Shown piece by piece: positions 1 through 64,000 of a stretch of 64,000 nucleotides of DNA (its first letter is position 1; each line of letters starts with the position of its first letter). The notes beneath the pieces are model-generated. The model did no database searches. It was not told the origin of the DNA and saw only the letters and a list, made by a program, of their open reading frames with translations. This DNA is from Flexithrix dorotheae DSM 6795. GTDB taxonomy: Bacteria; Bacteroidota; Bacteroidia; Cytophagales; Flammeovirgaceae. A program made the position numbers and the translations under genes. The stretch covers positions 186,001 to 250,000 of the forward strand of contig NZ_KB903434.1 of the NCBI RefSeq assembly GCF_000379765.1. The letters run 5' to 3'.

Positions 1-1
1 A

Positions 2-106
2 TTTAATAACATTCCATTGTTGGAGGAGAAGTATGAAAAAAGCAATGAAAATGATTTTCCAACTTATATTTTAAAAGGAAGTCTTGTAGAAAATGGGGCT
101 CCCTAA
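2..106 (+). CDS. C-terminal fragment of an unidentified protein
   Basis: An open frame enters the window and ends at a TAA at 104-106. It encodes the last 34 residues of a protein (ending KGSLVENGAP). The other forward frames have early stops, and the composition (Glu, Asn, Lys, aromatic residues) looks coding. It is too short to name a family. No hairpin terminator is evident in the 108 bp before the convergent Nudix gene. Confidence 0.5.
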   Translation, partial: FNNIPLLEEKYEKSNENDFPTYILKGSLVENGAP

Positions 107-214
107 TGCCACAGGGGCAAAATTTATATGATAAATTAAGCCCTTCCTTGAAATCAGAAAACACTTGGATATTTCGTCAATAAAGACATTCTGCTAGTCG
201 CTTTAACCTCCCTT

Positions 215-643
215 TTAACTTTCCCCTGATAATAATTTTTCCAAAAAAGGTCTGTCAGCCGGTGCCATGTTCAAACTATTCAGGTCTTCCGGTACTACCC
301 ATTTGAAAACATCATGGTCAACCAGCCTGATTTCTCCTGAAAGAAATGTGGCATGATAAGCCATGAGTTCAACGGAAATATTCGGATAATGATAAAGAGA
401 AGTTTCAATATACTTTCCTACTTCAACTTCAATAGAAAATTCCTCAAATAACTCTCTTTTTAAAGCCTGTTCCGGTGTTTCTCCAGTCTCCATTTTCCCC
501 CCGGGAAATTCCCAAAAACCAGCTAGCGATTTACCCGGCTTTTTTCGTGCGACAAGTATTTCACCCTCCCTTACTACAATTCCGGCAACTACTTTAATAG
601 GAAACATACCATTCAGAATTTTACCAAAAGATATTTCTTTCAA
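215..643 (-). CDS. Nudix hydrolase, MutT-like (NUDIX domain)
   Basis: This 142-residue protein has a recognisable Nudix box at about residues 49-71: GGKMETGE, then REL, then EE. These residues bind Mg2+ and cleave nucleoside diphosphate linkages. The opening strand VVAGIVVREGEILVARK and the FWEFPGG segment are typical of the MutT/8-oxo-dGTP diphosphatase branch. The usual Gly near the end of the box is Ser (EEFSI). Its start overlaps the end of the upstream HupE gene by 23 bp, so the two are probably co-transcribed. A GGAGG sequence sits about 13 bases before the chosen ATG. A second ATG at 607 (MFPIKVVAG) gives a more typical MutT N terminus and would avoid the overlap. The exact substrate is not determined. 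Confidence 0.85.
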   Translation of the reverse strand: MKEISFGKILNGMFPIKVVAGIVVREGEILVARKKPGKSLAGFWEFPGGKMETGETPEQALKRELFEEFSIEVEVGKYIETSLYHYPNISVELMAYHATFLSGEIRLVDHDVFKWVVPEDLNSLNMAPADRPFLEKLLSGES

Positions 644-1205
644 AAATCATGGTGAGGGCAATTCCTCCGGCAGCACCCGATAACAACAGATTCCACTCCC
701 TTTTTTGCATACGGCCTATCTGCACAAACAAAAGTGCGAGGATTAAAATGACAAATACAATAAAAATCTGTCCAACTTCCAGACCTACGTTAAATGCGAG
801 CAATTGCCAGAATATACCGGAATCATCTCCCAGCAGACTACGGAGGTAATTAGAAAAGCCAAGTCCGTGAATTAACCCAAAAAATAAAGCCACCAGGTAT
901 CTTTGGTTTACATTTTTGGAATGTGCTTCTTTTCTGAAAAAATAATTAAAAACTGCAGTGATAAAAATGGTCACAGGAATGAGAAATTCTACCAAATCGG
1001 TGCTGATACTCACAACTTTTAGAGAGGCCAAAGCCAGCGTTACTGAATGACCAATGGTAAATGCAGTCACTAAAATTAATACCTCTTTCCACTGAGAAAA
1101 ACTGTAGATGGCACACAAGGCCAGTATAAACAAAATGTGGTCATAGCCATTGATATCTGAAATGTGTTCGAAGCCTAATTGAAGAAAAACCCAAAATTCT
1201 GACAT
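621..1205 (-). CDS. HupE/UreJ-family integral membrane protein
   Basis: The 194-residue protein has about six hydrophobic segments and the conserved pattern of the HupE/UreJ_2 family. This includes GFEHI...GYDHILF near the N terminus, TIGHSVTLALA at about 50-61, and FFGLIHGLGFSNYL in the middle. Conserved His and Asp residues lie within or beside membrane helices. Some relatives are linked to nickel or metal handling for hydrogenase and urease, but no such enzyme is encoded nearby, so the substrate is unknown. It is the first gene of a two-gene unit with the Nudix gene and is divergent from the DUF6702 gene across a 181 bp gap. Confidence 0.75.
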   Translation of the reverse strand: MSEFWVFLQLGFEHISDINGYDHILFILALCAIYSFSQWKEVLILVTAFTIGHSVTLALASLKVVSISTDLVEFLIPVTIFITAVFNYFFRKEAHSKNVNQRYLVALFFGLIHGLGFSNYLRSLLGDDSGIFWQLLAFNVGLEVGQIFIVFVILILALLFVQIGRMQKREWNLLLSGAAGGIALTMIFERNIFW

Positions 1206-1386
1206 TTTTTTGTGTTATTTAAGTGTTGAAATCCATTTGAGAAGAGATATAATCATTGCTATTCATAATTGAATTCAGGCAAATGAATAAAAATAATTTT
1301 TGCCTAACTGATTACTTATAGTAAGTTTGGCAGCAAAAATATAATTTTTGTAACCTACTCGCACCAGAATTTTTAAATTTTAGGAA

Positions 1387-1872
1387 ATGCCACTTTTTAT
1401 TATTGTTGCCTTAATAAAGCTTTTTACAATTCTTCATCCAGTTCATATTTCACTTACCCAAATGGACTATAATGAAAAGAATAAATCAATCGAGTTAACC
1501 CATAAAATTTATGTGGACGATTTTGAATTGGCCTTAAAACAATATGATGATTTGGAGTTTAGGTTGGGTACTGAAAAGGAAATGGCAAATTCGGATCAAT
1601 TTATACAGAAATATATTGATGCCACCATGAAAATATATCTTGATGGTGAGGAAAAACAGGCCAATTTTATTGGAAGAGAAGTGGATTTTGAAGCAATTTG
1701 GATTTTCAGGGAGATTAAAGATGTGAATAATATTGGCGATCTGGTTATAGAAAACAGTATTTTAACTGATCTCTATGACGATCAAAAAAACATTTTGCAT
1801 TTAAAATATCTGGAGGAGAAAAAAAGCTTTTTGTTTAAAAAAGGGAATACACGGGAAGAAGCAAATTTTTAA
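1387..1872 (+). CDS. DUF6702 family protein
   Basis: The 161-residue protein begins with a hydrophobic stretch (residues 1-16) consistent with a signal peptide. The motif HPVHISLTQMDYN follows, then a segment reading as SIELTHKIYVDDFELAL. This is the pattern of the DUF6702 family of Bacteroidota, small predicted periplasmic proteins of unknown role. It is divergent from the HupE-like gene; in related genomes such proteins often sit near HupE-like or M1 peptidase genes (general knowledge, not checked). The end overlaps the convergent methyltransferase gene by 4 bp. Confidence 0.65.
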   Translation: MPLFIIVALIKLFTILHPVHISLTQMDYNEKNKSIELTHKIYVDDFELALKQYDDLEFRLGTEKEMANSDQFIQKYIDATMKIYLDGEEKQANFIGREVDFEAIWIFREIKDVNNIGDLVIENSILTDLYDDQKNILHLKYLEEKKSFLFKKGNTREEANF

Positions 1873-2465
1873 CCTTTTGGTTTTTCCACATTAATAAATA
1901 ATTCATTTCCTGCCCGGGGAGGAATACTGTTATAACAGATCTCAAATACATTAATCTTAAATGCATTTTTAAAAAGTGGTAGATAATCCTCCCTGTTTCC
2001 CCCAAAGGGCGGATGATCTTCATAAAGCGGGATGTTAAATAAAACCCCAACCAATTTGCCACCTGGCTTCAACAGTTCCTTCATTTTATAAATGTAATTC
2101 TCTCTGAGTTTAGGATTAAGGGCACAAAAAAATGTTTGTTCTATGATCAGGTCGAAACCGTTTTCCTCAAATTCAAAAAAATCGCCTTGGTGAACATGAG
2201 ATTTGGGAAACTTGGGGCATGACCTGAAAAGATTATCGATTGGAGCTTTGGCTATATCCAGTACCGTTACATGATTAAACCCCTCATTAAACAGATACTT
2301 TGCCTCATAGGCATTCCCCGCTCCCGGAATTAATATTTTCAAATCTTTCGCCTTTATCTGGTCAAAATAACATTTCAGTGGAGTAGAAATTTCTCCTAAA
2401 TCCCATCCTGTATTATTATTCTTGTATTTATTTTCCCAAAAAAATTCATCTAATGGTTTTTCCAT
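1869..2465 (-). CDS. TPMT-type SAM-dependent methyltransferase
   Basis: The 198-residue protein matches the thiopurine methyltransferase-like superfamily. It has W/GWDLGEISTPL near residue 20, the SAM-binding glycine motif ILIPGAGNAYEAKYL at about 44-58, and the acidic strand end VLDIAKAP. An FDLIIEQTFFCAL segment follows at about 104-116, and LLKPGGKLVGVLF later. This class methylates sulfur, halide or other soft nucleophiles; the substrate here cannot be read from sequence. The cytosolic Rossmann-fold protein lacks a signal peptide. It converges on the DUF6702 gene with a 4 bp overlap. Confidence 0.8.
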   Translation of the reverse strand: MEKPLDEFFWENKYKNNNTGWDLGEISTPLKCYFDQIKAKDLKILIPGAGNAYEAKYLFNEGFNHVTVLDIAKAPIDNLFRSCPKFPKSHVHQGDFFEFEENGFDLIIEQTFFCALNPKLRENYIYKMKELLKPGGKLVGVLFNIPLYEDHPPFGGNREDYLPLFKNAFKINVFEICYNSIPPRAGNELFINVEKPKG

Positions 2466-2506
2466 ACTAAATTGGCTATCAAAGTTTTAGAAATAAGGCA
2501 AAATTC

Positions 2507-2536
2507 TTGAAAACAATCTTCAATAAATTATTTTTG
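2507..2536 (+). promoter_or_regulatory. Bacteroidota-type promoter of the coiled-coil gene
   Basis: TTG at 2507-2509 is followed after 19 bp by TATTTTTG at 2529-2536. This fits the Bacteroidota sigma-ABfr consensus (TTTG, 19-20 bp, TAnnTTTG). It lies about 40 bp before the ATG at 2575 and supports that start. Confidence 0.6.
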
Positions 2537-2574
2537 CAGACATTAACAAAAACAAATTTTAAATAGTGCGAACT

Positions 2575-3498
2575 ATGAGCGAAAGCGAAACAAAAAAAGG
2601 GGTAAATAATCGGATGATTTTGATAATTGCCATGCTGGTAATTTTGGCGATTATTAATGGTGTCCAGTATTATATGAGGGTAATGAGTGAGCAGAAAAAC
2701 AAAGAATTACTGGAAAGCAAGGAAGTAGAACTGGTTTCTACCTATGCCACTCTCGACTCTATATCAGGAGAACTCAATATGAAAATAAGTGAAATTGAAA
2801 GGTTGGGCGGAAATATTGATTCTCTGATTATCTATAAAGAAGAACTTGAAAGGGATATGGAAGAACTAAAACTTTCCAGAAATTTAGCCCAGGAAAGATA
2901 TAATAAAATAAAGGACAAAATTGAAGCTTACGAAGGGCTTCTCAAAAGAAAGGATAAGGAAATCACCAAGCTAAAAGAAATTAATGAGGAGCTGCTTTCT
3001 GAAAATATCACCTTAAAGTCGGAAAAGAATAACTTGAACAGGGAGATTAATTCATTACAGACTGAAAAGGGACAAATGCAGGAAAAAATAGCTATAGCAG
3101 CCACTCTTCAGGCCGAAAACATTAAATTCTTTTCTGTCAATAAAAGAGGGAAGGAAAAGGAAGGAAATGAATTTAAAACCAAGCAAATCGAACAGCTAAA
3201 AATATCCTTCAATATTGAGGAAAACCCCTTGGCAGAAATTGGTGCAAAAACCCTCATCCTCAGAATTATTGAGCCAGAAGGATCAGCTTTGTATAATGTG
3301 GCGGCAGGTTCCGGCACATTCGAATATAATGGAAAAGAGATTTTCTATACTGCTAATCAGGAAATTTTATTTGATAATACTCAACAAATGGTCACCTTTA
3401 ATTACGACAAAGGCAATGAATTCAAAAAGGGACGGCATAAAGTTGAGCTTTATTCGGATGGAGAGAAAATTGGCGAAGACTATTTCATCGTAAAGTAA
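2575..3498 (+). CDS. Membrane-anchored coiled-coil protein of unknown function
   Basis: The 307-residue protein has a short polar N terminus and one transmembrane helix (about residues 14-33, MILIIAMLVILAIINGVQYY). A long heptad-like coiled coil rich in Glu, Lys and Leu follows (about 40-180), then a C-terminal predicted beta domain of about 110 residues. The C-terminal part (LKISFNIEENPLAEIGAKTLILRII, later GRHKVELYSDGEKIGEDYFIV) resembles an immunoglobulin-like fold found at the end of several Bacteroidota coiled-coil proteins. The ATG at 2575 is preferred over a GTG 9 bases upstream. It stands alone between its own promoter and a strong terminator. No function is assigned. Confidence 0.7.
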   Translation: MSESETKKGVNNRMILIIAMLVILAIINGVQYYMRVMSEQKNKELLESKEVELVSTYATLDSISGELNMKISEIERLGGNIDSLIIYKEELERDMEELKLSRNLAQERYNKIKDKIEAYEGLLKRKDKEITKLKEINEELLSENITLKSEKNNLNREINSLQTEKGQMQEKIAIAATLQAENIKFFSVNKRGKEKEGNEFKTKQIEQLKISFNIEENPLAEIGAKTLILRIIEPEGSALYNVAAGSGTFEYNGKEIFYTANQEILFDNTQQMVTFNYDKGNEFKKGRHKVELYSDGEKIGEDYFIVK

Positions 3499-3523
3499 TA
3501 GTCTTCCATTTAAAATCAGGCAT

Positions 3524-3565
3524 AAAAAAAACACTTGCTGATAAATATCAGCAAGTGTTTTTTTT
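3524..3565. terminator. Bidirectional intrinsic terminator
   Basis: A perfect hairpin has a 13-bp core (ACACTTGCTGATA at 3531-3543 paired with 3546-3558) and a 2-base AA loop, extended by an A7/T7 tract on each side. It serves both the coiled-coil gene on the plus strand and the convergent nrdA gene. Confidence 0.9.
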
Positions 3566-3594
3566 ATGAGGTTTAGTTTGTAATCCGCTGGTGA

Positions 3595-5964
3595 TCAACC
3601 AGAGCAGGACATACAATCCGGATCATCTAAAGAACAGGCATTTCCAGTAACCTGAGCTTCTTCCAAATTGTTTTGTCCATCAGCCTCATTCTTCTTTTTA
3701 AGCTTAGTAGTATCAACAGTAAACTTGATAGCATCTCTCGCTGCTTTTGTTCTTAGGTAATACATACCTGTTTTCAAACCTTTTTTCCATGCATAGAAGT
3801 GCATAGAAGTAAGCTTTCCAAAGTTAGGATCACTCATAAAGATGTTTAAGCTCTGACTTTGGCAAATAAATGCACCCCTGTCTGCAGCCATTTCAATGAT
3901 ATTTTTCTGACTGATCTCCCATGAAGTTTTATAAAGATCTTTAATTCTCTGTGGAATATCCAAATCCTGAATTGAACCGTTAGCTGCAATCAGAGCATTT
4001 TTCATTTCATCATCCCATAATCCTTCTTCAACTAACTCTTTCAATAAGTGCTTATTCACAATAATGAATTCCCCTGATAAAACCCTTCTTGAATAAATAT
4101 TAGAAGTATAAGGTTCAAAACATTCATTATTTCCCAAAATCTGAGAGGTAGAAGCTGTTGGCATTGGAGCTAAAAGTAATGAGTTTCTCACACCATGCTT
4201 TTTCACTTCATTTTTCAAAGTAGCCCAATCCCATCTCTCGGTAGGATCAACTCCCCACATATCGAATTGGAAAATTCCTTTTGAAACTGGAGAACCCTTG
4301 AAAGTTTCGTAAGGCTCTTCCGCAATGGCCAGGTCTTTCGAAGCTGTCATTGCCGCAAAATACATGGTTTCAAAAATCTCCTTATTTAATGCTTTAGCTT
4401 CATCCGAATCGAATGGCATTTTCAGCATAAGGAAAGCATCAGCTAATCCCTGAACGCCCAGTCCAATTGGCCTGTGTCGCATATTTGAATTTTCTGCTTC
4501 AGGAACAGGATAATAGTTCCTATCAATTATCTTGTTCAGGTTTTTGGTAACTACATAAGTTACATCATATAATTTCTGATGATCAAACTTACCATCAATT
4601 ACATATTTTGGCAGTGATAATGAAGCAAGATTACAAACCGCAACTTCATCCGGAGCAGTATATTCAATAATCTCCGTGCAAAGGTTACTGGATTTAATAG
4701 TTCCCAGATTTTTCTGGTTCGACTTCTTATTTGCCGCATCCTTGTAGAGCATATAGGGTGTTCCGGTCTCAGTTTGAGATTCCAGAATAGCAAACCATAA
4801 ATCCTGTGCTTTCACTACTTTTCTGGCTCTTCCTTCCCGCTCATATTTTTCATAAAGCTTTTCAAATTCTTCTCCATAACATTCGGATAAACCGGGAGCC
4901 TCATTGGGGCAGAATAAAGACCAGTCTTCATTGGACTCTACTCTTTTCATAAACAAATCCGGAGTCCATAGCGCATAAAACAAGTCTCTCGCTCTCATCT
5001 CCTCTTTACCATGGTTTTTCTTCAAATCAAGAAATTCGAAAACATCTGAATGCCATGGCTCAAGATAAACGGCAAAAGCACCTTTCCTTTTTCCTCCTCC
5101 CTGATCTACATATCTTGCAGTATCGTTAAATACCCTGAGCATTGGAATTATTCCATTGGAAGTACCATTCGTTCCTTTAATATATGAGCCTGTTGCCCTT
5201 ACATTATGAATATTAAGGCCTATCCCTCCGGCAGATTGGGAAATCAATGCACATTGCTTTAAAGTATCATAAATACCTTCAATACTATCATCCTTTGTGG
5301 TTAATAAGAAACAGGATGATAATTGAGGTTTAGGTGTTCCTGAATTAAATAATGTAGGAGTAGCATGGATAAACCACTTCTCTGACATTAGATTATAAGT
5401 ATTAATAGCTGCATCAATATCATCAATGTGTATTCCGATAGCAACCCTCATCAACATATGTTGGGGTCTCTCGACTGTCTTCCCATCAGCTTTTAATAAA
5501 TATGATCGTTCAAGGGTTTTAAACCCGAAATAATCAAAATTAAAATCTCTGCTATAAATTATTGCTTCATCCAGTTTTGCCGCATTTTTCCTTATCACCT
5601 CATATACATCTTTGGCAATCATGGAAGCATTTTCCCCGGTTTTGGGGTCGATATAGGTATAAAGTCTTTTCATGGTATTAGAAAAAGACTTACTTGTAAC
5701 TTTATGCAAATTAGAGATGGCAATCCTTGCAGCTAATGTAGCATAATCAGGGTGTTGAGTAGCCATAGTCGCTGCAGTTTCAGCGGCAAGGTTATCTAAT
5801 TCCTGAGTAGTTACACCATCATACAAACCAGATATAACCTTTTTGGCTATTTCAATGGGTTCTACAAACCTTTGATCGAGACTATAGCAAAGTTTCTCAA
5901 TTCTGTGGGTGATTTTGTCAAATTTAACGCTTTCTCTGCGTCCATCTCTTTTTATTACAAGCAT
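3595..5964 (-). CDS. nrdA: Ribonucleoside-diphosphate reductase large subunit (class Ia, NrdA)
   Basis: The 789-residue protein reduces ribonucleotides to deoxyribonucleotides with NrdB. An N-terminal ATP-cone begins [18 protein letters not shown]. The catalytic set is visible: C218 in LSSCFL, the N427-C429-E431 triad in SSNLCTE, and C444 in [18 protein letters not shown] motif near the C terminus carries the tyrosine pair for radical transfer. The tail ends DPDCMSCSG, with the CxxC (784/787) re-reduced by thioredoxin. The length is normal for class Ia. nrdB lies 1.2 kb upstream on the same strand with an acyltransferase between. Presence of the ATP-cone suggests dATP allosteric inhibition. 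Confidence 0.97.
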
Positions 5965-6166
5965 ACCTGAGTTAAAAATTTTTGCGGTGAATGTTTGTTT
6001 AAATTATTTATAGCCGGGCTGATAAGTTTGAAATCCTTATTTGTCAGTCCAGTTATTTGAATTTTATTAAATTAATTTTTTTTGCAAGAATTTGAAGGGT
6101 TAAACCAAAAAATATAAACAACAAATTAGTTCAAAAAATCAATCCTTTAATCTACTATTTTTTATA

Positions 6167-6979
6167 CTAATTCTGGTCATTCTCTTCAGTTTTTTTTGCC
6201 TTCGAAATTGGATCTTGCTCAATAGCTTTTGTAATCGTTTGAACTATTGAATCTAAAGTATCATTTTCATCAAATTGCAAAGGTTCCTTAAACTTGATTT
6301 GCAACTTTGTACCTCTTTTTCTAAAGAAGAGTCCCTTTTTATCAAATGCTCTTCTAAACCCATCTATTACTACAGGTACTACAATAGGATTATAATGCTT
6401 AATCAAGTTAGCTGTACCTTTTCTAATAGGGGCATATGGGCTGGTTGTGCCTTGTGGAAAATTTACCACCCAACCCTGGCTTAATGCTTTTTTTATTTTT
6501 TCAGGAGCACTTCTATCTGCCGCTCGTTTCACATCCTTTCCAGCCGCCCTCCACGATCTTTTTACCGTAACTGCTCCCGTATAAGAAAAAATTTTAGGTA
6601 TAAGCCCACTTTCTTTCATTGTTTCCTCTGCTGCCACATAGTAAGTATTCACTCTGGGAATCAGCATATAAAGCGGTAAATTTATTGAATTCTTAAACCG
6701 CCACTTTACGCTACAAAACACATGGTAAAGTGCAATCACATCAGCATAATAAGTTTGGTGGTTTGAGATAAACAGCACATTCTTTTTGGGCAAGTCTTCC
6801 AGATATTCTGTGCCTTCAATTTTCAGTTTATTGACAATATTAAACCTGCCATATGTAACAGTGGCCAAAAAGGCAATAAGCATCCTTTTAAAGATAAGCA
6901 CATTGCCAAAAGGATCTTTTTTGACCAGGCTTACTTTAAGCTTTTTCTTGTCAATGGGAAGTTTATTGAATTTTATCAC
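6167..6979 (-). CDS. Lysophospholipid acyltransferase-like protein (PlsC family variant)
   Basis: The 270-residue protein resembles 1-acyl-sn-glycerol-3-phosphate acyltransferases. A hydrophobic segment lies near residues 34-45, SNHQTYYADVIAL occupies the catalytic His motif position, and VVNFPQGTTSPYAPIRKGTANL occupies the phosphate-binding position. Both motifs deviate: the canonical HX4D reads H-QTYYA-D (five residues between), and FPEGT reads FPQGT. A divergent but possibly active subfamily seems likelier than decay, since the rest is intact. It sits between nrdB and nrdA on the same strand, an unusual place for a lipid gene. It may act on another acyl acceptor. Confidence 0.75.
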   Translation of the reverse strand: MIKFNKLPIDKKKLKVSLVKKDPFGNVLIFKRMLIAFLATVTYGRFNIVNKLKIEGTEYLEDLPKKNVLFISNHQTYYADVIALYHVFCSVKWRFKNSINLPLYMLIPRVNTYYVAAEETMKESGLIPKIFSYTGAVTVKRSWRAAGKDVKRAADRSAPEKIKKALSQGWVVNFPQGTTSPYAPIRKGTANLIKHYNPIVVPVVIDGFRRAFDKKGLFFRKRGTKLQIKFKEPLQFDENDTLDSIVQTITKAIEQDPISKAKKTEENDQN

Positions 6980-7104
6980 AATTTGAAATTATAGCCAAAG
7001 CACTTATCACCAAATATTATACAGCCATTAGCTGAAAATGATTCCTCTTAAGTAATCAATCAATTCTAAAGATACTCCTTTTACCTGCCCAAATTGATAT
7101 TGAG

Positions 7105-7139
7105 TTTAATGTTTTTCAATATCAAGTAGCACTGGTACT
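7105..7139 (-). repeat. Dispersed intergenic repeat, copy 4 (diverged)
   Basis: Read on the minus strand, this segment begins AGTACCAGTGCT and continues with ATATTGA. My hand alignment with the copy at 22156-22195 matches at 24 of 35 positions without gaps. It lies between nrdB and the acyltransferase gene. Confidence 0.4.
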
Positions 7140-7210
7140 ATAAGTTAAATAATTAAAATAAATTAAAAAACTATCTCAATTATTAATAATTCACCAATGG
7201 TGTGAAGCTT

Positions 7211-8203
7211 TTAGAAGTCTTCATCCAGGGTAAATTTCTGAGAATCCTTATTATTACTGTTGGTGCTATTATTTACCCCTGCCTTCTGATATTCTGCAAC
7301 TCTTTTCTCAAAGAAATTGGTTTTTCCCTGAAGAGATATCAGTTCCATAAAATCAAATGGATTTTCTGAGTTATAATATTTTTCATAGCCTAAAGACACA
7401 AGTAATCTGTCGGCCACAAACTCTATATATTGAGACATTAAATCAGCGTTCATGCCAATCAATTTCACAGGAATGGCATTTACTACAAAGTCCTGTTCAA
7501 TTGTTACTGCATTAGTGATAATTTCATATACCCTTTCCTGGCTCAGTTTATTTTCCAAATATTTGGTATACAGCAGACAGGCAAAATCACAATGCATTCC
7601 TTCATCTCTTGAAATTAATTCATTGGAGAAACTCAAACCAGGCATTAGCCCTCTCTTTTTGAGCCAGAAAATGGAACAAAAGCTTCCTGAGAAAAAGATG
7701 CCTTCTACAGCAGCAAAAGCGATTAACCTCTCAGCGAAACTATCACTTTCTATCCAGTTGAGAGCCCATTCCCCTTTATTGGCTACACAAGGAATAGTTT
7801 CAAGTGCATTAAACATCTTGTCTTTTTCAACAGGGTCTTTAATATAAGTATCGATTAAAAGGGAATATGTCTCGGAGTGGATATTTTCCATCATGATTTG
7901 GAAACCATAAAAACATTTGGCTTCTGGAAATTGAACTTCATCCATGAAGTTTACCACAAGATTTTCATTTACGATTCCATCACTGGCCGCAAAAAATCCA
8001 AGTACATGTTGGATAAAGTGTCTTTCCCCGTCATTAAGCTTTTTCCAGTCGGTCAGGTCTTGTTGCAAGTCAATTTCTTCCGCAGTCCAAAAACTGGCTT
8101 CAGATTGCTTGTACATCTTCCAGATGTCATGATGCTTAATTGGGAATAATACAAATCTATTTTTATTCTCTTGTAAAAGCTTTTCCGTTGGTGCGGTATT
8201 CAT
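7211..8203 (-). CDS. nrdB: Ribonucleoside-diphosphate reductase small subunit (R2, NrdB)
   Basis: The 330-residue R2 protein holds the diiron site and tyrosyl radical for NrdA. Ligands follow the eukaryote-like R2 pattern: D45 in AEEIDL, E106 and H109 in MENIHSE, the radical tyrosine Y113, and later acidic and His ligands in AVEGIFF and SRDEGMH. The C terminus FTLDEDF matches the peptide by which R2 docks to R1 (FTLDADF in mouse). The region before it ([12 protein letters not shown]) is a flexible linker. It is closer in motif wording to animal R2 than to E. coli NrdB. It is presumably co-regulated with nrdA, although an acyltransferase intervenes. Confidence 0.96.
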
Positions 8204-8577
8204 TTTTTATCAGGCTAAGATTTAAAATCTATATAAGTACCCATTCAAAAATATCCATGAAGGAATGTAATTCATCGATATCGCAGAACAGTACTTTTTT
8301 TTTGAAGTAACTCTCCTTTTTTTAATCAATTAATCCAGGTATCAAATTGTTTCAGAAATACCTCAAAAATTCACAGCAAACACCACTATTATAAATATGG
8401 TAAAAGAATGAACCTATGATTAAAAGAAAATTGCAAAAAAAGAAATATTACCTGTTGGATTTAATATTTTATTAACAGAAACTCAAAAATTTATAATTGT
8501 TAAAGCTACCCGAGAATAAAATCAATACTTATTACACTTAAAAAAGTGAAAAAGCAAATGGCTTACATTAAAGAATT

Positions 8578-8709
8578 TTTGATAGTTAGAAGATTTGGAT
8601 TAACCTTTGAGTCCGTTTTTACAGTCCGAAAAATCTTCAGGTTTACAAAGATATCAACCCTCCTCTAAAAACAAAATCCCTGTTTTTACATTGCCAGGGC
8701 CTTTTTTTT
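8578..8709 (+). ncRNA. Possible small RNA unit (promoter-like site plus terminator-like hairpin)
   Basis: TTTG at 8578-8581 is followed after 19 bp by TAACCTTTG at 8601-8609, one base longer than the TAnnTTTG consensus. Downstream, CCCTG (8678-8682) pairs with CAGGG (8695-8699) and a T8 run follows at 8702-8709. The unit would give a transcript of about 95 nt holding a C-rich CCCTCCTCT stretch. The 5-bp stem is weak, so the call is tentative. Confidence 0.25.
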
Positions 8710-8916
8710 GTATTTTTTTTGCTTACCACTTGATTATTAATACATTAAGTAAATCAGAATGGCCCTAATTAATTTTAATATTTTTTTGAAAAAATTAAAT
8801 ATCGAAAAATGCTAATTATCATCGTTAGGTTTTACTTAATAAATGTTAATTTTATATGAATAAAATCAGTATCTCTTACAAAAATTTTCAACTATAAAAA
8901 AACATTTGCGGTAAGC

Positions 8917-8948
8917 TTTGCTATTATAATATGAATGTTTTACTTTTG
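8917..8948 (+). promoter_or_regulatory. rplU-rpmA promoter
   Basis: TTTG at 8917-8920, a 20-bp spacer and TACTTTTG at 8941-8948 form a near-perfect Bacteroidota promoter 31 bp before the rplU ATG. Confidence 0.75.
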
Positions 8949-8979
8949 CATCCTTAAAAAAAATTAATTCGCAGGAAAG

Positions 8980-9291
8980 ATGTATGCAATTGTAGAAATA
9001 GCCGGACAACAGTTTAAAGTTGAAAAAGATAAATACATTTATACTCACAGATTGGATCAGGAAGAAGGGGCAGGTGTAGAGTTTGATTCAGTTCTTTTAT
9101 TAGATGATGAAGGAACTGTTGATGTTGGAGGACCATTAGTAAGCGGAGCGAAAGTTAAAGGAAAAGTGTTGGAGCATGTGAAAGGGGATAAAGTTTTAGT
9201 TTTCAAAAAGAAAAGAAGAAAAGGGTATAAAAAAATTCAGGGTCACAGACAGCAATTTACAAAAGTTTTAATTGAAGACATTCTAAAATAA
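8980..9291 (+). CDS. rplU: 50S ribosomal protein L21
   Basis: The 103-residue protein starts MYAIVEIAGQQFKVEKD, the hallmark L21 N terminus. Its C-terminal basic segment (FKKKRRKGYKKIQGHRQQFT) binds 23S rRNA. Length is normal. It is the first gene of a two-gene ribosomal operon with rpmA, 9 bp apart, driven by the promoter at 8917-8948. Confidence 0.98.
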   Translation: MYAIVEIAGQQFKVEKDKYIYTHRLDQEEGAGVEFDSVLLLDDEGTVDVGGPLVSGAKVKGKVLEHVKGDKVLVFKKKRRKGYKKIQGHRQQFTKVLIEDILK

Positions 9292-9300
9292 TTAAGAAAA

Positions 9301-9564
9301 ATGGCACACAAAAAAGGAGCCGGTAGTTCGAAAAACGGTAGAGAGTCGGAAAGTAAACGACTTGGCGTAAAAATTTATGGTGGACAAAAAGTTGCTGCAG
9401 GTAACATTATTGTTCGACAAAGAGGAACAAAACATCATGTAGGTGAAAATGTAGGTATTGGTAAAGACCATACCATTTATGCATTAACTGATGGTATTGT
9501 TCAGTTCAAAAAAGGATTTAAACAAAGATCTTTTATCTCAGTAATTCCAGAAACCGCTGAGTAA
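9301..9564 (+). CDS. rpmA: 50S ribosomal protein L27
   Basis: The 87-residue protein begins [16 protein letters not shown], the glycine-rich L27 N terminus that reaches the peptidyl transferase centre, followed by LGVKIYGGQ and IIVRQRGTK. The second residue is Ala, so no cleavable leader as in Firmicutes is present. It follows rplU by 9 bp and ends before a strong terminator. Confidence 0.98.
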
Positions 9565-10205
9565 AAACTTTACTTAATAAGTCTTAATAGAAAAACCCTG
9601 GATTTCCGAATCCAGGGTTTTTTTATTGTATTTGATTAATCAGGATTGTTTTCCACATACTGATTAATTCCAATAAACAACTAGTTGCCTTGATGAAATC
9701 TATCAGTAGGCAAATAAAGTCCGACTTCTACTACCGGAGCAGGATTTTATTCCCAATTAGAGTAAAAAATGAACGGTTTCTAATTCAAATAACCATAAGT
9801 CATTGAAACACAAGAAACAATCCATTCTCTGTAATTGAAAACAGCGGGAAGTTGGCGGTTACTCAAAAATGAAACCACTTTTTTAGATTTTTTTTTTTCA
9901 ACTTTTTTGTTAATCTGTATCCGTTTGATTTTCAACAATTTATCTTTAAAGGTTTATTTTTTAAGTTTCTGAAAATCAGTAAATTAACATAAAAACACAT
10001 GCGCTTAAAACTTTTTTTTTGAGCAGTTTCGATTTTTAAAATATGAAAATTTTTCACAGTTTTGTGGTTACCGAGAATTTTAAATCACTCACTTATTTTT
10101 TGGCAATTCAAGTCCCTTTTATGGCATCTTCGGATGAAGTAAAAGGGTGAGGTTTACATTGCAGAATTTTAAGACAAACATTATTAACACTTTAAAATTT
10201 GTAAT
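9565..10205. other. Intergenic region upstream of dnaA
   Basis: Apart from the rpmA terminator, no gene is seen. One DnaA-box-like sequence, TTTTCCACA at 9649-9657, differs by one base from TTATCCACA. T-rich runs occur at about 9890-9910 and 10010-10020. One box and AT-rich tracts are not enough to call an origin. Confidence 0.4.
9591..9624 (+). terminator. rplU-rpmA terminator
   Basis: A 14-bp stem (9591-9604 with 9609-9622, core AACCCTGGATT) has a TCCG loop and ends in a T run. It is 27 bp past the rpmA stop. Confidence 0.92.
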
Positions 10206-11687
10206 GTGTTGAATCAACTTACAAAAGATTGCCAGGCAGTGTGGAAGAACTGTCTGGAGATAATAAGACTGGAGGTATCAGAACAGAGTTTTAAAACCTG
10301 GTTTGCGCCCATAAAACCGATCAAACTTCAAAATGATGTATTAACCATAGAGGTTCCTACTCCATTCTTTTATGAGTGGCTTGAGGAACACTATGTTTAT
10401 GTACTTAAAAAAGCTATCGATGCAGAACTTGGCCCTAACGGAAAGTTAGAATATTCAATTGTGGTGGATAAAGGGGGATCGAATAATCAGCCCTTTACAC
10501 TTAATGTCAGAAAGTCTAATGTTTCGGCAAAGCCTCCTGTAAATAACCAAAATACTAATAATACAGTAAAAAAAGTTTCTGCTTCTAATAATTCCCGGCC
10601 TAACAGCAGTAATTACGTTAGTCCTTTTGAAGTACCACATTTTGATCCGGAAAACTGGGATACTAATTTAAATCCCACTTATGTTTTTGACACGTATATT
10701 GAGGGAGATTGTAACAGACTTGCACGGTCTGCAGGAATGGCTATTGCCAAAAGACCCGGGATCACTGCATTTAACCCTTTGGTAGTTTATGGTGGTGTAG
10801 GTTTAGGAAAAACGCACTTAGTTCAGTCAATTGGGAATGAAATTAAAGACAATTTCCCTGATAAGCTGGTGCTTTATGTAACCACAGAGCAATTTACTGC
10901 TCAGTTTATTGAAGCACTTAAGAGCAATAATATTCAAAACTTTACCAATTTCTATTTGCAGGTAGATGTTCTGATTGTGGATGATATTCAGTTCCTTTCC
11001 CGAAAGGAGAAAACTCAGGAAAACTTCTTCCATATATTTAACAGACTACATCAGTCGGGTAAGCAAATTATCATGACTTCTGATTGTGCGCCAAGAAGCC
11101 TTCAGGGGCTACAGGAAAGATTACTTTCCAGATTTAAATGGGGCTTAACCGCAGATGTACAAACTCCCGACTATGAAACCCGGGTGGCTATTGCTCAATT
11201 GAAAATGTCGAATGAAGGAGTAGATGTTCCTGAAGATGTAATTGATTTTCTAGCCTACAATATCAATTCGAATATAAGAGAGCTGGAAGGAGTTTTGATC
11301 TCCCTTATTGCCAATGCTTCATTTATGCGAAAAGACATTGATCTTGAGCTGGCAAAATCTACCCTTTGGAATATTGTTAAGAATACAAAAAAGGAAATCA
11401 CCATCGATTACATCCAGCAAATTGTGGCAGATTACTTCAATATTTCAGTAGATGAGTTGAAATCAAAAACAAGGAAAAAGGATATTGCTACTGCCAGACA
11501 AATCGCTATGTATTTTTCTCAGCAGTACACCAATTTGCCCTTAAAATCAATTGGAGATCAGTTTGGAGGAAGAGACCACAGTACAGTTGTTCATGCAGGA
11601 AAAGCCGTGAGCAAAAAATCAGGAAGTGATGCGATCTACAATAAAATATTAGCAGATTTATCAGAACAATTTGAAGTGAATAAATAG
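10206..11687 (+). CDS. dnaA: Chromosomal replication initiator protein DnaA
   Basis: The 493-residue AAA+ initiator opens replication at oriC. Domain I (about 1-85) contains AVWKNCLEIIRLEVSEQSFKTWFAPI. A variable Asn/Ser-rich linker spans about 90-140. The AAA+ core has Walker A GGVGLGKT (196-203) and Walker B VLIVDD (255-260). C-terminal domain IV carries GGRDHSTVVHAGK, the DnaA-box reading helix. The start is a GTG at 10206, with TTG at 10209 as alternative; non-ATG starts are common for dnaA. The gene is monocistronic, flanked by rpmA and a strong terminator. Confidence 0.98.
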   Translation: MLNQLTKDCQAVWKNCLEIIRLEVSEQSFKTWFAPIKPIKLQNDVLTIEVPTPFFYEWLEEHYVYVLKKAIDAELGPNGKLEYSIVVDKGGSNNQPFTLNVRKSNVSAKPPVNNQNTNNTVKKVSASNNSRPNSSNYVSPFEVPHFDPENWDTNLNPTYVFDTYIEGDCNRLARSAGMAIAKRPGITAFNPLVVYGGVGLGKTHLVQSIGNEIKDNFPDKLVLYVTTEQFTAQFIEALKSNNIQNFTNFYLQVDVLIVDDIQFLSRKEKTQENFFHIFNRLHQSGKQIIMTSDCAPRSLQGLQERLLSRFKWGLTADVQTPDYETRVAIAQLKMSNEGVDVPEDVIDFLAYNINSNIRELEGVLISLIANASFMRKDIDLELAKSTLWNIVKNTKKEITIDYIQQIVADYFNISVDELKSKTRKKDIATARQIAMYFSQQYTNLPLKSIGDQFGGRDHSTVVHAGKAVSKKSGSDAIYNKILADLSEQFEVNK

Positions 11688-11713
11688 AGGACCTATAAAC
11701 ATCTCAAGATCTT

Positions 11714-11752
11714 AAAAAAACGGTGAAGGCAGTTGTCCTTCACCGTTTTTTT
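11714..11752 (+). terminator. dnaA terminator
   Basis: CGGTGAAGG (11721-11729) pairs with CCTTCACCG (11737-11745), flanked by A7 and T7 tracts, 27 bp past the dnaA stop. Confidence 0.92.
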
Positions 11753-11870
11753 ATGCATCATTTTTGGAAACCGTTGTAGGTTCCCGACAAAGATTAATTA
11801 TAGTTTCATAATCCTGATAAATAAAAAGCTATTCCCCCCTGCAAAATTCTTAGTGATGCTTACATTTGCC

Positions 11871-11878
11871 TATAAATC
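11871..11878 (+). promoter_or_regulatory. Candidate -7 element for the YwqK-repeat gene
   Basis: TACATTTG fits TAnnTTTG and lies 22 bp before the ATG at 11900. No clear -33 TTTG is visible at the right spacing. Confidence 0.4.
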
Positions 11879-11899
11879 AAAAAGATAGCATCAATTTTA

Positions 11900-13732
11900 A
11901 TGAAATTTTTATTTTTATTATTTCTCTTGTTGTTTGCTAAGGTTTCCTTCCCCCAAACTCTTCCGGAACATGGAATTACGGATGGGTTATGGGAGCTGAA
12001 AGATGATAACCAAAATGTATTGATATCCGCAGAGTATAAAGATGGACAATTACATGGTTATTGGAAAGAATTTGAGAATGGCTTACTGGTACTTTCCGGA
12101 AATTATATAGAAGGCAAAAAAAATGGAGAGTGGCAGGAATTCCATTCTAATGGGAGGCTGGCGGTAAATGGCTATTTTAAAAATGATCAGGAAAATGGGA
12201 AATGGGAAGAATTTTTTGAAGACGGCCAACTGGCTATCTCTCTAAATTTTATCGAAGGCCTTAAACATGGAAAGGCCCTCACCTATTTTCCTAATGGGCA
12301 AATCAATTTTCAGAAGTATTATTTACTTGGAAAGGAAGAAGGACCATATCTGGAATTCTTCGAAAATGGAAACAAGTCCGCAGAAGGCCATTTCCTTGAT
12401 GGGGAACTGAATGCAATCTGGAAATCCTATAATGAAGAGGGTCAACTCATCAACCAACAGGAATATAAGAAAGACTTACTGGATGGAAAAACAATTTACT
12501 ACTATCCCAATGGTCAGGTAATACAGGAAGAGATTTGGCAGGACAGCTTATTAACAGATGTTGGTATACCCTTTTCCTTTGAAGGAAAAAAACTGGAATC
12601 AGGTTCATTTAACAAAGGCAATGGCGAAAGGTTTTTATATGATTCCCTCGGTAATTTGGTTTCCAGTGCTAATTATAAGGATGGAAAACTAGATGGACCA
12701 TTCAAAGAATTTTACCCCAATGGTAGTTTAATCACTCTGGGACATTTTTCTGAAGGAGTTCAAACCGGAGCCTATTTTAAATATTTCCCCGATAGTTCTG
12801 TAGCTATTCAGGGCTACTATGCTGACAGTGAAAAAGATAGTATTTGGGCTTACTTCTACACCAATGGCAATCTGAAAGAAGCCGGTTTTTTTGAAAGTGA
12901 TGAAAGAAACGGTCCATGGGAAGAATATGATCCTGATGGTTATTTAAGTGCTGAAGGAGATTATCTTGAAAATAAAAAAGAAGGTGAATGGATAGAATTT
13001 TTTGAGGATGAATCTATTGCTGGAAAAGGGAATTACCAATCTGATCAAAAAGAAGGAAATTGGGAATACTACTCAGAAGACGGTCAATTGATTTTCAAAG
13101 TCCATTATCAGAATGGGCTTGAATCTGGCATAAAGGAGGAATTTGATTATGATGAAAATGGAAAACAATTTTTATCCTCCATTATAAATATGGAGAAAGG
13201 TTTGGAAAATGGAGAAGTGAAATCTTTTTACCCGGATGGAACTACAGAAATGGAGGGAAAATATGAAATGGGAAATGAGAATGGGGAGTGGAATTATTAC
13301 CACCAGGATGGTAGTTTCATGCAAAAAGAAATGTATATCAATGGGAAGCTCAGGGATATTAGTCCATTTCAGCTCAATGACAAAAAACTGGAAATCGGTA
13401 ATTTTCGCCAGGGTAATGGAAAAAGAACTCATTACTATCCCAATGGCAAAATATTATATGAAGGAAAATACGAAAATGGATTGGAATCCGGCCTTTGGGT
13501 AATGTATCATGAAAATGGCAAAAAACAGGCAGAAGGCCCCTTTGTAAAAGGTATGAAACACGGCACCTGGACTTATTATTACCCCAATGGCAAAACAGAA
13601 GCTTCAGGCAGATACATCAGAAATGAAATAGTAGAAGAATGGAAATTTTTCACTGATAAAGGAGAGCTTGATTATACTGAGGATTTTGGAGAATTTATTG
13701 GTGATGAACCAATTGAAAAAAATGAAAATTAA
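11900..13732 (+). CDS. Secreted YwqK/MORN_2 repeat protein
   Basis: The 610-residue protein has a signal peptide (residues 1-19, MKFLFLLFLLLFAKVSFPQ). It then consists almost wholly of about two dozen repeats of 20-25 residues. The repeat pattern is G-x-W-x-E-[YF]-[YF]-x-[ND]-G-x-[LI]-x-x-[EG]-G-x-[YF], as in GKWEEFFEDGQL and GTWTYYYPNGKT. These are MORN_2 (PF07661) repeats, often annotated as YwqK-family antitoxin, though no toxin partner is adjacent. Repeats of this kind form extended beta-hairpin arrays. Role is unknown; periplasmic or surface location is inferred from the signal peptide. The next small membrane ORF overlaps its end by 11 bp. Confidence 0.88.
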   Translation: MKFLFLLFLLLFAKVSFPQTLPEHGITDGLWELKDDNQNVLISAEYKDGQLHGYWKEFENGLLVLSGNYIEGKKNGEWQEFHSNGRLAVNGYFKNDQENGKWEEFFEDGQLAISLNFIEGLKHGKALTYFPNGQINFQKYYLLGKEEGPYLEFFENGNKSAEGHFLDGELNAIWKSYNEEGQLINQQEYKKDLLDGKTIYYYPNGQVIQEEIWQDSLLTDVGIPFSFEGKKLESGSFNKGNGERFLYDSLGNLVSSANYKDGKLDGPFKEFYPNGSLITLGHFSEGVQTGAYFKYFPDSSVAIQGYYADSEKDSIWAYFYTNGNLKEAGFFESDERNGPWEEYDPDGYLSAEGDYLENKKEGEWIEFFEDESIAGKGNYQSDQKEGNWEYYSEDGQLIFKVHYQNGLESGIKEEFDYDENGKQFLSSIINMEKGLENGEVKSFYPDGTTEMEGKYEMGNENGEWNYYHQDGSFMQKEMYINGKLRDISPFQLNDKKLEIGNFRQGNGKRTHYYPNGKILYEGKYENGLESGLWVMYHENGKKQAEGPFVKGMKHGTWTYYYPNGKTEASGRYIRNEIVEEWKFFTDKGELDYTEDFGEFIGDEPIEKNEN

Positions 13733-13853
13733 AGAAACCATTATTGCAGCTTATCAGAAATATAAACCGTACATAAGAGTAGATATGATTATGTATCTGG
13801 TCATGATCATATTTATTGTCACTTTTGTGTTAGTGGTAAGTTTGTCCAGATAG
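13722..13853 (+). CDS. Small single-pass membrane protein (43 aa)
   Basis: The ATG at 13722 opens a 43-residue frame overlapping the end of the YwqK-repeat gene by 11 bp, suggesting translational coupling. A basic amphipathic N terminus (MKIKETIIAAYQKYKPYIR) is followed by one hydrophobic helix (MIMYLVMIIFIVTFVLVVSL). The organised charge and hydrophobicity pattern supports a real gene. No family is recognised. Confidence 0.5.
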   Translation: MKIKETIIAAYQKYKPYIRVDMIMYLVMIIFIVTFVLVVSLSR

Positions 13854-13859
13854 GAATTT

Positions 13860-13867
13860 TACTTTTG
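13860..13867 (+). promoter_or_regulatory. Candidate -7 element for the DUF4249 gene
   Basis: TACTTTTG matches TAnnTTTG. Its position excludes a TTG start at 13872 and favours the ATG at 13923 (or 13902). Confidence 0.45.
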
Positions 13868-13922
13868 AATCTTGCAGGGTAGAATTTTGTTGTTTACCGA
13901 AATGATTCTAATCAATTTTAAT

Positions 13923-14759
13923 ATGGTAAAGCCGTTTTCCAGAAGCTTACTCCATTTTTTTACAGGTTTTTGGTTTCTCCTTCTGATTTCATCCTGTGAA
14001 GAAATTGTCACTCCTGATTTAATTACTGCCGATCCGGTTATCGTAATTGATTCATGGGTAACCAACCGGCCTGGAGACAGCTACATAAAACTCACTCAAA
14101 CAGCCGCCTTTAATTCTCCGGAAGCCACCCCAAGGGTATCAAATGCACTCATTTACTTAACGGATAATTTTAACAGAAGGGTCAGGTTCATAGAAACAGA
14201 AAAAGGCAGTTATTTCCCTGAAGACAATGATTTTACAGGGAAACCCGGTGGAGTATACAAACTGTCAGTTAGACTTGGAGAAACGGAATTTCTTGCAAGC
14301 GCTAGAATGTCAGGGGTTCCAAAAATTGACTCCCTAAAATATAGTCTGAGAGAGGATGAACCCCTTTTTGAAGATGGCTATTATCTTACAGTTTATTTTC
14401 AGGATCCTCCCGGACAAAGAAATTATTATTACTGGGAAGTGCTTTTGAATGAAGAAATAATAAACGACAAGGAAATAAGCATAAGCGAAGATGGGAATGT
14501 AAATGGACAGTATTTGAATTTTGAATTGCCTTTCTTTATCGATAAAGCGCTGGCGGATTCCAGTGACAGAGTGCAGGTAAATATTTTTTCCCTTACAGAG
14601 GATGCCTATAAATACTATCAGGGATTAGACTTATTGACGAAGTCCGGAAGCCCCGCCCAGGCTGTACCTGAAAACCCGCCAACTAATATCCAAAATGGTG
14701 CCCTTGGCTTTTTTAATGTAAGCGCCATGGATTCTTCCAGAGTCACTTTAATGGAATAG
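13923..14759 (+). CDS. DUF4249 family lipoprotein
   Basis: The 278-residue protein has a lipoprotein signal ending LLLISSC. The DUF4249 pattern follows: IVIDSWVTNRPGDSYIKLTQT, an ALIYLTDN strand, a G-x-Y segment (KGSYFPEDNDFTGKPGGVYKL), and the diagnostic C-terminal NIQNGALGFFNVSA. DUF4249 proteins in Bacteroidota are normally encoded beside a TonB-dependent receptor and are presumed outer-membrane accessory lipoproteins. Here no receptor is adjacent, unlike the second copy at 46059-46898. An in-frame ATG at 13902 is an alternative start. Confidence 0.82.
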   Translation: MVKPFSRSLLHFFTGFWFLLLISSCEEIVTPDLITADPVIVIDSWVTNRPGDSYIKLTQTAAFNSPEATPRVSNALIYLTDNFNRRVRFIETEKGSYFPEDNDFTGKPGGVYKLSVRLGETEFLASARMSGVPKIDSLKYSLREDEPLFEDGYYLTVYFQDPPGQRNYYYWEVLLNEEIINDKEISISEDGNVNGQYLNFELPFFIDKALADSSDRVQVNIFSLTEDAYKYYQGLDLLTKSGSPAQAVPENPPTNIQNGALGFFNVSAMDSSRVTLME

Positions 14760-14827
14760 TAAAATTTTTCCGCTTAATTTGAAGATTCAAAACCAAATTT
14801 TCAGGATAATTAAAACAAGCAATCCTT

Positions 14828-15718
14828 ATGTATCAATTCCTTTTCATTTTTTTAATCATCTTTTTTGCAAGCACCTGTCAGCAGGAGAATGATGAAAAAC
14901 AATCAGAGAATTCTTCCTCAGCAGATTCCACCATTACTACAATTAATCCTGAAACTGACACAATTCAAAATGAATCTCATGGTGATCCCTTTGTTTACAG
15001 TGGTTACTATGAAGCCATAAATGGTTTGACCGGAGAGGCACTTAAAGACAAACTGAATGACCTTATTCAAGACCATAAAACTTTCACTTACAGAAATGTT
15101 TATAATATTTTAAAGGAACTTGACAGAGACCCTAATAATCCGGAGAATATTATTGGGATTTACTCCAATTTCTCCATTTCAGCTGAGGCAGGATATGCTG
15201 ACGGACAAGGATGGAATAGAGAACATGTTTGGGCAAAATCCTATGGGGATTTTGGAACAGCTCCCGGGGCCGGAACAGATTTACATCATTTAAGAGCTTC
15301 TGATGTTTCTACTAATTCAGCGAGAAATAACAGAACTTTTGATGAAGCGGAGGATATTTACATAGATGCAGATGGGATTAAATCTGGAGAAACAGGTTCT
15401 TATACCAGTGACGCAGCCTGGGTTTGGGAACCCAGAAATGAGGTGAAAGGAGATGTGGCCAGAATGATTTTTTATATGGCTGTAAGGTATGAGGGAGAAA
15501 ACAATGAACCTGATTTGGAAGTAGTGGATTACATTCCCTCAAGAGGAAGTAAGGAACCTCTTCATGGTAAATTATCCACACTTATCCGATGGCATCAGGA
15601 AGATCCTGTGAGTGAGAACGAAAAACGAAGAAACGATTTGATCTATGAAAAATATCAGGGCAATAGGAACCCGTTTATCGATCACCCTGAATTGGTGGGT
15701 AAAATATGGGGAAATTAG
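14828..15718 (+). CDS. Secreted endonuclease I family nuclease
   Basis: The 296-residue protein has an N-terminal hydrophobic segment ending FFASTC, possibly a lipoprotein signal although Thr before Cys is unusual. The endonuclease I (PF04231) beta-beta-alpha metal site is seen in NREHVWAKSYG and GTDLHHLRASDVSTNSARNN, where the His and Asn coordinate the catalytic Mg2+. It probably degrades extracellular or periplasmic DNA for nutrition. A Ser/Thr-rich spacer (25-50) separates the anchor from the catalytic domain. It converges on prmA with a 13-bp gap. Confidence 0.9.
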   Translation: MYQFLFIFLIIFFASTCQQENDEKQSENSSSADSTITTINPETDTIQNESHGDPFVYSGYYEAINGLTGEALKDKLNDLIQDHKTFTYRNVYNILKELDRDPNNPENIIGIYSNFSISAEAGYADGQGWNREHVWAKSYGDFGTAPGAGTDLHHLRASDVSTNSARNNRTFDEAEDIYIDADGIKSGETGSYTSDAAWVWEPRNEVKGDVARMIFYMAVRYEGENNEPDLEVVDYIPSRGSKEPLHGKLSTLIRWHQEDPVSENEKRRNDLIYEKYQGNRNPFIDHPELVGKIWGN

Positions 15719-15731
15719 CGGATTAATTACT

Positions 15732-16568
15732 TTATTCTTTTTCAAAAACCAGACTGGTCCAGTTATTTTCAACCTTAGTTTTTGTGAGGGAAAGGGAATT
15801 TTCCTGGGCCTGATTCAATACTGCAGGAATATCTTCTGCATAAAAACCACTTAAGATTAAAGTCCCTTTTTCTTTCAACATGCTTGCATAAATGGCCATT
15901 TCGCCTAGAATTACATTCAGGTTGATATTGGCCAGCACAATATCATATTGTTTATCCTTATCCGGCCTTTCTTCTACTTTTCCCAAATAGAAATTAAGAC
16001 TGACATCATTTAATTCCTGATTTTCATTGGCATTTTCCACTGCCCAATCTTCAATATCGCAGGCATCTACAGTTTTAGCACCCAGCTTTTTCGCCATAAC
16101 GGCCAAAATTCCTGTTCCCGAACCCGCATCAAAAACAACCTTACCATTATGATCAATTTCCATCTGATTGAGCAACATCAATTTTGTGGTGGAATGGTGC
16201 CCAGTTCCAAATGACATTTTGGGGGTAATCACAATTTCGTATTTATATGATTTTTCAGGTTGATGAAATGCCGCTCGGATCAGGCAATCTTCGGAAATTT
16301 CAACCATATCATAATTTTTCTCCCACAGCTCATTCCAGTTTTGTTTTTCCACTTCCTCCAAATGATAACTCAATGAGCCCTGAGCTGAATAAAACCCAAA
16401 AATCTCATCTACTTCATCCTCTTTAAAATTTTCCTTTTCGATGGAAGCTTCAAACCCCCCATCAATATCTAAAAAGGAATCAAAGCCTTTTTCACTCAAT
16501 TCTACTTTGATGATATCAGCAAGTTCTTCGGGGGATTTAACTTTAAGCAAAACGAATTTAGGCTTCAT
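15732..16568 (-). CDS. prmA: Ribosomal protein L11 methyltransferase
   Basis: The 278-residue protein matches PrmA, which trimethylates ribosomal protein L11. The N-terminal substrate-recognition domain (about 1-95) is followed by the SAM domain. Visible motifs are MSFGTGHHSTTKLML, VVFDAGSGTGILAVMAKKLGA, VDACDIEDWAVENANEN and the catalytic-loop VLANINLNV. Last gene of a tpiA-DUF6150-prmA unit; the gap to the previous gene is 66 bp. Confidence 0.95.
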   Translation of the reverse strand: MKPKFVLLKVKSPEELADIIKVELSEKGFDSFLDIDGGFEASIEKENFKEDEVDEIFGFYSAQGSLSYHLEEVEKQNWNELWEKNYDMVEISEDCLIRAAFHQPEKSYKYEIVITPKMSFGTGHHSTTKLMLLNQMEIDHNGKVVFDAGSGTGILAVMAKKLGAKTVDACDIEDWAVENANENQELNDVSLNFYLGKVEERPDKDKQYDIVLANINLNVILGEMAIYASMLKEKGTLILSGFYAEDIPAVLNQAQENSLSLTKTKVENNWTSLVFEKE

Positions 16569-16634
16569 TATTCAGCATTAATTTGAAATGAAAAAGGAAT
16601 TATTTTAGAAAAGTTTGTGAGTTTCAAACTGAAG

Positions 16635-16982
16635 TTATTTGTTGCATTTGGCTTCAACATCTACCTCAGTAAAATAAATGGTAAAGTCAGCAATATTTCG
16701 ATCTTCTACTATGTAAATCGAAAATTCTGCAAAAGCTTTATGTGGGGTAAAAAACCACAAGCCTGGTTTATCCGCCATTAATTCATTGGTTTCCTTAAAA
16801 ACAATAACGTCTGCAGAATACTCATTATCTTCAATATAGACACGGTAAGTCGCGGCAAACTCATTTTTCTTTTCCTCATACACAGTTCCGAAAACCTCAC
16901 AGACCTTTACAAATTGGCCAAAGGAAGTGGAAGACAAACATATAAAGGCAAACAAAAACTGGATAAAAATGAACTTCTTCAT
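16635..16982 (-). CDS. DUF6150 family secreted protein
   Basis: The 115-residue protein has a signal peptide ending SSTSFGQ. The mature part carries the repeated theme YRVYIEDNEYSADVIVFKE, PGLWFFTPHKAFAEFSIYIV and ADFTIYFTEVDVEAKC, typical of the DUF6150 family. Two Cys residues (VCEVFG and AKCNK) may form a disulfide. Role unknown. It lies between tpiA and prmA. The ATG at 16982 is preferred over one two codons upstream because MKKFIFIQ is a classic leader. Confidence 0.75.
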   Translation of the reverse strand: MKKFIFIQFLFAFICLSSTSFGQFVKVCEVFGTVYEEKKNEFAATYRVYIEDNEYSADVIVFKETNELMADKPGLWFFTPHKAFAEFSIYIVEDRNIADFTIYFTEVDVEAKCNK

Positions 16983-17101
16983 AAGCACCTGTGCGTTTTA
17001 ATAATGTTGAGGTAAATTTTTCAACCGCCAAAAAAACACTCAAAAAATATGAGCGGGAATAAAATGAAAATACCCCCAAATTATTCCCACGATCTAAATT
17101 C

Positions 17102-17863
17102 TTAATACGATTTGGCAATATCAATGAAATCTCTTGATTTCAATGAAGCACCACCTATTAAACCTCCATCAACGTCTTTACAGGCAAAAAGTTCAGGAGC
17201 ATTTCCTGGCTTGCAACTTCCACCGTACAAAATAGAAATACCATCAGCCACTTCCTGACCATATTTTTCAGCAATCAAACCTCTGATAAATGCATGCATT
17301 TCCTGAGCTTGTGCTGTAGATGCAGTTACTCCGGTGCCAATTGCCCAAACCGGTTCATAAGCAATCACTACTTTTGAAAAAGCCTCCGCATCTAAGTGAA
17401 AAAGACTTTCTTTCAACTGACTTCCTACTACTTCTTCCTGCTTTCCGCCCTCTCTTTCTGCTAATACTTCACCACAGCAGAAAATTGGAAGCAATCCATT
17501 TTCCAACACAATATCAGTTTTTTTGGCCAGTTCCTCATTGCTTTCTTTGAAATATTCTCTTCGCTCACTGTGACCAAGAATTACATAATCAATTCCATAT
17601 GACTTCAACATTCCCACCGAGATTTCCCCTGTATAAGCTCCTGAAGCTTCAGTAGAGCAGTTTTGTGCACCAATGAAAACATTACTCACTGCGGAAGTAA
17701 GTTTTTTCACTTCACTCAAATGAACAAAAGGAGGGCACATAATTAAAGTTACATCAGATGATAATTCATCTTTTGCTATATTAACTACTTCAGAGGCAAG
17801 CGTTTGTGCATCCTCTTTCAGTAAATTCATTTTCCAGTTTCCAGCTACAATTTTTTTTCCCAT
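17102..17863 (-). CDS. tpiA: Triosephosphate isomerase
   Basis: The 253-residue glycolytic enzyme interconverts dihydroxyacetone phosphate and glyceraldehyde 3-phosphate. All hallmarks are visible: GNWKMN with the active-site Asn and Lys, VILGHSERRE with the electrophilic His, and VIAYEPVWAIGTG with the catalytic Glu and flexible loop. ILYGGSCKPGNAPEL and GGLIGGASL form the phosphate-binding region. It leads the unit with DUF6150 and prmA. Confidence 0.98.
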   Translation of the reverse strand: MGKKIVAGNWKMNLLKEDAQTLASEVVNIAKDELSSDVTLIMCPPFVHLSEVKKLTSAVSNVFIGAQNCSTEASGAYTGEISVGMLKSYGIDYVILGHSERREYFKESNEELAKKTDIVLENGLLPIFCCGEVLAEREGGKQEEVVGSQLKESLFHLDAEAFSKVVIAYEPVWAIGTGVTASTAQAQEMHAFIRGLIAEKYGQEVADGISILYGGSCKPGNAPELFACKDVDGGLIGGASLKSRDFIDIAKSY

Positions 17864-18252
17864 TTCTTTACTTTTTTTAATGGTTTTAAGTATTTCTTAT
17901 ATCAATGACGAGGCAAAATTTTGCTCCAACAATTAGCTTGGAATTTTCATTGTTGTCTTGCCAACTTAAGCCTAAATGTCTATTGCCATCAAAATTAGAA
18001 ATTACAAATTCAATTCGCTAAAGTTTTTGGGAATATAAGCTTTAAGTCTGCTCATTTAGGTTCCTTTTAAAAAGATTTTTTTGCAGTGGGGCACGACTCC
18101 TTTTTTAATCGCCTGGAAAAAGGATGGTGAACTTGTTTGTTTTAGATTTTAATCAGTTTGTAAAAAAGATTGGACGGGAAAGTAATTAGTAAAATCATTG
18201 AATTAAACCTAGAGAAAAAAATAACCATCATTTCAGATTCACTATTAATGCT

Positions 18253-18260
18253 TAATTTTG
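18253..18260 (+). promoter_or_regulatory. Candidate -7 element of the apbE gene
   Basis: TAATTTTG fits TAnnTTTG, with TTTC (one off TTTG) 18 bp upstream at 18231-18234. Its position inside a longer frame argues that translation starts at the ATG at 18284. Confidence 0.5.
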
Positions 18261-18283
18261 CGCATCGAATTATAAATTTTAAT

Positions 18284-19348
18284 ATGGCAGATTCCCAAAA
18301 TTCACCCTCTCCACTCAAAAACAAGAATTTTCTATACACTATTTTTCTCCTGATAGTATTTGGCGTAATTTATATCAGCCGACTCAATTCTGAGAGTAGA
18401 AACCTTCAGGAAGTTTATTTTAATGGTGTGACCATGGGCGTGGTAGGCTACAATATCAAATATTTGTCTCCTTCGGGGGATTCCTATCAGGAGGAAGTTG
18501 ATGCCCTTTTGAAAGAATTTAACCAGGCCCTTTCCACTTATATTCCCAATAGTGAGATTTCTATTTTTAATAAAGGGGAAAATGTGACTTTCCAAACTAC
18601 ACATTTTTATAAAGTTCTGAATCGAAGTAAAGAAATTTTTGAGATTACCGATGGCGCCTTCAACCCTACTGTTATGCCATTGGTGAATTCCTGGGGCTTC
18701 GGACCAGATAAAGAGCCCAGTATCAGTGAGGAAAATAAAGAGAAAATTGATTCCCTTTTAACCCTGGTGGATTTCGCATCCTTAAGTTTTGATGAAAAAG
18801 GCATTCAAAAAAGCAAAGCAAACGTGCAACTGGATTTTAGCGCCATTGCCAAGGGATATGCGGTAGATTTGGTGGCTGATTTTTTATCGGAAAAAGGCAT
18901 TAATGATATGATGGTGGAAATTGGTGGAGAAGTGGTTTGCAAAGGCAAAAACAAATCAAATAAAACCTGGGTAATTGGCATTAATAACCCGGAATATATG
19001 GAAATAGGCGGAGAAGCCCTTACCGCTAAAATACAATTGGAAAACAGGGCTTTAGCCACTTCGGGTAATTATCACAACTATTACATTAAGGACGGGAAGA
19101 AATATGCCCACACCATCGATCCAAAAACAGGTTATCCTGTAGAACACAGTCTATTAAGTGCCAGTGTTTTTGCCAAAGACTGCATGAGTGCCGATGCATT
19201 TGCCACTGCCTTTATGGTTATGGGAAAAGACAAAGCCATAGCAATCATCAACAGCCAGCCAGATTTGGAAGGCTTTTTAATCTATGATAATAATGGCAAA
19301 ATGGAAACCTATCAAAGTCCTGGGTTGGATAAGTTTGTGGTGAAATAA
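18284..19348 (+). CDS. apbE: FAD:protein FMN transferase (ApbE)
   Basis: The 354-residue protein transfers FMN from FAD to threonine residues of partner proteins such as Na+-NQR or Rnf subunits. An N-terminal membrane anchor (about residues 20-35) places it at the periplasmic face. Family motifs are MPLVNSWGFGP, LDFSAIAKGYAVDLVADFL, MMVEIGGEV, SGNYHNYYIKDGKKYAHTIDPKTGYPV and ASVFAKDCMSADAFATAFMVMG, the last with Mg2+ and FAD contacts. No flavoprotein client is encoded in the window. The TTG start at 18170 lies upstream of the promoter element and is rejected. Confidence 0.93.
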   Translation: MADSQNSPSPLKNKNFLYTIFLLIVFGVIYISRLNSESRNLQEVYFNGVTMGVVGYNIKYLSPSGDSYQEEVDALLKEFNQALSTYIPNSEISIFNKGENVTFQTTHFYKVLNRSKEIFEITDGAFNPTVMPLVNSWGFGPDKEPSISEENKEKIDSLLTLVDFASLSFDEKGIQKSKANVQLDFSAIAKGYAVDLVADFLSEKGINDMMVEIGGEVVCKGKNKSNKTWVIGINNPEYMEIGGEALTAKIQLENRALATSGNYHNYYIKDGKKYAHTIDPKTGYPVEHSLLSASVFAKDCMSADAFATAFMVMGKDKAIAIINSQPDLEGFLIYDNNGKMETYQSPGLDKFVVK

Positions 19349-19858
19349 TAAATCATTATCTAGCTTATAATTTGCAACTAGATTTGACTTTAATTGTGGA
19401 TTTATCTGATTTTAACTCTTACACTTAACACGATGGTTTTTAAAGAGGTTTAGTGCGTTTGGTGGGCTGCCTGTAAAAAAGGCGGGGTGGCGCAAATGTT
19501 GGTGGGCAGAAGCATCTTTTTTACTAGACTTTTTTTGCAAACTTTTTTGTCATTGCCACAAAAAAGTTTGTCGGGTTGAAGGGCGGACAGCCCTTGGAAA
19601 GTGTGTTGGATTTCCTCATATATAGCATAAAAAATGAAATGAAATTACCAAATACCAATTGGGGAGATTGGAATAAATCTAAATTATGAAACCTAAATTA
19701 ATTCAAGCCTCGATGAGCTGTTTTTATTTTCATTAAACAAGAACTCCTTTAAGCCGCCTCTGTGGCAAAAGCTTCCGAAGTTTAAAAACTTCTAATTTTA
19801 AATTTCAAAATCAATTTAAGGTCTAAACTCCATGCTTAGACTATTATGCGAAAAATTA
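19349..19858. other. 510-bp gene-free region with a G-rich segment and a hairpin
   Basis: No ORF is supported. The stretch 19430-19500 is unusually G-rich (GGTGGGCTGCC, GGCGGGGTGGCGC) against the AT-rich background. A perfect 13-bp inverted repeat lies at 19538-19570. It may be a degenerate or repeated intergenic element. Confidence 0.45.
19538..19570. repeat. Inverted repeat (13-bp arms)
   Basis: CAAACTTTTTTGT (19538-19550) is the exact reverse complement of ACAAAAAAGTTTG (19558-19570), with a 7-base loop CATTGCC. There is no T run directly after it, so it is not a classic terminator. Confidence 0.7.
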
Positions 19859-20359
19859 TCATCTCATTTTTCCCTGACAAAATTCAAAATGCGAAACAAT
19901 TTGGTAATCTTTCAATGATTCCAGTCTATATTCCTTTTCATTTTGCTCCTTCCCATCTATTTCAATTATAGTGAATATTATAGTACCAACCTCAAAATAT
20001 TTATCTATCCATTTTCTTTCAATCCAACAATTCTGTATTGAATTTAAATCAAATTTCACCTCCTTCTTTTTGAATAGTTTCGTGGAAATACATATTGAAT
20101 CATTATTAATAGAATAAGTTAAATTATTGTAGGAAAGCTGACGATTCAAAAACTCATAAATTGCAAAAATAATTATTACAGAAAATAAAAATAAGAGAGT
20201 TTTCCAATCATAAATAATCATTAAAAATTTAGTGATTAATGATATTAAATAGATGATTGGAATATGCGAGAACCTGTATATTAATATCCATATAGATTTA
20301 GTTAAATATGGAAAATAAGAAGGCTTTCCCTTCCAGGTTTCATTTTTTACACTTTCCAA
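19859..20359 (-). CDS. Small membrane protein with bacterial PH-like domain
   Basis: The 166-residue protein has two hydrophobic segments in its first half (about 20-45 and 52-68). A beta-rich domain follows (LTYSINNDSICISTKLFKKKEVKFDLNSIQ, then a GTIIFTII strand), the pattern of YdbS-like bacterial PH (DUF304) domains. It begins 11 bp after the ABC transporter stop on the same strand, from a TTG; the nearby ATG is out of frame. Its base composition is more AT-rich than the neighbours. Partnership with the exporter is inferred from position only. Confidence 0.55.
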   Translation of the reverse strand: MESVKNETWKGKPSYFPYLTKSIWILIYRFSHIPIIYLISLITKFLMIIYDWKTLLFLFSVIIIFAIYEFLNRQLSYNNLTYSINNDSICISTKLFKKKEVKFDLNSIQNCWIERKWIDKYFEVGTIIFTIIEIDGKEQNEKEYRLESLKDYQIVSHFEFCQGKMR

Positions 20360-20370
20360 ATCAATCAGAT

Positions 20371-22140
20371 TTAAGCCTTCACCACCTCTTTATACTGAAT
20401 CTTATGCAATTGTGAGTAATACCCATCTTTTTCCAGCAATTCTGAATGGGAGCCCATTTCTTTGATTTCTCCCCTGTCAAGAACTATGATTTTGTTGGCT
20501 TTTTGGATGGTGGCTAAACGGTGGGCGATTACGATTGAGGTTCTGCCTTTCATCAGCCTGTCAATCGCATTTTGAATTAACTCTTCAGTTTCACTATCCA
20601 CCGAAGAAGTGGCTTCATCCAGAATGATAATTTTTGGATCGTAAACAATTGCCCTTACAAAGGAAATCAACTGCCGTTGTCCTACAGATAGTGTTGCCCC
20701 TCTTTCCATCACATTATAATCAAAACCTCCGGGCAGTTTTTCTATAAACTCCAATGCCCCTACGGTTTCAGCAGCTTTTTTCACATCTTCTGGGGAAATA
20801 TCAGGATTTCCCAGTGTGATGTTATTTTGGATGGTATCGGAAAATAAAAATACATCCTGCAACACCACACCAATATGTGTTCTTAAACTTTCCAGATCGT
20901 ATTCATGCACTTCCCTGCCATCAATGGAAATTTCCCCTTTATTAATTTCATAAAATCTGGTCAGCAGATTAATAATAGAAGATTTCCCGGCTCCGGTAGC
21001 ACCTACAAAGGCAATGGTTTCTCCCTGTTTTACATCAAAAGAAATATCTTTCAATACATATTCCTCTTCATTATAGGCAAACCAAACTTTATCAAATTTC
21101 ACATTGCCTTCAAAGCGATCCACTTTTATAGTACCCGGATTCTGAATATGGTTTTTATTATCCAGTAATTTTAGAATTCTGTCCGAACTTACAATGCCCA
21201 ATTGAAGCGTATTGAACCGGTCGGCAATTTGCCTTAGTGGACGGAAGAACAAGTTAATGAACATGATAAAGGAGATCAGTACACCCAAGGTAATATCTTC
21301 AGCAATTACTCCTTTTGCACCAAACCAGACCACCAATCCAATCCCCACTGCGCCTAAAACTTCGGCTACCGGATAATAAATGGAATAGTATAATACAGTT
21401 TTTACATTGGCTCTTAAATGCTCTTTATTGATATCCTTAAATTTCTCAAACTCCCTTTCCTCACTGTTGAAAATCTGCACAATACTCATTCCCGTAATTC
21501 TTTCCTGAACAAAAGTATTTAGGTTGGAAACTGCAGTTCTCACATCACTGAAAGCATATTTGATTTTCTCTTTAAAAACATAAGTGGAAAGCACCATGAA
21601 GGGAAAAATGGACATACTCACCAAAGTAAGTCGCCAGTCAATGTAAAACATCACTCCAAGTAAAAAGACCAGTTGCAACAAATCCCCGATAATGGCAGCC
21701 AGTCCGTTGGTGAAAACCTCTGAAAGCGTTTCAATATCTGAAATTGTTCGGGTCACTAACTTTCCGATGGGTGTTTTATCAAAAAATTTCAGTCTTAAAC
21801 TCAGGATATGCTGGTATAAATCAATCCGGATATCTTTGATAATGCTTTGCCCCAACCAGGCAGAAAGATAAGTATGGTAAAATTGAATAAAAGCCTGCCC
21901 CAGGGCCAGTCCAAACATTATGAGCACCATGTTAATTAAACCATCCACATCTCCCATTGAAATGTGTTCGTCAATGGTTTTCTGAATAAGCACTGGCATA
22001 ATTGGCGCAATTGCAGCCAGGGTCACGGTTAGAAAAACCAAAAACCAGAACCATTTTTTATATGGTCCTACAAACACAAAAATTCTTTTTAGTACCTGAA
22101 GATCAAATACTTTACCACTAGGTTTTTCTTCGTTTTGCAT
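20371..22140 (-). CDS. ABC exporter, fused permease and ATPase
   Basis: The 589-residue half-transporter has a six-helix membrane domain (about 1-315) and a C-terminal ATPase. The ATPase shows Walker A GATGAGKSS, signature LSVGQRQ, Walker B IIILDEATSSVD and the switch His in AHRLATI. This is the MsbA/LmrA multidrug and lipid exporter class; a homodimer is expected. The ligand (lipid A precursor, drug or peptide) cannot be told from sequence. It is divergent from leucine dehydrogenase across a 343-bp region carrying a dispersed repeat copy. Confidence 0.92.
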   Translation of the reverse strand: MQNEEKPSGKVFDLQVLKRIFVFVGPYKKWFWFLVFLTVTLAAIAPIMPVLIQKTIDEHISMGDVDGLINMVLIMFGLALGQAFIQFYHTYLSAWLGQSIIKDIRIDLYQHILSLRLKFFDKTPIGKLVTRTISDIETLSEVFTNGLAAIIGDLLQLVFLLGVMFYIDWRLTLVSMSIFPFMVLSTYVFKEKIKYAFSDVRTAVSNLNTFVQERITGMSIVQIFNSEEREFEKFKDINKEHLRANVKTVLYYSIYYPVAEVLGAVGIGLVVWFGAKGVIAEDITLGVLISFIMFINLFFRPLRQIADRFNTLQLGIVSSDRILKLLDNKNHIQNPGTIKVDRFEGNVKFDKVWFAYNEEEYVLKDISFDVKQGETIAFVGATGAGKSSIINLLTRFYEINKGEISIDGREVHEYDLESLRTHIGVVLQDVFLFSDTIQNNITLGNPDISPEDVKKAAETVGALEFIEKLPGGFDYNVMERGATLSVGQRQLISFVRAIVYDPKIIILDEATSSVDSETEELIQNAIDRLMKGRTSIVIAHRLATIQKANKIIVLDRGEIKEMGSHSELLEKDGYYSQLHKIQYKEVVKA

Positions 22141-22483
22141 AATTAAAGTTGTAAATTAAGTACCGGTACTTTTTAGTATTGAGCAACTTTACCTTTCTAT
22201 CAATCAGTTGAGTTCCCTGTATGGAGCTCCACACCGGGCAGCAAATTACAAGATTGTTATTTCTTTCCAACCACTTACAACCGGGTTAGAAGCTGTAGAT
22301 TTGGGAAAACTAAATTAGAGAAAAATAGGCTAAATAAATTAAATTTGTCTGGGAAAAGTTCCCAAAAAACCAATAACTATATGAACAAGAATGAGTCATT
22401 TAATGCTGCATTGAAATTATTTCATTGGAAGCAAAATTAATTACTACATGAAGTTCAATTAAATAAACACAATTAATAGATAT
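22141..22483. other. Divergent intergenic region between ABC exporter and leucine dehydrogenase
   Basis: It holds a dispersed repeat copy (22156-22195) with the perfect 14-bp palindrome AAGTACCGGTACTT at 22158-22171, a 10-bp palindrome TGGAGCTCCA at 22223-22232, and a candidate -7 element TAAATTTG at 22340-22347 for the dehydrogenase. No small gene was seen. Confidence 0.5.
22156..22195 (+). repeat. Dispersed intergenic repeat, copy 1
   Basis: It begins with the palindrome-containing AGTACCGGTACT and ends with TTGAGCAACTTTACCTT (17 bases). That 17-mer recurs exactly at 29825-29841, and the preceding half also aligns there. Diverged copies lie at 37686-37723 and 7105-7139. Confidence 0.7.
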
Positions 22484-23590
22484 ATGTTAACCGTAGAATC
22501 AACCGAAAAAATAGATAATGTAGAATTTTCTGTTTTTAAAGAAGTCTCAAGTTTAGGCCATGAACAGGTGGTTTATTGTTACGACAAAGCCACCGGATTG
22601 AAAGCAATTGTAGGTATCCACAATACCGTTTTAGGTCCTGCCATTGGAGGCACCAGAATGTGGGCTTACAAAAATGATCAGGAAGCCCTTAATGATGTTT
22701 TACGCCTTTCCAGAGGAATGACATTTAAAAATTCCATAGCAGGAATTAATGCTGGAGGGGGAAAAGCCGTGATTATTGGGGATGGAAGGAAAGACAAAAC
22801 AGAACCTCTTTTAAGAACTTTCGGTAAATTTCTTGAAAATCTAAATGGCAAATACATTACTGCGGAAGATGTGGGAATGACCGCCAAAGACATGGAATTC
22901 ATTGGCATGGAAACTAAAAATGTTTCTGGAATGCCGGAATATTTAGGCGGACTGGGAGATCCTTCTCCATTTACCGCCTATGGAACTTATTTAGGTATGA
23001 AAGCCGCAGCAAAGGTAGCTTATGGTTCGGACAGTCTTGATGGGAAAAAAGTTTCCATTCAGGGGGTGGGGTCTGTTGGAGAGTTGTTGATCGAATATCT
23101 TAAAAAGGAGAATTGTAAAATTTATGCCTCAGATTTTTATGAAGATCGATTAAAAGAAGTAGCCGGGAAATATCAGATAAAAGGTGTGGGACTGGATGAA
23201 ATCTATGATTTGGATGTGGATATTTATTCCCCATGTGCTTTAGGGGCTACGGTAAACGATGAAACCCTTAAAAGGTTGAAATGCAGCATTATTGCCGGCT
23301 GTGCCAATAATCAATTAGCAGATGAAAAAGCCCATGGGGATTATTGTACGGAAAATGGCATCATGTACGCTCCTGACTTCTTAATTAACTGTGGTGGGGT
23401 AATTAATGTGTATGCTGAGTTTATTAAAACAGGAACAGAATGGACTCAGGCACACACAGAAATGATTTATGAAAAAACTTTGGATGTGTTGAAAAAATCA
23501 TCGGAAGAAAAAAGAAATGCCCAGGAAGTAGCTATGGAAATTGCCCTGAAAAGGATAAATGATATAGCCAAGGTAAAGGCAACTTATTGA
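22484..23590 (+). CDS. Leucine dehydrogenase (Glu/Leu/Phe/Val dehydrogenase family)
   Basis: The 368-residue NAD-dependent amino-acid dehydrogenase interconverts branched-chain amino acids and 2-oxo acids. Substrate-site motifs are GPAIGGTRMWAY, LSRGMTFKNSIAGINAGGGKAVIIGD (with the catalytic Lys) and TAEDVGM. The Rossmann half shows VSIQGVGSVGELL, followed by YSPCALGATVND and INCGGVINVYAE. The length and GGxK signature favour leucine/valine over glutamate dehydrogenase. It is monocistronic, with a hairpin-rich region following its stop. Confidence 0.92.
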   Translation: MLTVESTEKIDNVEFSVFKEVSSLGHEQVVYCYDKATGLKAIVGIHNTVLGPAIGGTRMWAYKNDQEALNDVLRLSRGMTFKNSIAGINAGGGKAVIIGDGRKDKTEPLLRTFGKFLENLNGKYITAEDVGMTAKDMEFIGMETKNVSGMPEYLGGLGDPSPFTAYGTYLGMKAAAKVAYGSDSLDGKKVSIQGVGSVGELLIEYLKKENCKIYASDFYEDRLKEVAGKYQIKGVGLDEIYDLDVDIYSPCALGATVNDETLKRLKCSIIAGCANNQLADEKAHGDYCTENGIMYAPDFLINCGGVINVYAEFIKTGTEWTQAHTEMIYEKTLDVLKKSSEEKRNAQEVAMEIALKRINDIAKVKATY

Positions 23591-23603
23591 AATGTAGGTA
23601 AAT

Positions 23604-23767
23604 TTTCACTAGCGAGGGAATTAATTCCCTCACTAGTGAAATATGGCTTAAGTATAAGCAGAGCGACTACTTAGGCCATACCTAATAAATGAAAGTTTGC
23701 TACTTTCATCGGTCTAGTCCAGTTACAAACTGGATTTAATTTAAAGATTTAAGTTATTAAACTTAAA
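23604..23767. repeat. Array of five successive hairpins
   Basis: Between convergent genes lie, in order: (1) 23604-23641, two 19-nt arms without a loop, one mismatch (GAGGGAATTAATTCCCTC centre); (2) 23642-23680, 13-nt arms, one mismatch, 13-nt loop; (3) 23689-23709, ATGAAAGT/ACTTTCAT, 5-nt loop; (4) 23718-23734, TCCAGTT/AACTGGA, 3-nt loop; (5) 23748-23767, TTTAAGTT/AACTTAAA, 4-nt loop. None ends in a T run as a classic terminator would. A structured RNA or repeat element is possible. Confidence 0.6.
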
Positions 23768-23802
23768 CAAGATGAAGAGGTTTTAATATATTTTCCCAAG
23801 AC

Positions 23803-24564
23803 CTATTTCTTCTCCTGAATAATCTTCCTCACCCTATCTAAATCCTCCTGAGTGTCTACAGGAATACTTTCAAATCGGGTAATACCTACTTTGATATTAT
23901 AGCCATTTTCCAGCCATCGGTTTTGCTCCAGTCCTTCCAGTTTTTCCAATGGTGATTGCGCCAAAGAAGAAAATCTTTTAAGTGCATCCAGCGTATAGGC
24001 GTACATGCCTAGATGTTTGTAAAACGTATGGCTTTTTACCCAATCCTCTCTGGGCACATCCCGCAAATAGGGAATTACTGCCCTACTGAAATACAAGGCA
24101 TTGCCATAAATATCCAGTGTTACAAAAACTTCACTTTGATTAGACAAATCCTGAGGGTCAGAAACGGGAATCACCAAAGTAGCCATTTCCGGAGTTTCGT
24201 CTTTATAGCAATTAATCAAATCCTTAATTTGGCCGATATCCAGTAAAGGTTCATCTCCCTGAATGTTTAAAATTACATCGAAATCAAGTCCATATTCAAA
24301 CTTTATTTTCTGTGCAGCTTCCAGACATCTGTTCGTACCTGTAATATGAGTTTCAGCCGTCATTATGGCTTTTCCCCCAAAATCTTCCACTGCCTTTTTA
24401 ATTCTTTCATCATCAGTAGCCACAAACACATCATCAAGCGCCTCAATAGCCTGCTCGTAAACCCGCTGAATCATGCTCTTCCCACAAATATCCAATAAAG
24501 GCTTTCCTTCTAACCTTGTGGAGCCATATCGTGCCGGGATTATCCCAATAAAAACTTTGTCCAT
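23803..24564 (-). CDS. kdsB: 3-deoxy-manno-octulosonate cytidylyltransferase (CMP-Kdo synthetase)
   Basis: The 253-residue enzyme activates Kdo (or its 8-amino form) with CTP for lipopolysaccharide core assembly. Motifs are IIPARYGSTRLEGKPL (nucleotide binding), VFVATDDERI, NIQGDEPL (metal-binding Asp and base contact) and YKHLGMYAYTLDAL. Length is normal. The nearby kdnA and kdnB suggest its physiological substrate may be 8-amino-Kdo, as known for the Shewanella enzyme; that is inference from context. It converges on the hairpin array. Confidence 0.96.
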   Translation of the reverse strand: MDKVFIGIIPARYGSTRLEGKPLLDICGKSMIQRVYEQAIEALDDVFVATDDERIKKAVEDFGGKAIMTAETHITGTNRCLEAAQKIKFEYGLDFDVILNIQGDEPLLDIGQIKDLINCYKDETPEMATLVIPVSDPQDLSNQSEVFVTLDIYGNALYFSRAVIPYLRDVPREDWVKSHTFYKHLGMYAYTLDALKRFSSLAQSPLEKLEGLEQNRWLENGYNIKVGITRFESIPVDTQEDLDRVRKIIQEKK

Positions 24565-24620
24565 ATTTTCTATCTTAATATTCCGGAGGCAAAGTTAGAC
24601 ATCCTCAGTCGAAAAGAAAT

Positions 24621-26132
24621 TTATTTGAGGTTTTGTTTTTTTGCCAGAAACTTCATGTAAAATGAATCTGATTTGCCAAAATATTGGTAATTAAACCATT
24701 CCGCATCAGTCACCTGAAGCAAACTTTTCCCCTCATTTACCCTTTTTCTTGATTCAGAAAAACCATGTGCGGCATGAAACATTATGGTTCCGGGAAGGTG
24801 TTTTCCAATAGCGATCAGTTGGGGAAAAGCCACCATAAAGAGCACTAGCCCCGTGGCTAATTTTTTGTATTTAAATTTCCACTGGTAAAAAAAACAGACT
24901 GCCACTACATTTATCAAGAAAATTGAAGGAACTGCAGCTCTCATGAGCAGGTCATTAAAATAGCCCAGTACATAAAATGGTAAAACTGAAAGTGTAATCA
25001 GGCTGATCTGCCAAATTAATTTATAGGGAGATTTTTGCGCATAACCATTCATTATCAAAGCCAAATAGCCAAATTCGAAAAGCAGGAATAAAAGGATTTT
25101 AATCATTGCCTGAGGAAAAGGGATATATTCCCAAATCCATCCCTGATCTTCAACAGGGTAGTGGGCGATAAAAAATGTTCCAACCAAAAAGACAAGTATT
25201 CCACCGCCAGCCAGATTCTGGAAGGAAAGAAATTTCCTGAAACCTTTCCAAATAAATACCATTAAAAATGGCAAAAGTCCAATGGCATTAAAAACTGACC
25301 AGATGGGTAAGAAGGCGGCAATAAACCCTATATTTCGAATATTTTTCCGAAAAATAACCTGATCTGTTACCAGTGATGTACAAATCCATGCCCCAAACAA
25401 ATGCTGTGGAGCCCAGGAAACCGCATAAAAATTGGTTGGATAACGCAGAATGGTATTATGAAAAACACAGACCGTATTCACTTCAGCTATATAAATTTCC
25501 CAAATACCAGGTTTATCAGTAAAAATATGGTTCAAACCTAATTTCAGGGTAGCATAAATAAAATCCTGCCCGCCAAGAAACAACAACATTAAAACAGCCC
25601 AGCCAATGTGTTTTGCATTGGCTAATTTTAAAACCCAGCAAAAAGAAAGATAAAGGCCCAGGATACTCCACACCAAAATCAGATCATCAATCCAGTGAAT
25701 ATTAAAAGTTTTTGCCAGAAAAGCAGGGGGAAGAAAATAACCAAAATAGTAATTCAGAAAGGCTTTTTTTTCCAAAATCAGATCGGAAATATATAAAACC
25801 GGCCAATCCTGATTGACCAGATCATAAAGCATACTGTAATGCTTTTCAGCATCCCCCTGAAAAGTAAATCCTCCTATTCCAGAGAAAAGACAAATTCCTG
25901 TGGAAATCAATAATAATTTAATTGACCGAGCAGGTGGTAGGGTGAAAGTATCCCGATTAGAAAATTTTGTTAATTCCTTAAAAAAAAGGAAGGTGGAATA
26001 TCCGATAATTCCCAAAGCCGGGAGTGAAATGGCTAATCGGAACCAGCCAAAAATAAAAATCAGGCTGGGTAAAGCCAGGTATAGAAAAGAATATAAATAT
26101 AACCTGTAAGAACTGGTTAAAAATGGAGGCAT
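24621..26132 (-). CDS. Polytopic membrane protein of unknown function (possible GT-C type)
   Basis: The 503-residue protein has about ten to twelve hydrophobic helices. The first loop after helix 3 carries FQGDAEKHYSMLYDLVNQDWPVLY, with an acidic D-A-E triad. GT-C glycosyltransferases place their catalytic acidic pair in this first outer loop, so a lipid-linked sugar transferase role is a reasonable guess but no more. Further loop features are FLNYYFGYFLPPAFL and AVSWAPQHLFGAW, the latter rich in aromatic residues and His. It lies between kdsB (same strand, 56 bp away) and divergent kdnA, suggesting a job in LPS core sugar assembly. No family is recognised with confidence. Confidence 0.6.
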   Translation of the reverse strand: MPPFLTSSYRLYLYSFLYLALPSLIFIFGWFRLAISLPALGIIGYSTFLFFKELTKFSNRDTFTLPPARSIKLLLISTGICLFSGIGGFTFQGDAEKHYSMLYDLVNQDWPVLYISDLILEKKAFLNYYFGYFLPPAFLAKTFNIHWIDDLILVWSILGLYLSFCWVLKLANAKHIGWAVLMLLFLGGQDFIYATLKLGLNHIFTDKPGIWEIYIAEVNTVCVFHNTILRYPTNFYAVSWAPQHLFGAWICTSLVTDQVIFRKNIRNIGFIAAFLPIWSVFNAIGLLPFLMVFIWKGFRKFLSFQNLAGGGILVFLVGTFFIAHYPVEDQGWIWEYIPFPQAMIKILLFLLFEFGYLALIMNGYAQKSPYKLIWQISLITLSVLPFYVLGYFNDLLMRAAVPSIFLINVVAVCFFYQWKFKYKKLATGLVLFMVAFPQLIAIGKHLPGTIMFHAAHGFSESRKRVNEGKSLLQVTDAEWFNYQYFGKSDSFYMKFLAKKQNLK

Positions 26133-26267
26133 TAAAAAATTTTGATTCTCAACCTTTCTGATGAAAAAAAATCCAAATAAGGGTGCTAAAACAACCCTGG
26201 GTATTTATTAATTCTTTAAGATTTGCCAAATTACAAAAATCTCTGTATTTGAATAGGAAATTTTTCT

Positions 26268-26275
26268 TAATTTTG
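26268..26275 (+). promoter_or_regulatory. Candidate -7 element for kdnA
   Basis: TAATTTTG fits TAnnTTTG; TTTG at 26248-26251 is 16 bp upstream, slightly short for the consensus. The site is 54 bp before the ATG. Confidence 0.45.
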
Positions 26276-26329
26276 GGCCATTGTGGAAAATCCACAGAAA
26301 AATAATAATCATCTGAAAATCAAATTAAT

Positions 26330-27523
26330 ATGCCAGGAACTGAAGTTTTTGGAGCTGAAGAGCGCAAAGAGGTAATGGACGTGCTGGAAACCGGTGCGTT
26401 TTTTAGGTTTAATCACGATGAATTGAGACAGGGAATGTGGAAAGCCAGGGAACTGGAGGATGAAGTCAAAAAATTCACAGGAGCAAAGTATGCTCATGCT
26501 GTTTCCAGTGGGTCTACTGCTGTTTCCTGTGTGATGGCAGCAGCCGGAATAGGAAATGGAGATGAAGTGATTGTTCCGCCATTTACCTACCTGGCTACAG
26601 TAGAAGCTGTTCTTTTTGCCGGAGGTTTACCTGTTTTCGCAGAAATTGATGAAAACTTATGCTTAAGTGCAGAAGGAATAAAAAAGGCGATTACTCCTAA
26701 AACAAAGGCTGTAATGCTGGTTCACATGTGTGGTGCTGCAGCTGATATGGATGCGATCCAGGCGGTGTGTAAAGAACACAACCTGGTACTTATGGAAGAT
26801 GCCGGACAGGCGCTTGGGGCCTCTTATAAAGGAACCGATGTAGGCCTATTTGGGGTAGCTGGGGCGTATTCTTGTGACTTTTTCAAAATTACAACTTGCG
26901 GTGAAGGTGGATTATTTGTGACCAATAGTGAAGAAGCCTATAAAATAGCGGATAGTTTTTCCGACCATGGACATGATCATATCGGTTCGAACAGGGGAAT
27001 GGAAAATCACCCGATTTTGGGATTCAATTACAGAATAAGTGAATTACATGCTGCAGTAGGATTGGCTCAAATGCGAAAAGTGGATTTTATCAGAAGCCAA
27101 AACCGAAAAAATAAAATTTATTTAAAAGAAAGATTATCTGAAATAAAGGAGATTACCTTTAGGCCAATGCCCGATCCGGCTGGAGATTCAGGAACTTTCT
27201 TAAATTACTTCCTTCCTGATATTGCTACCACTAAAAAAGTAGTAGAACAATTCGCCAAAGATGGAGTAGGAGGACACAATTACTGGTATGTAAATATGTA
27301 CCATTTCATCAATCAGTGGGACCACCTAAAATCGCTGAAATCGGCTGCCCCTCTGGCAATACATCATTTTGGTGCTCCACAGGATTATAACAACCTGGAT
27401 TTACCAAAAACTCAGGACGTAGTAGGAAGATTACTATCTTTGGGAATCAGATGTACATGGACCCAGGAAGAATTAGAAAAACTGGCTGACAGCATTATCG
27501 CTTCGATCAAAAAAGTACTTTAG
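26330..27523 (+). CDS. kdnA: 8-amino-3,8-dideoxy-manno-octulosonate aminotransferase (KdnA)
   Basis: The 397-residue PLP enzyme is a DegT/DnrJ/EryC1/StrS sugar aminotransferase. The PLP lysine is K186 in SCDFFKITTCGEGG. SSGSTAVSCVMAA and MEDAGQALGASYKG form the cofactor pocket, and FNYRISELHAAVGLAQM is family-typical. Adjacency to a KdnB-type oxidase and to kdsB matches the Shewanella kdnB-kdnA-kdsB arrangement, in which KdnA converts the C8 aldehyde of Kdo to the amine. I judge the assignment strong from context and from the KdnB match, though DegT enzymes are hard to separate by motif alone. Confidence 0.85.
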   Translation: MPGTEVFGAEERKEVMDVLETGAFFRFNHDELRQGMWKARELEDEVKKFTGAKYAHAVSSGSTAVSCVMAAAGIGNGDEVIVPPFTYLATVEAVLFAGGLPVFAEIDENLCLSAEGIKKAITPKTKAVMLVHMCGAAADMDAIQAVCKEHNLVLMEDAGQALGASYKGTDVGLFGVAGAYSCDFFKITTCGEGGLFVTNSEEAYKIADSFSDHGHDHIGSNRGMENHPILGFNYRISELHAAVGLAQMRKVDFIRSQNRKNKIYLKERLSEIKEITFRPMPDPAGDSGTFLNYFLPDIATTKKVVEQFAKDGVGGHNYWYVNMYHFINQWDHLKSLKSAAPLAIHHFGAPQDYNNLDLPKTQDVVGRLLSLGIRCTWTQEELEKLADSIIASIKKVL

Positions 27524-27749
27524 TCCAATTTAATAATTAGAGTTCCGAGTTACTTTTTATAAGTAAATTCCTTTTGCTCAGGAAGATGCGTTTTTGAGGC
27601 ACTTTGGAATTTCACACAAAGAAAAAAACGGAACACTTACTGAAGTATTTAGCAAAAAGAAGACATAGAAAACGAAAAGTTATTTTTTGATCTTTTTAGC
27701 ATTTGATAAAGCAAAAAGGAATAGAATTATTAAGAACAGATAAATTAAA

Positions 27750-28829
27750 ATGCACAAAATTCTAAAGAATGTTGATAAGGTAGTTTTTGGGAGAGGCTCC
27801 TTCAGTCAACTGGATGAAATCATTGAGGAAAAAAGAGCTGACCATGATCATTTTATGGTTTTCCTTGTGGATAAATTTTTTGAAGGAAAGCCTTTGGCTG
27901 ACAAAGTTCCGGTAAGGCCGGAAGATGTGCTGATTTTTGTTGATGTAGATGACCACGAACCAACTACCCAACAAGTTGATGAAATAAGGGATAATGTAAA
28001 AAAAGAAAAAGGTATTCCAAGTGGATTAATAGGAATTGGTGGTGGAAGCGTAATGGATATTGCCAAAGCAGCCTCTTTGATGTTTACCAATGAGGGTTCT
28101 TCTTCCTTGTATCAGGGATTAAACCTTATTAAAAACCCGGGAATTTACCATGTTGGAGTACCTACCATTTCTGGAACAGGAGCGGAAGTTTCAACTACAG
28201 CTGTAGTAACCGGACCAGAAAAAAAGCTGGGTTTAAAATGTGAGTGGACTCCTTTTAACCAGATCATTTTAGATTCTGAATTAATCTCTGATGTACCTAA
28301 AAACCAGTGGTTTTATACCGGAATGGATACCTACATTCACTGCATAGAATCTGAAACCGGGATGTATAAAAACACTTTTAGTACTGCTTATGGAGATGCA
28401 TCCTTAGCCCTTTGCCGTGATGTATTTAAGGGAGAAAATTGCGGACAAACACCGGAAAATGATGATAAACTGATGGTGGCTTCCATGATGGGCGGATTAA
28501 GTCTTACTTATTCTGAAGTAGGGGTTTGTCATGCACTTTCTTATGGTCTGTCTTTTGTTTTTGGTTATAGACATGGTATCGCAAACTGCCTGGCTTTTAA
28601 TCACTTAGAAGATTATTACGGTGAAGCCGTACAGGAATTTAAAGGAATGGTAGCTCAGCATAAAATCGAATTACCAAAAAATCTTGCCGATTCCTGGACT
28701 GAGGAGCAGATTACACAAATGGCTGAAGTGGCTTATAATTTAGACCACATGTGGAAACATGCCCTTGGATTGGACTGGAAGGAAAAACTGACTTTAGATA
28801 CTATCAAGGATCTTTACAGAAGGTTGTAG
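27750..28829 (+). CDS. kdnB: 3-deoxy-manno-octulosonate 8-oxidase (KdnB), iron-type alcohol dehydrogenase
   Basis: The 359-residue protein is an iron-containing alcohol dehydrogenase family member. It has GIGGGSVMDIAKA (97-100 Gly-rich nucleotide site), PTISGTGAEVS, and metal-ligand positions D193 and H197 in GMDTYIHCIE, H261 in GVCHALSYGLS, and H275 in GYRHGIANC. The sequence reads very like Shewanella KdnB as I remember it (KVVFGRGSF start, LVDKFFEGKPL, YQGLNLIK, QWFYTGMD, C-terminal LYRRL). It would oxidise the C8 hydroxyl of Kdo to the aldehyde that KdnA then aminates. It lies 226 bp after kdnA, same strand. Confidence 0.9.
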   Translation: MHKILKNVDKVVFGRGSFSQLDEIIEEKRADHDHFMVFLVDKFFEGKPLADKVPVRPEDVLIFVDVDDHEPTTQQVDEIRDNVKKEKGIPSGLIGIGGGSVMDIAKAASLMFTNEGSSSLYQGLNLIKNPGIYHVGVPTISGTGAEVSTTAVVTGPEKKLGLKCEWTPFNQIILDSELISDVPKNQWFYTGMDTYIHCIESETGMYKNTFSTAYGDASLALCRDVFKGENCGQTPENDDKLMVASMMGGLSLTYSEVGVCHALSYGLSFVFGYRHGIANCLAFNHLEDYYGEAVQEFKGMVAQHKIELPKNLADSWTEEQITQMAEVAYNLDHMWKHALGLDWKEKLTLDTIKDLYRRL

Positions 28830-28843
28830 AAGGTTCAAATTCT

Positions 28844-28886
28844 AAAAAAAACCACATTGAAAATTTTTTCTCAGTGTGGTTTTTCT
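28844..28886. terminator. kdnB terminator, likely bidirectional
   Basis: CCACATTGA near 28852-28860 pairs with TCAGTGTGG at 28871-28879 (one wobble), flanked by A and T tracts. It lies between kdnB and the convergent DUF2452 gene. Confidence 0.8.
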
Positions 28887-28905
28887 TTTTTTAAACTATC
28901 ATTTA

Positions 28906-29382
28906 TTAGAAATCTTCACCCTTATCCAAAATTTCCCAGGTGTGATCAGACATTAATTTCACGGTAGCCAGATATCCCTGAAACTTGAAACTTCTTCCCC
29001 ACTCTTTTGGACCAATTAAGGATAATACATCCGTTTCTTCATCTTTTTGATAAAAATAGTAAACATTACCCACCAAAGGTTCAAATGGAATTTCAGCCAA
29101 ATATATCCTTTCTGAAATTGCTACTCTTTTTTTAATATCTTCTGCCTGTCTGGCCAATAATTGGATTTGCTCATAAATTTGGGACATTTGTTTCTGAGTT
29201 TGTTCCTGCATGGTAGCCATAGCTCTCCCCTTTATTTTCCCCTTATCGGTGGCTTTTACCACCGCACTTCCTACCGTATGGGCGTATGGTAATACACCTG
29301 GAGTTTCTGTGGTTTTTTCTCTCTCCTTTTCCAAATCGATTTTGGAAACATCTATTTCATTTTTTTTCGATTCTTTTCCCAT
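28906..29382 (-). CDS. DUF2452 domain protein
   Basis: The 158-residue cytosolic protein matches DUF2452: TPGVLPYAHTVGSAVVK near residue 28, then a helix QIYEQIQLLARQAEDIKKRV at about 67-86, SERIYLAEIPFEPLVGNVYYFYQK, LSLIGPKEWG, and a C-terminal LMSDHTWEIL. It has a Lys/Glu-rich N terminus and no signal peptide. Function is unknown across the family. It stands alone on the minus strand. Confidence 0.8.
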   Translation of the reverse strand: MGKESKKNEIDVSKIDLEKEREKTTETPGVLPYAHTVGSAVVKATDKGKIKGRAMATMQEQTQKQMSQIYEQIQLLARQAEDIKKRVAISERIYLAEIPFEPLVGNVYYFYQKDEETDVLSLIGPKEWGRSFKFQGYLATVKLMSDHTWEILDKGEDF

Positions 29383-29551
29383 AATCTCAGTAAAAATTCT
29401 ACGCTTTTAAAAATTGGAGCTGATGATCAATCTGTTAGTGCTCTGAATAATTTAATATTTATTGCAGACTTCCAGCTTATTAACATTACCTAAAATTAAG
29501 CACTCAAAAAATAATTAAACCTCAATTTGTCCAATAAGTTTAGCCTTGCGC

Positions 29552-29588
29552 AAAAAAAAGAACTCACCCTGAAACAGAGTGAGTTCTT
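29552..29588 (-). terminator. Intrinsic terminator on the minus strand
   Basis: AAGAACTCAC (29558-29567) pairs with GTGAGTTCTT (29579-29588); a run of A at 29552-29558 becomes the U tract on the minus strand. The nearest annotated minus-strand gene ends over 300 bp away, so a short RNA or a long 3' leader would be terminated here. Confidence 0.75.
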
Positions 29589-29679
29589 AGCTTTAACAAT
29601 TAAACCAAATAATCCTTAAAATATCCTACTAAAATTTATATGAGGATTAGTCATATGAATTTTATATGAAACAAAGATA
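29552..29679 (-). ncRNA. Candidate small RNA
   Basis: On the minus strand TATCTTTG (29679-29672) matches the Bacteroidota -7 consensus and about 85-115 nt later comes the terminator ending at 29552. TTG lies only 15 bp upstream of the -7 box, short for a consensus promoter. No ORF with coding character lies between. Alternatively this is the 3' UTR of the DUF4136 gene. Confidence 0.3.
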
Positions 29680-29802
29680 TTCGGTTTAAATAGTCAATGC
29701 AGTTTCTTTCGATAAGCATCAGATAATATTAGATAAACCCGGTAATTCTATAGATTTTATAAATTTCTACTCAGGTGAATTACCTGTTTTTATAGATAAA
29801 GC

Positions 29803-29841
29803 TTAAATACCTGTGTTTTTTATTTTGAGCAACTTTACCTT
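29803..29841 (+). repeat. Dispersed intergenic repeat, copy 2
   Basis: It ends in the same 17 bases as copy 1 (TTGAGCAACTTTACCTT). Its first half (TTAAATACCTGTGTTTTTTA) aligns to the palindromic half of copy 1 with four or five changes. Confidence 0.7.
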
Positions 29842-29906
29842 AATATCCATTCTTTCTGGCAAATTAAAGAACCATTATTGCTGTCCAACAACCATTTATA
29901 TATTTC

Positions 29907-30542
29907 CTATTTTTTGATTTTCTTTTTGGGGTATTGGGTGTAAATCCTAGACATCACCTTTGGAATATTCTTGGCTCTTTTGGCCATATTCTCTTCAATC
30001 ACACCTGAAGTCACTCCCTGGAATATTAACTTCCGTTTTTCCGTTTCGAACACATCCAACACAAGAGTTCCCATGATATATTCCTTCTCTGTATACTGAG
30101 TGCTGGAATGGCCACCACCCCATCCCCAGGAACTATATCCATAAGTACTAACTCCCACTCCTACCCCAACACCAACATAACCACCCCAAACTCCTCCTCC
30201 CCAATATCCTCCGTATGGACCATTTGGTCCGTAATAATCGGTATATTTTGTGGTCGATTTCTTAGGTTCAAACACCACGAATAATGAAACTGTCAGGTCC
30301 GCATCCTTATCCTCCAGATACTTGTAGCCTCTGGCTTCCATTTCCTCTTTTACTGCAGCTCTCAATCGTTCTTTATCCACTCTGGCCAGCATCTTATAAA
30401 CATCCTTATCCCATGGATAAAAAACAAAGGTTTTGAATTGGTCAAAATCTACATCCTCTTCATGGTTGGTAACAATTTTCGCAGAAGATGTACAGCCCAT
30501 AAAGGCAATGGCAATTAATAGTATCAGTAAATTGTATTTCAT
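29907..30542 (-). CDS. DUF4136 family lipoprotein
   Basis: The 211-residue protein has a lipoprotein signal ending IAFMGC. The DUF4136 body shows DFDQFKTFVFYPWD, RVDKERLRAAVKEEMEARGYKYLEDKDADLTVSLFV and a C-terminal GTLVLDVFETEKRKLIFQGVTSGVI. Inserted in the middle (about 100-147) is a Gly/Tyr/Trp-rich low-complexity segment with VGVGVGVG repeats. Such inserts are known in this family and may bind surfaces or membranes. Probably periplasmic or outer-membrane attached; role unknown. No partner is adjacent. Confidence 0.85.
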   Translation of the reverse strand: MKYNLLILLIAIAFMGCTSSAKIVTNHEEDVDFDQFKTFVFYPWDKDVYKMLARVDKERLRAAVKEEMEARGYKYLEDKDADLTVSLFVVFEPKKSTTKYTDYYGPNGPYGGYWGGGVWGGYVGVGVGVGVSTYGYSSWGWGGGHSSTQYTEKEYIMGTLVLDVFETEKRKLIFQGVTSGVIEENMAKRAKNIPKVMSRIYTQYPKKKIKK

Positions 30543-30680
30543 TCTTATTTAAGTTCGTATGAGGGCTAAAGATAATTCTTAAAAGGAAGAAGCCAATAAT
30601 AAATGGGTATTATTAAAATCATATATAAATATGAAAGGTTGCCTGAAAATTTTCAGGTAGTTAAATACTAATTTTATTTA

Positions 30681-30688
30681 TAGTTTTG
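30681..30688 (+). promoter_or_regulatory. Candidate -7 element for the rhodanese-hisI pair
   Basis: TAGTTTTG fits TAnnTTTG and lies 33 bp before the ATG at 30722. A perfect 16-bp palindrome, CCTGAAAATTTTCAGG, lies just upstream at 30642-30657. Confidence 0.45.
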
Positions 30689-30721
30689 TCGGCAGTTATA
30701 TTCATTTTAAACCTGAATGAT

Positions 30722-31066
30722 ATGTTTGGCATTTTTGAAAATCTGTTTGGAAAGAAATTATACAATACCCTTTCGTCTGAAGAATTTGAAGCTGCAGTGA
30801 AAGTCAACAAGGGAATTGTGATTCTGGATGTACGAAGCAAATCAGAGTTCGACCGGGATAAAATTCCGAATGCTTTAAATATTGATATAATGAATCCGAA
30901 TTTCAAGAACAGAGTTGCTAATTTGGATGATAAAAAGACTTTTTACGTATACTGCCAAAGAGGAGGAAGAAGTGCCCGGGCTTGTAGAATATTAACCAAA
31001 CTAGGGTTTGAAAATGTAAATAACCTAAAAGGAGGTTTGGCTAACTATTCTGGTAAAATAATTTAA
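30722..31066 (+). CDS. Rhodanese-like domain protein
   Basis: The 114-residue single-domain protein carries the rhodanese fold. Motifs are IVILDVRSKSEFDRDKIPNALNID, FYVYCQRGGRSARACRILTKLGF with the catalytic Cys starting the CxxGxR loop, and NLKGGLANY. It likely handles persulfide sulfur in the cytosol. The ATG at 30722 is chosen because the promoter box lies within the longer reading frame. It is followed 25 bp later by the HisI-like gene on the same strand. Confidence 0.88.
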   Translation: MFGIFENLFGKKLYNTLSSEEFEAAVKVNKGIVILDVRSKSEFDRDKIPNALNIDIMNPNFKNRVANLDDKKTFYVYCQRGGRSARACRILTKLGFENVNNLKGGLANYSGKII

Positions 31067-31091
31067 ATCTTGTGCCTAATCTGTTTGTGAT

Positions 31092-31493
31092 ATGGGAAAT
31101 GCTGAACTGGAAAAAAACACGCAACTTAATGTTCAATTTGCAAAACGTGGAGGATTGGTTCCAGTAATCGTCCAGGATGTGGACTCCATGGAGATTTTAA
31201 TGCTGGGATATGCCAATGAAAAAGCGTTTGAGGAAACCTTAAAAACCAACAAGGCTACCTTTTGGAGCACCTCCCGCAAAGAAATCTGGACCAAAGGCAA
31301 AACTTCAGGTGACTTTCTGGAAGTTCAGGAAATACTAATTGACTGTGATCAGGATGCCCTTATTTATAAGGTAAAAAAGATTGGTCTGGGAGCTTGCCAT
31401 ACAAAAAATAGCAATGGAGAAACCAGGCCTTCCTGCTTTTACCGAAAATTAGATGAAAATAAGGAATTATCCTTTTTAAAAGGACAAGAGTAA
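31092..31493 (+). CDS. hisI: Phosphoribosyl-AMP cyclohydrolase (stand-alone HisI)
   Basis: The 133-residue protein matches HisI, which opens the adenine ring of PR-AMP in histidine biosynthesis. Motifs are VIVQDVDSMEILMLGYAN, TFWSTSRKEIWTKG and the metal site DCDQDALIYKVKKIGLGACHTKN followed by SCFYRKL. In many Bacteroidota HisI is fused to HisE in the his operon; here the enzyme is single-domain and beside a rhodanese gene, with no other his gene in the window. It may be a second paralogue or the sole HisI. Confidence 0.88.
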   Translation: MGNAELEKNTQLNVQFAKRGGLVPVIVQDVDSMEILMLGYANEKAFEETLKTNKATFWSTSRKEIWTKGKTSGDFLEVQEILIDCDQDALIYKVKKIGLGACHTKNSNGETRPSCFYRKLDENKELSFLKGQE

Positions 31494-32162
31494 TTATTCA
31501 TTAGAAAAAACAATTTCGTGAAACTCCTTTCTTAGCTTTTGAAAAACATCTTTATTATTATAGTTCTCTCTCATCATTTTTAAGGCTTCCACAATCAGGG
31601 GTTGATTGGAGATTTCACTCACTTTTCTTTGAACCAGGCTTTCCGTTGGGAGTTGATTTGCCAATAGGGTTTCTATATTTTCAAGGTTATTTGTGAGGTA
31701 CATTAATTCCAACTTAGCTTCCTTGTTCACATCAATTTCAAATAATTGATTGAGGTTTTCAAACACCGATCTATAGCGATTTTTATTCCTTTGGAAAAAG
31801 GCATCCCCCAGGTCAAGTAACAAATCTGTTACAAGGCCTTCCTGAAGGTTTACCTGGATAGATTTACATTTTACAGAAGAGACTGGAATGGCAAGTTTGT
31901 TTGCCAAATGCTGATCATTAAGAATATAGATGAGGTGTTTTTTCTCAAGAGCATTTATAAATCCTTCTGACAGTGGAAAATCCATTGGGATAAAAATTAT
32001 ATCACAATCAATTTGAGATTTTCCCACATCAATTTCATCCCATGAAATAAAAAAGTTTAATCCTTTAATAGAAATTTTATTAGTAAAAGAGGTTACTGGA
32101 GAAAGATTTTGAATAAAATCAACTTTTAAATTGGTATGTACTATAAATAGATTTTTGTTCAT
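31494..32162 (-). CDS. Unknown protein, possible partner of the receiver-domain protein
   Basis: The 222-residue protein is not recognised. The N-terminal half (about 1-120) alternates predicted strands and helices (NLFIVHTNLK, DIIFIPMDFP, HLIYILNDQ), like a degenerate receiver or Rossmann-type domain. The C-terminal half is helical (FFQRNKNRYRSVFENLNQLFEI, LVQRKVSEISNQPLIVEALKMM). The ATG at 32162 (MNKNLFIVH) is preferred over one 18 bases upstream. It follows, on the same strand, the 570-residue double-receiver protein. HisI converges onto it without a gap. Confidence 0.65.
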   Translation of the reverse strand: MNKNLFIVHTNLKVDFIQNLSPVTSFTNKISIKGLNFFISWDEIDVGKSQIDCDIIFIPMDFPLSEGFINALEKKHLIYILNDQHLANKLAIPVSSVKCKSIQVNLQEGLVTDLLLDLGDAFFQRNKNRYRSVFENLNQLFEIDVNKEAKLELMYLTNNLENIETLLANQLPTESLVQRKVSEISNQPLIVEALKMMRENYNNKDVFQKLRKEFHEIVFSNE

Positions 32163-32467
32163 CACAAATTGGCAAATCAAACACTAAAATTTCGGAATAC
32201 TAGTGCCACAACCCTAAAAAAAGCCTTGGTAGCTTGAGCTTGAAAATCAGTATGTTAACCTAACCCAAATACCTCACCAATTTCGATCCAGCTACACTAG
32301 TCCGCTATATTATGTCGACAAAATCCTTCCATAGTAATTACCCAAAGGTGATTTGATATGGAGAGTATAAAACCTGAAAAGTGAGCACAAATTTATAATA
32401 AAAAACTCTCCATCTCCTAAGAATGAAAAAGGGTTTGCATAAATAAATTTACAAACCCTCTTATTTT
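32163..32467. other. 305-bp intergenic region between the two receiver-pair genes
   Basis: It contains the terminator of the 570-residue gene near its right end and otherwise no clear gene. The terminator suggests the 222-residue gene has its own promoter. Confidence 0.5.
32426..32466 (-). terminator. Terminator of the 570-residue receiver gene
   Basis: AGGGTTTG (32430-32437) pairs with CAAACCCT (32452-32459); on the minus strand a short T run follows. It lies directly after the stop of the gene at 32468-34180. Confidence 0.7.
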
Positions 32468-34180
32468 TTAGACGTTCTCCAATTCTTCTACAAATTTTTT
32501 CAACCACATTTTTTCCTCAATCGTGGCAGAAATATTTTTTTTGAGACGGTAGTTGTAACTTCTTTTGATAGAGAATCTTAAATTTCTACTAATCACAGTA
32601 TTCATTTCAGCATACCCGGGCAGCTTATTAAAATCCAGGCTCAATTCCCCGTTTTTAAGTGCATTATAAATGATATACCATCGGTCCAGCCTTTCAATTT
32701 TCAATTTGCTGTTCTCAAACCCTCTTTTTAATTCTTCCTCCTCCAGTTGACACAGCCCTAGCACCATTCGTCTGCTCAACAATACTTCTCTGAAGTTTTC
32801 AAGGTTTTTGTAGGAATCGGCTAAATCTAACTTCCCATTGATAGTAGGCAGGAGGTATTTTGGCACTCTTCCCTTCTCTTTCATCTCTCTAATGAACCAG
32901 CTTGCAGTGCTGGAAATATCTTCCTCAAAGCTTTCATAATTATAGCTTTGCCTATGTGCCTGATACAAATCATTAAATGTCTTATTGTTAAATTTTGGTG
33001 AGTTCTCAATTTCATTGAGTACCATTTGGTTAAGTTCAGACACTATAAGACTAAACCTTTCAAACCCGGACTTTGTATCGAAAACATCACTTTTAAACAT
33101 AGGAATGACACTTCTCATATGCTTTCTGGTAAGATTGGCCAGATATGAAGATTGCAACCCGGAGAGTGTAATTATTTGAAGAAGATTAGGTAGTCGGGCT
33201 ACTTCTTTAAGAAAATGATATCCCTGATTCCGCTCAAACTTCTCGTTGGAATAAAACCTGTAATCACAAACTACAACTGTTATTCTGTTCAGCTCATCTT
33301 TTTTAAGGATTTCTAAAGCCTCCTCTGTGTTTGCTGCATGGATGACTTTTAACTGGCTCTTTGCCAGCTTTTCTTTTACTATAAAAGCAAGGTCTACATT
33401 GTTATCAATATACAACACTTCCCCATAGTTATTCTTTTTATGGCTTTCGGTAGCCACAAACTCCTGATGGGGCAGTAAATATTCAATATCTTTCTTTAGT
33501 GCTGGTAGTTTTTTTAGAATCAAATCCGCCTCGAATTTCGGAAAATTATCGAAAGAAGAAAGGAAATGATTTTTTAAACTTAATATTTCAGTTTCGTGAT
33601 CAAGGAAAAGAGAAATAATTTTGTTAAACAATGAATCTACTTCTTTCAATTCAATATACTGACCTCTCTTAATCCTTAGCATATTGGCAAACTCGCAATA
33701 TACCTCATCTAAAAATCCATTAGAATGATATAAACATTCACATAAATCTTCATAAAGTGCATTATCCAGATCTTTTTCAAAATGAAGAAGAATTTCCGAG
33801 GAAGACATGGACTCGAATTTCATAAGCGGGAGAAAAGTAACAGCAGGATCTTTTAAAAACCTGGTGTTCCCATTTTTTTTCTCTGTCAGGTTAGCGAAAT
33901 CAAAATCCTCATAAGGAAGATTAGACACTACAATTATTGGGCATTTTAATTGATGAGTGACTCTGAGATCTTTAATTAGATCAAACCCAAAGAGGTCTGA
34001 ATAGAACTTGTTCCCCCATTTTAATTCTGCAGTGACGATAATACCCGTTGCTTTTTCGTCAGCGAACAGGGAATCTTTTGCAGATTCAAAAGCCTCAATA
34101 CTATCAATAATTTCTAGGTTATTAGTCATTTGCAACAACGGACCCGACTTGTTGCATAAAAAAATCAGTTTATCGGACAT
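32468..34180 (-). CDS. Protein with two receiver-like domains, unknown role
   Basis: The 570-residue protein has a degenerate N-terminal receiver-like domain (about 1-130: GIIVTAELK in place of the phospho-Asp strand, then GFDLIKDLR and CPIIVVSN). A helical linker follows (about 130-250), then a better-preserved receiver domain (about 250-380). That domain shows VLYIDNN, VVVCDYRF with the likely phospho-acceptor Asp, ITLSG for the Thr/Ser switch and MFKS for the Lys. A long helical C-terminal region (about 380-570) resembles nothing I recognise; it could be an effector. No histidine kinase is adjacent. The gene is preceded by a 450-bp AT-rich region shared with the divergent marR gene. Confidence 0.7.
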   Translation of the reverse strand: MSDKLIFLCNKSGPLLQMTNNLEIIDSIEAFESAKDSLFADEKATGIIVTAELKWGNKFYSDLFGFDLIKDLRVTHQLKCPIIVVSNLPYEDFDFANLTEKKNGNTRFLKDPAVTFLPLMKFESMSSSEILLHFEKDLDNALYEDLCECLYHSNGFLDEVYCEFANMLRIKRGQYIELKEVDSLFNKIISLFLDHETEILSLKNHFLSSFDNFPKFEADLILKKLPALKKDIEYLLPHQEFVATESHKKNNYGEVLYIDNNVDLAFIVKEKLAKSQLKVIHAANTEEALEILKKDELNRITVVVCDYRFYSNEKFERNQGYHFLKEVARLPNLLQIITLSGLQSSYLANLTRKHMRSVIPMFKSDVFDTKSGFERFSLIVSELNQMVLNEIENSPKFNNKTFNDLYQAHRQSYNYESFEEDISSTASWFIREMKEKGRVPKYLLPTINGKLDLADSYKNLENFREVLLSRRMVLGLCQLEEEELKRGFENSKLKIERLDRWYIIYNALKNGELSLDFNKLPGYAEMNTVISRNLRFSIKRSYNYRLKKNISATIEEKMWLKKFVEELENV

Positions 34181-34600
34181 GATGGTATTCTGGTTTAATT
34201 GTGTATTATGTTAGTAGAAATTGCTAATAGTTCTATAAATATAGCATAAGATATTACATTGTCAAATCCATATTTACCTAAAAAAAATAATCAAAAATAT
34301 TACTATTCTAATATAGACATATTCTAATTCTAATATTTTATCTGTTTTTTTGAATATTTTTAAGTTTTTTTAGTTGAAAAAAAAATCTCCAGTTTTAAAA
34401 AAATACTTGTTTTTGGGTACAAATTAGTTTTTACAATACTTCTAACGGGATTTGAATTGATTTTGGTGTAAAAAACACAAAAAACTTACATCGTATTTTC
34501 GTAAACGCCTGAAACCCAATTAGATTTTTTTCTCCATTCCATGTGATTTTAATGATGAAAGCTTTTCTGCTCATTATTATCAAAGAATTGAATTTGATAG

Positions 34601-34630
34601 AAAAAATATTATGCATGCATAATATTTTTT
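34601..34630. promoter_or_regulatory. 30-bp perfect palindrome, probable MarR operator
   Basis: The whole segment equals its own reverse complement, with the core TATTATGCATGCATAATA. It ends 2 bp before the TATTTTTG -7 box and so covers the -33 spacer region. This placement is ideal for autorepression by the adjacent MarR protein, whose family binds palindromes of this kind. Confidence 0.75.
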
Positions 34631-34632
34631 CC

Positions 34633-34640
34633 TATTTTTG
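34633..34640 (+). promoter_or_regulatory. marR -7 promoter element
   Basis: TATTTTTG fits TAnnTTTG, 27 bp before the ATG at 34668 and directly beside the 30-bp palindrome. Confidence 0.65.
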
Positions 34641-34667
34641 TTAAAAACCTCATCATACTGGCTAAAT

Positions 34668-35195
34668 ATGACACAATTCCCTGACAAGCAAAAAAGGTCC
34701 ATTGATTTTAGTATAAAAGCAGCATGGCTGGCCATATCTAAAATGTATAACTATATAGGATCTGAATTTGACATTACCCATTCTTCCGGTTTTGTACTCC
34801 TTAATATTGACAGAGAATATGGTACTCCTGCTACTAAAATTGCCCCTCTGTTGGGTATGGAAGCCAGAAGCTTAACCAGGATGTTAAAATCTATGGAGGA
34901 AAAGGGACTTATCTGTAGAAAGGCAGATATGCAAGACAAGAGAAAGGTCATTATTTTTCTCACCGAAGAAGGAAAAGTAAAAAGAGAACTAGCCAGACAA
35001 TCTGTTAAATATTTTCACAATAAAATTCAGGAGGAAGTTGGAGAAGAAGAACTGGAAATTTTTTTCCGTGTGATTGAAAATGTTCATTTTGTTATAGAGC
35101 ATTTGGATGAGAAGGATGCAGAGGAAAAAATATTTGGTGAAGCTCAAAAAAAACTGGGCAAACCAATTATAAAAAACAGAAATGAGGTAACTTAA
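34668..35195 (+). CDS. MarR-family transcriptional regulator
   Basis: The 175-residue protein has the MarR winged helix: ATKIAPLLGMEARSLTRMLKSMEEKGLICR at about 61-89 (recognition helix), then the wing DMQDKRKVIIFLTEEGK. Helices at both ends form the dimer. It heads a unit with the fused beta-oxidation enzyme and thiolase, so it probably senses an acyl-CoA or fatty acid. The ATG at 34668 is chosen because the upstream TTG overlaps the -7 promoter box. It likely binds the palindrome at 34601-34630. Confidence 0.92.
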   Translation: MTQFPDKQKRSIDFSIKAAWLAISKMYNYIGSEFDITHSSGFVLLNIDREYGTPATKIAPLLGMEARSLTRMLKSMEEKGLICRKADMQDKRKVIIFLTEEGKVKRELARQSVKYFHNKIQEEVGEEELEIFFRVIENVHFVIEHLDEKDAEEKIFGEAQKKLGKPIIKNRNEVT

Positions 35196-35282
35196 TATTT
35201 AATTTACGCAAACTCAAACAATTTCTATTTGGATATCAAATCCAATTACCAAAATAAAACTTAATCAATAAAACTGGTTGAT

Positions 35283-37688
35283 ATGAAAAACAGATCAATT
35301 AAAAAGGTAGCTGTCCTCGGATCAGGTGTAATGGGATCCCGAATCGCCTGCCACTTTGCCAATATCGGTGTGCAGGTACTCCTGCTGGATATTGTTCCTA
35401 AAGAACTTAATGCCAAAGAACAAGCTAAAGGACTTTCACTGGAATCTCCTCTTGTAAGAAATAGAATAGTAAATGATGCCTTGCAATTTGCATTAAAATC
35501 AAAACCATCTCCTGTGTTTGATAAATCTGTGGCTTCGAAGATTTCCACTGGAAATTTTGAAGACGACATGAGCAAAATAGGCGAATGTGATTGGATTATA
35601 GAGGTGGTAGTGGAGAAATTGGAAATTAAAAAAATTGTTTTTGAACAAGTTGAAAAATATCGAAAGCCTGGTACTTTAATTACTTCAAACACCTCAGGAA
35701 TTCCAATGTTCCTCATGTGTGAAGGAAGAAGTGAAGACTTTAAAAAGCATTTTTGTGGAACCCACTTTTTTAACCCACCAAGATATCTAAGGTTATTGGA
35801 AATAATTCCCGGACCTGAAACTGATCCACAAATTATTGATTTCCTTATGCATTATGGAGATCTTTTCCTGGGTAAAGAAACAGTTTACTGTAAGGATACT
35901 CCAGCATTTATTGCCAATAGAATTGGGGTATATGCGATTATGTCGGCTATGCATACCATTGAAGAAATGGGGCTAACTGTTGGGGAGGTAGATAAAATTA
36001 CCGGGCCTGTAATTGGAAGAGCAAAATCAGCTACTTTTAGAACTACAGATGTGGTGGGGTTAGACACCATGGTAAATGTTTCTAATAACCTGTATGGAAT
36101 ACTTAAACACGATGAATCAAGAGAAAAATTCCAATTACCAAAAATTGTAAAGGAATTATACGATCGAAAATGGCTTGGAGATAAAACCGGTCAGGGTTAC
36201 TTCAAGAAAACCCAAAATGAAAAAGGTGAGAAGGAAATTCTTGAGTTAGACTTAAAGACTTTTGAATACGTGCCAAGAACTAAAGCTAATTTTGCCTCCC
36301 TGGCACAAGTAAAAGAGATTGAAGATGTAAAAGAAAGGATCAAAGTTTTGGTGAATGCCAATGATAAGGCAGGAGAATTCCTGAGGAAATCCTTTTACGA
36401 TACATTCAAATACTGTTCTTTCAGAATTCCTGAGATAGCCGATGAATTATATAAAATTGATCAGGCAGTCTCAGCAGGATTTGCCTGGGAAACTGGTCCA
36501 TTCGAAACCTGGGATATTCTTGGATTAAAAGAAACTACTCTTAAAATGGAAGAGGCAGGTTTCAAACCTGCACAATGGATTTATGATTTGCTTGAAAGTG
36601 GTGCTGATTCTTTCTATAAAATGGAGAATGGAGTCAAAAAATACTACGATATTGAAAGCAAATCTTATAAAGTAATTCCTGGTTCAGAAGGATTAATTTA
36701 TCTGGATACCTTAAGAAAAACCAACAAGGTTTGGGGAAATGCGGGGACCACTCTTTTCGATCTGGGAGATGGCATTTTAGGATTGGAGTTTCATTCAAAA
36801 ATGAATTCCATTGGTACTGAAACTATTGAAGGTTTACATACCGCAATTACCAAAGCAGAAGAAGAATTTAAAGGATTAGTGATTGGGAATGAGGGACAAC
36901 AATTTTCAGCAGGCGCTAATTTAGCCATGTTGTTCATGTTTGCCTGTGACCAGGAATGGGATGAAATCAATATGATGATTGCCCAATTCCAGAAAACCAT
37001 GATGAGAGCAAGGTTTTCATCCGTTCCGGTAATTTCAGCTCCTTCCGGATTGGCATTGGGTGGAGGATGTGAACTTTCCATGCACTGTGATGCTATTCAG
37101 GGACATGTAGAAACTTATATGGGACTTGTAGAAGTTGGTGTTGGATTGATACCGGGAGGAGGCGGAACCAAAGAAATGACCCTGAGAGCTTCAGATTCTT
37201 TTGTAACCGGTGATCCTGAATTCAACAGGCTACAGGAACATTTTATGACCATTGCCACTGCAAAAGTAGCTACATCAGCCAGAGAAGCCCAAAACTTAGG
37301 TTTCTTTAAAGCTTCCGATGGATTTACTTTAAACAGATCAAGATTATTGGCTGATGCCAAAGCAAAAGCGCTTGAACTGGCAAATGCAGGTTATTCTCAG
37401 CCGGTGGAGAGGAAAGACATAAAAGTTCAGGGAAAAGCGGGGATGGCCATGTTTGAAGCGGGAATAGCGGCTATGTTGTACGGAAATTATGCTTCCGAGC
37501 ACGATGCCAAAATTGCCAAAAAAGTAAGTTATGTGATGAATGGAGGTGATCTTTCCCAGCCAACTTTGGTTTCGGAGCAATATCTCTTAGACCTTGAAAG
37601 GGAAGCTTTCCTAAGTTTATGTGGTGAACCTAAAACTTTAGAAAGAATTCAGAGCATACTCTTTAAAGGAAAACCATTAAGGAACTAA
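35283..37688 (+). CDS. Fused 3-hydroxyacyl-CoA dehydrogenase / enoyl-CoA hydratase (FadN type)
   Basis: The 801-residue enzyme carries out the hydration and oxidation steps of fatty-acid beta-oxidation. It has the dehydrogenase first (VAVLGSGVMGSRIACHFA NAD motif at about 9-26, then GTHFFNPPRYLRLLEIIPG), two C-terminal dehydrogenase repeats, then the hydratase domain (about 500-690). In the hydratase, GNEGQQFSAGANLAMLF forms the oxyanion hole. This order is that of Bacillus FadN, not E. coli FadB. It is 87 bp downstream of marR and 191 bp before the thiolase gene. The stop codon lies in the edge of a dispersed repeat copy. Confidence 0.94.
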   Translation: MKNRSIKKVAVLGSGVMGSRIACHFANIGVQVLLLDIVPKELNAKEQAKGLSLESPLVRNRIVNDALQFALKSKPSPVFDKSVASKISTGNFEDDMSKIGECDWIIEVVVEKLEIKKIVFEQVEKYRKPGTLITSNTSGIPMFLMCEGRSEDFKKHFCGTHFFNPPRYLRLLEIIPGPETDPQIIDFLMHYGDLFLGKETVYCKDTPAFIANRIGVYAIMSAMHTIEEMGLTVGEVDKITGPVIGRAKSATFRTTDVVGLDTMVNVSNNLYGILKHDESREKFQLPKIVKELYDRKWLGDKTGQGYFKKTQNEKGEKEILELDLKTFEYVPRTKANFASLAQVKEIEDVKERIKVLVNANDKAGEFLRKSFYDTFKYCSFRIPEIADELYKIDQAVSAGFAWETGPFETWDILGLKETTLKMEEAGFKPAQWIYDLLESGADSFYKMENGVKKYYDIESKSYKVIPGSEGLIYLDTLRKTNKVWGNAGTTLFDLGDGILGLEFHSKMNSIGTETIEGLHTAITKAEEEFKGLVIGNEGQQFSAGANLAMLFMFACDQEWDEINMMIAQFQKTMMRARFSSVPVISAPSGLALGGGCELSMHCDAIQGHVETYMGLVEVGVGLIPGGGGTKEMTLRASDSFVTGDPEFNRLQEHFMTIATAKVATSAREAQNLGFFKASDGFTLNRSRLLADAKAKALELANAGYSQPVERKDIKVQGKAGMAMFEAGIAAMLYGNYASEHDAKIAKKVSYVMNGGDLSQPTLVSEQYLLDLEREAFLSLCGEPKTLERIQSILFKGKPLRN

Positions 37689-37723
37689 GTACCAGTACTA
37701 TTTTATTTTGAGATAAATCATCT
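37686..37723 (+). repeat. Dispersed intergenic repeat, copy 3
   Basis: It starts AAGTACCAGTACT and continues TTTTGAG; by hand 24 of 35 positions match copy 1 without gaps. It overlaps the stop codon of the beta-oxidation gene. Confidence 0.45.
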
Positions 37724-37879
37724 TATTATAAAATAGTTGTGGGACAAATGGATATATTATTTTGTCCAACTACTTAAAACTTGTTCTTTAAAGAAACTTT
37801 AAAAAATTATTAATCATTAAATATTCCAGGACTTTTTGATTTCTCAAAATCTGGATTTTTAAATAAAAATATTAAAACT

Positions 37880-39055
37880 ATGGAAGCATATATAGTTGCA
37901 GGATATAGATCAGCCGTGGGGAAATCCAAAAAAGGGGGTTTCAGATTTACCAGACCAGATGATCTGGCAGCAGATGTAATCAAACACCTTGTAGCCTCAG
38001 TCCCAAATTTTGATGCCAAAAGAGTTGATGATTTAGTAGTGGGTTGTGCAATTCCCGAAGCGGAACAAGGCATGCAAATGGGAAGAATGATTTCTTTATT
38101 GGCTTTACCAATGGAAGTTCCGGGCTTTATTGTGAACCGGTATTGTGGTTCCGGAGTAGAAGCTATAGCAATTGCCTCAGCTAAAATCAAAGCAGGAATG
38201 GCCGATTGTATTATTGCCGGAGGAGCCGAATCTATGTCAATGGTGCCTATGCTCGGGTATAAAACTGCATTGAATTATAAAATTGCAGAGCAAAACCCTG
38301 AATATTATTTAAGTATGGGACTGACAGCTGAAGAAGTAGCGAAAGATTTTGATATTACCAGAGAGCAGGCTGACGAATTTTCCTATAATTCACACCAAAA
38401 AGCAATTAATGCAATTAAGGAAGGGAAATTTAAAGATGAGATTGTACCCATAAATGTGGAGGAAACTTATGTAGATGCAAACGGTCAGAAGAAATCGAGA
38501 AGTTTTGTAGTAGATACCGATGAAGGCCCAAGGGCTGATACCAGTATCGATGTATTAGGGAACCTGAGACCAGCTTTTAAAATGGGTGGTCAGGTAACTG
38601 CAGGTAACTCTTCTCAAACTTCTGATGGTGCAGCCTTTGTGATGGTAATGTCTGAAAAAATGGTGAAAGAGCTTAATCTTGAGCCTATTGCCAGAATGGT
38701 TACTTATCAGGTGGCTGGAGTTAACCCCAGAGTAATGGGAATTGGGCCTGTGGAAGCCGTGCCTAAAGCTTTGAAATATGCCGGTTTAAAACTTTCAGAT
38801 ATTGAGCAGGTAGAACTAAATGAAGCCTTTGCGGCCCAGTCTCTGGCTGTAATCAAAGAATTAGGGGTTGATCCGGATATCGTAAATGTGAATGGCGGAG
38901 CAGTAGCCTTAGGTCATCCACTAGGCTGTACTGGTGCCAAATTATCTGTTCAGCTATTTAATGAAATGCGGAGAAGAAAGCAAAAATATGGAATGGTAAC
39001 GGCTTGTGTAGGTGGAGGCCAGGGTGTAGCAGGTATTTACGAGCTCTTATCTTAA
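37880..39055 (+). CDS. fadA: Acetyl-CoA C-acyltransferase (3-ketoacyl-CoA thiolase)
   Basis: The 391-residue thiolase cleaves 3-ketoacyl-CoA. The nucleophilic Cys is in [15 protein letters not shown], the His in [20 protein letters not shown], and the second Cys in [11 protein letters not shown]. Length and motif set are normal. It follows the fused dehydrogenase-hydratase in a MarR-controlled unit and ends before a terminator. No acyl-CoA dehydrogenase lies in the window. Confidence 0.95.
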
Positions 39056-39170
39056 ATAGAAATTAGTTTGGAACTTTGTAAGTTGTTTGCAAAAAACTTT
39101 TAAATACTTACAACTGATCCTCATTTATAAGTCATAGCGGTTCGCTATAACTTTAAGTAAGTTGACCGTA

Positions 39171-39202
39171 AAAAAATGCCTGGCTTTTGCCAGGTTTTTT
39201 TT
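39171..39202 (+). terminator. Terminator of the beta-oxidation unit
   Basis: CCTGGC (39179-39184) pairs with GCCAGG (39189-39194), with a TTTT loop and a T8 run after. It cuts through the long reading frame that begins at 39162, showing that the hydrolase start is further downstream. Confidence 0.85.
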
Positions 39203-39233
39203 GCATTTCACTTTCTTCAAAAGCATTCCAGTT

Positions 39234-40055
39234 TTGACTAAAAAATTTTTTACATACAAAAATTCCAAAATCTCCTATCACAGTTGGGGGAAAGGAGAAG
39301 AAGTACTAATTCTATTTCACGGATTTGGTGATAGGGCTGCCCTTTTTGATGTATTGGAAACTTCACTAGGGCAACATTATAAGGCTTTTGCAATTAGTTT
39401 TCCCTATCACGGCCACACGGAATGGAAAGAAGGGCTTTTTACAAAAACTGATATCGTTAATTTTATCAAAATTATTCTGGAAAAAGAAAAAGCATCCTCC
39501 TTTTCAATATTAGGCTACAGTATGGGTGGAAAAATCACCATGAACATGGTGGAGGTTTTTGCCGATCAAATTAATAAAGTTATTCTCCTTGCCCCGGATG
39601 GTATAAAAACTCATCTTTTATACGATATTCACGGGCTTCCACTCTGGTTTATACGTTTGTTTAAATTTCTATTGAAAAGGCCAAAAACTTTTTTTAAGCT
39701 CAATAAAGTCATTTATAAATGGGGATTCTTATCCAAATTTCTTTATGATTTTACCAAAAATCATTTTAGCACAACACCACAAAGGGAAAGGTTTTTCAAT
39801 GTATCAGAATCAATTCATGATTTTAAACCCGACCTGAATAAGCTAAAAATGATATTGAATCAGAAAAATATTCCCTTGGAAATGTTTTTGGGAGAAAGAG
39901 ACGAAGTGATATTACCAGAGTCCGGGGAAATACTAAAAGAGGGTCTGAAAAATTGCCAGGTCACTTTTTTACCTAAGGGTCACTTATTGGTAGATGAAGA
40001 TTTAAACAAGGTTTTCAATAGCAGGATTTTTAATTCAGAAATTAAAAACACATAA
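39234..40055 (+). CDS. Alpha/beta hydrolase
   Basis: The 273-residue protein has the alpha/beta hydrolase fold: LILFHGFGDRAAL for the oxyanion region, LGYSMGGKI as nucleophile elbow (Ser), GERDEVI for the acid Asp, and KGHLLVDED for the His. The substrate is unknown. The TTG at 39234 (TKKFFTYKNSKI) is chosen since the beta-oxidation terminator lies just before; no ATG fits. A lid region rich in aromatic and basic residues (about 145-215) is seen. Confidence 0.85.
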   Translation: MTKKFFTYKNSKISYHSWGKGEEVLILFHGFGDRAALFDVLETSLGQHYKAFAISFPYHGHTEWKEGLFTKTDIVNFIKIILEKEKASSFSILGYSMGGKITMNMVEVFADQINKVILLAPDGIKTHLLYDIHGLPLWFIRLFKFLLKRPKTFFKLNKVIYKWGFLSKFLYDFTKNHFSTTPQRERFFNVSESIHDFKPDLNKLKMILNQKNIPLEMFLGERDEVILPESGEILKEGLKNCQVTFLPKGHLLVDEDLNKVFNSRIFNSEIKNT

Positions 40056-40121
40056 TATTAGGCTAATTTTTCGGGCTACTTTCTAATTTTGGGAAAATTT
40101 TAAACCTTTAGGGATAGGATA

Positions 40122-40709
40122 ATGAAGTATTCAGTTGATTTAATGGTTAAATCCAGTGATGCATGGATTGCTGCAGTGAAAAATGATTTTGATTCTTTTC
40201 TTCAGGATCATGCAGATTGTGAAAGAAAAGCCTCTGCTATGGCCATGAGCTTTGTGGCTAAATATCCAGACAGAAATGAAATTATTCCTGAGCTTATAGA
40301 AACAGCCATTGAGGAGCTGGAACATTTCCAGCAGGTTTTTGATATCATGAAAAGTCGGGGAGTATCATTGGCCAAAGAAATGACCAAGGATTTATATATT
40401 CAAAAATTAATGGCACTTAGCCATGGAGGTACTCCTGAAACACGGTTTCGTGACCGACTTTTGCTGGCTTCAATTATTGAATGCAGGGGTTGTGAAAGAT
40501 TCAAACTGGTGAGTGAAAATCTGGAGGATGAAGAACTTTCCAAATTCTACAAAGTGCTGTGGACTTCCGAAGCCAAACACGGAAATATTTTTGTGAAAAT
40601 GGCACTCAATTATTTTGAAGAAACATCAGTTTATAACCGACTGGATGAATTAATTGAAAAGGAAGCTGAAGTGCTTAATTCCCTTGAAATCCGTTCGGCC
40701 CTTCACTAG
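40122..40709 (+). CDS. miaE: tRNA 2-methylthio-N6-isopentenyl adenosine hydroxylase (MiaE-like)
   Basis: The 195-residue non-heme diiron monooxygenase hydroxylates ms2i6A37 in tRNA. Diiron ligand motifs are DCERKASAMAM, AIEELEHFQQVFD, IIECRGCERF and TSEAKHGNIFV. Length matches the family. TAATTTTG at 40084-40091 is a candidate -7 element 31 bp upstream of the ATG. Confidence 0.9.
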   Translation: MKYSVDLMVKSSDAWIAAVKNDFDSFLQDHADCERKASAMAMSFVAKYPDRNEIIPELIETAIEELEHFQQVFDIMKSRGVSLAKEMTKDLYIQKLMALSHGGTPETRFRDRLLLASIIECRGCERFKLVSENLEDEELSKFYKVLWTSEAKHGNIFVKMALNYFEETSVYNRLDELIEKEAEVLNSLEIRSALH

Positions 40710-40737
40710 TTCTCTCTAAAAAAGCAAGGGATTTTTT

Positions 40738-40763
40738 CGTACAAAGGGTGTTCAATTTGTACG
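40738..40763. promoter_or_regulatory. Inverted repeat CGTACAAA / TTTGTACG, possible operator
   Basis: CGTACAAA (40738-40745) and TTTGTACG (40756-40763) form a perfect inverted repeat with a 10-bp spacer. A further CGTACA follows at 40768-40773. It lies upstream of two small genes and downstream of miaE. Confidence 0.4.
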
Positions 40764-40874
40764 GTTTCGTACACAATTCTCTAAGCAAGTTTATTCTTAA
40801 ACAATTATATATCAACAACTTACCACTGGTGGCATCTCCTTTGAACTTTCAATAACAAATAGAAGACAAAAGAA

Positions 40875-40985
40875 ATGGAACGGACATGTTTACATAGAAA
40901 TTTAGAAAAAGTTATTGAATTTACTTTACCAGTTGCCCTTATTTTATCCGTACTTACATTGGTACTCATTAGTATTTTAGCCTAA
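40875..40985 (+). CDS. Small single-pass membrane protein (36 aa)
   Basis: The 36-residue frame (starting MERTCLHRNLEKVIEF) has a basic, His/Cys-containing N terminus and one hydrophobic helix (LPVALILSVLTLVLISILA). It fills the space before the 108-residue gene, 39 bp away, same strand. Charge and hydrophobic layout suggest a real gene; no homologue is recognised. Confidence 0.45.
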   Translation: MERTCLHRNLEKVIEFTLPVALILSVLTLVLISILA

Positions 40986-41024
40986 TAAGAAAGCACCGGT
41001 TCACCAGATTAAATTGAGAATATT

Positions 41025-41351
41025 ATGAGCTTGAAATTAACGGTTATCAAAACGAAAGATGAACATTGGGAAAGGAGTTTTGGTTTTCCCCATGATGGAA
41101 TAAGATTAGAATTTTCACAGGAACACGATATCAGGCAGCTTGAAGATGTTACCAGTGTGTTTATAAAAAAAGGAAGTGATCTTTTTTCTGCCTTCAATAA
41201 TAATCTTAATAAGGTTTTTCAACTTGGAGTAGAGAAAGCACTTCAAATTGTGATCAGTGAAATTGAAAACCTTGATGTAAGTAATCAAACAAAAAATTTG
41301 TTAACTGAAAAGTTTGAACAAAGGCTAAAACAAGAAGCCTTTTCTGGTTAA
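41025..41351 (+). CDS. Hypothetical protein (108 aa)
   Basis: I do not recognise this protein. It lacks a signal peptide. The N-terminal half appears beta-rich (MSLKLTVIKTKDEHWERSFGF) and the C-terminal half helical and charged (LFSAFNNNLNKVFQLGVEKALQIVISEIENL). It lies 39 bp after the 36-residue membrane protein and may be co-transcribed. Confidence 0.6.
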   Translation: MSLKLTVIKTKDEHWERSFGFPHDGIRLEFSQEHDIRQLEDVTSVFIKKGSDLFSAFNNNLNKVFQLGVEKALQIVISEIENLDVSNQTKNLLTEKFEQRLKQEAFSG

Positions 41352-41605
41352 CTCAATAATGCCCAAATCTTTTGTCCTAGTCTTTTTTTGCCCATATAAC
41401 TCATTGGTAATGAATTTAAACCAGTGTAGTTTAACCTTTATTAATTTCACTTCTCTCTCCTTTTAATTATCTTCACAAAGTATTTTCCAATCGAATCAAC
41501 CTAATCTCACTATTTTCGTAAACCCACAGGGTTACTTTTCATGTAATTTTTTATCAATTTTCGTATATTTATAATACTAATCAAACTCAAAACTTTTTAA
41601 CAATC

Positions 41606-42532
41606 ATGCAAATTTTTAAACAGGGGATCTTTGTTTTATTCATGTCCATTTTTCTTGCAACAGGTACCCAACTTGCAAAAGCCCAGGAATTAAAACTAAA
41701 GAAAAGAGTAGCAGTTTTCGTATTTGAAGATAAGACTGACAAAGGCTGGAGATGGTGGAATAACAAGTCAGTTGGGGAAGGGATGTCGGATATGCTTACA
41801 ACAGAGCTGGTAAAAAGCGAGGAATTTATAGTAATAGAAAGAGCAGAACTTGATGAAATTTTGGCAGAACAAAAACTAGGACTTTCCGGAGCTGTAACCG
41901 AACAAAGTGCAGCAGAAATTGGAAAATTATTAGGGGTAGAATTAGCAGTAGTGGGAGCAGTGACCGAATTTGGATATAAGGATAATAAAACCGGTGGTCG
42001 AATTAAAGGAATTGGTATAGGAGTAAGTAATCAATCTGCAACAGTTGGCGTAGATTGTAGATTTATAAATACAACCACAGGAGAAATTATTGCAGCAGAT
42101 CATTTCCTTAAAGAAAAATCGACAAAAGGGGTAAAGTTTAATACCAGTGGTTTAAGTTTTGATTCCCAAAAAAAGTTTGATGAATCATTAGTAGGAAAAG
42201 CAGCTAGAGAAGCCATTGAAGAAGTTACTGAAATGCTTAAAGAAAATATGCCAAATGTACCATGGCAGGCTAAAGTGGTAACCGCCAAAAATGGAGCAGT
42301 ATTCATAAATGTTGGAGCAAATCATGGAGTGAAGCCTGGCGATTCCTTTGTGATTTACAAAAAAGGTGAAGAATTAATTGATCCAGACACAGGTTTGTCT
42401 CTTGGTAGTATGGATACCAAAATTGGAGAAATTAAAGTAACAAATGCTTCCCTGGGTAATGGAAAAGCTTCTCAATGTGCAATTGTAAATGGTGACGGCT
42501 TTAAATCCGGAGATTTTGTAAGGATTCAGTAA
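41606..42532 (+). CDS. CsgG/HfaB-family secreted protein
   Basis: The 308-residue protein has a signal peptide ending ATGTQLAKAQ but no lipobox Cys, unlike E. coli CsgG. The CsgG domain is seen in RVAVFVFEDKT, VGEGMSDMLTTELVKSEEFIVIERAELDEILAEQKLG and VGAVTEFGYK. A C-terminal domain of about 90 residues (AVFINVGANHGVKPGDSFVIYKKGEEL) resembles a carbohydrate-binding or flagellar-assembly (FlgT-like) C domain. No curli genes are nearby, so a curli role is unlikely. The gene is monocistronic with its own terminator. Confidence 0.85.
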   Translation: MQIFKQGIFVLFMSIFLATGTQLAKAQELKLKKRVAVFVFEDKTDKGWRWWNNKSVGEGMSDMLTTELVKSEEFIVIERAELDEILAEQKLGLSGAVTEQSAAEIGKLLGVELAVVGAVTEFGYKDNKTGGRIKGIGIGVSNQSATVGVDCRFINTTTGEIIAADHFLKEKSTKGVKFNTSGLSFDSQKKFDESLVGKAAREAIEEVTEMLKENMPNVPWQAKVVTAKNGAVFINVGANHGVKPGDSFVIYKKGEELIDPDTGLSLGSMDTKIGEIKVTNASLGNGKASQCAIVNGDGFKSGDFVRIQ

Positions 42533-42554
42533 TTGCAAAAAAAATATTTTCTCG

Positions 42555-42584
42555 AAAAGCACTTGTAAACCAAGTGCTTTTTTT
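42555..42584 (+). terminator. CsgG-like gene terminator
   Basis: AAAAGCACTTG (42555-42565) pairs with CAAGTGCTTTT (42571-42581), loop TAAAC, followed by T residues. Confidence 0.9.
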
Positions 42585-42633
42585 ATTTTTAGGTGTAGAG
42601 TCCGAAATATCTTACTACTATTGAAAGAAAAAA

Positions 42634-43146
42634 TTGGAAAGCCAAAAAAGGGAAATTACGCTTGAAGAGTTTAAAACTTTATTCGATACTTACTATGAAA
42701 GCATCAAAAATTTTCTCTATTTCAAAACCGGAGAAATTGGGCTGGCAGAAGATTTAGCTCAGGACGTCTTTGTGAAATTATGGGAAAATAAAAAAGAGAT
42801 TAAACTGGAATCCATAAAATCATATTTATATACTATAGCGAATAACCTGGCTATCAATCAGTTGAAACACCGAAAAATTGTTTTCGAATTTGTAGCCAGG
42901 AAACCGGGCAAAGAGTCGGTGGAAACTCCTGAATATATTATTGAATCTAAAGAATTTCACGAAAAACTAAAACATGCCCTGGCAGGCATTCCTGACAAAA
43001 GCCGGGAAGTTTTCCTCATGAACAGAATCGAAGGGTTTACTTATCAGGAAATTGCAGACAGACTTGAATTGAGTGTAAAAGCTGTTGAAAAGCGAATGCA
43101 CAAGGCTCTTCACATTATCAGGGAAAAAATCGGGCAAAAAATTTAG
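42634..43146 (+). CDS. ECF-type RNA polymerase sigma factor
   Basis: The 170-residue protein has sigma region 2 (EDLAQDVFVKLWENK, SYLYTIANNLAINQLKHRK) and region 4 (GFTYQEIADRLELSVKAVEKRMHKALHIIRE). This is the FecI-like Bacteroidota ECF group. The start is a TTG at 42634. It probably controls the TonB receptor that follows and is itself restrained by the FecR-like protein at 47091-48032, which is unusually placed after the receptor genes. Confidence 0.93.
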   Translation: MESQKREITLEEFKTLFDTYYESIKNFLYFKTGEIGLAEDLAQDVFVKLWENKKEIKLESIKSYLYTIANNLAINQLKHRKIVFEFVARKPGKESVETPEYIIESKEFHEKLKHALAGIPDKSREVFLMNRIEGFTYQEIADRLELSVKAVEKRMHKALHIIREKIGQKI

Positions 43147-43323
43147 CCCCGCACCTAACTCTCTCTCCTGTAAAAGAAATTCCAAGTGTGAACCACCTTT
43201 CCCTTCAATTAGTTAACTATTGAAAGTAATTGATTCCAAATGGGACTGATTTGTTCAAATTCCTGAAAACAAGTGATTCCATACCAAAAATTGAATAAAT
43301 AAAATCCAATATACCTACATTTA

Positions 43324-43331
43324 TATTTTTG
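43324..43331 (+). promoter_or_regulatory. Candidate -7 element before the TonB receptor
   Basis: TATTTTTG fits TAnnTTTG, 20 bp before the ATG at 43352. Confidence 0.4.
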
Positions 43332-43351
43332 TTGCTTTTGATTTGCTATAA

Positions 43352-46042
43352 ATGTTGAAATGTTATTTGTTTTTCTGTTTATTTTCTCTGATGTCCCTGG
43401 TTGGCCTTACTCAGGATTATGCGGAGATTAGGATTACGGAAAAACTTGAGCAACAACAACTTACCGAAGTACTACAGCTTCTTGGAGAAAAATATAATTT
43501 AAAATTTGCTTACGATAATTCTACACTTTCAGATCAGGAAATTAACCTCTCACTTACAAATGAGAAACTCAACAATGCACTAACTAAGATTCTTGAGGGC
43601 ACTGGTTTAGAATTTACTGTTTTACAATCCACAATTATCATAAAAGCAAAGGCATCAGGAGAAATTGAAAGCATGTCTCCTACCCGATTTAATTTCCCCC
43701 TCAACGGATTAATTATAGACAAACAAACCGGGGAATCTTTGCCCAATTCCATCATTAAAATTGAAGGAGTTTTGTATGGCACGGTATCCAATACTGACGG
43801 CTACTTTACCCTGCTTAATGTACCCAGCGATACTTGTACAATTGTTTTTTCTTATTTGGGCTATAAAACTTTACGATTAAAGCTAGATCCATTTTCAGAA
43901 ACACAAAATCTACAAATTGAATTGATTTCAGCTCCGGAGATGTTGAATGAAGTCATGATTTTAGATCAGGCTTTCAGAACGGTAAAGTCAGGGAATGAGC
44001 CTGGTCAGGTAGCCCTTAATCCCACCCAACTTTCCAGCCTGCCTTCTCTGGGTGAATTGGATTTATTGAAAACTTTACAATTGTTGCCAGGGATTAGTGG
44101 CACCAATGAGAGTTCTGCAGGATTATTTGTGAGAGGTGGTACTCCAGATCAAAACCTGATACTTTTCGATGGATTCACCATTTATTATCTCGATCATTTC
44201 TTTGGGATATTCAGTGCCTTCAATGCCAATGCTGTGAAGGACCTTCAGCTTTATAAAACTGCTTTTCCCGCCAAATATGGAGAAAGGGTATCCAGTGTAG
44301 TAGATATTACCGGAAAATCCGGAAACATGAATAAACCTTCTTTTGGCATGGGACTAAATTTGCTAAGTGCAAACTTTACCCTGGAAGTCCCGATTAAAAA
44401 CAAAGTCTCTTTTCTATTAGCTGCCAGAAGATCTTACACAGATGTAGTCCAAAGTCCTTTATATAATTCACTTTTTGATAATATTTCTGGCGAAAATGAA
44501 AAAGTAGAATTACCAATTGGTGGCTCGAGAAGATTCATCAATAAGGAAATTGATCCCAATTTTTATTATTTTGATATTAATGGGAAAATCACTTATAAGC
44601 CATCGGAAAAGGATATTTTGTCCTTTAGTTATTATCAGGGAAGAGACAAGCTCAAAACAAACTACAATGTCGGGGAAATATTGGACCCGGATATCAGCTT
44701 TGGGTTTGACTATAGCGAAAATGATGCTTCTGAGTGGGGGACAGAAGGTTTTAGCCTGAGATGGGGCCGGCAGTGGAACAAGAAGTTTTACAGTAATATT
44801 AATCTGGGAAAATCTGAATATATTAGTGAGTTTGAGCGCAATAGGAATTTGCGGGTTTATTTGGATGAAGAATCACAAATTACCAATACAACCTTTACTG
44901 AAGAAAATGATGTAAAAGACTTTATGCTCAGATGGGATAATGAATGGAACTTTCATCCCAATAGCAAGTTGGAATTTGGCTTGTTATTCAATGAAAATGA
45001 TATTTTATATAAAGTAACAAGTACTGATTTTGAGTTGGCTAATCTTTCTGACAAGGGCAAGCAAAAATCTATCTATTTCCAAAATACCAGCCGACTATTT
45101 AAAAAACTCTCTCTTTCTTTAGGATTAAGAATCAATGATTTCAGCCTTACTGAACAATATTATTTCCAGCCAAGAGGGTCATTAACCTACAATATTGGGA
45201 AAAACATTTCCCTTAAGGCCGGAGCAGGAAAATATTACCAGTTTATTAACCGGGTAATTTCCGAAAGTTTATTTAGCAGTAGCCGTGATTTTTGGGTACT
45301 TACAGATGGAGAAAACTTCCCGGTTATTTCAGGCAATCATTTTCTTGCAGGGTTTGCCTACGAAACATCCGACTTTTTATTTGATATTGAAGCCTACTGG
45401 AAAAGCACCGATGGCTTGCTGGAAAACTTAAGGTTAACTGAACCATTTTTTGAGATCCCAGGACCTACTGAAGCTTTTTTTACAGGAGATGGTGTAGCCA
45501 GAGGAATAGATTTTTTTCTACAGAAGAAAACCGGAAAACATACCGGATGGATTGGTTATTCCCTGGCCCGTGTGGATCATAACTTTCCTCAGTTAAACAA
45601 TGGCAATGATTTTCCCGCACTCCACGATCAAAGACACGAATTAAAAATTGTAAATATGTATGGCATAAAAAAATGGGACTTTTCTTTAACCTGGGTATAT
45701 GGCAGCGGAAGACCATATACCTCTCCTTCAGCTATTTACGATCTCAATTTACTGGGTGGAGCACAAAAACCTTTTTTGTATGTGGGCGTCAAAAACAATA
45801 CAAGACTTCCCGATTACCACCGGTTAGATTTTTCTGCCACCTATAATTACAATATTGGAAAAGTGGGAAAAGGGCAAGTAGGACTTGCCCTAATCAATCT
45901 TTATGACAGGGATAATATAAAGTTCAGGCAAATTCAGGGCATCAGTTTGGGTGATAATAGTCCGGATGGACAAAGATTAATAGTTGCCGATGTAAAATTA
46001 CTTGGTTTTACACCCAATGTTTTTTTAAACTTCAAATTCTAA
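43352..46042 (+). CDS. TonB-dependent outer-membrane receptor with STN domain
   Basis: The 896-residue protein has a signal peptide (about 1-20). An STN domain (about 25-105, LEQQQLTEVLQLLGEKYNLKF pattern) can contact an anti-sigma factor. A CarboxypepD_reg-like domain follows (NGLIIDKQTGESLPNSIIKIEG to SYLGYKTLRL), then the plug (SAGLFVRGGTPDQNLILFDGF, FPAKYGERVSSVVDI) and a 22-strand type barrel ending FLNFKF with a terminal Phe. The STN domain implies surface signalling through FecR and the ECF sigma factor. The ligand is unknown. A DUF4249 lipoprotein is 16 bp downstream. Confidence 0.93.
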   Translation: MLKCYLFFCLFSLMSLVGLTQDYAEIRITEKLEQQQLTEVLQLLGEKYNLKFAYDNSTLSDQEINLSLTNEKLNNALTKILEGTGLEFTVLQSTIIIKAKASGEIESMSPTRFNFPLNGLIIDKQTGESLPNSIIKIEGVLYGTVSNTDGYFTLLNVPSDTCTIVFSYLGYKTLRLKLDPFSETQNLQIELISAPEMLNEVMILDQAFRTVKSGNEPGQVALNPTQLSSLPSLGELDLLKTLQLLPGISGTNESSAGLFVRGGTPDQNLILFDGFTIYYLDHFFGIFSAFNANAVKDLQLYKTAFPAKYGERVSSVVDITGKSGNMNKPSFGMGLNLLSANFTLEVPIKNKVSFLLAARRSYTDVVQSPLYNSLFDNISGENEKVELPIGGSRRFINKEIDPNFYYFDINGKITYKPSEKDILSFSYYQGRDKLKTNYNVGEILDPDISFGFDYSENDASEWGTEGFSLRWGRQWNKKFYSNINLGKSEYISEFERNRNLRVYLDEESQITNTTFTEENDVKDFMLRWDNEWNFHPNSKLEFGLLFNENDILYKVTSTDFELANLSDKGKQKSIYFQNTSRLFKKLSLSLGLRINDFSLTEQYYFQPRGSLTYNIGKNISLKAGAGKYYQFINRVISESLFSSSRDFWVLTDGENFPVISGNHFLAGFAYETSDFLFDIEAYWKSTDGLLENLRLTEPFFEIPGPTEAFFTGDGVARGIDFFLQKKTGKHTGWIGYSLARVDHNFPQLNNGNDFPALHDQRHELKIVNMYGIKKWDFSLTWVYGSGRPYTSPSAIYDLNLLGGAQKPFLYVGVKNNTRLPDYHRLDFSATYNYNIGKVGKGQVGLALINLYDRDNIKFRQIQGISLGDNSPDGQRLIVADVKLLGFTPNVFLNFKF

Positions 46043-46058
46043 ATGAAAACCCAATCAT

Positions 46059-46898
46059 ATGTTGCACAAAAATAAAAATACTGGTAAATCACTTTCTGTT
46101 ATTCTAAGCTGGATTTCAGTACTAGCCTTACTGTGCTTTTTGTCTTCCTGCGATCCTGAAGAACCTGATTTTGGTGATTTAGAAAAAGTAGTCATTGAAG
46201 GATATTTATTTGCTGATCAACCCGTAGAAAATATATTAGTGAAGAGACTGGATAACCAGGAACCCATTTCCGATGCGGATGTGGCTATTTTTTCCAATGA
46301 TAGTATTTTTTTATTATCACCTACTCCAAATCGACCGGGAAGGTACCATTTTGAAGGAAACGAACTAAATATCAGACAAGGAAATGAATATACCATTATT
46401 GTAAATTATTTTGACAAAACTGCTTTTGGAAGCACCATTGTTCCTCCCCCTCCCATAAACCTGAGACAGGATAAATTTGTAATTAAAGCTGGAGTTCCCT
46501 CCAATCCTGATAGTGTAATTGATCAGGAATATTTCCTTGGCCTGGCCTGGGAAAATCAAAATGCAACAAACTACTTCTTTCTTGAAATTTACAATATTGA
46601 GGAGAATCCGGAAGAAATTGATTTTGGGGAAGATTTTGAGCGACCTCAAAACTTCCTTTTCCCGGTAAATAATAATTTTGCAATCATCCAGGATACCGAT
46701 TTGCAATATTACGGCAATCACCTGGTAAAACTTTATCGGGTAAACCCCGAATATGTTTCACTCTATTTTGAAATTGTATCAGAGAATAACCAGGGAACAC
46801 CAAGCGTAGAATCTTCTCCAAGCAATATTCAAAATGGTGCAGGAATTTTCACTGCCTTTAATTGCAGCATTACAGGTTTTCAAGCAGTTAGAGATTAA
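46059..46898 (+). CDS. DUF4249 family lipoprotein paired with the TonB receptor
   Basis: The 279-residue protein has a lipoprotein signal ending FLSSC and DUF4249 motifs: VVIEGYLFADQPVENILVKR, ISDADVAIFSND, GRYHF, and the C-terminal SSPSNIQNGAGIFTAFN. It follows the receptor by 16 bp and is thus probably its surface-exposed accessory protein. It is a distant paralogue of the copy at 13923-14759. Confidence 0.85.
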   Translation: MLHKNKNTGKSLSVILSWISVLALLCFLSSCDPEEPDFGDLEKVVIEGYLFADQPVENILVKRLDNQEPISDADVAIFSNDSIFLLSPTPNRPGRYHFEGNELNIRQGNEYTIIVNYFDKTAFGSTIVPPPPINLRQDKFVIKAGVPSNPDSVIDQEYFLGLAWENQNATNYFFLEIYNIEENPEEIDFGEDFERPQNFLFPVNNNFAIIQDTDLQYYGNHLVKLYRVNPEYVSLYFEIVSENNQGTPSVESSPSNIQNGAGIFTAFNCSITGFQAVRD

Positions 46899-47090
46899 CT
46901 TTTAATAATTCTCTAGGAAAGGTAGGGAAAATTATTTTACAATTGTATTATACCAAAAACACTTTCAACCAATTATGAAAAAGAGAAGTTCCCACTGGCG
47001 AAAACCTTTGGGATCCTACTTTTTTTGCTAACCAGGTTAAATGACAACCTTTTATCAAAACTTTAACTATTTATTAAAATTTACGCTGGA

Positions 47091-48032
47091 ATGGAAAATT
47101 TTTCATCCAAAAACGATTTCATAAAAAAAATGCTGGAAGGGAAAATTCCCGACCAGACACCTGAATCCGATCATCAGTCTGAAGAATTTCAATCTATAAA
47201 AAACATAATAGAGAAAACCCAAAATCTTGATGTTCCGAAAGGCAAAACAAAAGAAGAGGCGTGGAATAATGTACTTAATCGAATAGATCAGGAAAAAGCT
47301 GAACCTAAAGTTGTAGCTTTCCAGTCTTCCAAATTTTTGGTGAGAATTGCAGCTTCCATTTTATTATTAATGGTGCTTGGCATTTCTGCATTTTTTGCCA
47401 ACAGACAACACGAAGAAGCTCCATTTGGCCAGTCACTTTCCTTAACCTTACCCGATAATTCTCAGATTACCCTTAATGCCGGTTCCCACATTACTTATTA
47501 CAAATGGAATTGGGAAAATAACAGAGAAATTATCCTGGAGGGAGAAGCTTTCTTTGAAGTGGAAAAAGGAAAAGAATTTACTGTGAAAACACCAAATGGA
47601 AATATTGCTGTGCTGGGTACCAGTTTTAATGTGCGAAACTGGGATAAAAAACTGGAAGTGAGCTGCTTCACCGGAAAAGTAAAGGTATTCAATAACAATT
47701 CATACGTTTTTCTGACTAAGGGAGAGGCTACTATTTTAAATCAAAACAATGAATTTAATGCTCCGGAAAAATTCTCTGAGGTAGTTATTTCCAGCTGGAG
47801 AAAAGGGGAATTTAATTATGAGAACCAGCCACTTGGTTTTATCCTGGATGAGATTGAAAGAAAATTCAATACAGAGATTGAACCCATAAATATGGCCAAT
47901 TTTATAGATAGAAAAATTACTTTTTCCGCCAAAGGAGAAAACATGTCGGATGTATTGGAAATTCTATCGGCCACAATGGACTTAGAATATTCAATAGAAA
48001 ACAACCTTGTAAAAATTCAACCCAAACCCTAA
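47091..48032 (+). CDS. FecR-family anti-sigma factor
   Basis: The 313-residue protein has a cytoplasmic part (about 1-85), one transmembrane helix (about 85-103, LVRIAASILLLMVLGISAFFA), the FecR periplasmic domain (LTLPDNSQITLNAGSHITYY, REIILEGEAFFEVEKGKEFTVKTPNGNIAVLGTSFNVRN), and a DUF4974-like end (LGFILDEIERKFNTEIE, ITFSAKGENMSDVLEILSATMDLEY). It is thought to bind the STN domain of the receptor and hold or activate the sigma factor. It lies after the receptor and lipoprotein, not next to the sigma gene. Its end overlaps the convergent EEP gene by 4 bp. Confidence 0.93.
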   Translation: MENFSSKNDFIKKMLEGKIPDQTPESDHQSEEFQSIKNIIEKTQNLDVPKGKTKEEAWNNVLNRIDQEKAEPKVVAFQSSKFLVRIAASILLLMVLGISAFFANRQHEEAPFGQSLSLTLPDNSQITLNAGSHITYYKWNWENNREIILEGEAFFEVEKGKEFTVKTPNGNIAVLGTSFNVRNWDKKLEVSCFTGKVKVFNNNSYVFLTKGEATILNQNNEFNAPEKFSEVVISSWRKGEFNYENQPLGFILDEIERKFNTEIEPINMANFIDRKITFSAKGENMSDVLEILSATMDLEYSIENNLVKIQPKP

Positions 48033-49081
48033 TCTTCCAGTTTGTAATAAACTTTTATCGGGAAGTGATCTGAAAATTTCACTTCCTTTTTTGTTTCAAA
48101 ATTGGTTGCCTCAAGGTCATCACTAAAAAACTGGTTGTCAATCCTTAAAAAAAATAGCTTTCCGTTATAAGTAAAACCAAATCCACTTCCCGCTTCTTCA
48201 AAAGCATTATTCAGGTATTTTTTTAGCCTAAAATATACATAGCTATAAGGTGTATCATTCAGATCTCCACAAACAATTGTTTTATATGGGGAGTCTTTCA
48301 GGTAAATTTCTATATTTTCCAATTGCCTGTCTCTGTTCAGATAGCCTTCTTTAATTTTGGTGAAAAGATTCTTATAGTTTTCCTTAGAATTTGAATTAAA
48401 TTCCAAATCATCCTCTGAAATGCTTAGGGACTGTAAATGTACATTGATTACCCGGAAAGTATCTTCATCCACTTTAATATCGGCAAATATGGCACTGTTG
48501 GTCGATTCCATCTGAAGGTCTATCACACCCTTATCCACAATAGGATATTTACTAAAAATGGCCAGTCCAAACTCTGCACCGATATGGTTAATTACCACAG
48601 GTTTTACAAAGTGATAATAGCCCTTATCCCTACCTAATTTTTGGGTGGTTTTAAAAATGGGAGATTTGCGGTCATTATAATATTCCTGAAAACATTTTAC
48701 ATCCGCATTATCATTACAAACCCACTCAATCATCTTTTTAGAAGAATCAAAATTTTTATTTAAATGATCGTAAACATTAAATACTCGGGTGTTGTAGGAT
48801 AATACTGATAAATTTTTAGCTGAATCTTCCTGTGCTGAAAAACTGAACGTAGCTGATAAAAATGGATAGGCAAGCGCAAGGGTAAAAAACGGCAACAATG
48901 CCTGGTTTTTTCTTTTCAATCCCCAGTAGATTAAAAAGAAAAGCTGAATGAGGATAAGCAGGGGAATAGAAAGCGCAATAAAACTGCATATCCAAAAAAG
49001 AGATGGAGGAATCAATACACAAAAAAAAGCCCCAATGGAGACAACAGTCGCTACTTTATTTAAAAAATATAATATGCGCAA
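48029..49081 (-). CDS. Membrane-anchored endonuclease/exonuclease/phosphatase (EEP) family protein
   Basis: The 350-residue protein has two or three N-terminal membrane helices (about 8-85) and an EEP domain: LSVLSYNTRVFNVYDH, VKCFQEYYND, INVHLQSLSIS, VCGDLNDTPYSYVYF, and a C-terminal SDHFPIKVYY. These hold the catalytic Asn, Glu, Asp and His residues. The active site faces the cytosol or periplasm; substrates of the family range from DNA to phospholipids and are not predictable here. It converges with fecR. Confidence 0.88.
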   Translation of the reverse strand: MRILYFLNKVATVVSIGAFFCVLIPPSLFWICSFIALSIPLLILIQLFFLIYWGLKRKNQALLPFFTLALAYPFLSATFSFSAQEDSAKNLSVLSYNTRVFNVYDHLNKNFDSSKKMIEWVCNDNADVKCFQEYYNDRKSPIFKTTQKLGRDKGYYHFVKPVVINHIGAEFGLAIFSKYPIVDKGVIDLQMESTNSAIFADIKVDEDTFRVINVHLQSLSISEDDLEFNSNSKENYKNLFTKIKEGYLNRDRQLENIEIYLKDSPYKTIVCGDLNDTPYSYVYFRLKKYLNNAFEEAGSGFGFTYNGKLFFLRIDNQFFSDDLEATNFETKKEVKFSDHFPIKVYYKLED

Positions 49082-49146
49082 ATGATCTAATTTTGTCCTA
49101 AAAAATGAGTTGAAATTTCCAATAATAACTGAATTGGCAGCCTTTT

Positions 49147-49557
49147 TTACCCTTCCTCTCCCATTCCAATTATAATATCGAATTCCTCAGGCTTTAAAGG
49201 CATTACCGATAGCCTTGATTGCCTGATCAGATAGACATTTTGAAGTCTTTCATCAGCTTTAATCTGCTGCAATGTTACGGGTTGATTCAGCTTTTTCTCC
49301 GGGACTAAATCCACTACTACCCATCTTTCATCAGTTGTGGTAGGGTCCTGATAAAATTCCTTAACCACTTTGGCTATTCCCACCACCTGTTTCTCTTTCC
49401 CGCTGTGATAAAACAAAACCAAATCGTCAACTTTCATATCCTTCATAAAATTCCTTGCCTGATAATTCCTCACTCCATCCCAATGGTCTCTACCCAAATC
49501 AATAAAATTATCCCAGGAATATGCTTCAGGTTCTGATTTTACCAGCCAGTAATTCAT
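49147..49557 (-). CDS. EVE domain protein
   Basis: The 136-residue protein is a complete EVE (thymocyte nuclear protein 1-like, PUA-related) domain: MNYWLVKSEPEAYSWDNF, HWDGVRNYQARNFMKDMKVDDLVLFYHSG, VVGIAKVVKEFYQDPT and LIRQSRLSVMPLKPEEFDII. EVE proteins bind modified bases in DNA or RNA. The ATG at 49557 is preferred over one 12 bases upstream as it matches the family start. It is divergent from hpt. Confidence 0.92.
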   Translation of the reverse strand: MNYWLVKSEPEAYSWDNFIDLGRDHWDGVRNYQARNFMKDMKVDDLVLFYHSGKEKQVVGIAKVVKEFYQDPTTTDERWVVVDLVPEKKLNQPVTLQQIKADERLQNVYLIRQSRLSVMPLKPEEFDIIIGMGEEG

Positions 49558-49786
49558 ATTGAATAGCATTTAAATTTTTAAACAATTATAAAGGATTTTG
49601 AGAAAAATTTTAAAACAAATCCCTCATTCTCATAAATTTACCTTTTTCAGGCTTTTGCCCCAAACTTATCAAAGTAATTTCAGTAAATTTGCAGGAGGTG
49701 GCAGGAATGTATTTTTTGCTTCAGCCTTTGTTGCTCATCAAATTTCAAACCCCAAAATAATTTTTAGACATTCATATTTAATTCCC

Positions 49787-50344
49787 ATGAAAATCAAGGA
49801 CTTAGATTTTAGAGTTTATATTCCAAATGAGAAAATCAACAATCGGGTAGAAGAACTTGCAGAGCAAATTACCTGGGATTTTAGAGGAAAATCTCCAGTG
49901 TTGGTTGGAGTGCTAAATGGTTGTTTTATGTTTCTATCCGATCTTGTAAAGGAAATTGACCTTGATGTGGAGATTTGTTTCACCAAATATTCCTCCTATC
50001 AGTCAACCGAAAGTTCGGGAAAAGTGATTGAATTAATCGGCTTTGATAATGTGATAAAAGGAAAAGATGTGATCATTGTAGAAGATATTGTGGACACCGG
50101 CCTTACCATGGGGCACTTATTAAAAGAGATCCAAAAATTTTCGCCAAAATCGGTAAAAGTCACCGCTCTTTTATATAAACCAGAAGCTTTGAAACATGAA
50201 GCTAAAATTGATTATCTTGGGTTTGAAATAAAGAATAAATTTGTGGTAGGTTATGGGCTGGATTATGACGGATTTGGCCGAAACCTCAAGGATATTTATA
50301 TTTTGAACAATAATGACAATCCAGGAACTACGGAAGTTGGTTAG
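49787..50344 (+). CDS. hpt: Hypoxanthine phosphoribosyltransferase
   Basis: The 185-residue salvage enzyme converts hypoxanthine or guanine to the nucleotide with PRPP. The PRPP-binding motif is VIIVEDIVDTGLTMGHLL; LVGVLNGCFMFLSDLV and the flexible loop YQSTESSGKV are typical. The C-terminal VVGYGLDYDGFGRNLKDIYIL contacts the base. The ATG at 49787 gives the normal family length; a longer frame from 49598 would add 63 unrelated residues. TAAATTTG at 49684-49691 may be the -7 element. The AlbA_2 gene overlaps its end by 32 bp. Confidence 0.95.
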   Translation: MKIKDLDFRVYIPNEKINNRVEELAEQITWDFRGKSPVLVGVLNGCFMFLSDLVKEIDLDVEICFTKYSSYQSTESSGKVIELIGFDNVIKGKDVIIVEDIVDTGLTMGHLLKEIQKFSPKSVKVTALLYKPEALKHEAKIDYLGFEIKNKFVVGYGLDYDGFGRNLKDIYILNNNDNPGTTEVG

Positions 50345-50975
50345 CCAGGGAGAAGGAGCCAGATTAGAATTTAAAAGAAAAGCAACCTACCCGGTAAAAA
50401 TAATGAAGGAAGTGGTAGCTTTTGCCAATCAGAAAGGGGGAAAGTTACTCATTGGTGTGGATGATGATGGAACAATCGTAGGATTGAAAGATGCTGTGGA
50501 AGAAGAATTTGTGCTGGAAAATGCCATTAAAAAGCACTGTAAACCCGCAGTGAATTATTCACTTTCTCATGTTCGCATTACAGATAAAAGATCGGTACTC
50601 GTTTTTGATATCGAACAAAGTGAAAAAAAACCGGTGTTCCTGATTTATAATTTCCGGAGAAATTTGGGGAGAGCCTATATCCGGATCGATGATAAAAGCG
50701 TACAAACCAGTCGCGAAGTGAGGAAAGTACTTCAGGCCAATTCTTCACAAAAAGATATTGGATTTAATTATGGAGAACATGAGCAGGCCTTGATGCATTG
50801 CTTTAAATCCACAAGCCAGATCAATGTAAAAGATTTTGCGGCCAGGGTTAATATTCCCATATTAAAAGCCTCCGATATACTTATTCGGCTGACTATCGCC
50901 AATGTATTGGAAGTGCATCCTACAGACGATGGCGATTATTTCACCATGAAGGACATCAACAGGTTTCTTTCTTAA
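50313..50975 (+). CDS. AlbA_2/Schlafen-type putative DNA-binding protein
   Basis: The 220-residue protein has an N-terminal AlbA_2 domain (about 1-130): LVSQGEGARLEFKRKA, EVVAFANQKGGKLLIGVDDDGTIVGLKD, and RAYIRIDDKSVQTSREVRKVL. This is a divergent ATP- or nucleic-acid-binding module known from Schlafen relatives. The C-terminal 80 residues look like a winged helix (QINVKDFAARVNIPILKASDILIRLTIANVLEVH). It overlaps hpt by 32 bp, a sign of coupling. A transcription regulator role is plausible but unproven. Confidence 0.85.
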   Translation: MTIQELRKLVSQGEGARLEFKRKATYPVKIMKEVVAFANQKGGKLLIGVDDDGTIVGLKDAVEEEFVLENAIKKHCKPAVNYSLSHVRITDKRSVLVFDIEQSEKKPVFLIYNFRRNLGRAYIRIDDKSVQTSREVRKVLQANSSQKDIGFNYGEHEQALMHCFKSTSQINVKDFAARVNIPILKASDILIRLTIANVLEVHPTDDGDYFTMKDINRFLS

Positions 50976-51116
50976 AACTAATCACTAGGATCATTTTTAA
51001 AAGTTATCTTTTAGGCTGCAAAATACCACAGAAGGGCCTGCCTTGTTAGAAACCATCGCTCCAGTAAAAATCCCCAAACGGATATTTTCGCTTCAAAAAC
51101 AGAATTTAAATATCCT

Positions 51117-52571
51117 TTAAGGGTTCTTTTGCTCTGGAATCGGAGGTTGTTGATTTTCCGGAATTGGGCATTTGTAGGGTTTACCTCCTGTCCTTTCTAA
51201 AAAATCCTTTTTAGCTGCTTCCATTAATTCCGGATTCGTAAACATTTCTATTCCAGTCATGGCCAAAATTTTAGTAGCATAAAATGCTCCTTTTCTGCCA
51301 ATAGTGGTTCCATGACTCGAAGCTGCCTGCCAACTGTGCCAGGGAATTCCATATGGTGCAGTAGTAGCCCTGAATCCACTGGTTGGAGTGATATAACTCA
51401 CTTCGGCTACATCTGTGGAACCTCCCCCTTTTTCAGCAGGCACTTCACTTTCCAGTGGACGAACTTCTCCTTTAATGCCCTTCTCCTCTTTACCTGAATT
51501 TTTCTGTAATTCTTTTGCCCATTTTAATTCCTCATCGGTATAGGAAATTGCTCCGATGGCATCCATATTTTTCTGTACTTCTTTAAGCAAAGGAAGATTT
51601 GGCAAAACTTCATGCACTCCAGTAATCAATTTTACTTTAAATTCTGTTTCTGTAGCCATGGCCGCACCTTCAGCAATTTTCAAAATCCTGCTGTAATGAC
51701 TTTCCACTCTTGGTCGGTCAATATCTCTGGCAAAATACCATACTTTAGTATAATTGGGCACTACATTGGGCGCCACTCCTCCGTTTGTAATCACATAATG
51801 AATTCGGGCAGTCGGCTCTACATGCTCACGCATCTGGTTCACTCCAAAATTGAGCATTTCCAGCGCATCCAAAGCACTTCTGCCATTCCATGGATCACGG
51901 GCACTGTGGGAAGATTTTCCAAAAAATTCAATTTCAAAATTGTTCATGGCACTTCCTGTAGCATTCCAGGCACTATTTTCGGTTCCGGGATGCCAATGCA
52001 ATGCTCCATCCAGATCATCGAATAAGCCGGCTTTTGCCATATATACTTTTCCTATTACCGTTTCCTCAGCCGGGCAGCCATACAACCGGAGGGTCCCTTT
52101 TATTTTTTTTGTTTCCATGACTTTTCTGATGGCAATGGCACTGGAAACACAAGCCGCTCCAAATAAATTATGTCCACAGCCATGTCCGTTGGTGATACCA
52201 TCTGCCCTTTCCTTTTTTTCGGGAATAGCCGAATTACCTACACTTGGCAAAGCATCAAATTCTGCTAAAATCCCAATTACCGGTTCTCCCGATCCATAGG
52301 AAGCAATAAAGGCAGTGGGCATTCCCGCCACATTTTTTTCTATGGAAAAACCAGCCGATTCCAGTTTTCCGATTAAAAGTTCACAGGATTTATATTCCAA
52401 AAGTGCAGTTTCGGAAAAATCCCAAAGTTTTTCAGAAATTTCATCCACTTCCGGTTTTAACCCATCCACCTCTTTTAAAACTTCCTTTTTCAGGGAACTA
52501 ATTTTCTGGGCAAATGCAGGTTGAAGGGCAAAAAATAAAATGATGAAGAAGACTTGGATATAGACTTTCAT
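51117..52571 (-). CDS. Secreted M20-family amidohydrolase (AbgB-like)
   Basis: The 484-residue protein has a signal peptide ending LQPAFAQ. The M20 metal site is seen in IGILAEFDALPS, NGHGCGHNLFGAACV, CPAEETVIGKVYMAKAGLFDD and GGGSTDVAEVSYITPT, with a C-terminal WHSWQAASSHGTTIGRKGAFYATKIL. The length and motif order match the AbgB subunit of p-aminobenzoyl-glutamate hydrolase. Unlike E. coli AbgB, it is exported and lacks an abgA partner nearby, so it probably cleaves other N-acyl amino acids or folate breakdown products. Confidence 0.88.
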   Translation of the reverse strand: MKVYIQVFFIILFFALQPAFAQKISSLKKEVLKEVDGLKPEVDEISEKLWDFSETALLEYKSCELLIGKLESAGFSIEKNVAGMPTAFIASYGSGEPVIGILAEFDALPSVGNSAIPEKKERADGITNGHGCGHNLFGAACVSSAIAIRKVMETKKIKGTLRLYGCPAEETVIGKVYMAKAGLFDDLDGALHWHPGTENSAWNATGSAMNNFEIEFFGKSSHSARDPWNGRSALDALEMLNFGVNQMREHVEPTARIHYVITNGGVAPNVVPNYTKVWYFARDIDRPRVESHYSRILKIAEGAAMATETEFKVKLITGVHEVLPNLPLLKEVQKNMDAIGAISYTDEELKWAKELQKNSGKEEKGIKGEVRPLESEVPAEKGGGSTDVAEVSYITPTSGFRATTAPYGIPWHSWQAASSHGTTIGRKGAFYATKILAMTGIEMFTNPELMEAAKKDFLERTGGKPYKCPIPENQQPPIPEQKNP

Positions 52572-52993
52572 TTATTTAAAAATTTTAATGGATAACAAAT
52601 GGGAATAGCGCTTATTAATTATGCAGAATAATGTAATTATAAATAATAGCGTACTCCAAAGTTTTCAATCATATTAATAGATTCCCGGGTATAATTTCCC
52701 TTAAAAAACTACCTATTCCTAAATATAAAAAAAGGAGTTTTGGCTTTCAATGCCATGCGAAAAAATTTATAAAATCGTTTTTCGGATGAAAGAATATTAT
52801 TTCAGGTTTTGTAAAAAATTCATTCAACTTTATTATCCATGAATTCGTTTAAATTGATTAAATTGTCAATGAAAAGTGACTGCATAACCTGTTTGATATT
52901 TGGATATTTTTTGAAATAATATAGCAGACTTTTACAACAGGTTCGGAAGCAATTTCCACTGTTGGGTTTTGAAATTTATTGCATCAGGAGCGT
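52572..52993. other. 422-bp intergenic region before the AAA gene
   Basis: Divergent region between the amidohydrolase and the AAA gene. No ORF, hairpin or convincing TAnnTTTG promoter was seen. Confidence 0.4.
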
Positions 52994-55606
52994 ATGGGTA
53001 AGCAATTGGAAAAAAAATATAAATTCAAGGATTTAAAAGTTTATTCCTCCACAGAATGGCTGGCAGAAGGGAACAAAAAATACCGGAAAGTATTTGAAAA
53101 TACAGAAACTACCTACTTATATGCCGAGCTCTCCTTTTTTAATAAACTTTTTGATGAGGAACATTGGAAGGTTTCCATCAATTTAAAATGTTACAGATAC
53201 AATGGAAGTTCTAAAGAGTCTATTTGTAACCTTGACATTGAAAAGGAAGTGGAAATTGATGAAAATATTGTATTCATCAGAGAAGGCTGGGGCCATGAAG
53301 AACCAGGGCACATTTGGAAAAGAGGAGATTATTTGTGGGAAGCTTATATTGATGATGAACTGGTGGGGACTACCTATTTCTATATAGAAAATGGTGGCCC
53401 GGTTACCCTTTATGATAATCCTTATTTCGACATCAATTCCATTAAACTTTATGAAGGACCAAAATCGGGAGTTGAAAATTCAAAAAGGAAATATTTAAAA
53501 CAATTCCACGACAAAGAAACCAGGTATATTTGGGTGGAATTTAACCTGGAAAATGCGCAGGACAAGGCCTGGTTTTGCGAGCTAAAATTTAATTTTTACA
53601 ATGATGCAGGTCAACTAAAAGGCACCACATCGGAGCTGAAGCAAATTAAGAGTAGTGAAAATGATATCACCATCATTACTGGCTGGGGTTCCGATAAAAA
53701 AGGGAGTTGGTATCATGATAAATACAAACTGGAAATTGTATTTATGGACCATCTGATTGCTGTTGTTCCTTTCGATTGTGGAAATGCACCAGTTGAGGGC
53801 ATAAATAAATATTTGCATGGTGAAGACCTGATTTTAAAGCCAAATACGAACGAAGATGACACTTCAACTACTGCCAGTATTGAAGATACCCTAATTCAAC
53901 TGGAAACACTGGTGGCTTTATCCGACATCAAAAAAAGAGTAAGGGACTATATTAATTACCTGGAATTTTTAAAACTCAGGCAAAGCCAGGGTTTTGATGA
54001 AAATGAACAGATTAACCTGCATTCCATTTTTACGGGAAATCCAGGTACAGGCAAAACTACCGTGGCCAGATTGCTGGGTAAACTTTACCACCAAATGGGT
54101 CTTTTAAGTGAAGGGACTTTTCTGGAAGTTGGCCGGGCGGAGTTAATTGGCCAATATATAGGCCAAACTGCACCTAAGGTAAAGGATGTAATTGACAGTG
54201 CGCGTGGTGGAGTCCTTTTTATTGACGAAGCCTACGCTCTGGTTCGAAATATTGATGACGACAAGGATTACGGACATGAGGTAATTGAGGTTTTGGTGAA
54301 GGAAATGTCGGATGGTCCTGGAGACATTGCCATTTTTGTAGCGGGATATCCCAGTGAAATGGATAATTTCATCAATAGCAACCCCGGCTTGAAATCCAGG
54401 TTCAATATGCATTTCAACTTCAATGATTATTTGCCTCAGGAACTGATCGAAATTTCAAAAAAAATATCACATGAAAAAAATGTGACTTTTACCAAAAGTG
54501 CCAAAAAACTACTTTATAAGGAACTGACAGAGGCTTTTCGCTCAAGAGACAGGGCTTTTGGAAATGCCCGACTGGTTTTGAGTTTGATAAACGATGCAAA
54601 AATGGAGATGGGGCTCCGGGTAATGAATAATTATTCGGCAGATGAGGAAATTAATAAAAACATGCTTCGCACCATAAGAAAAGAGGATTTAGAAAAAGTT
54701 TTTCAGAAACAGGAACTTGATTTACCTCATATTGAAGTGGATAAAGAATCCCTGGAAGAAGCTTTAACTGAATTAAAAGAACTCATTGGCCTTTCGCATG
54801 TAAAAGCTAAAATTGATGAATTAATTGCCCTGGTAAAGTTTTACCGGGAAACAGGCAGGGATGTAATTGGCAATTTTAACCTGCACACTGTCTTTAAAGG
54901 AAACCCGGGAACAGGTAAAACCACAGTGGCCAGAATACTCGCCAAAATTTACAAAGCGCTGGGTATTCTGGAAAGAGGGCATGTAATAGAATGTAGTCGG
55001 CAGGATCTGGTGGCTGGATTTGTAGGCCAGACAGCCCTTAAGACCAAAGAAGTAATCGATCAGGCAAAAGGTGGTGTTTTGTTTATTGATGAAGCTTACT
55101 CGCTTAAGTCCGGACATCAGCAAAATGATTTTGGAAAGGAAGCCATTGAAGTAATTCTGAAGGAAATGGAAGATGACCGGGGCGGATTTATCGTTATTGC
55201 AGCAGGTTATACCGGGGAAATGGAAAAACTGCTGGAAACTAATCCCGGGTTAAAATCCAGATTTGATGTGGAATTAACTTTCGAAGATTATTCCTATAAA
55301 GAATTGTATAAAGTTGCCCTGTTTATGTTGGAAAAAGAGGGGCTTAAACCAAACAAAGAAGCAGAATTATCCCTTTTAAAATACCTTGAATATATTTATA
55401 ATAATCGGGATAAATATTTTGGAAACGCCAGGGCCGTGAGGAAAATGGTGGATAAAGCCGTAAAAAACCAACATTTAAGAATGGCGGGATTAAAACCTAA
55501 AGAAAGAACTAAATACCAATTGAAGACCCTTTCTGTGAATGATGTAAAAGAGTTTAATCAGGATAATACGGAACTATCGAATGTGGGCAGGAAAATTGGG
55601 TTTTAG
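52994..55606 (+). CDS. Double CbxX/CfxQ-type AAA+ ATPase with duplicated N-terminal beta domain
   Basis: The 870-residue protein starts with two related beta-rich domains (about 10-135 and 147-263). Each ends in a GWG motif (98-100 and 230-232) followed by a Y-x-[WL]-E strand. Two full AAA+ modules of the CbxX/CfxQ (Rubisco-activase, EccA) class follow, with Walker A GNPGTGKT at 348-355 and 636-643. Each has a Walker B GVLFIDEAY and a sensor/arginine segment NPGLKSRF. Both look active. The ATG at 52994 is chosen; TTG at 52979 is possible. It probably remodels a protein bound by the N-terminal domains. It converges on the periplasmic-binding/DUF350 set. Confidence 0.88.
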   Translation: MGKQLEKKYKFKDLKVYSSTEWLAEGNKKYRKVFENTETTYLYAELSFFNKLFDEEHWKVSINLKCYRYNGSSKESICNLDIEKEVEIDENIVFIREGWGHEEPGHIWKRGDYLWEAYIDDELVGTTYFYIENGGPVTLYDNPYFDINSIKLYEGPKSGVENSKRKYLKQFHDKETRYIWVEFNLENAQDKAWFCELKFNFYNDAGQLKGTTSELKQIKSSENDITIITGWGSDKKGSWYHDKYKLEIVFMDHLIAVVPFDCGNAPVEGINKYLHGEDLILKPNTNEDDTSTTASIEDTLIQLETLVALSDIKKRVRDYINYLEFLKLRQSQGFDENEQINLHSIFTGNPGTGKTTVARLLGKLYHQMGLLSEGTFLEVGRAELIGQYIGQTAPKVKDVIDSARGGVLFIDEAYALVRNIDDDKDYGHEVIEVLVKEMSDGPGDIAIFVAGYPSEMDNFINSNPGLKSRFNMHFNFNDYLPQELIEISKKISHEKNVTFTKSAKKLLYKELTEAFRSRDRAFGNARLVLSLINDAKMEMGLRVMNNYSADEEINKNMLRTIRKEDLEKVFQKQELDLPHIEVDKESLEEALTELKELIGLSHVKAKIDELIALVKFYRETGRDVIGNFNLHTVFKGNPGTGKTTVARILAKIYKALGILERGHVIECSRQDLVAGFVGQTALKTKEVIDQAKGGVLFIDEAYSLKSGHQQNDFGKEAIEVILKEMEDDRGGFIVIAAGYTGEMEKLLETNPGLKSRFDVELTFEDYSYKELYKVALFMLEKEGLKPNKEAELSLLKYLEYIYNNRDKYFGNARAVRKMVDKAVKNQHLRMAGLKPKERTKYQLKTLSVNDVKEFNQDNTELSNVGRKIGF

Positions 55607-55616
55607 CCCAGTTTTC

Positions 55617-56597
55617 CTAAAAATTAAACTTAAACAATTTCACTTGCCCGGGATCCTCAATTTTTACCTGAGGTTGTTTGTATTGCTCGGGAACATTATC
55701 CCAGTTATGGTAAATATTTCCTTCCACATAATAGCGATTGCTGGTACTCGAATGAGTGAGGGAAGGTTCATTATTTAAAAATACATTGTAACTACTGGAT
55801 GGAGCCACCTGCCCGGCCTGATTTCCATTCAACACTAATTCTAATTTTCCATCACCATCCACATCAGTTTTTATCCAGTTGATTTGAAGGATTCTGTTAT
55901 AACTGCCATCAATTACCATTTTCACTATTTGTTCATTGAAACCTTCAATTATTTTTTCCGCATTAGGCAAGTCTTTTCTTAGGGCAAAATGAAGGGATCT
56001 TGTTATAAGAGGAGTTGTACCAATTTCAAGATATTGAGCAGCTTCCTCTCGCTGATAGTGCAGTAAATATTGGATTAAAAGTGCATCCACCAACATATAA
56101 TCTGTTTCACCCTTCAAGAGTTTTTCTAAATTCTCCTGATCATTTTTACCCGAAATGAATTCAACACCTTTGGCATTTTCCACTTCCTCCCCATAGGCAT
56201 AATTTCCTACCACAGCCACTTTATTTCCATTGAGTTCTGAAAGGGAAGCCGCACTGACATCATTCCCTTTTCTGCCCACCAGGATTAACTGATTCTGTAA
56301 ATAAGAAACAGAAAACAGCATATATTCTTCCCTTTCCGCACTTTTCCATAATGCTGCACTTCCATCATATTCTCCTTCTTTAATTTTGGATAATACATCT
56401 TGGAAATCAAGAATTTCGGTGGTTTCCCCTGTAGCAGATCTTCTTAAAGCTTCTTTCACCAGGTCGCTTGCAAAAGTTTTTTCTCCTTTAATATTGGTAA
56501 AAGGCGGCCATATATCTGAGGCTAGTTTCACCTGATAATTTTGGGAGAATACAGAAAATGAGGTTAAAATCAGACAAAAAAGTAAAATTAGCTTCAT
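55617..56597 (-). CDS. Periplasmic solute-binding protein-like (SBP_bac_3)
   Basis: The 326-residue protein has a signal peptide ending SVFSQ. A family-3 binding fold follows: VKLASDIWPPFT, EALRRS, YDGSAALWKSAEREEYMLFSVSYLQNQLILVGRKG and DYMLVDALLIQYLL. Unlike transport proteins, it has an extra C-terminal segment (about 245-326) with a DVDGDGKLELV calcium-binding-like motif. No ABC permease is adjacent; it is 24 bp downstream of a DUF350 gene on the same strand. A sensor or adaptor role is possible. Confidence 0.82.
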   Translation of the reverse strand: MKLILLFCLILTSFSVFSQNYQVKLASDIWPPFTNIKGEKTFASDLVKEALRRSATGETTEILDFQDVLSKIKEGEYDGSAALWKSAEREEYMLFSVSYLQNQLILVGRKGNDVSAASLSELNGNKVAVVGNYAYGEEVENAKGVEFISGKNDQENLEKLLKGETDYMLVDALLIQYLLHYQREEAAQYLEIGTTPLITRSLHFALRKDLPNAEKIIEGFNEQIVKMVIDGSYNRILQINWIKTDVDGDGKLELVLNGNQAGQVAPSSSYNVFLNNEPSLTHSSTSNRYYVEGNIYHNWDNVPEQYKQPQVKIEDPGQVKLFKFNF

Positions 56598-56621
56598 ATT
56601 CAAATAAAATTATAAATCAAG

Positions 56622-57473
56622 TCACAAGGTATAAAATAATACCATAGAAAATCCTATAGCCACAAACATTTCCAGCACTCCTGCTCCAATATTTTTATCC
56701 TCAGCAATTTCTTGGTTTAAATCAGAATGAGGAATAATCAACTTATCAAAGAAAAACCTGACTACAAATAAATAGATAAAAACAACCCCAATATCAAAAG
56801 CCAGCAATTGCAGGCTCTCAGACCAGTATTCAAAATCACCTGAAACAGCTTTCATGGCGATAATGCCAATGGAAATAATTCCCCCAGAAAAACCCAATCC
56901 TGCCGCCAGGTTGTTTTTTCCAAGTTCCTCATGCACATTGTAAGAAATGATTTTCTCATAAAGAAGGGCAAAAATAATTAGAATAATCTGGCCAATGGCG
57001 AAAAAAGCAATTGTGACAAATGGGCCTCCACCCTCTCCGTGAATAGCTCCTGCAATCACCATCCCTGAAGCCACATAAGAAGCTCCCTGCACAACTCCTG
57101 CCGCTACATTTCTTTTATCTACAATTTCCTCCTTGCTGGAAAATTGATGCATAATTAACTTATCATTAATCACTCTGGCTAAATTTAAAGCCAAAATTCC
57201 GGCAATGGAATAGCTGCCAACAGCAATTAAATCTTCCCACAAACCAACATGAGGTCCATCTACTGCACCTAAAAAAATGATGGTAATCCCAACAAGGTAC
57301 CCTGTAAAACTTGTGGCCAGGGCAGGGTTATCTTCATGGGTAAGTTGTTTATTTACGCTGTAGGAAGTAGTAAGGTCTTTAAACCATTTTCCCAGTAAAA
57401 ATACCACTGCAAATAAAACAATGGTGAAAACTGAACTGAGCATTTCTTCCCGGGTCTCAAAAAATAAATCCAT
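56622..57473 (-). CDS. DUF350 membrane protein (two DUF350 units)
   Basis: The 283-residue protein has about eight hydrophobic helices arranged as two similar halves. The first half carries LATSFTGYLVGITIIFLGAV; the second carries NLAAGLGFSGGIISIGIIAM. This is the YjfL-type DUF350 layout. In other bacteria DUF350 proteins sit with polyamine, DUF4178 or FAD-oxidoreductase genes in membrane-stress neighbourhoods (general knowledge). Here it is next to the SBP-like gene and 409 bp from the Tat FAD-oxidoreductase gene, which fits that theme. Confidence 0.85.
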   Translation of the reverse strand: MDLFFETREEMLSSVFTIVLFAVVFLLGKWFKDLTTSYSVNKQLTHEDNPALATSFTGYLVGITIIFLGAVDGPHVGLWEDLIAVGSYSIAGILALNLARVINDKLIMHQFSSKEEIVDKRNVAAGVVQGASYVASGMVIAGAIHGEGGGPFVTIAFFAIGQIILIIFALLYEKIISYNVHEELGKNNLAAGLGFSGGIISIGIIAMKAVSGDFEYWSESLQLLAFDIGVVFIYLFVVRFFFDKLIIPHSDLNQEIAEDKNIGAGVLEMFVAIGFSMVLFYTL

Positions 57474-57882
57474 AGTTTATTAAAGGTTAGTGTTTAATTT
57501 TTATAGAAGTTTTGGATAATGGAAAAGTTTAAGAACATGTTTAAATTTTAACTGTTTCGCTGCAAACGCCCATTTATGAAACCTCACTTCAAAATAAAAT
57601 TTCCAAATAACGCTACTATTCAAAAATTTTCTTTTTTCCTGAGAACCCAAAACTGGTCGTTTTCGCTTTGGTCCGACATTTCGGAAAACCTAAATTATAA
57701 ACAAGCTCTAAATCAAAGTGAGGGTTTTTCCGAATCAAAAAAAATCAATTTATAATTTTCTGCTATAATTTAACACCAGAAGAAATAAAGTCCAAATTTG
57801 AAATGGAAAGTTAATTTTCCAAAATCCTTATAATTGCCAGAAGTCAATAATTAGGAGACAAGACTTATTGTCGATTGAATCT
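57474..57882. other. 409-bp intergenic region
   Basis: AT-rich. No ORF, terminator or strong promoter is seen between the FAD-oxidoreductase stop and the DUF350 start. Confidence 0.4.
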
Positions 57883-59406
57883 TTAACCTTCCTTTAGATA
57901 TTTTTTGGCCATTAAGCCTGAATCCAATGCTTCCATAAAAAGTGGTAGTCTTCCATTATCCACCCCGGCATAAACCATTTTGGAGTGTGGTCTGTATAAA
58001 TTCCTATCATTAAATAAATAGCCAGGGGAGGCTAATGGCATGGCATGTCCCATCACTTTCATAAAAACTTTTTTTATTTTCCCGGCAAACTCTTCACTGG
58101 GTATTTTAAAATATCCTGCCATGATACCAATGGTATTTTTCACCACATCTTCCTTATTTTCCTCCAAAGCAGCCAAATACTTTCGATCTTCCATTCTAAA
58201 ACAATAATAAGCCGTTAAAACCCTGTTTTTTGTTTTTTCCATCTGAGCAGCAGAATCTACAAAACCAAGGAAACTTGAGTGATCTGACAGGATTTCATTT
58301 TGCCAGAATTTGTTTTCATTCAAATCGGATTCTACCACAAAATTGATCACCAGCCAGGGCACATATTGATTCGTAGCAAAAAGTTTTTTTTGAGATGGCA
58401 TAATATGCTGTAGCGCATGTTTTTGACCGGCATACACTACCTTATTGGCCTGGAAAGTTTTTATAGTTTTGGATTTTATATCAATCACTTCTACCTCAAA
58501 ACCTTTTAAAACCGGCCTAATTTTCTTTACCAAATGATTCAGCCTGATGGTATTTTCAGGTAGCTGTGTAGCCAGTTTATGCGCAAAATAATAATTGCCT
58601 TCTGGCGGTGAAAATATTTCTGTTTCTGAAGTTAAATAGCCCCTGTTGGCATAATAATAAAGGCCGGCAATGGCAGATACATCCTCGCTGGTTCCCCCAA
58701 AGTCATCCCGCATATGATAATCGATTGCTGCTTTAAATTCAGGGGAAAGATCAATAGAACTCTTTAGAAAGTCATAAAAACTGATTTGATTAAAATGTTG
58801 GTAATCCGCTGGGATTAAACGGGTGGGAAGCATGAAATTTCCAATAAACGGTTTCATCAATTCGAAAAACTCATCCATTGTCTTTCCTTCTGGCAAAAGC
58901 TCATCGTAGTAATCAATCCCATTAAAACATTGAGATTCCCGGTGAGGACTGATCAGGTATTTTTTATCCACAAAATCCCATTTATCAATCAGGGAGTTGA
59001 ACTTCACCACTCCCAGGTTCTCCAGCAATTCAATAGCTTCCTCTCCAAAATATTTCGGATAAGTAAGGTCATAATGCGCTCCCTGGCCAAAAACTTCTCC
59101 TTCAAAATTTTCACTTCCAGAACTCCCTCCTATTCTATCCGATAATTCACAAAGCAAAATGTTATTTTCACGTAAATTCCAGGCAATACTTAACCCGGCA
59201 ATTCCAGCCCCTACAATTAAATAATCCACATTTTCGGTTTTTCCTTTTGGGAAATTATGACTTTCAAATACCAGATGCCCCACAGCCATATCTGAATGAA
59301 AGGAGATGTCAAAATCAAGAATATTATCAGACTTTTCACTTTTTTGGCAGGAAAGAATTGGAAGGAGCGCAAGTGAGGAAAGTTTTATGAAGTTTCTTCT
59401 GTTCAT
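57883..59406 (-). CDS. Tat-exported FAD-dependent oxidoreductase (amine-oxidase fold), lipoprotein-like
   Basis: The 507-residue protein begins MNRRNFIKLSSLALLPILSC. This combines a twin-arginine-type export signal with a lipobox Cys at residue 20, so a folded, lipid-anchored periplasmic flavoprotein is expected. The FAD Rossmann motif is YLIVGAGIAGLSIAWNL (about 63-79), with LSDRIGGSSGS following; the C-terminal FAD end is MVYAGVDNGRLPLFMEALDSGLMAKKYL. The substrate is unknown. It lies upstream of the DUF350 gene on the same strand. Confidence 0.85.
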   Translation of the reverse strand: MNRRNFIKLSSLALLPILSCQKSEKSDNILDFDISFHSDMAVGHLVFESHNFPKGKTENVDYLIVGAGIAGLSIAWNLRENNILLCELSDRIGGSSGSENFEGEVFGQGAHYDLTYPKYFGEEAIELLENLGVVKFNSLIDKWDFVDKKYLISPHRESQCFNGIDYYDELLPEGKTMDEFFELMKPFIGNFMLPTRLIPADYQHFNQISFYDFLKSSIDLSPEFKAAIDYHMRDDFGGTSEDVSAIAGLYYYANRGYLTSETEIFSPPEGNYYFAHKLATQLPENTIRLNHLVKKIRPVLKGFEVEVIDIKSKTIKTFQANKVVYAGQKHALQHIMPSQKKLFATNQYVPWLVINFVVESDLNENKFWQNEILSDHSSFLGFVDSAAQMEKTKNRVLTAYYCFRMEDRKYLAALEENKEDVVKNTIGIMAGYFKIPSEEFAGKIKKVFMKVMGHAMPLASPGYLFNDRNLYRPHSKMVYAGVDNGRLPLFMEALDSGLMAKKYLKEG

Positions 59407-59490
59407 AGGTGCTTAAAGTACCCAATTCCTGTCATTTATAGAAATTTCTCTACTGCTACTTAAGCTTCACAGGAAAAAGTTTTAGGCAAT

Positions 59491-59524
59491 AAAAAAGGTA
59501 ACCTCCCGAAGAAGATTACCTTTT
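59491..59524 (-). terminator. lpdA terminator
   Basis: AAAAGGTAA (59493-59501) pairs with TTACCTTTT (59516-59524); an A run at 59491-59496 becomes the U tract on the minus strand, 20 bp after the lpdA stop. Confidence 0.8.
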
Positions 59525-59544
59525 CTTAAATAATATTTATCTGA

Positions 59545-60945
59545 TTACAAATGAATGATTTCGTCATAAGCATCAGCAGCAGCTTCCATCACTGCCTCCG
59601 ACATGGTTGGGTGAGGGTGAACAGATTTGATAATTTCATGCCCTGTAGTTTCCAGTTTTCTGGCTACCACTACTTCGGCAATCATTTCTGTTACGTTAAA
59701 CCCGATCATGTGCGCTCCTAACCACTCGCCATATTTGGCATCAAAAATTACTTTCACAAAACCATCTTTGGCTCCGGCTGCACTTGCTTTTCCCGATGCA
59801 GAGAAGGGGAATTTACCTACTTTCACTTCATAACCAGCTTCTTTGGCCGCTTTTTCAGTATAACCCACAGAAGCAATTTCAGGAGCACAATAAGTACATC
59901 CGGGAATGTTATTGTAATTTAATGGCTCAGGATTTTGCCCATTAATTTTCTCTACACATATAATTCCCTCAGCTGAAGCCACGTGTGCCAGAGCAGGTCC
60001 ATGCACAATATCACCAATAGCATAAATTCCAGGGATATTAGTTTTGTAATAATCGTCCACTAGCACTTTTCCCTTATCAGTAGCTACGCCTACATCTTCC
60101 AATCCAATTCCTTCAAGATTGGTGGACACACCAACTGCAGAAAGTACAATATCACACTCAATCTTAAATTCTTCTCCCTTCTTATTCGATTTTACAGTTA
60201 CTACACAACCTTCTCCGGAAGTATCCACTGATTGCACAGCTGCATCAGTGTGAATTTTCATTCCTTTTTTCTTGAAAATTCTTTCTAATTGCTTGGAAAC
60301 ATCCTCATCCTCATTAGGTACAATTTTCGGCAAGTATTCTACAATTGTCACCTCAGTGCCCATAGCCTGATAAAAATAGGCAAACTCTACTCCAATGGCT
60401 CCAGAACCCATTACCACCATTTTCTTTGGTAATTTCTCTAAAGTCATGGCCTTTCTGTAACCTATAATTTTCTTATTATCGATTGGCACATTAGGCAATT
60501 CTCTTGATCTTCCACCTGTAGCCAAAATAATATGGCTCGCAGTATAAGAAGATTTAGAACCGTCTTCTGCAGTAACTTCTACTGTATTTTTAGAAGTCAA
60601 TTTACCAAAACCTAATAATTTTTCAATTTTATTCTTTTTCAATAGAAATTCAATTCCCTTGCTCATTCCTCCTGCCACATTTCTACTTCTTTTAACAATA
60701 CCATCAAAGTCAATAGAAGCTTCTTTTACAGAAATTCCGTAATCTTCAGCATGTTGAATATATTCGAATACCTGTGCACTTTTTAATAAAGCTTTAGTTG
60801 GAATACATCCCCAGTTCAAACAAATCCCTCCAATCTCTGCTTTTTCCACCACACCTACTTTCATCCCAAGCTGAGAAGCACGAATCGCAGCAACATAACC
60901 TCCAGGTCCGCTTCCGATAACAATCAAATCAAATTTTGCTGACAT
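59545..60945 (-). CDS. lpdA: Dihydrolipoyl dehydrogenase (E3)
   Basis: The 466-residue flavoenzyme reoxidises lipoamide in 2-oxo-acid dehydrogenase complexes and the glycine cleavage system. FAD site is IVIGSGPGGYVAAIRASQLG; the redox disulfide is GGICLNWGCIPTKAL. NAD site is MVVMGSGAIGVEFAYFYQAMG; the second FAD segment is GIYAIGDIVHGPALAHVA. The C-terminal active-site HPHPTMSEAVMEA includes the catalytic His. The ATG at 60945 is chosen since it opens the FAD motif as in homologues. No E1/E2 genes are adjacent. Confidence 0.97.
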   Translation of the reverse strand: MSAKFDLIVIGSGPGGYVAAIRASQLGMKVGVVEKAEIGGICLNWGCIPTKALLKSAQVFEYIQHAEDYGISVKEASIDFDGIVKRSRNVAGGMSKGIEFLLKKNKIEKLLGFGKLTSKNTVEVTAEDGSKSSYTASHIILATGGRSRELPNVPIDNKKIIGYRKAMTLEKLPKKMVVMGSGAIGVEFAYFYQAMGTEVTIVEYLPKIVPNEDEDVSKQLERIFKKKGMKIHTDAAVQSVDTSGEGCVVTVKSNKKGEEFKIECDIVLSAVGVSTNLEGIGLEDVGVATDKGKVLVDDYYKTNIPGIYAIGDIVHGPALAHVASAEGIICVEKINGQNPEPLNYNNIPGCTYCAPEIASVGYTEKAAKEAGYEVKVGKFPFSASGKASAAGAKDGFVKVIFDAKYGEWLGAHMIGFNVTEMIAEVVVARKLETTGHEIIKSVHPHPTMSEAVMEAAADAYDEIIHL

Positions 60946-61331
60946 ATAATATATGGTTATAGAGTTATCTAAATTTTTTCTGCGCAAATTTAACCTTAAA
61001 AGCCAGAGAAAAAAATTCCCATACCATCTTTAGAGTCATAATTGTGCTTATTCAACATAGAGAAAATCAATCAATTAGCGGAAAGTGGCAAGCGATTAAA
61101 AACATTAGCTGAATGAACTGATTTTAAATCGTTTTAAAAATGACCAAATGAAAAAAGGGCACTTCAAGTCTTAAATTCTTCGAAAATATTTGCAATCAAA
61201 TTTTTTCAAAAAAAATAACCATCCTTTACTGAATGGCTATTACTATTTGAGTTTTATAAGCTTTTTTTCGCTTGCCACAGAGATAAAACAAGATGAAAAC
61301 CCTTATGAGAATTTTAAACTAACCTCCAATT
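60946..61331. other. 386-bp intergenic region
   Basis: Apart from the terminator at 61205-61241 nothing was seen. Confidence 0.5.
61205..61241 (-). terminator. Terminator of the small lipoprotein gene
   Basis: AATAACCAT (61214-61222) pairs with ATGGCTATT (61233-61241) with one mismatch. The preceding A run (61208-61215) becomes the U tract on the minus strand. Confidence 0.65.
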
Positions 61332-61706
61332 TCACTCGTCAATACACTTAAACTGCTCTGGCTCCCAAATTAACTGAGAGATTTTAGGGTTATTAATATC
61401 ATCAAAAGATACTTTAGCATCACCTAAATAACCTGTAATTTCACCATTGCAATCCAAAAGAGAAATTACATAATTACAGCTTGGACAACAAAAGAAAGGC
61501 ACAATATAAGTTTCCCCTCCTTTTTCCACACTATAAATTTTTACAGTACCAACTCCATCTTCTTCAGCTTCTTCAATTATTTTTTGTAGCCAGGGTAATT
61601 CTGCTATTTCTTTTCCGCAAACACTACCTGGAGAAAGTTCTGCATCTTCCTGACAGGAAGGAAAAAATAAGCAGGAAATTATAAAAAATAGAATCAGTTT
61701 TTGCAT
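61332..61706 (-). CDS. Small Cys-containing lipoprotein, unknown function
   Basis: The 124-residue protein has a lipoprotein signal ending LFFPSC. The mature part shows ELPWLQKIIEEAEEDG, a strand pair VKIYSVEKGGETYIVPFF, then CCPSCNYVISLLDCNGEI with four close Cys residues that could bind metal or form disulfides. The ATG at 61706 (MQKLILFF) matches a leader; the longer frame from 61757 is unlikely. I do not recognise a named family with confidence. Divergent from the beta-helix gene. Confidence 0.65.
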   Translation of the reverse strand: MQKLILFFIISCLFFPSCQEDAELSPGSVCGKEIAELPWLQKIIEEAEEDGVGTVKIYSVEKGGETYIVPFFCCPSCNYVISLLDCNGEITGYLGDAKVSFDDINNPKISQLIWEPEQFKCIDE

Positions 61707-61930
61707 TACAGGGTTTTTATTTTTGATTACATCTTTCTGTACGTAACAAAAATTCAAATCATTGCAGTTTTACAGAATTGGTGTTAGGTAAAATCAAATT
61801 TGAACTAAAAATGAATAAAATTTCCCCTCTAATCCATAGCTAAAATTTTTGTTTCAAATAAGCTGATTTTTCCTTAATTTGTTCCTCACAATTTCCTAGT
61901 AACTACTCATTTTTTAAAAGATAAATAACC

Positions 61931-63199
61931 ATGAATAACTTCTACAACCAAATCAATTTTTTTATAGGTATTTTGTTCCTTGCCTCTTGTGGAGGAGGTG
62001 CCATTAAAGAAGAAAAAAGTTTTATAAAAGCTGGTCCTGAATCAAGAAAGGAAATTCAAAATGCACTTATCCAGGCCCAGCCAGGTGATACCCTGTTTTT
62101 TGATGAAGGAGTTTTTGAAATGGATTTAGGCATTTCCATCCTGGATAAGGAAAATATTGCCCTAGTTGGTAAGGGCCATGAGAAAACAATATTTTCTTTT
62201 GCGGAACAGAAAAAAGGCGCTTCAGGAGCGGAAGGAATTCTGGCTAAAAATATGAAAAATGTAACTTTCATGGACCTGGCAGTGGTAGAAACCACAGGGG
62301 ATGCCATTAAAGTACAGGATTCTGATGGGGTAATTTTTATGAATGTAAGAACAGAATGGGCTGGGGCAAAACCAGAAAATGGTGCGTATGGACTATATCC
62401 GGTCACTTGTTCCAATGTGTTGATAGATGGTTGCATTGCGAAAGGAGCTTCTGATGCAGGGATTTATGTGGGGCAATCGAAAAATGTAATTGTAAGGAAT
62501 TGCTATGCCGAAAGAAATGTGGCTGGAATCGAAATAGAAAATACCACCAATTCTGATGTTTACAATAATGAAGCAACCGGAAACACCGGGGGAATCCTCA
62601 TGTTTAATTTACCTGATTTACCTGTAAAAGGAGGTGGGCATACCAGGGTTTATAATAATAAAGTATATAAAAATAACCTGGGGAACTTTGCGCCTGAGGG
62701 CAATATGGTAGCTACTATCCCTGCCGGAACAGGCATGTTTGTACTGGCCTCCAGGAACATTGAGATATTTGACAATGAAATTTTGGATAATGCCACTGGA
62801 GGAATTGGTATCATTAGTTATTTTTTCACTCAAATTCCAGTTAAAGATTCTTTATTTAATCCTTTCCCAACTGCTATTTATATTCACAATAATAAGTTTA
62901 GCCAGGATCTATCCGTTGAGCCGGATATGACGAAAGATATTGGCCCAATGGTGAAACAGTTTGAAGCCCAATTAGGGAGACGCCCGGATATAATGCATGA
63001 TGGTGTAATCCATCCGGAAATGGGCAAAACAGTTCAGGAAATGCCAGCGGAATCCCGTTTTTGTATAAAGGACAATGGGGAAGTGGTAATTGTAAACCTA
63101 CAGGACCCTACCACTCCACCTGAGGCTTATAATTGTGAATTGGCTCCACTTGAAGAAGCCAACGTACAAGTCGCAGGAAAAGAAATTGCCAGCCTTTGA
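61931..63199 (+). CDS. Parallel beta-helix repeat lipoprotein
   Basis: The 422-residue protein has a lipoprotein signal ending LFLASC. The body (about 40-330) is a right-handed parallel beta-helix of the NosD/pectin-lyase-like type. It shows repeats such as ENIALVGKG, KNVTFMDLAV, SNVLIDGCIAKGASDAGIYVGQSKNVIVRNC and RNIEIFDNEIL. Members of this group (TIGR03805-like, as I recall) are normally encoded beside the cytochrome-like family that follows here. It is 35 bp upstream of that gene. The function of the pair is unknown. Confidence 0.88.
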   Translation: MNNFYNQINFFIGILFLASCGGGAIKEEKSFIKAGPESRKEIQNALIQAQPGDTLFFDEGVFEMDLGISILDKENIALVGKGHEKTIFSFAEQKKGASGAEGILAKNMKNVTFMDLAVVETTGDAIKVQDSDGVIFMNVRTEWAGAKPENGAYGLYPVTCSNVLIDGCIAKGASDAGIYVGQSKNVIVRNCYAERNVAGIEIENTTNSDVYNNEATGNTGGILMFNLPDLPVKGGGHTRVYNNKVYKNNLGNFAPEGNMVATIPAGTGMFVLASRNIEIFDNEILDNATGGIGIISYFFTQIPVKDSLFNPFPTAIYIHNNKFSQDLSVEPDMTKDIGPMVKQFEAQLGRRPDIMHDGVIHPEMGKTVQEMPAESRFCIKDNGEVVIVNLQDPTTPPEAYNCELAPLEEANVQVAGKEIASL

Positions 63200-63234
63200 A
63201 TACCTTTGTAGAAAATGAAGAAAACTTTTCTAAA

Positions 63235-64000
63235 ATGGTGAAAGCAGGAATAAAAATAATCACAGCAGGATCGTTCATCTTCCTGCTTGTGTTTCAGGGG
63301 TGTTTTCAAAACCAGTCAGTGAGTTTTCCTGAAGGGAAAGCCTATCAAAAGTTATCCGAATATCATTTGTTTAAGGGAACTCTGGCAAATCTCACTCCGA
63401 ATGAAAAGGTATTACCCTATGACCTTAATTCCCCTCTTTTCACTGATTATGCTTTTAAGAAAAGGTTTGTTTACATGCCCGATGGCAGCAGTGCCAACTA
63501 CGTGGAATCAGAGGCTTTTGAATTTCCAAAAGGAGCTATTTTAGTTAAAAACTTCTATTACCCAGCTGATTTTAGGAAGCCTGAGGAAAATATCCGGTTA
63601 CTGGAGACAAGATTATTAATCAACCGGGGAGAAAAATGGGAAGCGCTGACTTATTTATGGAATGATGAACAAAGTGAAGCCGAACTTGATTTAGCCGGGG
63701 GAATCACTGAAGTCAGCTGGACACATTATGATGGCTCATTGAAATCCACAGAATATATCATTCCCAATGCCAACCAATGCAAAGGCTGTCATTCGTATAA
63801 AGATAAATTTACTCCCATTGGTCCTAAGGCCCGGCATTTAAACAAGGATTTTACTTATAAATCCGGCACAACAAACCAATTAGTGAATTGGCAGGAATTA
63901 GGGTTCTTAAAAAACCTACCCGAAAATCAACAGGAAATTCCTGTATTGGCCAGTTATGAAGACAAATCTTTGGATTTAAATGACAGAGCCAGAGCCTGGC
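63235..64000 (+). CDS. c-type cytochrome-containing protein of the SO_2930/HNE_0200 type (5' part)
   Basis: The gene runs off the window; 255 residues are visible with no stop. It starts MVKAGIKIITAGSFIFLLVFQGC, a lipoprotein signal. Next comes a domain with LSEYHLF, YDLNSPLFTDYAFKKRFVYMP and FPKGAILVKNFYYPAD, then the heme-binding CKGCH at residues 182-186 (NQCKGCHSYK). The phrase LNSPLFTDYA is typical of the TIGR03806-type family that pairs with beta-helix lipoproteins. It probably acts in the periplasm in electron transfer. The rest, possibly with a second CxxCH, lies outside the window. Confidence 0.85.
   Translation, partial: MVKAGIKIITAGSFIFLLVFQGCFQNQSVSFPEGKAYQKLSEYHLFKGTLANLTPNEKVLPYDLNSPLFTDYAFKKRFVYMPDGSSANYVESEAFEFPKGAILVKNFYYPADFRKPEENIRLLETRLLINRGEKWEALTYLWNDEQSEAELDLAGGITEVSWTHYDGSLKSTEYIIPNANQCKGCHSYKDKFTPIGPKARHLNKDFTYKSGTTNQLVNWQELGFLKNLPENQQEIPVLASYEDKSLDLNDRARAW

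Follow-up and report, generated by a model that had tools for sequence, protein, structure and literature searches.

In the main text of Ravi et al. 2024 (PMC11237479), a CesT/Tir-PspA operon is described that carries a 7TM-spermidine-synthase, YjfL (DUF350), the lipoprotein Ctha_1186 and DUF4178, and it is proposed there, without going further, that such systems track polyamines or aminopropylation and adjust the membrane accordingly. The genome containing the 64,000-nucleotide stretch of DNA analysed here (the window) also has DUF350, DUF4178, a membrane-fused aminopropyltransferase (SpeE), a lipoprotein and PspA. Unlike the operon as presented in that main text, its parts lie on at least three contigs, and a flavoenzyme and a membrane protein, TM5, are added; loci of other genomes extend further beyond the published system, with a second SpeE, an ion channel and SpeH. 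The same main text contains none of the terms flavo-, FAD, oxidored-, Rossmann or amine oxidase, and tables S2-S3 of PMC11237479 may list the flavoenzyme. No description of the flavoenzyme-TM5 arm was found in the literature searched; neither protein has a searchable family name. Clusters of AdoMet decarboxylase-linked MFS-SpdSyn fusions and DUF350 were reportedly described by Li et al. in 2019; the related loci seen here likewise join a SpeE membrane fusion, DUF350 and SpeH, and we know of no flavoenzyme arm in the clusters of that earlier work.

We propose that the flavoenzyme and DUF350 genes of the window are a locally linked piece of a larger, scattered envelope-stress system, to which the neighbouring AAA+ ATPase and SBP_bac_3-like (SBP) genes do not belong. 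We give this reading a probability of roughly 0.6. The four-gene window is itself modest, and its interest centres on the flavoenzyme-TM5 arm.

System genes elsewhere in the genome

All four open reading frames that an earlier note on this DNA had claimed are real and lie at or near where it had placed them (Table 1). The note had also held that polyamine and DUF4178 genes are lacking, which is correct inside the window and false for the genome as a whole, because both a DUF4178 and a SpeE gene are present in it.

Table 1. Positions of the window features (window numbering) and of related genes elsewhere in the same genome (G000, by contig or locus)
Feature	Position	Strand	Size	Details
Double CbxX/SpoVK-type AAA+ ATPase	52979-55606	+	875 aa	Duplicated N-terminal domain
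SBP_bac_3-like exported protein	55617-56603	-		SBP_bac_3 35 bits (cut-off 26.4); C-terminal DxDGDG extension
Double-DUF350 (YjfL-type) integral membrane protein	56622-57473	-		Pfam DUF350 169 bits, two stretches
Spacer between DUF350 and flavoenzyme genes	57474-57882	.	409 bp	168 bp in sister species
Flavoenzyme	57883-59406	-		Tat-type, probably lipid-anchored; amine oxidase / phytoene desaturase / protoporphyrinogen oxidase fold (FAD)
DUF4178 gene	G000:C5:255864-256415			81.7 bits (cut-off 25)
SpeE with N-terminal membrane domain	G000:C14:15494-17068		524 aa	NF002956 554 bits (cut-off 472); NF037959, fused MFS/spermidine synthase, 52 bits (cut-off 40)
LIP3 lipoprotein gene	G000:C14:485016-485792			E-value 1.4e-105
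PspA gene	L005:6258-7094 (contig C2)			PspA_IM30 136.8 bits

The DUF4178 gene lies 5.9 kb beyond the end of the window (C5:250000) and 10.5 kb from the flavoenzyme gene, beside a band-7 gene. Contig C14 carries the SpeE fusion, the genome's own TM5 gene and LIP3, which was taken to be the equivalent of Ctha_1186 on the basis of position. The PspA gene shares contig C2 with a second double-DUF350 gene and is flanked on both sides by J-domain genes. The second SpeE that often accompanies the flavoenzyme in other genomes was not found here: there are two Spermine_synth genes, neither of which falls in that group. The system parts are nearly all present in this genome yet scattered; spread over C2, C5 and C14, they do not form a single operon or cluster. 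A scan of a single window can mistake a scattered system of this kind for a reduced one.

Such a reduced system had been suggested in the earlier note, as a DUF350/flavoenzyme variant without polyamine and DUF4178 genes and with the SBP-like protein in their place. As the SBP gene lies only 18 bp after the DUF350 gene on the same strand, the two could be co-transcribed. However, DUF4178, SpeE, LIP3, TM5 and PspA are all encoded in the genome, and in the sister species no SBP gene is found between the AAA and DUF350 genes. Full-length SBP occurs in 4 of 291 genomes of the order, and in the stretches seen around the other three occurrences it is near neither DUF350 nor the flavoenzyme (0/3). The variant is largely refuted and now seems very improbable. 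Given its absence from the sister-species locus and its lack of linkage in all three other full-length occurrences, the SBP gene was rejected as a part of the system and is judged to be a lineage-specific neighbour. Among the ten window proteins scanned (48032-63196), no ABC permease or ABC ATPase was found beside it.

The AAA+ ATPase is the double CbxX-type protein with duplicated N-terminal domains that the note had recognized. Pfam AAA scores 128.9 bits and AAA_lid_6 scores 89.2 bits, each over two stretches, the best NCBIfam matches are SpoVK (514 bits) and CbbX (454.6 bits), and Walker A and Walker B motifs occur twice each. It shares both AAA modules and their lids with the CbxX/CfxQ/SpoVK family and differs from it in the duplicated N-terminal domain, the two copies of which are alike (hhalign of the halves: probability 94, E-value: 9e-8, 26% identity) and have no Pfam match at E 0.001. 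In the sister species the AAA gene keeps the same neighbour; in four of four other genera (G013, G016, G015 and G014), 20-kb stretches around it contain no system genes. On the strength of that lack of linkage the gene was rejected as a system part; it is a chance neighbour, and its link to the other genes is positional only, as had been stated. PADLOC returned only partial AAA-domain matches (IetA, 65.7 bits), which give no basis for calling it a defence gene.

Linkage of the flavoenzyme and DUF350 genes

The flavoenzyme gene adjoins the DUF350 gene, with strand and order kept, in 11 of the 12 flavoenzyme-bearing genomes of the family (the window's own included). The exception is G013, in which the flavoenzyme and double-DUF350 genes are megabases apart. 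The earlier note had named occurrence of the homologues in unrelated places, without conserved adjacency, as evidence against its proposal; since adjacency of the flavoenzyme and DUF350 genes is conserved, this pair stands, whereas the SBP gene has no such conservation and the AAA gene has none outside the genus. The spacer within the pair contains 140 bp with 84% identity to a sequence elsewhere in the same genome (G000:C25; L157:4669-4808).

Across the order, the two genes are no more than 25 kb apart in 16 of the 17 genomes that carry both. A double DUF350, defined as an open frame of 283 aa or more in which DUF350 matches twice, was found in 17 of 28 flavoenzyme-positive genomes and 3 of 28 flavoenzyme-negative ones (Fisher p 2e-4). 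For TM5, counted at E < 1e-100 with a partial match in G100 and weaker matches left out, the corresponding numbers were 14/28 and 2/28 (p 8e-4); the uncounted weak TM5-like matches (E-values: 1e-7 to 1e-11) include five flavoenzyme-negative genomes. These counts are not independent because the genomes are related: eight of the 28 positive genomes come from one genus, and the 28 negative genomes were hand-picked from the same six families in unequal numbers.

Neighbourhoods of the flavoenzyme in other genomes agree with the note's remark that DUF350 and FAD-oxidoreductase genes often occur with polyamine and DUF4178 genes in membrane-stress clusters. In 78 flavoenzyme loci, drawn partly from genomes also used in the genome-level counts, the neighbours were SpeE (48), DUF350 (41), LIP3 (33), DUF4178 (33), TM5 (28), SpeH (26), an ion channel (24), PspA (24), CesT (24) and XRE (20), and DUF350 or SpeE was near the flavoenzyme in 55. 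When six further loci are included, ten neighbour families each occur in at least 19 loci, and the next family occurs in only seven. The recurring neighbours are those of the PspA/CesT-DUF350-SpeE-lipoprotein-DUF4178 system, plus an extra arm consisting of the flavoenzyme, TM5, often the second SpeE, the ion channel and SpeH.

It might be argued that the adjacency is an ancestral accident, preserved by slow rearrangement and without joint function. A single event could explain it within the family; 23 of the 78 loci have no system gene in view (several are short contigs or contig ends), and 11 of the 28 flavoenzyme-positive genomes of the order have no double DUF350. Against this explanation, three genera carry the adjacent pair with different flanking genes in each, in other lineages the arms of the system lie convergent or head-to-tail, and genome-wide the flavoenzyme co-occurs with both TM5 and double DUF350. 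We consider an accident improbable, and regard it as likely that the conserved pair of flavoenzyme and double DUF350 belongs to a larger, polyamine-linked membrane-stress system. In a sample of the system-free loci (for example, from Poribacteria and Microscillaceae), the genes nearest to the flavoenzyme hinted at no role.

The flavoenzyme and TM5

The flavoenzyme has a twin-arginine start followed by a cysteine at position 20. In a 53-row alignment of the window protein with relatives from 52 of the 78 loci (L108, which has an internal stop, and L147 are among those left out), R3 and R4 are invariant and C20 is at least 90% conserved. Two arginines lie within the first 14 residues in 67 of 78 relatives and a strict lipobox pattern is matched in only 29 of 78; some of the starts behind these counts were called too far upstream. 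Tat would export the protein folded with its FAD, and it is probably held on the outer face of the membrane by a lipid anchor.

The protein belongs to the flavin amine oxidase superfamily, with which it shares a Pfam match above the cut-off (Amino_oxidase, PF01593; 42.1 bits, cut-off 19.8) and a predicted two-domain FAD fold; it differs in its Tat-type start and in its low identity (13-18% among the structural matches listed). The predicted structure (pLDDT 90.9) matches PDB structures with Z up to 28.9, and phytoene desaturase is the top match (Z 28.9, 408 aligned residues, 3.3 A). Amine oxidases, phytoene desaturase, renalase and protoporphyrinogen oxidase are tied, and a fatty-acid isomerase is also listed; because the matches are tied among enzyme classes, the fold picks no substrate class. 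Monoamine, putrescine and polyamine oxidases and spermidine dehydrogenase are among the fold and sequence matches, the amine oxidase sequence matches being mostly limited to the FAD-binding start. True amine oxidases have an active-site lysine near FAD N5 and an aromatic cage.

The most likely role of the flavoenzyme is that of an exported oxidase or dehydrogenase which, together with TM5, would oxidise something that the system makes, either a lipid or a compound bearing an amine (an aminopropylated membrane substrate, for example). The membrane side would be handled by PspA, DUF350 and DUF4178. That the flavoenzyme is specifically an oxidase of the system's amine product is a tentative suggestion. 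A bolder form, in which flavoenzyme and TM5 are a previously undescribed exported oxidation arm, and one part of the system would add an aminopropyl group to a membrane substrate that the arm would oxidise in the periplasm, to give a reversible envelope charge switch, appears unlikely.

Alternatively, the flavoenzyme could act on a membrane lipid or isoprenoid, as a desaturase, isomerase or dehydrogenase, and sit here because of a role in repairing or remodelling the envelope, the aminopropyl chemistry being a separate matter. The phytoene desaturase, protoporphyrinogen oxidase and fatty-acid isomerase matches would suit such an enzyme, as would the probable lipid anchor and the lack of SpeE beside the flavoenzyme in Flammeovirga and in the window's genus. 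Amine oxidases, though, score 25-28 within the best 50 PDB rows (Z 25.0 to 28.9), and SpeE is in view in 48 of the 78 flavoenzyme loci; we regard a lipid enzyme as somewhat doubtful. A predicted outside redox enzyme that travels with DUF350 and TM5 offers a concrete, assayable handle on DUF350/SpeE-fusion/PspA systems.

TM5 is a histidine-rich membrane protein. No Pfam or NCBIfam match was found for it, and its sequence has no relative in the PDB at E 1. With a model of the Flammeovirga aprica protein (L105), Foldseek returned nothing with E < 1 and the best Z in structure comparison was 5.8; these structure searches indicate neither a new nor an old fold. Five histidines are invariant in TM5, and in every flavoenzyme locus that shows it (28/28), its gene lies immediately upstream of the flavoenzyme gene.

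Conserved and incidental neighbours of the flavoenzyme gene

All four open reading frames of this neighbourhood are real and belong to the families first assigned to them, and the ATPase (AAA) has a duplicated N-terminal domain in addition to its two CbxX/SpoVK modules. The DUF350 protein carries two DUF350 domains. At its N-terminus the flavoenzyme (FAD) has a twin-arginine motif and, after it, a cysteine; its family conserves both (R3 and R4 invariant, C20 in at least 90% of a 53-row alignment). Since a strict lipobox pattern is found in 29 of 78 relatives, lipid anchoring is likely for the window protein but is not extended to the whole family.

The earlier note read the three minus-strand genes as a possible variant membrane-stress system, with AAA linked by position only. 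The neighbourhood is not one system: the AAA and SBP genes are mere neighbours, and only FAD and DUF350 form a pair. A FAD relative was found in 12 of the 18 family genomes searched (DUF350 in 16), and in 11 of these 12 the two genes are directly adjacent in the same order and on the same strand, so that conserved adjacency is upheld for this pair; its flanking genes vary among the three genera. The exception is genome G013, where megabases separate FAD from the double DUF350 gene. The pairing of FAD with DUF350 is real, and the two genes belong to an envelope system of a kind already known (PspA/CesT, DUF350, the aminopropyltransferase SpeE, the lipoprotein LIP3 and DUF4178) that is dispersed here. 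Approximately 140 bp of the spacer between them is repeated elsewhere in the genome at 84% identity, and is perhaps a small dispersed element.

SBP was rejected as a system part because the sister species (G012) has no such gene between AAA and DUF350 and because the three other full-length copies are unlinked, with no system genes in the stretches seen (5 to 10 kb per side). Full-length relatives occur in 4 of 291 order genomes. This rare SBP_bac_3 family (the window gene and loci L165, L177 and L178) has a conserved C-terminal DxDGDG (EF-hand-like) extension, and each copy has a different neighbourhood. AAA was likewise rejected: close relatives occur in a further four genera of this family, and no system genes lie in the surrounding 20 kb in any of the four. 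In G012, a glyoxalase gene and an AraC-type gene lie between FAD and a lipoamide dehydrogenase gene. Within the window, the start of a Schlafen AlbA_2-domain gene overlaps the 3' end of a phosphoribosyltransferase-like gene (named by eye).

The wider system in other genomes

The main text of Ravi et al. (2024, PMC11237479) describes an operon of CesT/PspA, SpeE-7TM, YjfL, lipoprotein and DUF4178 genes, with a proposed role in monitoring polyamines or aminopropylation; the terms FAD, flavo-, oxidored-, Rossmann and amine oxidase are absent from that main text. At the level of titles and the starts of abstracts, no other publication on a link between FAD and this system was recognised. A 2019 paper reportedly concerned AdoMet decarboxylase and DUF350.

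A scan of genome contigs, with the FAD alignment as query, found 78 loci. Together with six fetched earlier, their commonest neighbour families are, in descending order (profile counts for the 78 in brackets), SpeE (48), DUF350 (41), LIP3 (33), DUF4178 (33), the approximately 360 aa membrane protein TM5 (28), SpeH (26), PspA (24), CesT/Tir (24), an ion channel (24) and XRE (20); each occurs in at least 19 loci and any other family in at most seven. DUF350 or SpeE is present at 55 of the 78, and by profile no system gene (channel and XRE left out) is in view at 23; these counts are lower bounds because some of the 23 lie at contig ends or on short contigs. One common arrangement is SpeH, channel, SpeE, (TM5), FAD facing SpeE, DUF350, LIP3, DUF4178, PspA and CesT. 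In all 28 of these loci with TM5 in view, it lies immediately upstream of FAD, and the two genes often share a few bases.

A quick FastTree phylogeny of SpeE (midpoint-rooted) has two groups, one of 30 sequences on the FAD side and another of 51 that are mostly membrane fusions; the second group also includes the FAD-side SpeE of some Flavobacteriales. Context labels cluster on the phylogeny of 80 flavoenzymes, with 9 changes versus a shuffled mean of 27.8. The window protein groups with that of G012 (L076) and, with support of 93, L077 (CAKZMZ010000648.1, apparently a contig of genome G002). The poribacterial sequences that lack the system branch within system-bearing rows; deep branches are weak, and the placement suggests linkage loss or transfer.

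We set 28 FAD-positive genomes of the order against 28 FAD-negative genomes, the latter hand-chosen within the same six families. The comparison gave 17 versus 3 genomes with double DUF350 (Fisher p 2e-4) and 14 versus 2 with TM5 (p 8e-4), p-values that are optimistic because the genomes are related. The two TM5-bearing FAD-negative genomes have a completeness of just 77% and 79%. TM5-like matches that were weak (E 1e-7 to 1e-11), among them those in five FAD-negative genomes, were left out. Among the 17 genomes with both, double DUF350 is no more than 25 kb from FAD in 16. Its absence from 11 of the 28 FAD-positive genomes counts against the system reading.

Dispersed system genes in Flexithrix dorotheae

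The claim that polyamine and DUF4178 genes are lacking did not survive a search of the whole 9.5 Mb genome: DUF4178 lies 5.9 kb past the window end, and a SpeE membrane fusion is on another contig (see table). The window itself spans C5:186001-250000. SpeE of the FAD-side group was not found in this genome, where both Spermine_synth genes fall in the other group.

Features of the window and of the rest of its genome (C, contig; L, fetched locus)
Feature	Location	Remark
Schlafen AlbA_2	window 50313-50975	
AAA	window 52979-55606 (+)	
SBP	window 55617-56603 (-)	
DUF350	window 56622-57473 (-)	
FAD–DUF350 spacer	window 57474-57882	repeat at L157:4669-4808
FAD	window 57883-59406 (-)	
DUF4178	C5:255864-256415	10.5 kb from FAD
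Band-7 (SPFH)	C5, L154:7553-8440	directly after DUF4178
SpeE membrane fusion	C14:15494	
TM5	C14:86185	
LIP3	C14:485016	
PspA, two J-domain genes (one with TPRs), second double DUF350	C2, L005:5754-9603	different-looking PspA cluster
SpeD-SpeE fusion	C25	ordinary spermidine pathway

In genus g3, the four genomes with FAD and the other genes on one contig (G005, G006, G007 and G011) have DUF4178, LIP3 and SpeE together approximately 45-60 kb from FAD–DUF350, while the other four FAD-bearing genomes have them on a separate contig. From these distances and contigs and the scattered parts in F. dorotheae, we conclude that the family keeps the system in pieces, of which FAD–DUF350 is one. Apparently the same band-7 gene lies beside DUF4178 in G012.

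Predicted folds of the flavoenzyme and TM5

The flavoenzyme–TM5 arm is the part worth following. The FAD model is confident (pLDDT 90.9), and its best structural match is phytoene desaturase (Z 28.9, 3.3 A, 408 aligned), followed by renalase, monoamine oxidase and protoporphyrinogen oxidase, with a Z of 25-26 for putrescine oxidase and spermidine dehydrogenase. Among solved structures, the leading sequence matches are protoporphyrinogen oxidase, polyamine oxidase, putrescine oxidase and spermidine dehydrogenase, and they cover for the most part the FAD-binding start. With fold matches this mixed and sequence matches so confined, the model allows amine oxidation without proving it. TM5 (L105:8906-9997 and relatives) matched nothing in Pfam or NCBIfam and nothing significantly in the PDB. 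Its model is good (pLDDT 86.3), and its five invariant histidines and invariant acidic residues (Asp/Glu) could bind metal.
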